Positions 1 through 36,373 of a stretch of DNA of 36,373 bases are shown in pieces; positions within the stretch are counted from its first letter, which is position 1; the number at the start of each line of letters is the position of its first letter. The notes under the pieces were generated by a model, which was not told the origin of the DNA, did no database searches, and saw nothing but the letters and a program-made list of their open reading frames with translations. Source of the DNA: an uncultured Pseudomonadota bacterium (GTDB lineage: Bacteria > Pseudomonadota > Alphaproteobacteria > RF32 > CAG-239); NCBI GenBank assembly GCA_949297185.1, contig CASFRM010000018.1, forward strand, positions 1-36,373, written 5' to 3'. A program made the position numbers and the translations under genes.

Positions 1-15
1 TATATATTACCTGTT

Positions 16-80
16 CCATATCTTCTTTATAGCGCGAAGATATGGGTATGTCTACATCTACCTGCTTACGCAGGTAGTGT
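16..80 (+). other. two adjacent stem-loops of unknown origin
   Basis: Two strong inverted repeats lie just before the cca terminator. Bases 16-25 (CCATATCTTC) pair perfectly with 36-45. Bases 58-65 (CTACCTGC) pair perfectly with 70-77 around a TTAC loop, and the second stem extends to 54-80 with a one-base bulge. A T-loop-like GTTCGAATC follows at 84-92. This looks like the 3' end of a structured RNA transcribed rightward and ending at the terminator at 97-126. The window starts too late to identify the RNA, and I could not fold it as a tRNA. Confidence 0.4.
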
Positions 81-96
81 TACGTTCGAATCATAA

Positions 97-126
97 AAAG
101 CCCTCCTAAAATCGGAGGGCTTTGTT
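97..126. terminator. bidirectional intrinsic terminator after cca
   Basis: A 10-bp perfect stem (97-106 with 114-123, core AAAGCCCTCC) encloses a 7-base loop. T-rich runs flank it on both strands, so it can end cca (stop at 127-129, read leftward) and whatever RNA enters from the left edge of the window. Confidence 0.85.
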
Positions 127-1362
127 TTAGACAACTCCTTTCAAATTATCGACCTGAACTAAAAGCTGCTCTTTGGTTAGGTCAAAATCGGAATCGACCC
201 ATATTTGCTCCAGTTCTTTTAATATCTTTCCTACTTTTGCAGAATCCGTAAGACCATAGTCAATAATGTCTTTGCCTTTGAGAGGAAAAACAAGCTCGGG
301 CAAATCGTTGATAAAATCGTAAACTTCTTTGATATTGGCCGTTATTTCTTCTTCCTGTGCAGCCATGGTTAAAAATTTGGCCTGACAAAAGTCGTTGCTG
401 TATTCGTAGCAGAGTTTTAACACTTTTTTATGGTCGAGAAAGTCATTAAATTGAATACTGGAATCGGCCAAAAACGTGAACAGATGTTTTTCTTGGCGAC
501 TCAATTTCAAACGAACAGCTAAATTTTCGGCCAAAGCATTATCCGGACGATATAATATAAAAAGCTTGACCAATGCCTCGTATTCCAAAGACATTCCTTG
601 AGATATTTCATTTAGGTGAGCCAAATCATCTATATGCGCAGCATCTGGCATTACATAGCTAAGTATACCATGGTCTTGCATAAGTTTATAAACCATGGGT
701 GCTCTAGGAGTTTTGACAATCTTGAATAATTCGTCTCGTATTTTTTCCAGCGGCAATTTTTTTAACAGCTGGCTGTTTTCTTGACAGGCCTCAAGAGCCT
801 TGACATTCGGCTCTCCTTTACCGAAAAGAGAATAAAAACGGAAAAAACGCAATATTCTGACCGGATCTTCTTCTATGCGTTGAGTGGCTGAGCCGATAAA
901 ACGCACATTGCCTTTTTCCAGGTCTTCAATACCGTTGTAATAGTCAAAAACATTACCGTTTTCATCGGCATAAACAGCATTGATGGTTAAGTCTCGGCGG
1001 GCAGCATCTTCTTCCCAATTATCAGTGAATTCTATATCTCTGCTGCCATCATTTTTTATAACATATTTATAGAGAGAACCGACTTTAAATTCCGTTCCGT
1101 CTATGATTACCCCCATATTGCTTTGTTTTATGCCTAAAGGTATGGTTTCTATATTCTCGTCAGCACAGGCTTCGGCTAATTCTTCGGGACTTAAATCGGT
1201 AGCTAAGTCTAAATCTGCTCCTTTAATACCCATTAAAGCGTCTCTTACCGCACCGCCGACAAAACGCAAAACTCCGCCGTGTCTTGCAACAAGAGCGAAC
1301 AAATCCTTTACTTTATCGTTTCTGATTAACTTAGATGTATCTATGTAATTGTCTCTTATCAT
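127..1362 (-). CDS. cca: CCA tRNA nucleotidyltransferase
   Basis: Class II nucleotidyltransferase of the poly(A) polymerase/CCA-adding family, which builds or repairs the 3' CCA of tRNAs in the cytoplasm without a nucleic-acid template. The head domain shows GGAVRD (residues 36-41) and the metal-binding D50-L-D52. It is followed by RRDLTINA (122-129) and the EEDPVRILRFFRF neck (about 164-176). At 411 residues it has the usual length for the alphaproteobacterial type. The start ATG (1360-1362) is preceded by an AAAGG-like ribosome site. It is transcribed leftward, divergent from the ialB-like gene, and ends directly at the terminator at 97-126. A poly(A) polymerase is the alternative reading of the same fold, but the motifs and length favour the CCA enzyme. 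Confidence 0.93.
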   Translation of the reverse strand: MIRDNYIDTSKLIRNDKVKDLFALVARHGGVLRFVGGAVRDALMGIKGADLDLATDLSPEELAEACADENIETIPLGIKQSNMGVIIDGTEFKVGSLYKYVIKNDGSRDIEFTDNWEEDAARRDLTINAVYADENGNVFDYYNGIEDLEKGNVRFIGSATQRIEEDPVRILRFFRFYSLFGKGEPNVKALEACQENSQLLKKLPLEKIRDELFKIVKTPRAPMVYKLMQDHGILSYVMPDAAHIDDLAHLNEISQGMSLEYEALVKLFILYRPDNALAENLAVRLKLSRQEKHLFTFLADSSIQFNDFLDHKKVLKLCYEYSNDFCQAKFLTMAAQEEEITANIKEVYDFINDLPELVFPLKGKDIIDYGLTDSAKVGKILKELEQIWVDSDFDLTKEQLLVQVDNLKGVV

Positions 1363-1460
1363 AACATGCCTTTGATAAAAATTTTCTTGAAGTTAACATT
1401 TTTTATATATTTTGCAATTATTATTATCACATCTGTAACTTTAAATGTGAGTATTTGAGA

Positions 1461-1970
1461 ATGAAAAAAACTTTATTTGTTGCTTTTGCAAGCTTGTTGT
1501 TTACGGCTCAAACTTCTTTGGCTGCGGCTCCGCAGCTTATCGGTGAGTATGGAGACTGGGCGGCTTATTACTATCGAGATAAGTCAGGTCCGGTGTGCTA
1601 TATGGCTTCAACCCCTAAAAAAGATGAGGGGAAATACTCTAAACGCGGTGATATTTACTTTGTGGTAACCCACCGCCCAAACGAAAAAAGTTTTGATGTC
1701 GTTAACATTAATGCCGGATACACATATAAATCAGGTGCTCCGGTCGAGATAAAAATCGGTGCAAAAACTTTTACCGACACCTTTACCAGCGGTGATAAAG
1801 CTTGGGCTATTAATGAAAAAACCGACAAAGACATTGTGGCGGCAATGAAAAGAGGCTCGAGAATGATTGTTGACGGGGTGTCTTCACGAGGGACAAAAAC
1901 AAAAGATACATATTCGTTGAGCGGTTTTACTGCTGCTTATAAAGCTATTTCAAATAAGTGCAAAAAATGA
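1461..1970 (+). CDS. IalB-family periplasmic protein
   Basis: Secreted protein of the invasion-associated locus B family, found mainly in alphaproteobacteria. The biochemical role of the family is not settled; it was named from Bartonella erythrocyte invasion. It has a signal peptide (residues 1 to about 21, MKKTLF then a hydrophobic core ending SLA). The mature part carries the family pattern WAAYYY...CYMAS, a GDKAWA segment, and MKRGSRMIVDG followed by SLSGFTAAYKAI. Cys46 and Cys167 could form a disulfide. I chose the ATG at 1461 over an in-frame TTG at 1455 because it directly begins the signal peptide. It is 169 residues long. Its stop overlaps the rlmN start as ATGA, so the two genes are probably co-transcribed although their functions seem unrelated. 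Confidence 0.8.
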   Translation: MKKTLFVAFASLLFTAQTSLAAAPQLIGEYGDWAAYYYRDKSGPVCYMASTPKKDEGKYSKRGDIYFVVTHRPNEKSFDVVNINAGYTYKSGAPVEIKIGAKTFTDTFTSGDKAWAINEKTDKDIVAAMKRGSRMIVDGVSSRGTKTKDTYSLSGFTAAYKAISNKCKK

Positions 1971-3034
1971 AAAATCTTATCGGTTTATCTAAAGAAGAGT
2001 TAGCCAACGAACTTGCCGGTTTGGGAGAAAAACCTTTTCGGGCAAAACAGTTATGGCAATGGATTTATTTTCGCGGGGAATCCGATTTTGATAATATGAG
2101 CAATTTATCAAAGGATTTGCGTGCAAAACTAAAAGAAAATTATACGGTAAAAAGACCTAAAATTGTTGCCGAGCAAATTTCTAAAGACAAAACCCACAAA
2201 TGGCTTTTGGAATTTGATGATGGGCAAAGAATCGAGACAGTATATATCCCCGAAGAAGACCGCGGTGCCGTATGTATCTCAACACAGGTAGGTTGTGCGG
2301 TGGGATGTAAATTCTGCCACACCGGAAGCCAAAAAATTACCAGAAACCTGACGGCCGGAGAAATTGTAGCACAGTTTATGGTCGCTCGTGATGCTTATGG
2401 TGAATGGCCCTCACCCACCAATGAAACCAGATATCTTTCAAATATCGTGGTAATGGGAATGGGCGAGCCATTACATAATAAAGATGAAACCTTTAAGGCC
2501 TTAAAAATTTTGTCTGACGGTGACGGTATTGCCATCTCTAAACGCCGGATTACTCTTTCGACCTCGGGAATCGCTCCAAATATTGAAGCTGTGGCGGCAG
2601 AATTAGGTGTAAAATTGGCTATTAGTCTCCATGCTCCGAATAATGAAAAACGCTCACAAATAATGCCGATTAATAATCGCTATAAAATTGAAGAGGTTTT
2701 ATCGGCTTGTCAAAAATATCAGGCAATCATGGGTATGAGCAGAATGATTACCTTTGAATATTTGATGTTGAAAGATTTTAACGACACTCCTGACGATGCC
2801 AAAGAACTGATTGCTTTGATGAAAAAGTATAATCTGGGCGCCAAATTCAACCTTATTCCTTTTAATCCTTGGCCGGGGTGTGACTTTCAACCAAGCTCAA
2901 ACAATAAGGTTCATGCTTTTGCCAAGATATTGGAAGCAGCCGGCTACGAAGCACCTATAAGAGTGGCCAGAGGGCAAGATATTTTGGCTGCTTGTGGACA
3001 GCTAAAATCAAAGAAACAAAATATTGAAGCTTAG
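1967..3034 (+). CDS. rlmN: dual-specificity 23S rRNA/tRNA adenine-C2 methyltransferase RlmN
   Basis: Radical-SAM enzyme that methylates C2 of A2503 in 23S rRNA and of A37 in certain tRNAs. The [4Fe-4S] cysteines are visible as Cys110-X3-Cys114-X2-Cys117. The two mechanistic cysteines of the family are also present: Cys103 lies seven residues before the cluster, as in E. coli RlmN, and Cys343 sits in the C-terminal ILAACGQ. These separate RlmN from degenerate radical-SAM relatives. The chosen ATG at 1967 overlaps the upstream stop (ATGA) and gives 355 residues; an in-frame GTG at 1958 would add three. The stop codon overlaps that of convergent yraN (TTAG at 3031-3034). No terminator lies between them, so the two transcripts probably overlap. 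Confidence 0.95.
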   Translation: MKNLIGLSKEELANELAGLGEKPFRAKQLWQWIYFRGESDFDNMSNLSKDLRAKLKENYTVKRPKIVAEQISKDKTHKWLLEFDDGQRIETVYIPEEDRGAVCISTQVGCAVGCKFCHTGSQKITRNLTAGEIVAQFMVARDAYGEWPSPTNETRYLSNIVVMGMGEPLHNKDETFKALKILSDGDGIAISKRRITLSTSGIAPNIEAVAAELGVKLAISLHAPNNEKRSQIMPINNRYKIEEVLSACQKYQAIMGMSRMITFEYLMLKDFNDTPDDAKELIALMKKYNLGAKFNLIPFNPWPGCDFQPSSNNKVHAFAKILEAAGYEAPIRVARGQDILAACGQLKSKKQNIEA

Positions 3035-3381
3035 AAAGCGTCGATTATATGCTGCAGACAAAAAGGCGGTTTTACTAAAATCGCGTCGAAACGGATGTCA
3101 AAATTTGCAAAGTTTTGGTGCTTAGCGACAAAGTTTTCGGCAGCACGACGAATCCGTTGTTGTTGCTTGGGTTGTATTGCATAGGCAGCGTTAGCTAAAT
3201 CTCCGCGTTTTTTAACCTCTACAAAAACTAATAAATGCCGTTTTTTGACTATAATATCTATTTCACCGGCTCCGGTTCCGCGACCGGTTATGTAGTTGTG
3301 TTTTACCAGACGGTATCCTTTGATATACAAATAAAAAATTGCCATATACTCAGCAAATTTTCCGCTAAAATCACTTAGCAT
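3031..3381 (-). CDS. yraN: YraN family (UPF0102) endonuclease-fold protein
   Basis: Small cytoplasmic protein of the UPF0102/YraN family. The precise function is unknown, but the fold is that of restriction-endonuclease-like (PD-(D/E)XK) nucleases. The active-site pattern is visible: a Glu near the N terminus (GKFAEYMA), GEIDII (about residues 39-44) and FVEVK (about 53-57), which supply the E-D-ExK set. The length of 116 residues is normal. It overlaps the end of rsmI by 11 bases and so is translated from the same leftward mRNA. The rsmI-yraN-LpoA-like grouping resembles the yraL-yraM-yraN cluster of enterobacteria, although here the lipoprotein gene is divergent. Confidence 0.88.
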   Translation of the reverse strand: MLSDFSGKFAEYMAIFYLYIKGYRLVKHNYITGRGTGAGEIDIIVKKRHLLVFVEVKKRGDLANAAYAIQPKQQQRIRRAAENFVAKHQNFANFDIRFDAILVKPPFCLQHIIDAF

Positions 3382-4207
3382 CTTTTAGCTCCAGAGCTTT
3401 TTGGTAGACCTCTTTTTTGTTTAGGCCGTATTTTGAAACAATATGGTCGACAGCCGTACGCAGTTTATTGTTTTCAAGCTCTTTTTTAAGCTCGGAAATG
3501 TAATCTTCTATAACTATATCTTCCGCTGCAGCCGGAGATATCAGCAAAACAATTTCGCCCTTGGGCTGGTTATCGGTGTAGTACGATATAAGCTCTAAAG
3601 CCGTGCCGCTTTTGCACTCTTCATAGAGTTTGCTTATTTCTCTGACAACGGCAATTTCTCGATCGCCAAAAATCTCGGAAACTACCGACAAAGTTTTGAG
3701 TAAGCGATTGGCGGTTTCGTAAAATATGAGCGTGGCATCTAAGTTTTTGTACTGACTTAAAGCTTCTTTGCGTGCTTTTTCTTTGTTGGGAATAAAACCG
3801 GCAAACATAAATTTGTTACTGGGCAATCCTGATAATTGCAAGCTGCAAATAGCGGCACATGCTCCGGGAATCGTCGTAAAATAAACATTTTGACTGCGGC
3901 AATGTTTAACCAGTTTATAGCCTGGGTCTGAAATCAGCGGAGAGCCGGCATCTGACACATAAGCAACTACTTTGCCGGAAACAGCAAAATCTATCAGTTT
4001 TTGAGCTGTTTCTTCTTCGTTATGGTCGTGCATTACAAAAAATTCTTTGTCGCTTTTGTTTAACCCCAACAGCGTAAATAATTTTTTGGTTACTCTGGTG
4101 TCTTCGCAAGCTATGATATCAGCAGACTTCAATACATCTAAAGCTCTGATGGTAATATCTCCGATATTGCCGATAGGAGTAGCAACAAGATAAATACCGC
4201 TTTTCAT
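3371..4207 (-). CDS. rsmI: 16S rRNA (cytidine1402-2'-O)-methyltransferase
   Basis: SAM-dependent methylase of the tetrapyrrole-methylase superfamily that 2'-O-methylates C1402 of 16S rRNA in the decoding centre. Family motifs are clear: VATPIGN (residues 8-14), EDTR (35-38), the SDAGSPLISDPG stretch (85-96) and PGACAA, which line the SAM pocket. At 278 residues it has normal length, with the C-terminal helical extension (ELKKELENNKLRTAVDHIVSKY region) typical of RsmI. The start at 4207 sits 80 bases from the divergent lipoprotein gene, so a shared bidirectional promoter region is likely. The 3' end overlaps yraN. Confidence 0.94.
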   Translation of the reverse strand: MKSGIYLVATPIGNIGDITIRALDVLKSADIIACEDTRVTKKLFTLLGLNKSDKEFFVMHDHNEEETAQKLIDFAVSGKVVAYVSDAGSPLISDPGYKLVKHCRSQNVYFTTIPGACAAICSLQLSGLPSNKFMFAGFIPNKEKARKEALSQYKNLDATLIFYETANRLLKTLSVVSEIFGDREIAVVREISKLYEECKSGTALELISYYTDNQPKGEIVLLISPAAAEDIVIEDYISELKKELENNKLRTAVDHIVSKYGLNKKEVYQKALELKDAK

Positions 4208-4287
4208 TAAGACCTCTCTTTACAACAAAAGTTTTTTAAGCTAAAACTTATCGGTAAGATTGTTTTATATTTTGGGATAAATTGCAA

Positions 4288-5751
4288 GTGTTTAAAAAAT
4301 TTTCTCTTATCTACCTATGTCTTTTCATTGCTTCTTGTGCTTCGGATACCATCAAAGACGAAGGCGGAGCCGAAAGTTATTCTACCGATATTGAAGAGAT
4401 TGGTATTTCTGACGGAAAAAGCTTTAGAACAGCCATGCTTTTACCTTTGACCGGAAATGACGCAAAATACGGTCAAGGCTTGAAAAAGGCTTCTATGATT
4501 GCGCTCAATCAAATAAACAACCCTAATCTGGTTTTGCAATATTACGATACGCAAAGTACTCCTTCCGGCGCCAGAATTGCCGTTGAAAACGCTGCCAACC
4601 AAGGTGCTGACCTTATTGTCGGACCGCTAAAAAGTCAGGAAGTTCAGGCCATTTCTAATGAAACAATCTATCGCGGAATTCCGGTTATTGCTTTTTCTAC
4701 GGCACAAGAAGTGTTGCAACCAACCGTATATTCTATGGGGCTTCTGGTTGAAGAACAGGTCGACAGAATTATTTCTTATGCGGCAAAGCAAGGACGCGTG
4801 AGATTTGCCCTTTTGCTGCCGGATAACGGAACAGGTGCTGCCGTTGCTAAAGCAGCCGTTAAAGCAGCACAGAAGAATAATGTTGAAATTACCAAAATAG
4901 GATTTTTTAAACCAGGAACATCAGATTTTTCAACTCTGGCAAAACAAATGTCAAACTATGATAGAAGGCATGCTAATGTTGCCAGAATCAGAGCCTCTTT
5001 ACAGTCAAAAGCAAATGCAGGCGACACAAAGGCAATCAATGACCTTAAAAAGCTTTCTACCCGCGAAGGATTGGGTGATGTGGGATTTGATGCTTTGCTG
5101 ATAGCAGAAAACGGCGCTAAACTGACGGCAGCGGTGGCTATGTTCTCTTATTATGATGTGGCTTATCCGCAAGTGCAGTTTTTGGGTACCTCTATATGGG
5201 AGGGTTCTAAACTAAATAATGAAGCCATATTCAACAAAAGCTTATATCCGTCGGTGGATAAAAATCTCTCTTCTGACTTTGCAACCCAGTATTATATGAT
5301 ATTTAACGAAAGACCAAGCAGTCTTTATACTTTAGCTTATGATGCGGTTGCGATTGCTTCGCAGTTGGCTTCTTCTACAGCCGAAAACATTAACGAAAAC
5401 ATTACCGACACTGCCGGATTTAACGGAATAAACGGTAAAATCAGATTTTTTAAGGATGGCTCGAATCAACATTCTCTCAGTGTTGTTGAGATTAGTCGTT
5501 TAGGCAATATATCTGTTGACAACGGCAATGCATATTTTGAGAGTATTTCGGAACCTTTGCCTGAGTTTATGATTAGCGGAGATTATCGTACTCCGCAGAT
5601 TTTCGGTAAAGATGCCGCATTGGCTCAAATCATAATTTATGGCCAAATGATTTCGCAACCAACCTTGACGGAAAATGAAAATTTAGAAAACAATGAAACC
5701 GAAATTATAAGACAACAGCTCAAAAGTATGGGAATTTCAATAAATCAGTGA
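4288..5751 (+). CDS. LpoA/LppC-like lipoprotein (penicillin-binding protein activator type)
   Basis: Predicted outer-membrane lipoprotein with a periplasmic-binding-protein type I fold, annotated in alphaproteobacteria as a penicillin-binding protein activator. In E. coli, LpoA stimulates PBP1A peptidoglycan synthesis. The N terminus is a lipoprotein signal (FKKFSLIYLCLFIASC) with lipobox I-A-S-C. The body begins with TAMLLPLTGNDAKYGQGL and a GADLIVGPL segment typical of the fold. There is no N-terminal TPR domain as in the longer E. coli protein, so activity on a PBP is inferred only from family and context. The start is uncertain: GTG at 4288 (487 residues) lies ten bases after a GGGA, and TTG at 4282 is closer. 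It is divergent from rsmI and followed by the SRP RNA gene. Confidence 0.8.
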   Translation: MFKKFSLIYLCLFIASCASDTIKDEGGAESYSTDIEEIGISDGKSFRTAMLLPLTGNDAKYGQGLKKASMIALNQINNPNLVLQYYDTQSTPSGARIAVENAANQGADLIVGPLKSQEVQAISNETIYRGIPVIAFSTAQEVLQPTVYSMGLLVEEQVDRIISYAAKQGRVRFALLLPDNGTGAAVAKAAVKAAQKNNVEITKIGFFKPGTSDFSTLAKQMSNYDRRHANVARIRASLQSKANAGDTKAINDLKKLSTREGLGDVGFDALLIAENGAKLTAAVAMFSYYDVAYPQVQFLGTSIWEGSKLNNEAIFNKSLYPSVDKNLSSDFATQYYMIFNERPSSLYTLAYDAVAIASQLASSTAENINENITDTAGFNGINGKIRFFKDGSNQHSLSVVEISRLGNISVDNGNAYFESISEPLPEFMISGDYRTPQIFGKDAALAQIIIYGQMISQPTLTENENLENNETEIIRQQLKSMGISINQ

Positions 5752-5768
5752 GTAGGATATATTTTGTC

Positions 5769-5798
5769 TTGAAATAAGTGCGGTTTTTTGCTAATGAT
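5769..5798 (+). promoter_or_regulatory. candidate promoter for SRP RNA
   Basis: TTGAAA (5769-5774) and AATGAT (5793-5798) are separated by 18 bases. The predicted start falls at about 5803-5806, matching the 5' end of the SRP RNA stem. The -10 element is weak (four of six), so this rests partly on position. Confidence 0.4.
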
Positions 5799-5802
5799 GT
5801 TA

Positions 5803-5895
5803 GCGGAGGAAAGCGGGTTAGCTGGTCGCCAATCCGGTCAGGTTCGGAAGAAAGCAGCCGTAACGATTTAGTCTAAGGTCGTTTTTCCTCCGCCG
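5803..5895 (+). ncRNA. ffs: signal recognition particle RNA, small bacterial (4.5S) type
   Basis: The conserved apical SRP domain is plain: GGTCAGGTTCGGAAG followed by AAAGCAGCC, with the GGAA tetraloop and the asymmetric loop that bind the Ffh M domain. The ends close as a ten-pair helix: GCGGAGGAAA at 5803-5812 with TTTCCTCCGC at 5884-5893. The RNA is about 93 nt, the short hairpin form without an Alu domain. A CG then T5 tract follows at 5894-5900 and may end transcription. It lies between the lipoprotein gene and dnaX, close enough that some dnaX mRNA may start at or read through this gene. Confidence 0.95.
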
Positions 5896-5916
5896 TTTTT
5901 ATATTAAGGTTGATTT

Positions 5917-7602
5917 ATGGCTGAAGATAAACAAGAAAATTATGTGGTTTTGGCACGCAAATATCGTCCGCAGAATTTTAACGAACTGTTGGGACAAGAT
6001 GCTTTGGTTAAAACTATTACCAATGCCATAAAAAATAACCGCCTGCACCACGCATACATTCTTACCGGAATAAGAGGAGTCGGAAAAACAACCACCGCCA
6101 GAATTATCGCTAAAGCTCTTAACTGTACAGGAAAAGATGCTTCTGCCGGTGCTACGGTAAACCCTTGCGGAATTTGTGAAAACTGCAGAGCCATTACCGA
6201 ATCTCGCCATATTGATGTCTTGGAACTTGACGCGGCTTCCAGAACCGGTGTTGACGATATCAGAGAAATTTTGGATGGTGTAAGATATAAGCCTACAAAT
6301 GCTCGCTATAAGGTATACATCATCGACGAAATTCATATGCTTTCTAAACAAGCGTTCAACGCTTTGCTTAAAACTTTGGAAGAGCCGCCTTCTCATGTTA
6401 TTTTTATCTTTGCAACTACCGAAATAAGAAAAGTTCCGGTTACCATTTTATCGCGTTGCCAAAGATTTGATTTGCAAAGACTTTCTATCGAAACTCTGGT
6501 TGCTCACTTTAAAAACATAATTGAAAAAGAAAATCTGAAAGCCGAAGACGAGGCTTTGCACCTGATTGCAAAAGCCGCTGACGGTTCTTGCCGAGATGGT
6601 TTGTCAATGCTTGATCAGGCTATTTCTCTCGGTGCTGGTGAAGTTAAGACCGATATTGTAAAAAATATGATTGGCTTGGCCGACAGAACTTTAACTTTTG
6701 AACTGTTTGAAGCACTGGTCGGCGGAAATATAGAAAAAGTTATGGAAAACCTTGCCAATCAACATCAAAACGGTGCTAATCCGCTGACTTTGTTGCAAGA
6801 TTTGATTAATCTGACTCATATGTTGGCTAAGGTTAAAATCGTGCCGGAAGTGCTTAAGAGTCCGGCTTTGTCAGAAAACGAAAAAGATTTTTGCAACCGT
6901 TTGGCTTCGAATATTCCTATTGCCATCCTTTCTAAAATTTGGCAAATGCTGATTAAGGGTTTGAGCGAAGTTAATATTGCTCCGGTGCAGGCAGATGCGC
7001 TGGAAATGATATTAATCAGAATTGCCTTTTCGGCTAATCTTCCCTCTCCGGCTGAGATTCTGGATGGCTTAAAAAAAAACTCTAATTTCTTAGACAGTAA
7101 TACCGTAAAACAAGCCGAAAATATTTCTTTTGCGGCTAAGAACGATGACAATGATGGCGAGGGAAAAGTCGTTTTTTCATCACCGGAAGAAATGGTTGAT
7201 TTTTTGGTGGAAAACAAAAAAATAATGATGGCTTACTCCATCAAAAATGATTTCTCTTTTAACCAATTTGCTAATGGTGAAATGTCGGTTAATACCAGCG
7301 AGAAAATTAATAATGATTTCTTGCTGAATTTACAAAATACTTTGACCGAAGCTACAGGTATTAAATGGAAAATAAATATTCAAAAAGGTCCTTTGGGTGA
7401 AACAATCGCCGATAAAGAAGCTGCAAAAGACCGTGAATTAAAAAAAGACGTGATGGATTTGCCTCTGGTTAAAGCAATAATGGCCGAATTCCGCGGAGCT
7501 AAAATAGACACATTAACCAGAAAAATTGCTAATCAAGAAAATAATGAGGAAGAACCTAACTTCTTCTATGAAGAAAACACTTATTTTGATGAGGATAATT
7601 AA
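5917..7602 (+). CDS. dnaX: DNA polymerase III subunit tau (and possibly gamma)
   Basis: AAA+ clamp-loader ATPase that loads the beta clamp and links the replicative polymerases. Walker A is GIRGVGKT (residues 51-58). The structural zinc site is Cys70, Cys84, Cys87 and Cys90. Walker B is IIDEIH (135-140), and the sensor/arginine-finger motif LSRCQRF follows. The 561-residue product includes a C-terminal tau region (about 390-561). At 7071-7079 there is a run of nine A, read TTA AAA AAA AAC (codons 385-388). Gaining one A gives TAA two codons later and losing one gives TAG a few codons on. Either would produce a protein of about 390 residues ending near domain III, like gamma. It is followed closely by ybaB and recR, a common replication/repair cluster. 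Confidence 0.96.
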   Translation: MAEDKQENYVVLARKYRPQNFNELLGQDALVKTITNAIKNNRLHHAYILTGIRGVGKTTTARIIAKALNCTGKDASAGATVNPCGICENCRAITESRHIDVLELDAASRTGVDDIREILDGVRYKPTNARYKVYIIDEIHMLSKQAFNALLKTLEEPPSHVIFIFATTEIRKVPVTILSRCQRFDLQRLSIETLVAHFKNIIEKENLKAEDEALHLIAKAADGSCRDGLSMLDQAISLGAGEVKTDIVKNMIGLADRTLTFELFEALVGGNIEKVMENLANQHQNGANPLTLLQDLINLTHMLAKVKIVPEVLKSPALSENEKDFCNRLASNIPIAILSKIWQMLIKGLSEVNIAPVQADALEMILIRIAFSANLPSPAEILDGLKKNSNFLDSNTVKQAENISFAAKNDDNDGEGKVVFSSPEEMVDFLVENKKIMMAYSIKNDFSFNQFANGEMSVNTSEKINNDFLLNLQNTLTEATGIKWKINIQKGPLGETIADKEAAKDRELKKDVMDLPLVKAIMAEFRGAKIDTLTRKIANQENNEEEPNFFYEENTYFDEDN

Positions 7603-7604
7603 TT

Positions 7605-7925
7605 ATGATGAATATTCAAAACTTAATGAAACAAGCTCAAATGATGCAGAAAAAAATGCAAGAAGAGCAAGCTAAATTGGCCGAAGAAGAAGTTGAGGGA
7701 ATTTCCGGCGGCGGCTTGGTAAAAATTACGCTTAACGGCAAATTTGATATGACCAAGCTCAATATTGATAAATCTCTGCTTAACCCTGACGAAAATGATA
7801 TTTTAGAAGATTTGATTTTAGCCGCTTATAACGATGCTAAAAATAAAGTTGATGCTAAGATGAATGAGAGTGTTTCGGCTTTGACCGGAGGTCTTAATTT
7901 AGGTGGTATGAAGTTACCGTTCTAA
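7605..7925 (+). CDS. ybaB: YbaB/EbfC family nucleoid-associated protein
   Basis: Small DNA-binding protein of the YbaB/EbfC family, which forms tweezer-shaped dimers and coats the nucleoid. It has the usual layout: an N-terminal amphipathic helix (NLMKQAQMMQKKMQEEQ), the EVEGISGGGLVKITLNGK beta region and a C-terminal helical part ending in a glycine-rich GGLNLGGMKLP tail. The 106-residue length is typical. Start ATGs occur at 7605 and 7608 and cannot be separated. It begins three bases after dnaX and ten bases before recR, so the three form one operon, an arrangement widely conserved in bacteria. Confidence 0.93.
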   Translation: MMNIQNLMKQAQMMQKKMQEEQAKLAEEEVEGISGGGLVKITLNGKFDMTKLNIDKSLLNPDENDILEDLILAAYNDAKNKVDAKMNESVSALTGGLNLGGMKLPF

Positions 7926-7934
7926 GAGGTTATT

Positions 7935-8528
7935 ATGGCAGGAAAAGATATTGAAGTTCTGATAAAGCAAATTGCAAAACTACCTTCTCTTGGCTCTCGT
8001 TCGGCTAGAAGAATTGTTTTGCACCTCTTGAATAAACGAGAGACCGCTTTTGAGCCATTGATTGCCGCATTAAATAATGTGGCTCAGAATATTAAAACCT
8101 GCGAAATCTGCGGAAATTTTGATACCGTAAGCCCCTGCCCGATTTGTTCGTCACCCAACCGTGATAATTCGATTATTTGTGTGGTACGAGATGTTGCTGA
8201 TTTGTGGGCAATGGAAAGGGTTTCCCTTTTTAAGGGGAAATATCATGTCTTGGGCGGCGTTTTATCGGCCATGGAAGGCATTGTGCCAGAAGACTTAAAT
8301 ATAGACAGCTTGGAAAAAAGAGTGGCCTCAGGAGAGGTAAAAGAGTTGCTTTTGGCTTTGCCTGCCACCATAGACGGACAAATTACATCTCACTACCTGT
8401 TTTCAAAATTTAAGGATTACAATCTTAAAATCACTACTCTGGCTCAAGGTATTCCTATGGGAGCAGAACTGGATTATATGGATGAAGGAACAATCCAGCT
8501 GGCTCTCAATTCCAGAAAAGTGTTATAA
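7935..8528 (+). CDS. recR: recombination mediator RecR
   Basis: Component of the RecFOR pathway that helps load RecA onto gapped single-stranded DNA coated with SSB. Domains in order: an N-terminal helix-hairpin-helix (IAKLPSLGSRSARRIVLHLL, about 13-32), a C4 zinc finger (Cys56, Cys59, Cys68, Cys71), a Toprim domain starting at IICVVRD, and the C-terminal GAELDYMDEGTI segment. The 197 residues match the family. An AGAGG ribosome site precedes the ATG. Last gene of the dnaX-ybaB-recR operon; the stop is only three bases from that of convergent cvpA, with no visible terminator. Confidence 0.95.
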   Translation: MAGKDIEVLIKQIAKLPSLGSRSARRIVLHLLNKRETAFEPLIAALNNVAQNIKTCEICGNFDTVSPCPICSSPNRDNSIICVVRDVADLWAMERVSLFKGKYHVLGGVLSAMEGIVPEDLNIDSLEKRVASGEVKELLLALPATIDGQITSHYLFSKFKDYNLKITTLAQGIPMGAELDYMDEGTIQLALNSRKVL

Positions 8529-8531
8529 TTT

Positions 8532-9230
8532 TTAGTCAACACTGTCAATCAATCGGTCTAAATCTTCGCGTTCGGACTGATGATAACCGATGTCTTCACT
8601 GATTTTTGACACCTGCTTCTTTACACTCTTTTTGATTTGCGGGCGGGCTAGTTTTTCAAAGAGTTCTGATGAGCTGTCTTTTTCTTCATCTTCTTTAGAC
8701 GGTTCTTCTGCGCTCAAGGCTTGGGTTTTCTCTTTTATCAAATCAAGAGTTTCTTGCGGTATCATCTCTTCTAACGGCTTGGCAAAAGAGCCTGCCAACT
8801 GGTAATATTTGGACTCTCTTAAAACATCGGATTGTTTATCTTCGGGAATAATCCAACTAACCATGATGTTAAACAATATAACCAGCAAAAAAGCTCGCAT
8901 AATGCCAAAAAACAAGCCTAAAAATCTATCCAGTCCATTGAGCTTACTGGTGCGAATTTTGCCTACAATGCTGCTGGTTGAGTAAATCCAAATAATGAAA
9001 AATACTACAAAGATGATTAATGTGGTTAAAATACCGGCTAAAAGACCGCTGGATACAAACTTTTGAGTTATGGGTAAGAACACAGGCAGCAAGTAAATTA
9101 TTGATGCTGTAGCTAAGACCCAGCCTACTATTGATAAAACTTCTTTAATTAAACCCCTGTTTAGGGCTATCAGTGCCGATATGGCAACTACTATCAAAAT
9201 AATTACATCCAGATTATTTAGCTGATACAT
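8532..9230 (-). CDS. cvpA: CvpA family inner-membrane protein
   Basis: Integral membrane protein of the CvpA (colicin V production) family, whose molecular function is not established. About four membrane segments are visible (roughly residues 8-25, 33-53, 62-84 and 103-128). The family signature NGLDRFLGLFFGIMRA lies around 98-113. The C-terminal 90 residues are soluble, charged and rich in Glu, Lys and Ser (AEEPSKEDEEKDSSS, then KSVKKQVSK), probably a cytoplasmic tail. It begins nine bases after the radA stop and is the last gene of an apparent mlaE-mlaF-radA-cvpA operon. Confidence 0.87.
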   Translation of the reverse strand: MYQLNNLDVIILIVVAISALIALNRGLIKEVLSIVGWVLATASIIYLLPVFLPITQKFVSSGLLAGILTTLIIFVVFFIIWIYSTSSIVGKIRTSKLNGLDRFLGLFFGIMRAFLLVILFNIMVSWIIPEDKQSDVLRESKYYQLAGSFAKPLEEMIPQETLDLIKEKTQALSAEEPSKEDEEKDSSSELFEKLARPQIKKSVKKQVSKISEDIGYHQSEREDLDRLIDSVD

Positions 9231-9239
9231 CGTTGTTTC

Positions 9240-10613
9240 CTAGTTAAGTAAATTTATTAATCTTTGAACATTGCCCATTTCGTGCAAATCCATTTCAACC
9301 GAGTATTTTTTATCGGTTGAGCGCCCTTGCGGAATTATGGCACTGTGAAAACCAAGTTTTTTGGCCTCCTTTAGCCTTAGTGATGGTTGTGAAACCGCCC
9401 TAATCTCCCCTGACAAACCAATCTCGCCGAAAACAACCATATCGGCAGGTAAGGTCTTTTTGTTTAATGACGAAATTACAGCCAAAGCAACCGCCAAATC
9501 GGCAGCGGGTTCAGATATTCTTAAACCACCGGCAATATTTAAGTAAACATCTTGGGAACTTAAATTCATACCGCAACGAGCATCTAACACTGCCAAAACC
9601 ATGGCTAAACGGTTGGAATCCCAGCCTACGACCGCACGCTTGGGACTGGCATAACTGGTAGGGCTGACAAGCGCTTGTATCTCAACCAAAACAGGCCTTG
9701 AGCCTTCAATACCGGCAAAAACGCAAGAACCATAAACATTGCCTTGCCTTTCGGCCAAAAATAATGCCGAAGGATTGGCAACCTCGACCAACCCCTTGTC
9801 TTGCATTTCAAAAACACCTATTTCGTCGGTAGCACCATAACGGTTTTTAACTGCACGCAATATGCGGAAATGATGTCCCCGCTCACCTTCAAAATATAAT
9901 ACCGTATCGACCATGTGTTCTAAAACTCTGGGGCCGGCAATTTCGCCCTGTTTGGTAACATGTCCGACTAAAAACAGCGTAAAACCCTTGCGTTTGGCCA
10001 GCTTTATCAATTCGTAACTACAAGCTCTGACTTGGGTTACACTGCCGGGGGTTGATTCAACTTCATCTAAGAACATAGTTTGAATAGAATCGATGATCAC
10101 TACTTGGGCATTTGATTTTTCAAGCGTGGTGACAATATCTTTTATTTCGGTACTGGAAGCTAATTTTACCGGAGATTTTTCCAAGCCCAATCTTTTAGCT
10201 CTTAATCTGACCTGATCGACAGCCTCCTCTCCCGAAATATAATAAACTTCGGGGTGCGACGGTAAATCGGCAACTTTGGCACAAGCCTGCAAAAGCAATG
10301 TTGACTTACCTATTCCGGGGTCACCGCCAACCAATATTACCGAACCTGATACCAAGCCGCCGCCGCAAACTCTGTCTAATTCTTTGATACCGGTAGAAAG
10401 CCTGTCAAGCTGCTCTTGTGCTCCGCTTAAAGCAAAAAACTCTATCTCTCGCCCCTTACTTTTGCGAGGGTTAAAATTAGAAAAACCACCGCCGCCGACT
10501 ATTTCTTCAACAATGGTATTCCATTCACCGCAGGCGTCGCATTTTCCTTGCCATTTGGGATAAACAGCACCACAGTTTTGACAGATATATTGCTTTAGCT
10601 CTTTTTTTACCAA
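9240..10613 (-). CDS. radA: DNA repair protein RadA
   Basis: RecA-like ATPase (also called Sms) that drives branch migration in recombination intermediates. The N-terminal C4 zinc finger is Cys11, Cys14, Cys25, Cys28. Walker A is GGDPGIGKST (96-105), Walker B is VVIIDSIQT (about 171-179), and the RadA-specific KNRYG motif is at 256-260. A Lon-protease-like C-terminal domain follows (SLNKKTLPADMVVFGEIGL onward). At 457 residues it has the usual length. It sits three bases after mlaF and upstream of cvpA, so it is likely translated from the mla mRNA. The pairing with cvpA is also seen in other alphaproteobacteria. Confidence 0.95.
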   Translation of the reverse strand: MVKKELKQYICQNCGAVYPKWQGKCDACGEWNTIVEEIVGGGGFSNFNPRKSKGREIEFFALSGAQEQLDRLSTGIKELDRVCGGGLVSGSVILVGGDPGIGKSTLLLQACAKVADLPSHPEVYYISGEEAVDQVRLRAKRLGLEKSPVKLASSTEIKDIVTTLEKSNAQVVIIDSIQTMFLDEVESTPGSVTQVRACSYELIKLAKRKGFTLFLVGHVTKQGEIAGPRVLEHMVDTVLYFEGERGHHFRILRAVKNRYGATDEIGVFEMQDKGLVEVANPSALFLAERQGNVYGSCVFAGIEGSRPVLVEIQALVSPTSYASPKRAVVGWDSNRLAMVLAVLDARCGMNLSSQDVYLNIAGGLRISEPAADLAVALAVISSLNKKTLPADMVVFGEIGLSGEIRAVSQPSLRLKEAKKLGFHSAIIPQGRSTDKKYSVEMDLHEMGNVQRLINLLN

Positions 10614-10615
10614 AG

Positions 10616-11380
10616 TTAAACTCCCGTTTTTATCGGTCCTTGCGAGCGACCGTTAATAAATTGAACAACATAGGGATTATCGGTTTTATCCAAATCTTTA
10701 ACCGTTCCTTGCCATATGATTTCGCCCTTATATAGCATGGCTACGCGATCGGCTATTTTGCGGGCAGATGCCATATCATGCGTAATGGTAAGAGCGGTTG
10801 CTCCCAAACCTTTTACGGATTCAACTATCAAATCGTTAATTACATCGGCCATTATCGGATCAAGACCGGTTGTCGGCTCATCAAAAAAGATGATTTCCGG
10901 ACGCGAAATTATGGCTCTGGCCAAACCTACACGTTTTTGCATACCTCCGGATAATTCTGCCGGTGATAAGTCAGCAACATCTGGGTCAAGACCAACCGAA
11001 CGCAATACTCTGATAGCTTCATTACGAGCGTCTTTCTTGTTATACCCCTTGTTCTCTATCAAATCAAAAGCAACATTTTCCCAAACACTCAAGCTGTCAA
11101 ATAGGGCTCCGCCTTGAAATAGCATGCCCATTTTGGAGTGCAAGGCTTCTTTGTCTTTTTCTTCAATACCCACAACTTCTTGGTCATCAACCAATATAGA
11201 ACCATCCTCTGGTGTTAAAAGACCTTGAATACACTTAATCAAAACAGATTTTCCGGTACCAGAACCTCCGATAACAACCAGAGATTCTCCTTTGTAAACA
11301 TCAAGGTTGAGGTTGCGTAAAACAACCTTTTTACCAAATGATTTATTTACATTCCTTAATTTTATTTTTACTTCGGACAT
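10616..11380 (-). CDS. mlaF: MlaF-type ABC transporter ATPase, phospholipid transport
   Basis: ATP-binding subunit of an MCE-type (Mla/Ttg2) lipid transporter that maintains outer-membrane lipid asymmetry. Numbering is from an in-frame GTG three codons upstream: Walker A GGSGTGKS (41-48), signature LSGGMQKR (146-153), Walker B IIFFDEP (166-172), with the switch histidine in LTITHDMA. I prefer the ATG at 11380 (254 residues) because the GTG at 11387-11389 overlaps an AAGGTGAG ribosome site well placed for that ATG. It is immediately downstream of the permease gene mlaE. The substrate-binding MCE subunit MlaD, normally next in line, is not in this window; radA follows instead. Confidence 0.9.
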   Translation of the reverse strand: MSEVKIKLRNVNKSFGKKVVLRNLNLDVYKGESLVVIGGSGTGKSVLIKCIQGLLTPEDGSILVDDQEVVGIEEKDKEALHSKMGMLFQGGALFDSLSVWENVAFDLIENKGYNKKDARNEAIRVLRSVGLDPDVADLSPAELSGGMQKRVGLARAIISRPEIIFFDEPTTGLDPIMADVINDLIVESVKGLGATALTITHDMASARKIADRVAMLYKGEIIWQGTVKDLDKTDNPYVVQFINGRSQGPIKTGV

Positions 11381-11392
11381 TTGGCTCACCTT

Positions 11393-12187
11393 TTATCTGG
11401 AAAAGAAAAGTTCGGTTACGATATAGTTGAATATCAAAATTAAAATGGAAGATGATACAACCGCGTTGGTTGTAGCCTCACCAACACCTTGGGCTCCACC
11501 TTTGGATTTATAGCCGTTATAACAACCCATTAATGAAATTATAAAGCCAAAAACCGCTGCTTTTACTACACCGGTGGTAATATCAAGAGCTTGAAGTTCG
11601 TCTAAAGTGGCATTGATGTAGTTGGCAGGGTTAAAACCTAATTTGTATACACCTACTACGTAACCACCAAAAATTCCTATGACATCACCAATTAGCACCA
11701 AAATAGGCATTACGACCAAACCAGCCCAAACTCTCGGCGAAACCAGATACTTGAACGGGTTGGTTGAAAGAGTAGTTAGAGCATCTATCTGCTCGGTAAC
11801 GCGCATGGTACCAATCTCTGCAGCCATGGCTGCACCGATACGACCGGCAACCATTAATGCAGATAAAACCGGAGCTAATTCCCTTGTTACAGATATTAAT
11901 ACAACACTGGCAACCATGCTTTCGGCTCCAACGGAAGCAAAACCTGAGTAACTTTGCAAGGCGATAACCATACCGGCAAAAATTGTAGTCAAGCCAACAA
12001 CCGGTAAAGAATAAAAACCCATATCAATGACTTGTCTGGTAAAATTGCGCCAATAAAACGGCGGCGTGAAGCAATTATATACCGTTTGGCTGATAAAAAT
12101 AAAAAGCTCGCCGACCTTAAAGATAAAATTTACCAAAGGCTTACCTTGGCGGCGTAAAAAATTCTCGATTTTTCTTAAGATAATCAT
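11393..12187 (-). CDS. mlaE: MlaE-type ABC transporter permease, phospholipid transport
   Basis: Inner-membrane permease of the MlaE/YrbE family that partners MlaF. The family core is obvious: FTRQVIDMGFYSLPVVGLTT, then VTRELAPVLSALMVAGRIGAA with AAEIGTMRVTEQIDAL, and five to six hydrophobic segments. The 264 residues match the family. It is the first gene of the apparent mlaE-mlaF-radA-cvpA unit, preceded by an 84-base gap holding a plausible leftward promoter. In the cell it would sit below an MCE protein that ferries phospholipids across the periplasm. Confidence 0.93.
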   Translation of the reverse strand: MIILRKIENFLRRQGKPLVNFIFKVGELFIFISQTVYNCFTPPFYWRNFTRQVIDMGFYSLPVVGLTTIFAGMVIALQSYSGFASVGAESMVASVVLISVTRELAPVLSALMVAGRIGAAMAAEIGTMRVTEQIDALTTLSTNPFKYLVSPRVWAGLVVMPILVLIGDVIGIFGGYVVGVYKLGFNPANYINATLDELQALDITTGVVKAAVFGFIISLMGCYNGYKSKGGAQGVGEATTNAVVSSSILILIFNYIVTELFFSR

Positions 12188-12224
12188 GCTAATTTCCTGA
12201 TATTGAAACTAAAAATTTTAGTGT

Positions 12225-12253
12225 ATATTAATACCCACCATGTAATTAATCAA
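12225..12253 (-). promoter_or_regulatory. candidate promoter for mlaE operon
   Basis: Read on the - strand, TTGATT (12253-12248) and TAATAT (12230-12225) are 17 bases apart, 38 bases before the mlaE start. Both elements match the sigma-70 consensus in four of six positions or better. This is the only convincing promoter in the gap between hprK and mlaE. Confidence 0.4.
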
Positions 12254-12271
12254 CCGCGATTTGCCAAATCC

Positions 12272-12679
12272 TCACAGCAAACTTAATCCGGCCAAAATTT
12301 TGATCGGAGCGGCTATTTCTTGCGGATTTATGCTTATTTGCGGTATTTTTTTACCTTCAAAATCATAAAACTCCTTTTCAGGCATGCGTTCAATTTTTTG
12401 ATTGGTGAGCTTGACAACCATGTCGATTTTGCTTTTCCGGCGGTATTTTAGCTTGATGATGCCTATTCCTCTAACCTCGAGCAATCCTTCTAAAATTTGC
12501 GGTGCTGAAGCATAAATTTTTTGTTGTTTAATAGCTATGTCTACTCGGTCGTCGGCAACCAAAACAGCTCCGTGTTCAAATATTAAGCGCAAGCACATTT
12601 CTGATTTTCCGGCACCAGAATCGCCCAGAAACAAAATACCTTTACCCTTAAAATTTATGCAGGATGCATGAATGTTCAT
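12272..12679 (-). CDS. hprK: short HPr kinase/phosphorylase-like protein
   Basis: Corresponds only to the C-terminal kinase domain of HPr kinase/phosphorylase, the form usual in alphaproteobacteria (about 135-150 residues). Walker A is GDSGAGKS (19-26). VADDRV (41-46) and the EVRGIGI signature (69-75) follow. The family PQISINP segment is near the C terminus. In relatives it phosphorylates a seryl residue of HPr and couples nitrogen PTS to sensor kinase signalling. Here no HPr, EIIA or chvI/chvG gene is alongside; the gene overlaps tsaE by four bases. Its target in this organism is therefore unknown. Confidence 0.85.
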   Translation of the reverse strand: MNIHASCINFKGKGILFLGDSGAGKSEMCLRLIFEHGAVLVADDRVDIAIKQQKIYASAPQILEGLLEVRGIGIIKLKYRRKSKIDMVVKLTNQKIERMPEKEFYDFEGKKIPQISINPQEIAAPIKILAGLSLL

Positions 12680-13128
12680 TTTACTTTTTCCAAACGATTA
12701 CTCTTCTCTTGGGAATCGCAACTGATTGTTATTGAGCGACTATCACTGTTTGGTGCAAATTCGACCTTAAAAATATCTCGGGGCAACCAAGAACCGGCTT
12801 TGTCTGGCCATTCTATCAGGCTAACCCCTCCGTAAACAGCTTCTTCAAAGCCAAGCTCAAAAACTTCATCGGGTGATTTTAGTCGATATAAATCGAAATG
12901 ATATATTGAATATTCAGGAGCATCATATTCTTGGACTAAAGTAAAAGTCGGACTTGGAACTTCTTCGGCTTGACAAAGAGTTTGTATAAAGCCTCGGGCA
13001 AAAACGCTTTTTCCCATGCCTAGTGTTCCGTACAGGGCAAAAACATCTCCCCTTTTGGCAATTTTTGCTATCTGTGAGGCAAGAGATATCGTTTCTGCTT
13101 CGGTTTTGGTGATAAATGTTTTTTTCAT
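12676..13128 (-). CDS. tsaE: tRNA threonylcarbamoyladenosine biosynthesis ATPase TsaE
   Basis: P-loop ATPase of the TsaB-TsaD-TsaE complex that makes the t6A37 modification on ANN-decoding tRNAs. Walker A is GTLGMGKS (34-41). Family motifs PSPTFTLVQEYD (59-69), HFDLYRL (77-83) and EWPDKAG (106-112) are present. I take ATG at 13128 (150 residues), four bases after the nuclease stop; an in-frame TTG at 13140 would overlap that gene. It overlaps hprK at its end (12676-12679), giving a nuclease-tsaE-hprK mRNA. Confidence 0.92.
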   Translation of the reverse strand: MKKTFITKTEAETISLASQIAKIAKRGDVFALYGTLGMGKSVFARGFIQTLCQAEEVPSPTFTLVQEYDAPEYSIYHFDLYRLKSPDEVFELGFEEAVYGGVSLIEWPDKAGSWLPRDIFKVEFAPNSDSRSITISCDSQEKSNRLEKVK

Positions 13129-13132
13129 ATCA

Positions 13133-14104
13133 TTACTCAAAAGGATTGAACCAAACTTTGCGGCGACCGCTGTTATTCTTTTTGTTAATTATCTTAACAT
13201 TGGCTTTGCGCGCTTGAATCTTTTCCCAGTCCCAAGGCATATAAAACTCTCCTTGCCACAAACCGCGACGATTGACTACGGCTTGTTCTTGGTACGGCAA
13301 ATATATTTTGGTCTGTCTGGTATCTGCAACAGCCCAACCGGCATTTACTAAAGCCGCTCCGATATCGTATGGTCCTAACATGCACACACCATAAGCATTA
13401 CCGCGGTCATCTTCTGATAAAATATGACATTTTACATCATTATCCGCAAGCCAGTTGCTTAACCAAGATATCGATTGCTGTCCGCATTTATAACCTTTTC
13501 CTGAGGAATCGGCACAGGTTTGTGACTTGTATGGAGCGGCAACACCGTAAAGTTTTATGGCTCTGCCTCCTAGTGCTAATGTGTCTCCGTTAATTACTCT
13601 GGTTATACCAATTGTATAAGGATAGTTAAGTGGATTAAAACCATTGTTTTTTTGCTGTTTTTTCTCGGTTTTGGATGGCAAAATATCACCCATGTTTTCA
13701 CTAATTATCGGGTGCTTGTCTTCTCCTACCAGATTAACCACACCATTTTCTTCAAATTTGTTGTTTTCATTATTTTCAACATCGGCGTTGGCTATAACCT
13801 CGGAAGATGTTCTAACTCCCTGCCCCAAAAATGTCTTTATATTGTCGTCTATACCGCCAACACCATCTTTTAGAGCACCTATGGCATAGAGGATAAAAAA
13901 TACAACAGCCAACAAAACTATTAACGATGGTAAGCACCCTATTGCTCGCCAAGCCATTTTGGCGAATATGTAAAGAACAACAAGACCGATAATAAGTCCT
14001 AAAAAGCCACCACCCTGTAATAAGGTATTATCACTTTGGGTTCCGGCTCCGCCAGCAAAAATAAAAAACAACGCAGCTGTTCCAAAAAGTATTTTTTTTA
14101 TCAT
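13133..14104 (-). CDS. membrane-anchored thermonuclease-like protein, probably inactive
   Basis: A staphylococcal-nuclease-like (SNase) domain occupies about residues 163-285, shown by VINGDTLALGG, GYKCGQQ, DDRGNAYGVC and ALVNAGWAVA. The N terminus has three hydrophobic segments (about 3-20, 31-50, 58-77), then a low-complexity Asn/Glu linker (100-158). The domain thus probably faces the periplasm or is tethered to the membrane. Aligning its P191 to P42 of the classical enzyme, catalytic Arg35 is Lys184, calcium ligand Asp40 is Ala189 and Glu43 is Tyr192; only the Arg87 equivalent (Arg234) remains. Cleavage activity is therefore doubtful and a binding role is possible. First gene of the tsaE-hprK unit. 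Confidence 0.75.
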   Translation of the reverse strand: MIKKILFGTAALFFIFAGGAGTQSDNTLLQGGGFLGLIIGLVVLYIFAKMAWRAIGCLPSLIVLLAVVFFILYAIGALKDGVGGIDDNIKTFLGQGVRTSSEVIANADVENNENNKFEENGVVNLVGEDKHPIISENMGDILPSKTEKKQQKNNGFNPLNYPYTIGITRVINGDTLALGGRAIKLYGVAAPYKSQTCADSSGKGYKCGQQSISWLSNWLADNDVKCHILSEDDRGNAYGVCMLGPYDIGAALVNAGWAVADTRQTKIYLPYQEQAVVNRRGLWQGEFYMPWDWEKIQARKANVKIINKKNNSGRRKVWFNPFE

Positions 14105-14152
14105 TCTCTTACCCTCTTGTTGGTTATTTTATTGGCTGTCTTGATTTTATTT

Positions 14153-14181
14153 ATATTAAGTAAAAATAATGTAAACGGCAA
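14153..14181 (-). promoter_or_regulatory. candidate promoter for nuclease-tsaE-hprK
   Basis: On the - strand TTGCCG (14181-14176) and TAATAT (14158-14153) are 17 bases apart, about 50 bases upstream of the nuclease-like gene and just past the terminator of the parAB unit. The -10 sequence equals that proposed for mlaE. Confidence 0.35.
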
Positions 14182-14186
14182 CAAAA

Positions 14187-14208
14187 AAGGCTTCATGAAA
14201 GAAGCCTT
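14187..14208 (-). terminator. intrinsic terminator ending the parA-parB unit
   Basis: An 8-bp perfect stem (AAGGCTTC at 14187-14194 with GAAGCCTT at 14201-14208) has a 6-base loop. On the - strand it is followed by a run of T (14188-14183). It lies just after the small cysteine-rich gene and before the nuclease-like gene. Confidence 0.85.
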
Positions 14209-14214
14209 GTTTTT

Positions 14215-14445
14215 TTATTGTTTTTTGCAATAACAGTGACAGTGGCATTCGCCGTCGCGTTCTATGTCGGCTTTACATGTTTCGGAAATGCAAAATCTTT
14301 TGGGATTTTGTCCGTCACAAGGACATCTTTGCCATTCTTCATCACCAAACATCATTTGTTTGGCACGTGCGATTTTTTCAACATTTTTTGTGGTTGTGTA
14401 ACCTGCTTTGGCACAGGTATCCAACATTTTTTCTAAAATAGTCAT
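14215..14445 (-). CDS. small cysteine-rich protein like the FTR catalytic (beta) subunit
   Basis: A 76-residue protein with eight cysteines after a helical N terminus: Cys41-Pro-Cys43, Cys52, Cys57, then Cys67-His-Cys69-His-Cys71-Tyr-Cys73. The CPC, a middle cysteine pair and a CHC end resemble the ferredoxin-thioredoxin reductase catalytic fold, in which a [4Fe-4S] cluster sits next to a redox-active disulfide. Spacing differs from the plant/cyanobacterial form, and no variable subunit or ferredoxin gene is nearby. It may therefore be a stand-alone FTR-like reductase or only an iron-sulfur or zinc protein. It lies 15 bases after parB and before the shared terminator, so it is probably expressed with parA and parB; why is unclear. 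Confidence 0.6.
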   Translation of the reverse strand: MTILEKMLDTCAKAGYTTTKNVEKIARAKQMMFGDEEWQRCPCDGQNPKRFCISETCKADIERDGECHCHCYCKKQ

Positions 14446-14460
14446 TTTTTATCCTTTCTT

Positions 14461-15420
14461 TTAATCTACAAATTTGATTGAAAACTTGTCATTGGTAGCT
14501 TCCGGAGCTTTAAATACAGTGTTTTGAATATTTAATTCTGCTGATTTTTTTTGCTCAAGAATGTTTATAATCATATCAAACTCGGCAACAGAGGCATATT
14601 GCATTACAACTTTGCCGCCACCTTGTTTGTTGGGAGTTATTTTTATGCGCAAACCTAAATTTTTGTTTAAGTTTTGCTCTATATCTAAAATATCTCCGTT
14701 TTTTTGCGGGCGAGGTTTTTTGGTGTTAGTGGCAGGAGCCTCTTTTTGTTTGGCAACTAAAGCCTCGGTATCACGAACATTTAAATCCTCTTTGATTATT
14801 TTTTCGGCCAATGCTTCGGCATTGTCTAGTCCGACTAAGCAGCGTGCGTGTCCGGCAGACAATTTGCCTTGGCTTACCATTTCCTGAACTTTTTCCGGCA
14901 GGCTCAAAAGTCTTAGCGTATTGGCAACATAGCTACGTGATTTTCCAACTGTTGAAGCTATCTTTTCTTGGGTGTGAGAAAAAGTATCAATTAATTTTTG
15001 ATAGGCGTTGGCTTCTTCTATGGCTGATAAATTTTCACGCAAGAGATTTTCGATAAGAGCTATTTCCAGAACTTCGTTATCTGAAAGTTCTTTTATAATT
15101 ACCGGTACTTCGGTCAAGCCGGCAATTTTGGAGGCTCTTAATCTTCTTTCGCCGGCAATAAGTTCGTATCCATCTGCGGCCTTGCGTACGATAAGCGGTT
15201 GCAACACTCCTTTTTCTTTTATGGAATCGGCTAGGGCGTTTATCGCATCTTCATCAAAATCTTTACGCGGTTGAAAATTACTAATGTGAATATCATTAAC
15301 ATTTACATTGTTATCTGCTTTTTGATATGAAGTTTCGGTATTAACGATATCCTCGTTCATTTCACCGAGCAGGGCTTCAAGTCCGCGACCTAAACTCTTT
15401 TTTTTGTTTTCTTCTAGCAT
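14461..15420 (-). CDS. parB: chromosome partitioning protein ParB
   Basis: CTP-dependent DNA clamp that loads at parS and spreads to form the segregation complex next to the origin. From the start: LGRGLEALLGE (10-20), the ParB N-terminal domain with the CTP-binding GERRLRAS (90-97) and ENLLRENLS (124-132), then a helix-turn-helix (about 153-172) that reads parS. A proline/lysine linker and a C-terminal dimerisation domain end it. The ATG at 15420 overlaps the parA stop (ATGCTAG), giving 319 residues; longer in-frame extension would run into parA. Three candidate parS sites occur in this window, in rsmG, the PHP gene and mnmG. Confidence 0.96.
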   Translation of the reverse strand: MLEENKKKSLGRGLEALLGEMNEDIVNTETSYQKADNNVNVNDIHISNFQPRKDFDEDAINALADSIKEKGVLQPLIVRKAADGYELIAGERRLRASKIAGLTEVPVIIKELSDNEVLEIALIENLLRENLSAIEEANAYQKLIDTFSHTQEKIASTVGKSRSYVANTLRLLSLPEKVQEMVSQGKLSAGHARCLVGLDNAEALAEKIIKEDLNVRDTEALVAKQKEAPATNTKKPRPQKNGDILDIEQNLNKNLGLRIKITPNKQGGGKVVMQYASVAEFDMIINILEQKKSAELNIQNTVFKAPEATNDKFSIKFVD

Positions 15421-16193
15421 GCGATTAACTCTCTTTCTCTTTTTAATACTTCTTTGGTAAGTCCGATATAGGCTTGCGAACCAGGACATTTGAAATCATA
15501 AATCAAAACAGGTTTGCCATGCGACGGAGCTTCTGATATGCGAACATTGCGCGGAATGACAGTATCATAAACCTTTTTACCAAAAAAGTTTCTGACATCA
15601 TCTTCAACCATTTGGGTTAAATTATTGCGCTTGTCGTACATGGTGAGGACAACACCTTGCAAAACCAATGAAGGGTTAAAGTTTTTCTTAATAACATTTA
15701 TGTTGCGAATTAGATCAGAAACACCTTCAAGGGCTAAAAATTCGCATTGCAACGGAACAATAACAGCATCTGCGGCAACTAAAGCATTAACTGTTATAAG
15801 ACTTAATGACGGAGGGCAATCTATGAGAATGTAGTCATAGTTGACGGCTTCTTTATATAAGGCTTTTTTGAGTGCAAATTCGCGTTTTTCGACATCAACC
15901 AATTCTATTTCGGCGGCGGCCAAGTCCGGCGATGATGGTATTATGGAGAAGTTTGGAATTTCGGTCCAAACCACAGCATCGGTCAGACGGCGGTTACCAA
16001 GCAACACATCGTATGAAGACGGCATACTGCCTTTTTTATCAACTCCCATTGAAGTTGAGGCGTTGCCTTGAGGGTCGAGGTCGATTACCAAAACCTTTTT
16101 GCCGGCTGCAGCCATTGCAGTGGCTACATTGACCGTAGTTGTGGTTTTACCGACACCGCCTTTGCGGTTGGCAACAGCTAAAATTCTTGGCAT
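15414..16193 (-). CDS. parA: chromosome partitioning ATPase ParA
   Basis: Deviant Walker-type ATPase that forms a DNA-bound gradient used by ParB-parS to move the origin region. The deviant Walker A is KGGVGKTTT (11-19) with the signature Lys11. YILIDCPPSL supplies Walker B, and LQCEFLALEGVSDL is typical of chromosomal ParA. At 259 residues it is a small ParA without an N-terminal HTH, as for chromosomal forms. It overlaps rsmG by 16 bases and parB by 7, so rsmG-parA-parB and the FTR-like gene form one operon. Confidence 0.96.
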   Translation of the reverse strand: MPRILAVANRKGGVGKTTTTVNVATAMAAAGKKVLVIDLDPQGNASTSMGVDKKGSMPSSYDVLLGNRRLTDAVVWTEIPNFSIIPSSPDLAAAEIELVDVEKREFALKKALYKEAVNYDYILIDCPPSLSLITVNALVAADAVIVPLQCEFLALEGVSDLIRNINVIKKNFNPSLVLQGVVLTMYDKRNNLTQMVEDDVRNFFGKKVYDTVIPRNVRISEAPSHGKPVLIYDFKCPGSQAYIGLTKEVLKRERELIAC

Positions 16194-16819
16194 TTATTTC
16201 CTCCTTTTTTCTTTGATATATCGGTTATTATCAAAATTTTGCCTTCAGCAGAAAAATCGCTTGGCTGTATTTGGCACTTAAACTTCCATTGCTTGTGAGC
16301 TTCTTTTAGCTCTTGAGCATAGTTTTGACCTTTGGGAAAAATACAAACGGTTTTTTGATGACAGAAGGGCAGGGCATATTTGAGCAAATCTGAAAGATTA
16401 GTCATCGCTCTTGATGTAATTACATCAAACTTACGGTTCTTGATATTTTCGATTCTGCCGTTGATTATTTCGACATCGGTGGATGTTTGCGATGCCACTT
16501 CATTTAAATACAGCGTTTTCTTTTTTATGCTTTCAACCAGCGTAACTTTTAAATACGGCGTTCTATCCTTGGAAGCGATAGCAATAACCATCCCCGGAAA
16601 TCCAGCACCAGAGCCAAAATCAACCAAAGTTTCCGCTTGATTCGGCAAGTACTGCATAAGCTGTAAAGAGTCAAGAAAATGCCTATTCCAAGCATCACTT
16701 AAACTTGAGTTGCTAACCAGATTAAATTTCTGCTGCCACTCATTGAGTAATGACTGGTAGGTTTTTAATTGCTCGATTGTTTCACATGAAACATTGTATT
16801 TTTCTGCTAAATTTTTCAT
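16178..16819 (-). CDS. rsmG: 16S rRNA (guanine527-N7)-methyltransferase
   Basis: GidB family enzyme that makes m7G527 in 16S rRNA; loss gives low-level streptomycin resistance in several bacteria. The SAM-binding loop FGSGAGFPG is at 68-76, and NRHFLDSL and SRAMTNLSDLL are family motifs. The 213 residues are typical. The coding sequence contains a parS-like palindrome at 16778-16793 near its 5' end. First gene of the rsmG-parA-parB unit; in many alphaproteobacteria mnmG lies directly upstream, but here PHP and HD genes intervene. Confidence 0.94.
   Translation of the reverse strand: MKNLAEKYNVSCETIEQLKTYQSLLNEWQQKFNLVSNSSLSDAWNRHFLDSLQLMQYLPNQAETLVDFGSGAGFPGMVIAIASKDRTPYLKVTLVESIKKKTLYLNEVASQTSTDVEIINGRIENIKNRKFDVITSRAMTNLSDLLKYALPFCHQKTVCIFPKGQNYAQELKEAHKQWKFKCQIQPSDFSAEGKILIITDISKKKGGNKCQEF
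16778..16793. promoter_or_regulatory. parS site 1 (inside rsmG)
   Basis: TGTTTCACATGAAACA differs from the bacterial parS consensus TGTTNCACGTGAAACA at one central base. It lies in the 5' coding part of rsmG, about 7.9 kb from the proposed origin and beside parA-parB. The same 16-mer occurs inverted at 18725-18740. Confidence 0.88.
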
Positions 16820-16938
16820 AACTTATTTTTATAAAAATTATGAAAAATTTAAAACATAAAAAACCGACTTATAAACACCATTTTTAGCAAGAATAAAAAC
16901 AGCTATATTTTCAATAACTTAAACAGTGATAATTGAAT

Positions 16939-17766
16939 CTATTTATGAAAAGAAAAGCGATTCTTACATCCTAATTCGGATAATTTTTCCTCAACTTCGG
17001 CAAAATACGAGCCCACATGATTCGCAAAATGAGAGTCGTCACTAATCAACAACGGAATATCTTGTTTTATCATTTTTTCGACCAGCCACCAGTCAGGGTA
17101 GGGGCGACCGATGCGCCTTAGGCCGTTTGTATTTACTTCGCATGCGGTGCCGGTTGACGACAAGGCTTCGACTACCTTATATTTATATTCATTCCAAGGT
17201 TCTGTTATACATAAGTCAAATTGGCAGCAATAGTCAAAATGGGCTATAAAATCAAAATATCCGCTTTTTATGCTTGATTCGGTGTTTAGCCAATAGTTTC
17301 GCAATAACTCTTCTTTTTCTTCTGCGGTAATACTTTCCGGAAGATTATTTAGGTGATATATGTTACACATGAAACTTTCATCGGCACTTCTGATAAAATG
17401 TGTGGCTCCGATTATATAGTCCGGCTTGAGTTCTTTTATAGCTTTTTCGAAACTGTTGCGCCACTCTGCAGACGGAAAAAAATCTACTTCCATACCTTTG
17501 AGAACTTTTATTTTATGATGCTCTGCTGCCGCGTCTATATCTTCATAATTTCGTTTATATACATCAATGAGCTTATTTAAATCACCAAACATTTGTGGGT
17601 GTATAAACGGGATTTTGGCAATAGTAGGGTGATAAATAAAGTGATTGCTTATGCCGAACTCTTCAAAGCCGAAAGCTTCGGCTGCAGAAATCATTTCTTC
17701 GGCGGTATTGCGGCCGTCAAATATTCCGGCAAAATTGGTATGACTGTGGTAGCTAAATTTTTGCAT
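16939..17766 (-). CDS. PHP-domain phosphoesterase (histidinol-phosphatase-like)
   Basis: Metal-dependent phosphoesterase of the PHP superfamily, closest in layout to HisK-type histidinol-phosphatases. Metal ligands visible: His7 and His9 in YHSHTNF, SNHF (about 40-43), an internal GMEVDFF with acidic ligands, IGATHF, and SDDSH near the C terminus. The 275 residues suit the family. No histidine-biosynthesis gene is nearby, so the substrate is uncertain. A degenerate parS-like site lies inside the gene (17361-17376). It is 59 bases downstream of the HD-domain gene and about 120 bases before rsmG, within the run that usually joins mnmG to rsmG. Confidence 0.72.
   Translation of the reverse strand: MQKFSYHSHTNFAGIFDGRNTAEEMISAAEAFGFEEFGISNHFIYHPTIAKIPFIHPQMFGDLNKLIDVYKRNYEDIDAAAEHHKIKVLKGMEVDFFPSAEWRNSFEKAIKELKPDYIIGATHFIRSADESFMCNIYHLNNLPESITAEEKEELLRNYWLNTESSIKSGYFDFIAHFDYCCQFDLCITEPWNEYKYKVVEALSSTGTACEVNTNGLRRIGRPYPDWWLVEKMIKQDIPLLISDDSHFANHVGSYFAEVEEKLSELGCKNRFSFHK
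17361..17376. promoter_or_regulatory. parS-like site 2 (degenerate, inside the PHP gene)
   Basis: TGTTACACATGAAACT agrees with TGTTNCACGTGAAACA except for the central base and the last base. It shares the CACATGAAAC half with site 1 and lies between sites 1 and 3, which supports but does not prove ParB binding. Confidence 0.55.
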
Positions 17767-17825
17767 ATATAATCTCTCGTTATTTAATAATGGGAGAATA
17801 TATGTGCTTTTGTTTAATATTTCCT

Positions 17826-18431
17826 TTATATGCCTAAAATTTTATAAATATCGCAACCGCATTTTTCATCAAAGTACTTTTTATTAGCGGCGGTATATTT
17901 TTCTAAATTTGCCGTTTGTAATACAGATAAATTATATCTTTGGCGAATTCCTGCAATTCGCTCTTGAAATGATATCTTATTCATACCCTCAAAAAACATA
18001 TCACACAGCTGTATTAAACGGTCATAATCATCATATTCTAGCTTTGAAATAATTGATTTTGCCTCTTGCAAATCTTTGATACTATATGAAGAGTACTCGT
18101 TAAAAGCAAAACTATGATCAGGAAATGAATGAGTGATACATATTCTGGCAACATCATCAAAACCTTTTCTCTTCATTTCTTGGTAACCAAAAATAAAATG
18201 TGCGGTTCCTGATTTTTTTTCATTTTGAATTTTTCCGTAATCATGAAGCAATCCCAAAACATAAGCCTTGTTACCTTCAATACCGCAAGATAATGCAATC
18301 TTTTCGGCGGATTCTGCAACACCTGATGTGTGAAATATGTATTCTTTGGCTTTCTCTTTATTCCATTCGCAGTTTCCGCTTAAGCTTTCTTGCCAAAGAG
18401 ATATGGCTGTTGTTATATCTGGGTAACTCAT
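17826..18431 (-). CDS. HD-domain phosphohydrolase
   Basis: HD superfamily metal-dependent phosphohydrolase. The ligand set is His34 ([16 protein letters not shown]), His63-Asp64 ([10 protein letters not shown]) and His101 ([12 protein letters not shown]). The 201 residues form essentially a single HD domain with a C-terminal helical extension. The substrate cannot be read from the sequence; nucleotides and cyclic dinucleotides are common for the superfamily. The start overlaps the mnmG stop by four bases (ATGA type), so it is translationally coupled to mnmG. PHP phosphoesterase and rsmG lie downstream. Confidence 0.75.
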
Positions 18432-20272
18432 TTTTTGATGTATCCTAAAAGTGCGGTGATTGCTGCCGGAGTTACTCCGGGGATGCGAGAGGCTTCACCT
18501 ATGGTTGCAGGACGGACAGCGGAAAGCTTACTTATCATCTCGCGCGAAAGTCCGCCGATTTTGGTATAATCTATATCTTCTCTTATTTTTAAATTCTCGT
18601 CTTTTTTGAAGACTTCAATATCAGCAAGTTGTCTTTTTATATAGCCGGAATATCTGGCCTCTATTTCTACTTGTTCGTATACATCCAAAGGGATTTTGGC
18701 AACTTCAGGAAACATGTTGCATATTGTTTCATGTGAAACATCGTTGTACGAAAGAATGTTGAATAAGGTGCGTTTGCTACCATCCTTCTTAACATTTATA
18801 TTGTTATCTGCCAGAACATCGTAGCTTACAAAAGTTTCTTCACTAAACTTTTTGAAATCAGAAACAGCTTGCTTTTTAGCTTTAAATACACCGTATCTTA
18901 ATTCTGAAACACAACCTATTTCATAACCTTTTTCGGTTAGCCGCATATCGGCATTGTCCGAACGCAAAAATAATCGATATTCCGAACGCGAAGTAAACAT
19001 ACGATACGGTTCATCGACACCCTTGGTGATTAAATCGTCTACCATTACTCCAATGTAGGCTTCACTTCGGTCAATAACAAACTCGCCACCGTCTTTAGTT
19101 TTAAGAGCAGCATTGATACCAGCCAATAAGCCTTGGGCTGCAGCTTCTTCATAGCCGGTAGTACCGTTAATCTGACCAGCTAAAAATAATCCAGAAATCT
19201 TTTTGGTTTCTAAGCAATGATTTAATTCTTTGGGATCAACATAGTCGTACTCAATAGCATAGGCCGGACGCAGAATTTTGACATTCTCCAAGCCTTTCAT
19301 GGTGTGTATAAAGGCGTCTTGGACATCTGCCGGCAAAGAGGTTGATATACCGTTGGGGTAGACAACATCGGTATTTAATCCTTCTGGTTCCAAGAAAATT
19401 TGGTGACTGGTACGGTCGGCAAATTTTACTAATTTGTCTTCAATACTGGGACAATATCTCGGTCCAATACCGGTTATCAGACCGGAAAACAGCGCACATT
19501 TAGAGAAATTATCACGGATTATCTTATGAGTTTCTTCATTGGTGTGTGTAATGTAACAACTTATTTGCGGTGTGGTAATCTCGGTGGTTAAAAAAGAAAA
19601 AGGGCAGGGTACTTTATCACCGTCTTGTCTTTCTAATATATCCCAATTTATGGTTTTACCGTCAAGTCTGGCCGGTGTGCCGGTTTTGAGACGACCGACT
19701 TTTAGTCCTTTTTGCTTTAAATACGGTGTTATGCCGCTACAAGAAACTTCTCCAACCCTGCCGCCAATGGTTGCTTCGTGTCCGGTAAACATTACGCCGT
19801 TGAGGAATGTTCCGGTGGTAAGAACTACTGCTTTGGCTCTTATCTCACCCTTATCGGCCAAAATAACTCCGCAAACGCTATCTTCGGCAAAAATTAAACC
19901 TTCTGCGGCTGCCTCTATTATTTCAAGATTTTTTTGTTCTGATAAAGCTTCTTGCATATATTTCTTATACAATTCGCGGTCGGCTTGAGCTCTGGGGCCT
20001 CTTACCGCAGGTCCTTTAGATGCATTGAGCATTCGAAACTGAATACCGGCCTTATCGATTACTCTGCCCATCAAACCGTCAAGAGCATCTATTTCTCTGA
20101 CCAAATGTCCTTTGCCTAATCCGCCGATTGCCGGATTGCACGACATTTCACCTATCGTATCAAATTTATGGGTTACAAGTGCCGTGTCGGCTCCCATGCG
20201 AGCTGCTGCTGCCGCAGCTTCGCATCCGGCATGTCCGCCGCCGATAACTATTACATCGTAAAAATCTTTCAT
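18428..20272 (-). CDS. mnmG: tRNA uridine-5-carboxymethylaminomethyl modification enzyme MnmG
   Basis: FAD-dependent partner of MnmE that adds the (carboxymethyl)aminomethyl group to U34 of tRNAs reading split codon boxes. The dinucleotide-binding motif GGGHAG is at 11-16. The [17 protein letters not shown] and [17 protein letters not shown] stretches, TGTFLNG and the helical C-terminal domain that docks MnmE are all present. At 614 residues it is full length. A parS site (18725-18740) is embedded in its 3' half. Its own promoter probably lies in the gap that also carries the mnmE terminator. Confidence 0.96.
18725..18740. promoter_or_regulatory. parS site 3 (inside mnmG)
   Basis: TGTTTCATGTGAAACA is the exact reverse complement of site 1 and one base off consensus. 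It lies about 6 kb from the proposed origin. Two identical 16-mers of this kind within 2 kb next to parAB are very unlikely by chance. Confidence 0.88.
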
Positions 20273-20352
20273 TTTTTATAAGGCCTTAAAAAATTTTACC
20301 TAAATCTTGCCGGCATTATAATCAAAAAAATTTATAAATCAATAAAAGGCAT

Positions 20353-20383
20353 AAAAAAAGAGCGTCGCCAAAACGCCCTTTTT
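20353..20383 (-). terminator. intrinsic terminator after mnmE
   Basis: On the - strand AAAAAGGGCG (20383-20374) pairs with CGCTCTTTTT (20364-20355), with one G-U pair, followed by further T. It ends 20 bases past the mnmE stop, separating mnmE from mnmG. The rest of the 129-base gap 20273-20401 is AT-rich and presumably holds the mnmG promoter. Confidence 0.75.
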
Positions 20384-20401
20384 ACAAAATTAAAGAAACT
20401 T

Positions 20402-21745
20402 CTATTTACCAATACAAAAATCACCGAATATCTTATCTAAAATCTCATCAACTTCTATCCTGCCGGTGATTTTACCCAAAGCTCTAGCGGCAAGACGGAC
20501 ATCTTCCGCGGTTAACTCAATCTCTTTGTCAAAACCAAAGTTCTGCAGATTTTCCAAAACATCTTTCAAGGCTTCTCTATAACGGCTTCTGGTAATCAAA
20601 AGATTGGAGTTTGAAGTAAAACGGTCTTTGATATTTTGGGATATTGCCTGTAATACCTTATCTACACCTTGTTTTTGTTTGGCAGAGATTACCAAACAGC
20701 CTGCTTTTTCCAATTCAAAACATTGTTCCGGAGATATTTTATCACTCTTATTGGCAACAAAAAGCGCCTTATCTTTTAATGAATCTCTTATTTTATCAAA
20801 CACTTGAACCGTGTCTGATGATGCATCAAATAAACATATTACTAAATCTGCATCATGGATTTTACCATAAGCTATATCTATGCCTTTCTTTTCGATTTCC
20901 TCTTCGGTTTCTCTTAAACCTGCCGTATCGGTAAACATTACCGGATAACCGTTCAAATCTAAGTGGACATCTATGGCATCACGCGTAGTACCGGCAATAT
21001 CAGAAACTATAACCGCGTCTCTTTTTACTATGGCATTTAATAAACTTGATTTGCCGGCATTTGGAGCTCCGACAATAACTACTCTAAAGCCTTCGCGTAA
21101 TCTTTCTCCTATAGAATCACTGTTCAAATGTTCTTTTATGCCGTTTTCTAGTTTAAATACAGTGTTATTCATATTATCTATTACCGAAGAAGGTATGTCT
21201 TCATCGGGAAAATCGATATATGCCTCCAGATGAGCCAATATCTTTACCAACTCGGAACGCCAATTTTCGTATAAGTTCTTTAATCCGCCTTCCATCTGAC
21301 GCATGGCATATTTTTGTTGCTCTGAAGTTTCGGAATCTATTAAATCAGCCAAACCCTCTGCTTCGGTCAAATCCATTTTACCATTATAAAAAGCGCGTTT
21401 GGAATATTCTCCTGGTTCGGCCATACGAAAACCTTCGATTTGTGATAAACAATTCATAACTGAACTTATTACAGCCTTGGAACCGTGGGTTTGAAATTCA
21501 ACAATATCTTCTCCGGTAAAAGAATTCGGAGCCTTAAAATACAAAACCAAACTCTCATCCAAATTTTCGGTTCTATCCAAATTGTGAAGTTTGGAAAAAT
21601 AGGCATAACGCGGTTTGATATTTTTTATATCAATATCGGTCATCTGTTCAACTGCTTTTAGTGCTTCGGCTCCGGAAATTCTGATTACGGCAACACCAGA
21701 TTTTCCGTAAACCGTCGATAAGGCATAAATAGTTTGGTTTGTCAC
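20402..21745 (-). CDS. mnmE: tRNA modification GTPase MnmE
   Basis: GTPase that, with MnmG, modifies the wobble uridine of tRNAs. Domains: an N-terminal tetrahydrofolate-binding domain (IYALST...VAVIRISG), a helical domain and an inserted G domain with GAPNAGKS (226-233), GTTRD (252-256), DTAG (273-276) and NKSD (332-335). The C-terminal catalytic cysteine is in CIGK (444-447). I chose the GTG at 21745, giving 447 residues, because GGAG precedes it at good spacing and family homology begins there; longer in-frame extension to 21877 is basic and without similarity to the family. Divergent from a HAD phosphatase gene. Confidence 0.95.
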   Translation of the reverse strand: MTNQTIYALSTVYGKSGVAVIRISGAEALKAVEQMTDIDIKNIKPRYAYFSKLHNLDRTENLDESLVLYFKAPNSFTGEDIVEFQTHGSKAVISSVMNCLSQIEGFRMAEPGEYSKRAFYNGKMDLTEAEGLADLIDSETSEQQKYAMRQMEGGLKNLYENWRSELVKILAHLEAYIDFPDEDIPSSVIDNMNNTVFKLENGIKEHLNSDSIGERLREGFRVVIVGAPNAGKSSLLNAIVKRDAVIVSDIAGTTRDAIDVHLDLNGYPVMFTDTAGLRETEEEIEKKGIDIAYGKIHDADLVICLFDASSDTVQVFDKIRDSLKDKALFVANKSDKISPEQCFELEKAGCLVISAKQKQGVDKVLQAISQNIKDRFTSNSNLLITRSRYREALKDVLENLQNFGFDKEIELTAEDVRLAARALGKITGRIEVDEILDKIFGDFCIGK

Positions 21746-21936
21746 TTTTTCTCTCCTCTTATTGCTTTTTTTATAACGAGATTGTTTCATTAAAGCAAGT
21801 TTTAAAAGCGACTCCAAAAAAAAGCCGTTTTTTTGACTTCTGAGAGATGATTTATGTTTTTTTAATAAAACTATCATAGACTAATTGAAAAACCTCCGTA
21901 CGGCCTTTAGAATTAATCGATTTTTTTGGGGTAAAA
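21746..21936. other. divergent intergenic region, mnmE/HAD
   Basis: About 190 AT-rich bases separate mnmE (leftward) from the HAD gene (rightward) and must carry promoters for both. The mnmE ribosome site AGGAGAG is visible at its left end. I see no RNA gene, repeat or convincing operator. Confidence 0.5.
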
Positions 21937-22593
21937 ATGAAAAAATTAGTAATCTGGGATTTTGACGGTGTAATTGCCGATACAGAAAAGTTGTGGGTCT
22001 TATCAAGAATGGATCTGCTTAATAAATATTTTAATCTCAATTGGAATTTTGAAACCACAAATAAAAATATCGGCGGTCTTAGCGATAAAGATAAAAAAGC
22101 TGTGTTGCAAAAAATGGGAATTAATGTCTCTGATGATTTTTGGAATGAAGCTCTTATGCTTGATATGCAAAAATTAAAACAAGGTGTTGCTTTAACCGAC
22201 GGTATTGAAGAAATTTTTAAAATAAACGATTTTGAACAATGCATTGCAACCGGAGGTACGTTCGCCAAAACCGAATTGAAAATTAAACAAGTCGGTATTG
22301 AAAAATATTTTCCGCCGGAAAAGGTTTTTACGGTTGATTTGGTTAAGTATGGAAAACCTGAGCCTGATATCTTTTTGTTGGCTGCCGATACTCTTGGTTT
22401 TAGTCCATCTGATTGCATAGTTGTCGAAGATTCAATTCCCGGAATTATTGCCGCTCAAAAAGCTAAAATGAGTGTTATTGCTTTTATAAAGTATAGTACA
22501 CCACAATACATTGATGAGATAAGAAAACTTAATATTCAAAATATTTTTGATAATATGTCTGATGTTAAAAACTTTATTTTATCAAAAATATAA
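21937..22593 (+). CDS. HAD-superfamily phosphatase (beta-phosphoglucomutase-like)
   Basis: Haloacid-dehalogenase-type hydrolase, subfamily I with an alpha-helical cap after motif I. Motif I is D8-F-D10-G-V-I. Motif II is CIATGGT (Thr105 region). The motif III lysine is in YGKPEPD (Lys140), and motif IV is VVEDS (164-165 acidic). The layout matches beta-phosphoglucomutase, phosphoglycolate phosphatase and similar sugar-phosphate phosphatases; which one cannot be decided. The 218 residues are typical. It interrupts the otherwise leftward mnmE-rho stretch together with the next membrane protein gene. Confidence 0.8.
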   Translation: MKKLVIWDFDGVIADTEKLWVLSRMDLLNKYFNLNWNFETTNKNIGGLSDKDKKAVLQKMGINVSDDFWNEALMLDMQKLKQGVALTDGIEEIFKINDFEQCIATGGTFAKTELKIKQVGIEKYFPPEKVFTVDLVKYGKPEPDIFLLAADTLGFSPSDCIVVEDSIPGIIAAQKAKMSVIAFIKYSTPQYIDEIRKLNIQNIFDNMSDVKNFILSKI

Positions 22594-22678
22594 AACCTCT
22601 TGAAAAAAAATAAAAATTTTTCTAATAATGACCATATAACCAAATATTATTAATTGTCTAATTTTAAATTTTTTACTT

Positions 22679-23143
22679 ATGAAAAAGAAAAATTTTATTT
22701 TGTTAATCACTTTAATAGTGATTTTTGCTGCCGCTTGGTTAGCAGGTTTGTTTATTATTGAAAGACTTGATGTAAAAATTTTCAGCGCTATTGTCTTTGC
22801 TACCATTTTTATTGGTCAAAGATATACTTTGATAAAAATAAAACCTGTTGATATTAGGTTAATGTGGTCTTTTTTATCCGCTGATTTGTTTTTATATCTT
22901 TGCGGTATACACATGTTGTTATCTTTTTTAGCAACATTGCTGGTTATCGAAATTTTTAGATATGCTCCCAGAATTGGCGAATTCTTAGGATTTAATGATT
23001 TTGAGCCGGTAACTGACTGGGACGGAATAATAACAGACGAAGGAGAAATTGTCGGAGGAGATAAAACTTTCTATAAAAACAGAATGATTTCTCCGGTAGT
23101 AATTCTTCTGTTTTTGTATCTTCTTTATTTCATATGTAATTAG
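22679..23143 (+). CDS. small inner-membrane protein of unknown function
   Basis: I do not recognise a family. The 154-residue protein has about four hydrophobic segments (roughly 6-27, 33-48, 62-93 in one or two spans, and 136-152). An acidic soluble loop (about 100-128, with DFEPVTDWDGIITDEGEIVGG) comes before the last span. The starting MKKKNF gives a positive-inside N terminus. It follows the HAD gene by 85 AT-rich bases with no terminator, so the two may be co-transcribed. It ends at the strong bidirectional terminator shared with rho. Phenylalanine- and isoleucine-rich composition is as expected for the local GC content. Confidence 0.7.
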   Translation: MKKKNFILLITLIVIFAAAWLAGLFIIERLDVKIFSAIVFATIFIGQRYTLIKIKPVDIRLMWSFLSADLFLYLCGIHMLLSFLATLLVIEIFRYAPRIGEFLGFNDFEPVTDWDGIITDEGEIVGGDKTFYKNRMISPVVILLFLYLLYFICN

Positions 23144-23147
23144 AGTA

Positions 23148-23187
23148 AAAAAATAAGTTTCTTTCTTGCGAAAGAAACTTATTTTTT
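23148..23187. terminator. bidirectional intrinsic terminator, membrane protein/rho
   Basis: An 18-bp perfect stem (23148-23165, AAAAAATAAGTTTCTTTC, with 23170-23187) and a TTGC loop carry T runs on both sides. It sits between the convergent membrane-protein gene and rho. Confidence 0.92.
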
Positions 23188-23191
23188 GTTT

Positions 23192-24445
23192 TTAAGAATT
23201 CATATTAGCAAAGAAATCTTTATTATCTTTGCTTACTCTTAATTTATCAAGCAAGAATTCCATGCCATCGGTCATACCCATCTGCATTAATACTCGACGC
23301 AATACCCACATTTTCGTTAGTGTATCTTTGTCTACCAATAACTCTTCTTTACGAGTACCGGAACGAGTTATATCAATGGTTGGGAATAATCTCTTATCGG
23401 TTAATTTTCTATCCAAAATTATTTCTGAGTTACCAGTTCCTTTGAATTCTTCGAAAATAACTTCATCCATTCTTGAGCCGGTATCAATCAGAGCTGTGGC
23501 TATAATGGTCAAAGATCCGCCTTCTTCTACATTTCTGGCAGCACCTAAAAGTCTTTTTGGTCTTTGTAATGCATTGGCATCAACACCACCTGTTAAAACT
23601 TTACCAGATGAAGGAATTACCGTATTATAAGCTCGGCCTAAACGAGTGATGGAATCCAGTAAAATAACAACATCTTTTTTGTTTTCGACCAATCTTTTGG
23701 CTTTTTCTATTACCATCTCGGCTACTTGAACATGTCTTGATGCCGGTTCATCAAAGGTTGATGATATAACTTCGCCTTTAACAGAACGTGTCATATCGGT
23801 AACTTCTTCCGGGCGTTCGTCTATTAACAATACCATCAAGTAACATTCAGGGTGATTGGTTGCTATAGCGTGTGCTATATTTTGCAACATTACGGTTTTA
23901 CCTGTTCTAGGAGGTGCTACAATCAAACCTCTTTGGCCTTTGCCTTGCGGTGAGATTAAATCAATTACTCTGGTAGTATAATCTTTGTCGCCGCATATAA
24001 TGTCAAAGTTTAACTTCTCGGTCGGATATAATGGCGTTAAGTTATCAAAATTAACTCTTAATTTTGATTTTTCCGGGTCGTCAAAGTTTATTCTGTCTAC
24101 TTTTACTAAAGCAAAGTATTTCTCATTTTCTTTTGGGGCTCTGATTTCACCTTCAACCGTATCTCCGGTTCTTAAACCAAATCTTTTTACTTGAGAAGGG
24201 GATACATATATATCGTCTGGTCCGGCTAAATAGTTTGATTCAGATGATCTTAAAAATCCAAAACCGTCGGGCATTACCTCAATGGTGCCTTCTCCGGTGA
24301 TAGCTTCGTCTTCGCCAACGATTTTTTTTAATATACCAAACATTAAGTCTTGTTTGCGCATTGAAGAAGCATCATCAATGCCTAGTTCTTCGGCTTGAGC
24401 TAACAGCTCAGCAGGAGATTTCTGTTTTAAATCTTTTAAATTCAT
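23192..24445 (-). CDS. rho: transcription termination factor Rho
   Basis: Hexameric RNA-dependent ATPase/helicase. In order: the Rho N-terminal helical domain (residues 1-42), an RNA-binding cold-shock-like domain with RNP1 GFGFLR (61-66), Walker A APPRTGKT (177-184), Walker [17 protein letters not shown], and the Q and R loop region ([15 protein letters not shown]). The 417 residues are standard. It is the last leftward gene before the proposed origin, the same position it occupies in several alphaproteobacteria. Confidence 0.97.
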
Positions 24446-24712
24446 GTTTACCTTTGTTTTGGGAAATTTAGTAAGAAATGTGAATATCTGATTACTCTGC
24501 TTTTATATATTGTTTTTTGTTTGTTTGTCAATTTATTTTATCAACACCCTGCCTTCCCTATCAATATATTTTAAAAAATATAGTTGTTATTTGTATATCG
24601 TTGTGAGTCTTGTGGATTAAATTTTTGTTTGCAGGGATATACACAGATTTTTGAGTTGTTGATAATTTGATAGAATCCAAATATTAACTTTTTTTAATAA
24701 TTTGAATCTTCG

Positions 24713-24727
24713 TTAATATTTCGTTAA
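24713..24727. promoter_or_regulatory. CtrA-like TTAA-N7-TTAA motif in the putative origin
   Basis: TTAA (24713-24716) and TTAA (24724-24727) are seven bases apart, the spacing of CtrA sites that repress replication in Caulobacter. The motif is simple and the DNA AT-rich, so chance is a serious alternative. Confidence 0.25.
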
Positions 24728-24864
24728 TAATTGTTTTTTTTGCCTACTGTTGATAATTTGAGATATCAACAACGTATTAATAAACAAATCTCTTGTTCAT
24801 AAGTGGTAAAATTAAATTTAATATTGTGAGAATAAGTTAAACTGCATAGCGGGGTTTGCTTGTT

Positions 24865-24873
24865 TTATGCACA
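24865..24873 (+). promoter_or_regulatory. perfect DnaA box TTATGCACA
   Basis: Exact match to the DnaA-box consensus TTATNCACA, about 55 bases upstream of coaE in the proposed origin. It is the only perfect box in the region; the others have one mismatch. Confidence 0.7.
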
Positions 24874-24927
24874 GGAAAACCGTTAATTGTGTAAAACTTA
24901 CTTAACTTATTGATTGGTGGTAAAAAA

Positions 24928-25512
24928 ATGAAGCTTGTTGCTATTACCGGTTCAATAGGATGCGGAAAAACTACCTTGGCAAATATTGTAAGGGGTCTTG
25001 GTTATGCCGTGTATGATGTAGATGCTTGGGTAAGAAAAATATATAATAATAAAAGTTTTTTGTCAGAACTTGAAAAATTGTTTCCGGAAAGTGTGAAAAA
25101 CGGAGTTGCTGATAAGAGGTATCTCAGAAATATAGTGTTTTCTGATAAGGAAAAATTAAAAAAATTAGAAAATATTATATATCCTATTCTTAATGCTAAA
25201 ATAAAAAATATTATAAATAAAAAAGCTAAAGATAATTATGTGGCATTTTTGGATATTGCGTTGCTATTTGAGAAAAATTGGGATAAATATTGCGATATTA
25301 TAATATTGGCAGATGTTGATTATAACATTCAAAAACAACGAGTTATGAAAAGAGATAATGTATCGGCAGAAGATTTTGATAAAATAAATAATGCTCAAAT
25401 GAGTAATAGTTATAAAAAGTATTTGTCTGATATTGTAATTGACACAAATAAGCCTTTTAATATTCTTAAGGTGGAATTAATTAATATCATAAAAGATTTG
25501 GAAGAAAATTAA
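24928..25512 (+). CDS. coaE: dephospho-CoA kinase
   Basis: Last enzyme of coenzyme A synthesis: ATP-dependent phosphorylation of the 3'-hydroxyl of dephospho-CoA. P-loop GSIGCGKT spans residues 8-15. The DVDAWVRKIY segment, IYPILNAK and LDIALLFEKNWDKYCD are family hallmarks. The ATG at 24928 follows a GGTGG ribosome site; an in-frame TTG at 24910 is less likely. At 194 residues it is normal. The stop and the dnaQ start overlap (TAATG). First rightward gene from the proposed origin; coaE-dnaQ is a conserved alphaproteobacterial pair, usually preceded by maf, which here is at 30810 instead. Confidence 0.94.
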   Translation: MKLVAITGSIGCGKTTLANIVRGLGYAVYDVDAWVRKIYNNKSFLSELEKLFPESVKNGVADKRYLRNIVFSDKEKLKKLENIIYPILNAKIKNIINKKAKDNYVAFLDIALLFEKNWDKYCDIIILADVDYNIQKQRVMKRDNVSAEDFDKINNAQMSNSYKKYLSDIVIDTNKPFNILKVELINIIKDLEEN

Positions 25513-26201
25513 TGGTAAGAGAAATTGTTTTTGATACGGAAACTACTGGATTTGAATATGCAAAAGGGCATAGACTTATAGAAATAGGTGCGGTTGAACT
25601 TATTAACCATCTGCCAACCGGTAAAACTTTTCATCAATATATAAATCCGGAAAGAGAAGTTCCTGAAGATGCGGTTAAAGTGCACGGTCTTACTTATGAA
25701 ATATTAAAAGATTATCCTACTTTTGATAAAGTTGCCGATAAGTGGTTGGAGTTTATCGGTGATGATAAGTTAGTGGCGCATAATGCTTCTTTTGATATGA
25801 ATTTTGTTAATTATGAGTTGAAACAAATTAATAAAAGGCAAATGTCTTGGGATAATTGTATCGATACTTTGGAAATTGCCAGAGCTATGTTTCCAGGGGC
25901 AAGATGTAGTCTTGATGCTTTGTGTAAAAGATTTGAGATTGACAATAGTGCTCGTACTTTTCACGGAGCTTTGCTTGATGCTCAGCTTTTGTCTGAAGTT
26001 TATCTTGAGTTGCTCGGCGGAAAAGAGCCTAGTTTGTTATTGGATGCCAAAAAACAACAGAATAAAATTAATATTGTAAAAGAAGATAATAAAAGTAATA
26101 ATTTCAGAGAGCCAAGAGTTTTTAATGTTGATGAAAATTTTGAAGAACAGCATCGGCAGTTTTTGGAAAAAAATGTAAAAAATCCAATTTGGAATCTTTG
26201 A
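25512..26201 (+). CDS. dnaQ: DNA polymerase III epsilon subunit (3'-5' proofreading exonuclease)
   Basis: DEDDh-family exonuclease that proofreads for the replicative polymerase. Catalytic residues visible: Asp8 and Glu10 (FDTETTG), Asp95 (HNASFDMNF), His151 and Asp156 (HGALLDAQLL). After the exonuclease domain (about 1-175) a polar linker leads to a C-terminal tail that would contact the alpha polymerase subunit. The 229 residues are typical for alphaproteobacteria. The start is coupled to the coaE stop by one overlapping base. Confidence 0.95.
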   Translation: MVREIVFDTETTGFEYAKGHRLIEIGAVELINHLPTGKTFHQYINPEREVPEDAVKVHGLTYEILKDYPTFDKVADKWLEFIGDDKLVAHNASFDMNFVNYELKQINKRQMSWDNCIDTLEIARAMFPGARCSLDALCKRFEIDNSARTFHGALLDAQLLSEVYLELLGGKEPSLLLDAKKQQNKINIVKEDNKSNNFREPRVFNVDENFEEQHRQFLEKNVKNPIWNL

Positions 26202-26268
26202 TTTTTCTTGATTTTTAGCTAATTTTTAATTAAAATCCCGCTGTTTGTGTTAACAGAAGGATATTGAT

Positions 26269-26940
26269 GTGGTTTTAGGTAAAAATATTGTCATTTATGA
26301 TTTGGATGATACTTTGTATAATAAAACAGAGTATTTTGCCGATATTCTCGATACCGTAATGGCTGAGGCTTTAGTATATGATCTAGGGCTTGATATGGAT
26401 GTTGAAAAAGCTAAAAAATTGGTTACGGAATCATATAAAGTATATCGTGACGGTGGTGAGATTTTTTATCAAAATTACAGTATAAAACCTAAAGATTTGT
26501 TTATTGCTTATCATAAAAGAAAGCCGGTGGAAAAGATTGTTCCTTATGATAATTTGTTGGAAAAAATAGAAAAGGTTCCGGCTGAGCAATATGTGTTTAC
26601 GGCAAGTGATCGTTACGCTTCGGAGAAAATTCTTAAACATCTTGGATTGTACGAATTTTTTAAGGATAGATATTATTCGGTGGAAGATTTTGGTGTTTAT
26701 AAAAAGAATGAAAATTCAAATGTTTATAAAGAATTTTGCAAAAAAATTAATGTGAAACCGGAAGATTGCGTGTTTGTTGATGATAGCTATTCTAACCTTG
26801 AGTTTGCTAAAGAGGCCGGTATGACAACGGTTAGAATTTATTATCATAATAATTCAACAAAAGATAAAACTTTTATTGATTATGCTTACAAAGGTATAGA
26901 AAGCTTTTTGGAAGATGTTTTGAACGGGAGAGCTTCTTAG
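26269..26940 (+). CDS. HAD-family pyrimidine 5'-nucleotidase-like phosphatase
   Basis: HAD-superfamily hydrolase resembling the SDT1/pyrimidine 5'-nucleotidase group. Motif I is D11-L-D13-D-T-L-Y. A helical cap follows, with YQNYSIKPKDLF. Motif II is VFTASD (Thr111), and motif IV is VFVDDS (171-172). A nucleotide monophosphate substrate is inferred from family. The start is GTG at 26269, preceded by an AGAAGGA ribosome site; an out-of-frame ATG overlaps it. Its stop shares a TTAG tetramer with the convergent HExxH gene. Confidence 0.78.
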   Translation: MVLGKNIVIYDLDDTLYNKTEYFADILDTVMAEALVYDLGLDMDVEKAKKLVTESYKVYRDGGEIFYQNYSIKPKDLFIAYHKRKPVEKIVPYDNLLEKIEKVPAEQYVFTASDRYASEKILKHLGLYEFFKDRYYSVEDFGVYKKNENSNVYKEFCKKINVKPEDCVFVDDSYSNLEFAKEAGMTTVRIYYHNNSTKDKTFIDYAYKGIESFLEDVLNGRAS

Positions 26941-27602
26941 TTTTTTTGGCAAAGTTTGCTCTCGAATTTGTAATTTTGGGGATTATCAAGTCTTTGTTGT
27001 TGTTTGATAATCTCTTTTTTTATGTAATTTACTAGTGGAAGTAGCTTTTGGTTAAATTCTACGGTCATTTGTGAAATTTTTTCTTTGTTGTTATCTAGCG
27101 TGCCGGTTTTCATTGGGGGGATTTTTTTCGATAATTTCTCGGCTGCATCCTTAAATAAGGGAAGATAATATTCTAGAGTTGCGACATTTATTTGGTGATG
27201 TACTTGTTCATGGTATAATACGACATTGTATTCGCAGCTTCCTGCTTGTAGTTCTTTCGAAAGGTAAATTGTCGGGTTGGTCAAACCTAAAAATAATTTT
27301 ATTTTTGCAGGTATTATACAATATGTTTTTTCATCAACTTTAACTGCTTCAGCTTCCAGCGAGACATCAAAGTCTATATTTACCGTTGATAAACCTGATG
27401 CAAAAAGACCGTGTTCGATACTGTTTAATTGTTCTGCTAAAGCTGATATTTCTTCTTTGTTTTTATCGTATATTCCGGTTAGTTTGCCAAAAGAAGATGT
27501 TAATTCTATTTCAGGGGTTATTTGCAAAGACGAACAATCTGCCGCAAAAACCGAGCGGCTTAAAAAAATTAAATTTGTTAATATAAAAAAAATCTTTTTC
27601 AT
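26937..27602 (-). CDS. secreted protein with an HExxH metal-binding motif
   Basis: I do not recognise a named family. The signal peptide is about residues 1-20 (MKKIFFILTN... ending VFA), so the protein is probably periplasmic. An HEQVH motif (His131 to His135) follows a hydrophobic VVLY, as in zinc metallopeptidases, with a further His136. After it comes a long, charged helical region to the end (221 residues). Cysteines at 23, 95, 123 and near the C terminus could form disulfides. A third zinc ligand is not obvious, so peptidase activity is a guess. It is divergent from the next small gene and convergent with the HAD gene. Confidence 0.6.
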   Translation of the reverse strand: MKKIFFILTNLIFLSRSVFAADCSSLQITPEIELTSSFGKLTGIYDKNKEEISALAEQLNSIEHGLFASGLSTVNIDFDVSLEAEAVKVDEKTYCIIPAKIKLFLGLTNPTIYLSKELQAGSCEYNVVLYHEQVHHQINVATLEYYLPLFKDAAEKLSKKIPPMKTGTLDNNKEKISQMTVEFNQKLLPLVNYIKKEIIKQQQRLDNPQNYKFESKLCQKN

Positions 27603-27635
27603 AATAGAATATTGTTATCGGTTAATTGTTAATTT

Positions 27636-28037
27636 ATGGTTATGAAAATGCGAAAAATTTTGTTACTTGTGTTTTTGTTGTTGGTTTATCAATTAGCTTA
27701 TGCAAGGTATGTGCGTCAATTAAAGGAACCTGATTTTTTTATTCCGGAATCAGATAAAATGCATAAAGTGGAGAAATTGCCCGATAGTAAAAAATATATT
27801 GCATATGACAGGGAAATAAATAAACCGGATTATATAAAAAAATATGATGTTTATCTGTCAAATCTAAAAAAGTTTGCAGATAGCGGTGAATTGGTGATAG
27901 ATAACAATATAGCGGTTGATATTGCTAAAATGGCAACCGGAGATGTGTTTGTGGTTGAGGCAGAATCTGTGCAAAATATAGAAACGCAAGAGTATAAAAA
28001 TTTCTATACTTTGATTGATGAATTGTCTGAAAATTAA
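27636..28037 (+). CDS. small secreted protein of unknown function
   Basis: No family recognised. The N terminus (MRKILLLVFLLLVYQLAYA) is a signal peptide. The mature part is about 110 residues, charged and rich in Lys, Asp and Tyr, with no cysteine and no repeat. ATG codons at 27636, 27642 and 27648 are all possible starts and no strong ribosome site separates them. The stop codon overlaps that of the convergent lipoprotein gene (TTAA at 28034-28037). It lies only 33 bases from the divergent HExxH gene, so the two may share a control region. Confidence 0.55.
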   Translation: MVMKMRKILLLVFLLLVYQLAYARYVRQLKEPDFFIPESDKMHKVEKLPDSKKYIAYDREINKPDYIKKYDVYLSNLKKFADSGELVIDNNIAVDIAKMATGDVFVVEAESVQNIETQEYKNFYTLIDELSEN

Positions 28038-28501
28038 AACTCTACGGCGTACATATCAATTATCTGCCATTTGGAATCGTAGTTCTTCATGACATATATG
28101 ATGTTTCCGTTGCATAGACCAAACCAACTACCATTACATGAGCTTTTGGTATGTACTTCTACAGCTCCGTCTTCGCGGGGTTTTAACTTTGTTATCTGGT
28201 ATGATTGAAATGTAGGTCTTTGTAGAGTTTCATCTTGCATAAATATAAATGAAGGCAATACTTCTTTGTTTTCGGCACATTCAGCCAGATTGGGGTTAAT
28301 GGTACATTTAACGGCTAAATTTATAGTGCATACAATCTCAGAAGAATTATTACAGCCTTCGGCTAAATCATCGGAGGAAAAAGAAAAAACTGTTTCTTTA
28401 TCCAAAGTTTGGTTGGCTTGTGCTGTTTTTTCGGCGGTGGTATCTTCTTTTGAGCAAGCAGCAAGCATTATTAATAAAACGGAGAGAAGAAATTTTTTCA
28501 T
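28034..28501 (-). CDS. lipoprotein of unknown function
   Basis: The signal sequence MKKFLLSVLLIMLAAC carries a lipobox L-A-A-C (Cys16), so the protein is probably membrane-anchored. The mature part has several cysteines (CNNSSEIVCTINLAVKC, ...LAEC..., SSCNGSWFGLC) that look disulfide-bonded, and ends with a beta-rich WQIIDMYAVEF. No family recognised. It is 155 residues long and lies ten bases after the outer-membrane barrel gene, likely in one leftward transcript. Confidence 0.6.
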   Translation of the reverse strand: MKKFLLSVLLIMLAACSKEDTTAEKTAQANQTLDKETVFSFSSDDLAEGCNNSSEIVCTINLAVKCTINPNLAECAENKEVLPSFIFMQDETLQRPTFQSYQITKLKPREDGAVEVHTKSSCNGSWFGLCNGNIIYVMKNYDSKWQIIDMYAVEF

Positions 28502-28511
28502 TTTTTATTCC

Positions 28512-29045
28512 TTAGAAAACATATTTTAAATTAAGTGAAAATTCAGATATATGATCAATGTTATCTAATTTGTCGGTTAAAATATAACGTCCCAGAGCTC
28601 TTACGGCTATATTATCAGTAATTTTATATTGTAAACCGCCACCCATGCGATAACCAAGTCCCCAATCTTTATTATCTTTGCCAAACTCATATCCTGAAAT
28701 ACCTAAGGTGGCAAATGGAGCTATTCTTTGTTCACAACCGAGGGGTAGATATGTATAGGTGTCAAGACCATATGCGTAGAAATCAGTGCTTATTTTATTT
28801 CCATCAATAACCTTGTGCCAGGTCGTGCTTTGTTGATAAAATACTTCGGTGCCAAAATATTTATTGTATTCGCTTCCTACAAAAGCAGTGTAAGAGTTCA
28901 TATTGATGTTGGTTGGTGTTGCTTTGTAGTTAATGTGGTCAGCAGCGTAACCAATACCAACATAAGGTCTGTATTCAAGTGCAGAAGCTTCTTGAGATAT
29001 GGTAGCGATCGTAAATAAACTTAAAAATGTAAAAAATTTCTTCAT
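28512..29045 (-). CDS. outer-membrane beta-barrel protein, OmpA/Opa-like
   Basis: The signal peptide is about residues 1-22 (ending EASA). The remaining 155 residues alternate polar and hydrophobic in strands such as YRPYVGIGYAADHINY, FATLGISGYEF and LGYRMGGGLQYKIT. The protein ends in Phe (LKYVF), as required for BAM-dependent insertion. This fits an eight-stranded barrel of the OMP_b-brl type found in Rickettsiales and other alphaproteobacteria. Ligand or adhesion role is unknown. Upstream, 29046-29173 holds palindromic AT-rich elements shared with the divergent prepilin-like gene. Confidence 0.7.
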   Translation of the reverse strand: MKKFFTFLSLFTIATISQEASALEYRPYVGIGYAADHINYKATPTNINMNSYTAFVGSEYNKYFGTEVFYQQSTTWHKVIDGNKISTDFYAYGLDTYTYLPLGCEQRIAPFATLGISGYEFGKDNKDWGLGYRMGGGLQYKITDNIAVRALGRYILTDKLDNIDHISEFSLNLKYVF

Positions 29046-29084
29046 TTTAATCTCCAGATAAGAAAGATATATTTGCCTTTGGCA

Positions 29085-29144
29085 ATATTATATATATAAT
29101 ATATTGGTAAATGTAAAATAAAAAACAATATATTTATTGTTTTT
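29085..29144. repeat. AT-only palindromes between divergent surface-protein genes
   Basis: An 18-bp perfect palindrome, ATATTATATATATAATAT (29085-29102), is followed by a 10-bp inverted repeat, AAAAACAATA (29121-29130) with TATTGTTTTT (29135-29144). They lie between the outer-membrane barrel gene (-) and the prepilin-like gene (+). They could be operator sites or an RNA stem in the leader; low complexity makes any function uncertain. Confidence 0.4.
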
Positions 29145-29173
29145 ATGATGAATGTTTTGGCAGAGGAGTTATT

Positions 29174-29776
29174 ATGTCCGGAGTAAATAAAGTAAATCAG
29201 TCCGGTGCAACGATGATTGAAGCTATTGCCGTTATAGCTATCGCTATTATGCTTGGAGTATCTGTTATTTCTTTGATAAACAGCATATATTCCATATTTA
29301 CACAAAATATGGTTGCAGATGAAGTAAGAGATTTGCAAAAAGCTATTTCAGATATTTATAGGTTTGATGGAAATTATAGCGCATTGGGTAGCAGTGAAGA
29401 TAGTGCGGCTTCATATTTGTGTAACAATAAAATAGCTCCGTTTCAGATGTGTGTTAGAGGAAAGTTAAAAAGCAGGAGCGGTGGAGAGGTTTCTGTAAAA
29501 GTTTATAATGATGATATAAGCGACCAAGATGATAAATATGAAGTTGTTTTTACCGGTTTAAGCAGAAAAACTTGTGTTAATGCCGTGCAAATTAATTGGG
29601 ACAAAGGACAAAGATCTGTTGTTTATGCAATGGTTGTAAATAGTGATAACAGTAAAACGGTATGGCAATCAAAAAATGCAACGGATGAAAAATATACTTT
29701 TCCTGTTTCTACTAGTGTGGCAATGGAGTTATGCAAAAAAGAACATGATAATACTATCCAATATGTCTTCTATTAG
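29174..29776 (+). CDS. type IV prepilin-like protein (PilS/class III signal type)
   Basis: The N terminus has a short polar leader, then SGATMIEAIAVIAIAIMLGV. This is a prepilin-peptidase-type site (cleavage after Gly, Glu five residues on) followed by the hydrophobic polymerisation helix of type IVb pilins. The rest (about residues 40-200) is a globular head with Cys at about 78, 89, 131 and 187, enough for disulfides near the C terminus. I see no pilus ATPase, secretin or prepilin peptidase here, so the assembly machine must be elsewhere. A pseudopilin of a secretion system is the alternative. It precedes the fliX-like gene by 11 bases. Confidence 0.7.
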   Translation: MSGVNKVNQSGATMIEAIAVIAIAIMLGVSVISLINSIYSIFTQNMVADEVRDLQKAISDIYRFDGNYSALGSSEDSAASYLCNNKIAPFQMCVRGKLKSRSGGEVSVKVYNDDISDQDDKYEVVFTGLSRKTCVNAVQINWDKGQRSVVYAMVVNSDNSKTVWQSKNATDEKYTFPVSTSVAMELCKKEHDNTIQYVFY

Positions 29777-29787
29777 GAGTAAAAAAT

Positions 29788-30210
29788 TTGATTAAGATAG
29801 ATGACTTAGCTAAAACTAATGAATTGTCTAAAAGTAAAGGAGTAAAGAAAACTTACTCCGGTGAGAGTTTTGCTGATTATCTTAGAACAGGCAGCACTTC
29901 TCAGGCCGAGAATTTGCAACATACTGCAGCAATGACTTCTGCAGACGCTATATTTGCCGCACAGATGGTTAGTGACGAAGAAGAAAGGCAAAAAAGAAAT
30001 AAGTTGGTCAAAAAAGGTAATGATTTGCTGGATAGTTTGGAAGATATCAGGCAATCGCTGTTAGTGGGTGAAATTGATAAAGACAAGTTAATTAATATTT
30101 CAAGGCTTGTTAAACAAAAAGATACAGAAACAAATGACCCTAAGTTGCAAGAAATTATACAAGAAATTGAATTAAGGGTTGAGGTGGAATTGGCAAAACT
30201 TACAAGATAG
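29788..30210 (+). CDS. fliX: FliX-like flagellar assembly regulator
   Basis: Resembles the alphaproteobacterial class II flagellar assembly regulator FliX, which in Caulobacter links flagellar assembly to the activator FlbD. Visible family pattern: a disordered N terminus with GESFADYL, then DAIFAAQMV, RNKLVKKGNDLLDSLEDIRQSLL (about 70-91), and the ending DPKLQEIIQEIELRVEVELAKL (about 117-138). It is 140 residues long. The start is TTG at 29788, chosen because AGGAG lies eight bases upstream. No other flagellar gene is in the window, so a working flagellum cannot be claimed. Probably co-transcribed with the prepilin-like gene. Confidence 0.72.
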   Translation: MIKIDDLAKTNELSKSKGVKKTYSGESFADYLRTGSTSQAENLQHTAAMTSADAIFAAQMVSDEEERQKRNKLVKKGNDLLDSLEDIRQSLLVGEIDKDKLINISRLVKQKDTETNDPKLQEIIQEIELRVEVELAKLTR

Positions 30211-30309
30211 AATTAGCAAAGGAAAAAGCGATAATTTTTCTTGAATTTTTATTTGTTTATTATATCTTGAGTAAAAATTTTTATAATTGTTTTTTAAGGA
30301 GTTGGAATA

Positions 30310-30735
30310 ATGGACAGTGCCGTTTCTTTGCCGCCGGATTACAAACCTTCGGAAAATGAAGAATATATGAATGAAATGCAATTGGAGTATTTCAGACAGA
30401 AGTTGTTGGAATGGAAAAAGTCTTTGATCGGTCAATCTATGGATACATTGGATGAGTTGAAGCAGGGTGGCCTTAATCAACCCGATCAGATTGACAGAGC
30501 TTCTTTGGAATCAGATAAAGCTTTGGAATTGAGAACCCGTGACAGAGCCAGAAAATTGATTTCAAAAATTGATGAGGCTTTGAAAAGAATTGAAGATAAG
30601 ACTTATGGATATTGCGAAGAAACAGGTGATCCTATCGGACTTGAAAGACTTGAGGTAAGACCTGTTGCAACTTTGTCAATCGAAGCTCAAGAACGTCATG
30701 AAAGAATGGAAAAAACTTACGACGACGAAGTGTAG
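30310..30735 (+). CDS. dksA: DksA-type RNA polymerase-binding transcription factor
   Basis: Secondary-channel factor that, with ppGpp, adjusts transcription at rRNA and amino-acid promoters. The coiled coil (about 25-98) carries the tip acidic residues Asp59 and Asp62 and Ala64 (DQIDRAS), matching E. coli Asp71/Asp74/Ala76. The C-terminal globular part keeps the zinc-finger sequence frame but only one of four cysteines: Cys102, Thr105, Ser123 and Ala126. This matches the cysteine-poor DksA known from other alphaproteobacteria, expected to be zinc-independent. AAGGAG precedes the ATG. The gene ends at a strong terminator and looks monocistronic. Confidence 0.93.
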   Translation: MDSAVSLPPDYKPSENEEYMNEMQLEYFRQKLLEWKKSLIGQSMDTLDELKQGGLNQPDQIDRASLESDKALELRTRDRARKLISKIDEALKRIEDKTYGYCEETGDPIGLERLEVRPVATLSIEAQERHERMEKTYDDEV

Positions 30736-30749
30736 TTTTTATTAAAGTT

Positions 30750-30787
30750 AAGGGTTTTTAGTTTTTTGCTAAAAACCCTTTTTGTTT
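30750..30787 (+). terminator. intrinsic terminator after dksA
   Basis: A 12-bp perfect stem (AAGGGTTTTTAG at 30750-30761 with CTAAAAACCCTT at 30769-30780) is followed by TTTGTTTTT. It separates dksA from maf. Confidence 0.93.
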
Positions 30788-30809
30788 TTAAATAAATGGG
30801 ATTTGTTTT

Positions 30810-31376
30810 ATGAAAAATTTTATTTTGGCATCACAATCGCCGCAGAGAATAGCTTTGCTTAAGCAAATAGGTTTTGAACCAAAAAAAATTGAGCCTGCTG
30901 ATATAGATGAAACACCTAAAAAAGATGAAAAAGCCAGTCAGTATGTTAAAAGAATGGCAAGAGAAAAAGCTTTGGCCGTAGCTGAGAAAAACTGCGGTGA
31001 AGTAATTCTGGCTTCTGATACGGTAGTGGTGTGCAATAATAAAATAATTCAAAAATCTAAAAATGATGAAGAACAGGCGGATGTTATGCGCTTGCTTTCC
31101 GGAAAAAGCCACAGAGTTTTAACTGCGGTGTGTGTGGTTGATAAAAATAAAAAGGTAGCTATCAGATTAAATACTACCAAAATAAAAATGAAACATATGT
31201 CAGAAAAAGAAGTTAGGGACTATGTTGCTTCAAAAGAATGGGTTGGATGTGCCGGATATAAAATAGAAGGATGCTTGGCTGCTTTGGTTTTGAATATGAA
31301 CGGATCTTACAGCGGAGTGGTTGGTTTGCCTTTGTATGAAGCTAAATCTTTGTTAAACGGAGCCGGAGTAAATTGA
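30810..31376 (+). CDS. maf: Maf-family nucleoside triphosphate pyrophosphatase
   Basis: House-cleaning pyrophosphatase that hydrolyses non-canonical nucleotides; overproduction can inhibit septum formation. Signature LASQSPQR (6-13; most members have SPRR), SDTVV with the catalytic Asp70 (69-73), and a late GSYSGVVGLPLYE. The 188 residues are typical. In other alphaproteobacteria maf precedes rng and yacG after infA; here dksA and a terminator precede it. The stop lies just before the rng start, so maf-rng-yacG is one operon. Confidence 0.92.
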   Translation: MKNFILASQSPQRIALLKQIGFEPKKIEPADIDETPKKDEKASQYVKRMAREKALAVAEKNCGEVILASDTVVVCNNKIIQKSKNDEEQADVMRLLSGKSHRVLTAVCVVDKNKKVAIRLNTTKIKMKHMSEKEVRDYVASKEWVGCAGYKIEGCLAALVLNMNGSYSGVVGLPLYEAKSLLNGAGVN

Positions 31377-31378
31377 TA

Positions 31379-32530
31379 ATGATTGATAAGATAGTGGTTG
31401 AAGAAAAAGGTTCGGTTAAAAAAATTGCCGGATTGTGTGATGGAAATTTGGTAGAATTTGTAGTCAGTGATAAAAATAATGCCGGTGAGGGGGATATTTT
31501 TATCGGTAAGATAGTAAAAAAAATTAAGACCGCTAATAATCACGAAGGATATTTTGTTAATATCGGTGATGAAAAAGAAGCTTTTATCAATGCCACAGAA
31601 AGAGATTTGGAAGATTTGCGCGCCAATGAGGGGCAAGACATTATAGTACAGGTTATACAAGAAAAAAGAGCTGAAAAAGGGGCTAAATTGTCGAGATTTT
31701 TGCAACTGGCAGGGCAGTATGTGGTTTTTTGCCCATATGGTTGTGAAATTCAAATCTCAAGCAAAATTGCAGATGAAGAAAAAAGAGATAAACTTTTTGA
31801 ATGGGCTTCGGATAATTTGGGCGAGGGTGGTTGGATTGTAAGAACCGATGCAGCAGTGGTTGATTTTGATAAAATTCTTGCTGAAAGCAAGGAATTGGAA
31901 AATGTTTTTGCCGATATTATAGGTAAAGCAAAAAATGCAAAAGCTCCCGAAAAATTGTTTTGCCGAGATAATGCTTTGAATGAGATGATAAATCGTAATA
32001 TAAGCTTTTTGCAAAGGGTAGTAGTTAATTCACATTTGCTTGAAGACGAGCTTAAAGAAAAAGTTGATGTTGAGTATGACCCGAAAGCCTTTGAAAATGC
32101 CGGAATCGATGAAATGATTGGGGCGGCTTTGGCAAAAGTTGTAAAGCTTAAATGCGGTGGAAGAATCATTATAGAAGAAACCAAAGCTTTTGTTGCCATA
32201 GATGTTGACAGTGGTGACGGGTGTTTGCAAGGAAATGTCGGGCTTTTAAATAAAGAAGCGGCGGAAGAGATTGCCAGACAGATAATTTTAAGAAATTTAT
32301 CGGGTAAAATAGTTATAGATTTTGCCGGAATTACCGATTTTAAGTTTTTGCGAAACATTATTGAAACTTTGAACAACGGCTTGGCCGATGATCCTATGAA
32401 AGCAAATGTTTTGGGCTTAACCAGAGCCGGAAATGTTGAAATTATAAGATCAAGAAGAAGGCCGACTTTGGCAGATTTGTTTACCGAAGAATGCGCATCT
32501 TGCAGAGGAACGGGGAGAGTGGAAAAATGA
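31379..32530 (+). CDS. rng: ribonuclease E/G family protein
   Basis: Endoribonuclease of the RNase E/G family in the short alphaproteobacterial form. It has an S1 RNA-binding domain (about 38-100, GDIFIGKIV to QVIQEK) and an RNase-H-like catalytic core. Acidic metal ligands are in FVAIDVDSG (Asp275, Asp277) and IVIDFAGI (Asp314). A C-terminal CASC (Cys372, Cys375) corresponds to the zinc-link. There is no long degradosome scaffold tail, so it is RNase G-like rather than RNase E. I use ATG at 31379 (383 residues); TTG at 31373 is in frame but overlaps maf. The stop overlaps the yacG start (ATGA). Confidence 0.92.
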
Positions 32531-32715
32531 AATGTCCGATTTGTAAAAAAGAAGTTGAAGATATGAAATATCGTCCCTTTTGCTCAAAAAGATGTGCCGA
32601 TATTGATTTGGGAAATTGGTTTAACGAAAAATATAAGTTTGAAGCAACGGAAGTTGATGAAGAAGATATGGTAGAGCTTGAAAAACTGGGCGATGGCAAT
32701 AAAGAGCAAGAATAA
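32527..32715 (+). CDS. yacG: DNA gyrase inhibitor YacG
   Basis: Small zinc protein that binds GyrB and inhibits DNA gyrase. Zinc ligands are Cys3, Cys6, Cys19 and Cys23, and [17 protein letters not shown] is the family signature. It is 62 residues long. The start ATG overlaps the rng stop; longer in-frame extension into rng has no family similarity. The C terminus is strongly acidic ([14 protein letters not shown]). Last gene of the maf-rng-yacG operon. Confidence 0.93.
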
Positions 32716-32857
32716 TTATAGTCACTTAGAGTTTGCAAAAAATTTATCTAAACTAAGAAAAAATTAACCTTTTGTTAAATAGAATCGAGAAGACGGAATG
32801 GCAAGTAGAGCGATTCTGTCTTGAGGTTTTGTTGTGGGTAAAAGCAAAAGGAACGAT

Positions 32858-34708
32858 ATGTTTGGAACAACAATTTCTATAGTTATTCCGGTTTATAATG
32901 CCGCTAAGTTCTTACATCGGTGTTTGAACAGTGTTTTGTCGCAGGATTATAAAAATATAGAGATAATTTGTGTTAATGACGGTTCAACAGATAATAGCTT
33001 GCAAATATTGGAAGAGTTTAGCGATAAAGATAAAAGAATAAAGGTAATATCACAACCAAATGCAGGAGCGGCAGCAGCCAGAAATCGCGGAATAAAAGAA
33101 GCCAAAGGCGAATATATTTCTTTTGTTGACGCCGATGATTATTTGTCACAGGGTTTATATTCTCATTTTATAAAGGTTTTGAAGTCAGGAAACATAGATA
33201 TATTTATGTTTAACGGGATTGTTGGTGAAGGTGGAAAATTTTTTACCGAAAGGAATTTTTATTATCCGATAAATGAAGATATGTTTATCGATTACAAGGC
33301 TTTTTATGGAATTTTTTATGGTAATTCCGGAGTTTGTAATAAGATATTTAAAAGAAAATTCTTGCAGGATAACAAGTTGAAGTTCTTGGAAGGAAATTCG
33401 TATGAAGATATAGATTTTTGGTTTAGAAGCCTGATATTGGCTCAAAAGGTCAAGGTTAGTTTTGAGTGTTGGTATAATTACTGCTTTGATAATGAAAATT
33501 CGGTTACCAGAACTTTTGGAAAAAATGCTTTTTCGTTGTTTGATACGTTTAATTCCATGATGTTGGCGGCAAAAAAGGTAGGCTTGATGGGCTTTTTTAA
33601 TGATGCTTTGTTGCAGTTTCAATATGAAAAAAGCACAGAAGTATTAAGTTTGATGAAAGATGAGTATAAAGAGCGGATGTATGGCAAAGTAAAGGAGTTT
33701 TTGCAACGCAGAGTTAGAGAAATGAAATCAAATTCATATACTCGTTTGATGAATTACGGTATTTGTCACAATATTTTGCTAAATAATTTTGCCGATTTTA
33801 AGAATACGACGCTTTTGTTTAGGGGGGATTTTAATTATTGGCATAAGGAAGTGAAAAATCCGCGATTTTCGATTGTGGTTCCGGTTTATAATGTTGAGTT
33901 ATATTTGGATACATGTCTTAAAAGCCTGATAAATCAGACATTTAGAAAATTTGAAATAATTTGTGTAAATGACGGTTCGACCGATAAGAGTTTGCAAATA
34001 TTAGAGCATCATGCACAAAAAGATAAGAGAATTAGAATTATAAACCAAGAAAATAAAGGTTTGGGGGCTGCCAGAAACGAAGGGGTAAAATATGCAAAGG
34101 GTGACTATTTGCTGTTTGTAGACAGTGATGATTGGATGCGAACCGACGCATTGGAAATATTGGATTATCAGTTGAAACAAAAATCGCCGGATGTTTGTTT
34201 GTTTGGATTTAGTAATTTTGAAGATACTCATAAATTTAATATTCCGGTGGGATTTTTGCAAAATTTGGAACAAGGCGGTAATAAAACAAAATTTGATTAT
34301 ATGTTTGCCAATGTTATGGCGTGTGGAAAGGTGTATAAAAGAGAATTTTGGCAAAAGAATCAAATCACTTTTGCCGAGGGTGTGTTTTTTGAAGATAATG
34401 TAACTAATATGATGGTGTTTACTTATGCCAATGATTGCGAAGTTTGTTGGCATGATTTTTATTATTACAGGTTGCGAGGAAATAGTATTACAAAGGTAAC
34501 CTTTTCTGATAAAAAAACCGATGATCTGTTTTCAGCTTTTGAAAAATCGTTGGAATTTCTTAAAAAGCAAAGCTTTTTTGATTTGATAAAAGAAAGATTT
34601 GCCGAGTTTTGTCGGAATTCATTGCGTTCTTATGAAAGCAAAATAGAAAAAGACAAATTGAATTTATATATGCAAAGATATGAAAGATTGCTGGCTAAGA
34701 TTTGGTGA
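32858..34708 (+). CDS. protein with two tandem GT-A family 2 glycosyltransferase domains
   Basis: Two family GT2 domains in one chain of 617 residues: SIVIPVYNAAKFL (from residue about 6) and SIVVPVYNVELYL (from about 337). Each is followed by EIICVNDGSTD and a DXD-type motif (VDADDY, VDSDDW) for metal and sugar nucleotide. Such proteins build surface polysaccharide or glycosylate surface proteins; donor and acceptor sugars cannot be read. There is no membrane segment. The ATG at 32858 has AAAGGA six bases upstream; a GTG at 32834 would add eight residues. It stands before the Pmp-like surface protein, a possible target, which is inference only. Confidence 0.85.
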   Translation: MFGTTISIVIPVYNAAKFLHRCLNSVLSQDYKNIEIICVNDGSTDNSLQILEEFSDKDKRIKVISQPNAGAAAARNRGIKEAKGEYISFVDADDYLSQGLYSHFIKVLKSGNIDIFMFNGIVGEGGKFFTERNFYYPINEDMFIDYKAFYGIFYGNSGVCNKIFKRKFLQDNKLKFLEGNSYEDIDFWFRSLILAQKVKVSFECWYNYCFDNENSVTRTFGKNAFSLFDTFNSMMLAAKKVGLMGFFNDALLQFQYEKSTEVLSLMKDEYKERMYGKVKEFLQRRVREMKSNSYTRLMNYGICHNILLNNFADFKNTTLLFRGDFNYWHKEVKNPRFSIVVPVYNVELYLDTCLKSLINQTFRKFEIICVNDGSTDKSLQILEHHAQKDKRIRIINQENKGLGAARNEGVKYAKGDYLLFVDSDDWMRTDALEILDYQLKQKSPDVCLFGFSNFEDTHKFNIPVGFLQNLEQGGNKTKFDYMFANVMACGKVYKREFWQKNQITFAEGVFFEDNVTNMMVFTYANDCEVCWHDFYYYRLRGNSITKVTFSDKKTDDLFSAFEKSLEFLKKQSFFDLIKERFAEFCRNSLRSYESKIEKDKLNLYMQRYERLLAKIW

Positions 34709-34718
34709 TTGTAAATGG

Positions 34719-34747
34719 TTGTTTTGAATGAAATATTGTGGTATAAT
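34719..34747 (+). promoter_or_regulatory. strong extended -10 promoter for the Pmp-like protein
   Basis: TTGTTT (34719-34724), 17 bases, then TATAAT (34742-34747), a perfect -10 preceded by TGG (extended -10). The start would be about 34754, with a GGAGG ribosome site (34775-34779) before the ATG at 34786. Confidence 0.7.
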
Positions 34748-34785
34748 AGTTTTATATTGTTCTCAGGAAGAGACGGAGGTGCGTC

Positions 34786-36373
34786 ATGATAAAAAGCAGT
34801 AAGTTTGTAATGGGGCTTGGTTTTTTGTTATGTAGTACAACGGCTTTGGCTAATGTCGATATTAGCGGTCGTCCACAGGTTGTGGTTGATGATTGGGCAA
34901 AATTTGAAACAGAGCTACGGAATCCGGCAAACGTCGGCGGTGTAATTATATTGGGGCAGGATATAACTGCCAATACCGATGTTAGTATATCAGTTGATGA
35001 TTTGGTTATTGACGGAGGCGGACACAAGATAATAGGTGGTGCCGGAGGTGGAAGAATTTATGCTAATGGCGGTGCTATTGTGCAGAATGTGTCGTTTGAA
35101 GGTTTTGATAAGCGAATTTTTAATCTTGTGAGTTCGTCACCTAATTATGTAAAAGAAATAAATGCCGATTTTATAAATAATACCGGTGGGGCTATTTTTA
35201 TAAATAATACCGGTGGGGCTATATACAATGGATATCAGACGATTTTAGATAAAATCGCCGGTAATTTCGTGGGTAATAGTGCGGTAGATGGAAGTTACGG
35301 TGGAGCTATTTACAATAGTGATGATACTGGGCTCAAAAGTAGTATAGGAAGCATAGAGGGACTTTTTGAGGGTAATAGTGCGAGATTCGGTGGTGCGATT
35401 TATAATAAGGGCAATATAGATAGTATAAGAGGAGATTTTAGCGGTAACTATGCTAAACATATTTCAGATTCTGTATATGGTGGTGCGATTTATAATGCAA
35501 AGTATAGTCCTTATGATAGTACATTTGTTGAAAGCATAATAAATAATGTAAGTGGAGATTTTAGCGGTAACTATGCTAAATCAGAAATAGGTAGTGCCCA
35601 AGGTGGTGCGATTTATAATGAATGCACAATGACACTCGTAAACAGCAGCTTCTATGATAATTACGTACAAACAGATGTTTTGAAAGATAGCTCAGAAGGG
35701 CGATTAACACAAGGCGGTGCGATTTACAATGTCGGAAATTTAACGGTCAGAGCCGATGGCGGGGAGTCAATATTTTCCGGTAATAAGGTAATTTGGGGTG
35801 ATAGAGAAGATTCTTCAGCAATTTATTTGGGTGGTTCTGATAGTTATTCAACACGATTGAACCTTGATGCTCAACATAATGGTTTGATTCAGTTTGATGA
35901 TAAAATCACTTCAATGGGGCAAATCGATACCTATTTAATAGAGTTAGAGCAAATCGGAGCTACTGTTACCGAAGATGGTAATGGCGGATATTATGCTGAG
36001 AAAGATGGGGAAAAGTATCATATTCCATTTGAAAATGGTGTTTTTAAAGCTGTGATGGATCAGCAAGAAGGTATGAGTAAAGATGAAGTTGATGGAATGT
36101 TAGCAAGTATTCCTCCTGAAGTGAATGCCGAGATTAAGCAAGAAGGTGATAATTATTATATTACAGCGAGCGTGGATGGAATGTCTGTGCTTCTTGAGAT
36201 AATCAAGCAGCCAGATGGCTCTTATACGATGACGCAAAGAGTTAATGTTTCATCATATGGAAGCAATATAGCAGTTACCGGCGACAGCGGCAGTAAGGTT
36301 GTTTTCAATAATGCGATTGAAAAAGTGGCTAAGATAGATATATCGGGCACGAATGTAGATGTAAATTCTGGAG
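34786..36373 (+). CDS. Pmp/autotransporter-like surface protein, 5' part
   Basis: The reading frame stays open from ATG 34786 to the window end (529 codons, incomplete). A signal peptide ends at about residue 24 (TTALA). After VVIDGGGHKIIGG comes a beta-helix-like stretch with repeated GGAI motifs: GGAIVQN, GGAIFIN, then six GGAIYN copies, each preceded by N-S/N-Y-A type segments. GGA-I repeats are the hallmark of polymorphic membrane proteins such as chlamydial Pmps, which are autotransporters. Residues from about 375 on have no such repeat. The C-terminal beta-barrel, if any, is outside the window. Internal DNA repeats suggest copy-number variation. Confidence 0.75.
   Translation, partial: MIKSSKFVMGLGFLLCSTTALANVDISGRPQVVVDDWAKFETELRNPANVGGVIILGQDITANTDVSISVDDLVIDGGGHKIIGGAGGGRIYANGGAIVQNVSFEGFDKRIFNLVSSSPNYVKEINADFINNTGGAIFINNTGGAIYNGYQTILDKIAGNFVGNSAVDGSYGGAIYNSDDTGLKSSIGSIEGLFEGNSARFGGAIYNKGNIDSIRGDFSGNYAKHISDSVYGGAIYNAKYSPYDSTFVESIINNVSGDFSGNYAKSEIGSAQGGAIYNECTMTLVNSSFYDNYVQTDVLKDSSEGRLTQGGAIYNVGNLTVRADGGESIFSGNKVIWGDREDSSAIYLGGSDSYSTRLNLDAQHNGLIQFDDKITSMGQIDTYLIELEQIGATVTEDGNGGYYAEKDGEKYHIPFENGVFKAVMDQQEGMSKDEVDGMLASIPPEVNAEIKQEGDNYYITASVDGMSVLLEIIKQPDGSYTMTQRVNVSSYGSNIAVTGDSGSKVVFNNAIEKVAKIDISGTNVDVNSG
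35170..35222 (+). repeat. 27-bp tandem duplication in the Pmp-like gene
   Basis: The 26-base sequence at 35170-35195 recurs exactly at 35197-35222, period 27 bases, so the nine residues FINNTGGAI occur twice in frame. Further copies of GGTGGTGCGATTTATAAT occur at about 35389, 35478 and 35601, and a 25-base GATTTTAGCGG... segment repeats at about 35434 and 35555. Confidence 0.9.

Follow-up and report, generated by a model that had tools for sequence, protein, structure and literature searches.

Probable chromosomal origin between rho and coaE in an uncultured gut alphaproteobacterium, with unequal strand composition on its two sides

Does replication of the chromosome of an uncultured gut alphaproteobacterium begin in the short region that separates its divergent rho and coaE genes? 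The window (the whole stretch of 36,373 nucleotides that was analysed) is contig C18 of a 1.51-Mb genome in 44 contigs, rated 94% complete. The initial annotation had proposed a probable chromosomal origin between these genes, in a gene-free, AT-rich region across which the coding strand switches, and the proposal is supported by a cluster of DnaA boxes, a skew split in three of four contigs and the same junction in 26 of 26 relatives' loci. The gap is very probably the chromosomal oriC of this 1.5-Mb organism. The features on which the argument depends are:

24446..24927, no strand: candidate oriC, the AT-rich rho-coaE intergenic gap (482 bp, 26% GC), with counterparts in relatives
23192..24445, minus: rho (TIGR00767 above cut-off)
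24928..25512, plus: coaE (TIGR00152 above cut-off)
25512..26201, plus: dnaQ (TIGR01406 above cut-off)
14461..15489, minus: parB (TIGR00180 above cut-off)
15414..16193, minus: parA-like gene (ParA-family matches, below curated cut-offs)
16178..16819, minus: rsmG (PF02527 GidB above cut-off)
18428..20272, minus: mnmG (TIGR00136 above cut-off)
20402..21877, minus: mnmE (NF003661 above cut-off)
30810..31376, plus: maf (TIGR00172 above cut-off)

In agreement with the initial annotation, rho on the minus strand lies to the left and coaE on the plus strand to the right, and the region between them is without an open reading frame of 80 or more amino acids, except for a possible TTG start in the coaE frame at 24910. 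The minus-strand order left of the gap is parB-parA-rsmG ... mnmG-mnmE ... rho, and the plus-strand order right of it is coaE-dnaQ ... fliX-dksA-maf-RNase. A perfect 27-bp tandem duplication occupies 35169-35222. An intergenic length of 200-1000 bp and a raised AT content are among the criteria for oriC in a comparative study (PMC1914354); the gap is 482 bp long (419-530 bp in 26 relatives), with 26% GC, and the GC content of 1-kb windows across the contig ranges from 26%, in the one that covers the gap and coaE, to 46%. Both hemE and maf had been described as absent. The former indeed has no match to PF01208 (uroporphyrinogen decarboxylase family) in a search of the whole 94%-complete genome, and a control search with PF01208 found a match in eight of 14 genomes, Caulobacter included; maf, on the other hand, is present in the window at 30810-31376. 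As far as an assembly rated 94% complete can show, hemE, and hence the usual origin flank, seems to have been lost from the genome.

A CoaE search of named genomes produced 30 loci, of which four from other phyla were dropped and 26 with alphaproteobacterial or proteobacterial titles (L034-L059, some from the cecum or colon of deer) were used; the 27 gaps referred to below are the window's gap and those of these 26 relatives. All 26 loci have divergent rho and coaE around a gap of 419-530 bp, the identity of which to the window's gap ranges from 0.48 to 0.93. Counts over loci overstate independence because several loci are near-identical or are duplicate contigs under two names (L036-L039 are mutually close, as are L046, L050 and L059). 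The 21 genomes of the same genus contain 16 usable loci (L005-L020), with rho adjoining coaE in 15 and the contig of L019 ending before rho could appear; four of the other genomes have no CoaE match and one has only a distant match. Homology of the boundary genes among close relatives, a further oriC criterion (PMC1914354), holds for rho and coaE in 26 of 26 loci, and the classical hemE flank is absent. In Caulobacter, Rickettsia, Wolbachia and most relatives, the origin boundary genes are reported to be hemE with COG1806 or COG1253, according to excerpts of the same study (PMC1914354). In L022, from another family of the same order, rho is divergent from coaE as in the window, and 10 of 12 more distant members of the class (L021, L023-L033) have a weak maf match (22-30% identity) upstream of coaE inside the 3.5-kb locus. 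Judged by these gene orders, the rho-coaE junction looks like the classical order from which hemE is missing and maf has moved out. A literature search found no paper joining replication origin, rho, coaE and Alphaproteobacteria.

DnaA-box-like sites in the gap were defined by the relaxed consensus TTATNCACA with at most one mismatch, alongside a strict consensus, TTATCCACA, with 200 dinucleotide shuffles as the null. The window's gap contains ten such sites, one exact to TTATNCACA (TTATGCACA, at 24865) and nine with one mismatch; its shuffles contain a mean of 1.12 and a maximum of five, and none of the 200 reaches ten. All 27 gaps have an excess of boxes, the observed count in each being matched by none of 200 shuffles. 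Eight of the window's box positions recur, with the strand unchanged, in 16 to 27 of the 27 aligned gaps:

24538..24546, plus: DnaA-box-like TTATCAACA, one mismatch to TTATNCACA; occupied in 25 of 27 gaps
24611..24619, minus: DnaA-box-like TAATCCACA; exact TTATCCACA in four relatives; occupied in 18 of 27
24637..24645, plus: DnaA-box-like ATATACACA; occupied in 19 of 27
24657..24665, minus: DnaA-box-like TTATCAACA in the first direct-repeat copy (24657-24670); occupied in 21 of 27
24748..24756, minus: DnaA-box-like TTATCAACA in the second direct-repeat copy (24748-24761); occupied in 16 of 27
24794..24802, minus: DnaA-box-like TTATGAACA; occupied in 21 of 27
24865..24873, plus: DnaA box TTATGCACA, exact to TTATNCACA; occupied in 27 of 27
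24888..24896, minus: DnaA-box-like TTTTACACA; occupied in 22 of 27

The other two boxes of the window (24479, 24827) are outside the positions kept among relatives, and alignment columns 432 and 454, occupied in 18 and 10 of the 27 gaps, have no box in the window. The direct repeat that the initial annotation placed in the core of the region is TGTTGATAATTTGA, each copy of which consists of a DnaA-box-like site plus its flank. The same annotation had counted one perfect and about five near-perfect boxes; the perfect one is exact under TTATNCACA only, and under TTATCCACA the gap has no exact copy and five with one mismatch. The strict consensus was rejected as an origin marker, since its 12 exact copies in the genome (control count, 14) include none in the window. 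When boxes are grouped in 500-bp clusters, the gap ranks first in the window (ten boxes; runner-up, three), in 520 kb of the related contig G002:C1 (eight; runner-up, four) and in G011:C1 over 394 kb, including 72 masked kb (nine; runner-up, four). DnaA sites denser than elsewhere, another oriC criterion (PMC1914354), are thus found in the stretches examined, about 0.96 Mb. The genome encodes DnaA over the curated cut-off. Box places in the organism's own genome were taken from 100 of 209, ending in C13; among those listed, three TTATTAACA sites lie just upstream of ctrA (G000:C12:16726-16778), two of them abutting in inverted orientation.

Sites of the CtrA-box form, TTAA-N7-TTAA, number 45 in 23 of the 27 gaps, the window's included, compared to 6.2 expected from shuffles, and are missing from the other four; TTAA pairs at the remaining spacings between 1 and 14 occur about as often as expected or less often, save for a spacing of 8 (13 versus 6.2). 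A copy that starts at alignment column 309 overlaps the DnaA-box position at column 318 in 15 of the 27 gaps, and the window is without that copy. The IHF consensus has one match in the window's gap and at least one in 21 of the 27 gaps, counts taken without a chance control.

24713..24727, plus: CtrA-box-like TTAA-N7-TTAA (TTAATATTTCGTTAA), the window's one copy
24903..24915, minus: match to the IHF consensus WATCAN5WTR, without chance control

Contig C12 carries a gene for CtrA (NF045991, 402.8 bits; cut-off, 350). TTAA-N7-TTAA sites and a CtrA protein, which are expected of a CtrA-controlled origin of the Caulobacter (Cori) type, are present in gap and genome, respectively. The genome also has matches to GcrA and to the RAMA domain known from CcrM, and none to ChpT (PF10090). 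The GcrA match (G000:C5:27081-27686, L104) crosses an in-frame TAA and may be an extended alignment or a broken gene.

Three parS-like places occur in the window, a number reached in none of 100 shuffles:

16778..16793, plus: parS-like TGTTTCACATGAAACA, one mismatch
17361..17376, plus: weaker parS-like site, three mismatches to the 16-mer
18725..18740, plus: parS-like TGTTTCATGTGAAACA, one mismatch

These are all of the genome's parS-like places, approximately 5.7-7.7 kb from the gap. The genome-wide number was discarded as evidence (three real versus three for the reversed control), and only the clustering in the window is informative.

The best skew split, defined as the single point on a 100-bp grid that best separates G/C composition, is at 24600 in the window (inside the gap), at 188700 in G002:C1 (gap, 188700-189189) and at 202700 in G011:C1 (gap, 202141-202635), which is to say in the gap or at most 70 bp from it in three of four contigs. 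The GC-skew shift that is also a criterion for oriC (PMC1914354) is accordingly seen in these three and not in G009:C1, where the all-base split and the cumulative minimum are both at 214.6 kb (214600), the gap itself being 60 kb away (153745-154208). The cumulative minima of the other contigs are outside the gap as well, at 21777 in the window (2.7 kb away), 126460 in G002:C1 and 205638 in G011:C1. The initial annotation had named a skew change elsewhere as evidence against an origin here; three contigs split at the gap, and G009:C1 and the window's cumulative minimum go the other way. It had also described a reversal of G/C bias, of which the change stands and the mirror image does not: mean skew in the window is -0.03 on the left and +0.30 on the right. 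With gene strands separated and 25-kb bins set at the gap, third-position skew differs between the two sides in all four contigs, G009:C1 included (coaE side, +0.2 to +0.4; rho side, -0.07 to +0.18). A per-locus fit of third-position skew, in which gene strand was a term and from which five of 27 loci were dropped for having too few genes, places the coaE side higher in 22 of 22. It replaced fourfold-site skew in the 10-kb flanks, which was confounded by gene strand (16 of 26 loci had enough sites, and right exceeded left in only 10). A high-GC genome in one contig (G034) had little skew and was uninformative as a control, its third-position component deviating from zero by no more than 0.08 in 19 of 20 stretches.

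In favor of oriC, then, are the array of boxes in a kept register, the CtrA-form sites, the conserved neighborhood, the change in strand composition, and the genes for DnaA and CtrA. Against it are the split 60 kb away in G009:C1, the cumulative minima outside the gap, a rho-side skew that is near zero or weakly negative and unmirrored, the four of 27 gaps that lack TTAA-N7-TTAA, and the failure to find ChpT in the genome. The gap might instead be a mere divergent promoter region for rho and coaE, regulated by DnaA and CtrA, with the true origin elsewhere, and a smaller group of boxes does precede an HU-like gene elsewhere in this genome; this is highly improbable, given ten boxes in the gap (eight to nine in relatives' contigs) versus at most four in any other 500-bp stretch of the approximately 0.96 Mb examined, a skew split and a flip of the octamer GCGGTGGT that coincide with the gap, and the presence of parAB, rsmG, mnmG and mnmE in the neighborhood. 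That box group (G000:C1:21262-21411, L144) comprises four DnaA-box-like sites, one of them exact TTATCCACA, and the HU-like gene was named by eye from its sequence.

In many bacteria oriC is located beside dnaA. An origin near dnaA on contig C10 would agree with this and with the skew of C10, which rises around 8-10 kb from roughly -0.03 to roughly +0.1, yet hardly any probability attaches to it: the densest 500-bp cluster in the 40 of 46 kb of C10 that were scanned has four boxes and is approximately 14 kb from dnaA, where there are two, and alphaproteobacterial origins are mostly flanked by hemE in the excerpted text of PMC1914354. The better-boxed origin linked to dnaA or hemE that the initial annotation had offered as a refutation was sought without success in the stretches scanned, hemE itself being undetected in the genome.

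The placement of the origin in the rho-coaE gap is well supported, and such an origin is of an ordinary sort: an oriC of alphaproteobacterial type in which the boundary genes are different and the CtrA-form sites are conserved. In a mechanism modeled on that of Caulobacter, DnaA would bind an array of approximately eight to ten mostly weak boxes and open AT-rich DNA, upon which the replicative helicase would load. CtrA may repress initiation at the gap, as in Caulobacter, its phosphorylated form occupying the TTAA-N7-TTAA site that overlaps a DnaA-box position in many relatives; and ParB on the parS-like sites about 5.7-7.7 kb away would help to move the new origin. The Cori gap of Caulobacter crescentus, between hemE and COG1806, is given as 404 bp (PMC1914354), similar to the 482 bp here, and its weak DnaA boxes are described as overlapped by CtrA sites (PMC1914354, PMC4468827), an overlap found here in 15 of 27 gaps. 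Unlike Cori, this gap is flanked by rho and coaE, with hemE undetected genome-wide; its boxes are mostly TTATCAACA-like, whereas Cori has two G-boxes; and it contains one TTAA-N7-TTAA in the window compared to five CtrA sites reported for Cori (PMC4468827). The origins of Rickettsia and of Wolbachia, Ehrlichia and Anaplasma (hemE with COG1806 or COG1253) resemble it in being AT-rich gaps of 383-620 bp with predicted DnaA, CtrA and IHF sites (PMC1914354), and differ from it in their boundary genes; three DnaA-like boxes are listed for wMel (PMC1914354), versus ten here by a looser counting rule.

Two equal forks are expected to give mirror-image skew. In the per-locus fit, the coaE side has a mean of +0.31 and the rho side +0.06, and the rho side is negative in only eight of 22 loci. 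Skew pooled across longer stretches is +0.23 (G002), +0.28 (G009) and +0.36 (G011) on the coaE side, and +0.007, +0.05 and -0.105 (beyond 25 kb), respectively, on the rho side. The sampled contigs of G002 are divided into a class of strong skew, 0.20-0.25 in size (the coaE side of C1, C3, 80-140 kb of C4, C5 and C7), and a class within 0.03 of zero (the rho side of C1, C2, C6 and C8); in G009 the strong class, 0.23-0.28, comprises C3, 60-140 kb of C4, C6 and C7, and the weak class, within 0.04 of zero, C2, 0-20 kb of C4 and C5. Exceptions inside the strong class are one low-GC stretch of C3 (L156), near zero, and the first stretch of C5, which is mixed. A dif-like site with at most two mismatches occurs once in six of seven genomes and twice in G011, where one copy is 3 kb from the gap; matches with three mismatches have no clear excess over control. 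The best dif-like sites are on contigs other than the origin's: that of G009 (C4:20016) is between a near-zero stretch and a strong stretch, and that of G002 (C4:79804) has a weak side sampled over 8 unmasked kb only. The weak-skew class looks like one whole replichore, although there is some circularity in this, contigs having been assigned to arms according to their skew.

Two oligomers behave differently across the gap. The octamer GCGGTGGT flips there, from 1/17 (plus/minus; rho side beyond 25 kb) to 29/0 (coaE side) in G002, from 2/8 to 7/1 in G011 and from 2/4 to 10/0 in G009; it is strongly polar and resembles a guide motif running from origin to terminus. The hexamer GAATCG, which contains the CcrM site GANTC, does not flip (77/16 on the rho side beyond 25 kb and 168/14 on the coaE side in G002; 57/8 and 42/5 in G011; 38/5 and 53/7 in G009). 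Its polarity holds in genes of either strand, with 80-97% on one strand in the larger polar contigs of G002, G009 and G011 and in G000:C10, and is the strongest non-flipping polarity among 1959 hexamers (z of 25, the next without a shared GAATC being about 10). Within 10 kb of the gap in 26 loci, GAATCG is neutral on the rho side (30/41) and polar on the coaE side (87/6); it is without clear polarity on C4 and C5 of G002 and C3, C4 and C5 of G009. The E. coli KOPS and Chi patterns were too rare or uninformative here. Among the matches listed in the literature on GANTC strand bias and replichores and on GC skew of one replichore, GAATCG polarity and one-armed skew are undescribed. The strong coaE-side skew, the near-zero rho side and the contrast between GAATCG and GCGGTGGT are unexpected and unexplained, and are of more interest to the specialist than the origin itself.

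An account of the unequal skew that is compatible with the origin supposes an ancestral inversion of the rho-side arm, from about -20 kb to dif, after which the skew of that arm is still relaxing through zero. Past about 25 kb from the gap on this arm, GAATCG has a polarity that suits an inverted segment, it is neutral in the stretch adjoining the gap, and fourfold sites of the window and relatives are near, not at, saturation (identical, 0.415 versus 0.272 expected for G002 and 0.408 versus 0.292 for G011). On the same arm, however, the polarity of GCGGTGGT is outward, and the arms of several species would need to be in a part-relaxed state simultaneously, so that an ancestral inversion is tentative, a possibility of the lesser sort. 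A patchwork of recent rho-side inversions is not favored, per-gene scatter being no larger there in three of four contigs and slightly larger in G011. The rho-side arm might be copied in mixed directions. It is doubtful, and rather improbable, that the two forks are non-equivalent to the extent that the main chromosome is often copied one way, the rightward fork continuing past dif through much of the other arm; a coaE-side skew that is strong whatever the gene direction, a rho-side skew of almost nil and a GAATCG that holds one direction across the origin and in most of the contigs sampled would agree with this, but the octamer GCGGTGGT keeps an origin-to-dif orientation on either arm. Excerpts of a study of Pseudoalteromonas chromids tie skew that departs from the two-arm pattern to one-way replication (PMC7858055). 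The unidirectional chromid is similar to the present case in that departure (PMC7858055) and different in that the main chromosome is concerned here, with the best dif-like sites on contigs other than the origin's, and in that one arm here is near zero instead of sharing the sign of the other.

With the origin very probably in the gap, the rho-coaE gene order serves as a rule for locating it in an uncultured group of gut alphaproteobacteria, and can assist in orienting and closing their genomes and in estimating growth from read depth. The group is another with CtrA-form sites at the origin; an excerpt of a review describes CtrA origin sites as unseen outside Caulobacter and possibly Rickettsia (PMC4468827), and such sites have been predicted, patchily, in Wolbachia and its relatives (PMC1914354). 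If the one-armed skew does reflect unequal forks, a main bacterial chromosome would depart from the rule of two symmetric forks.
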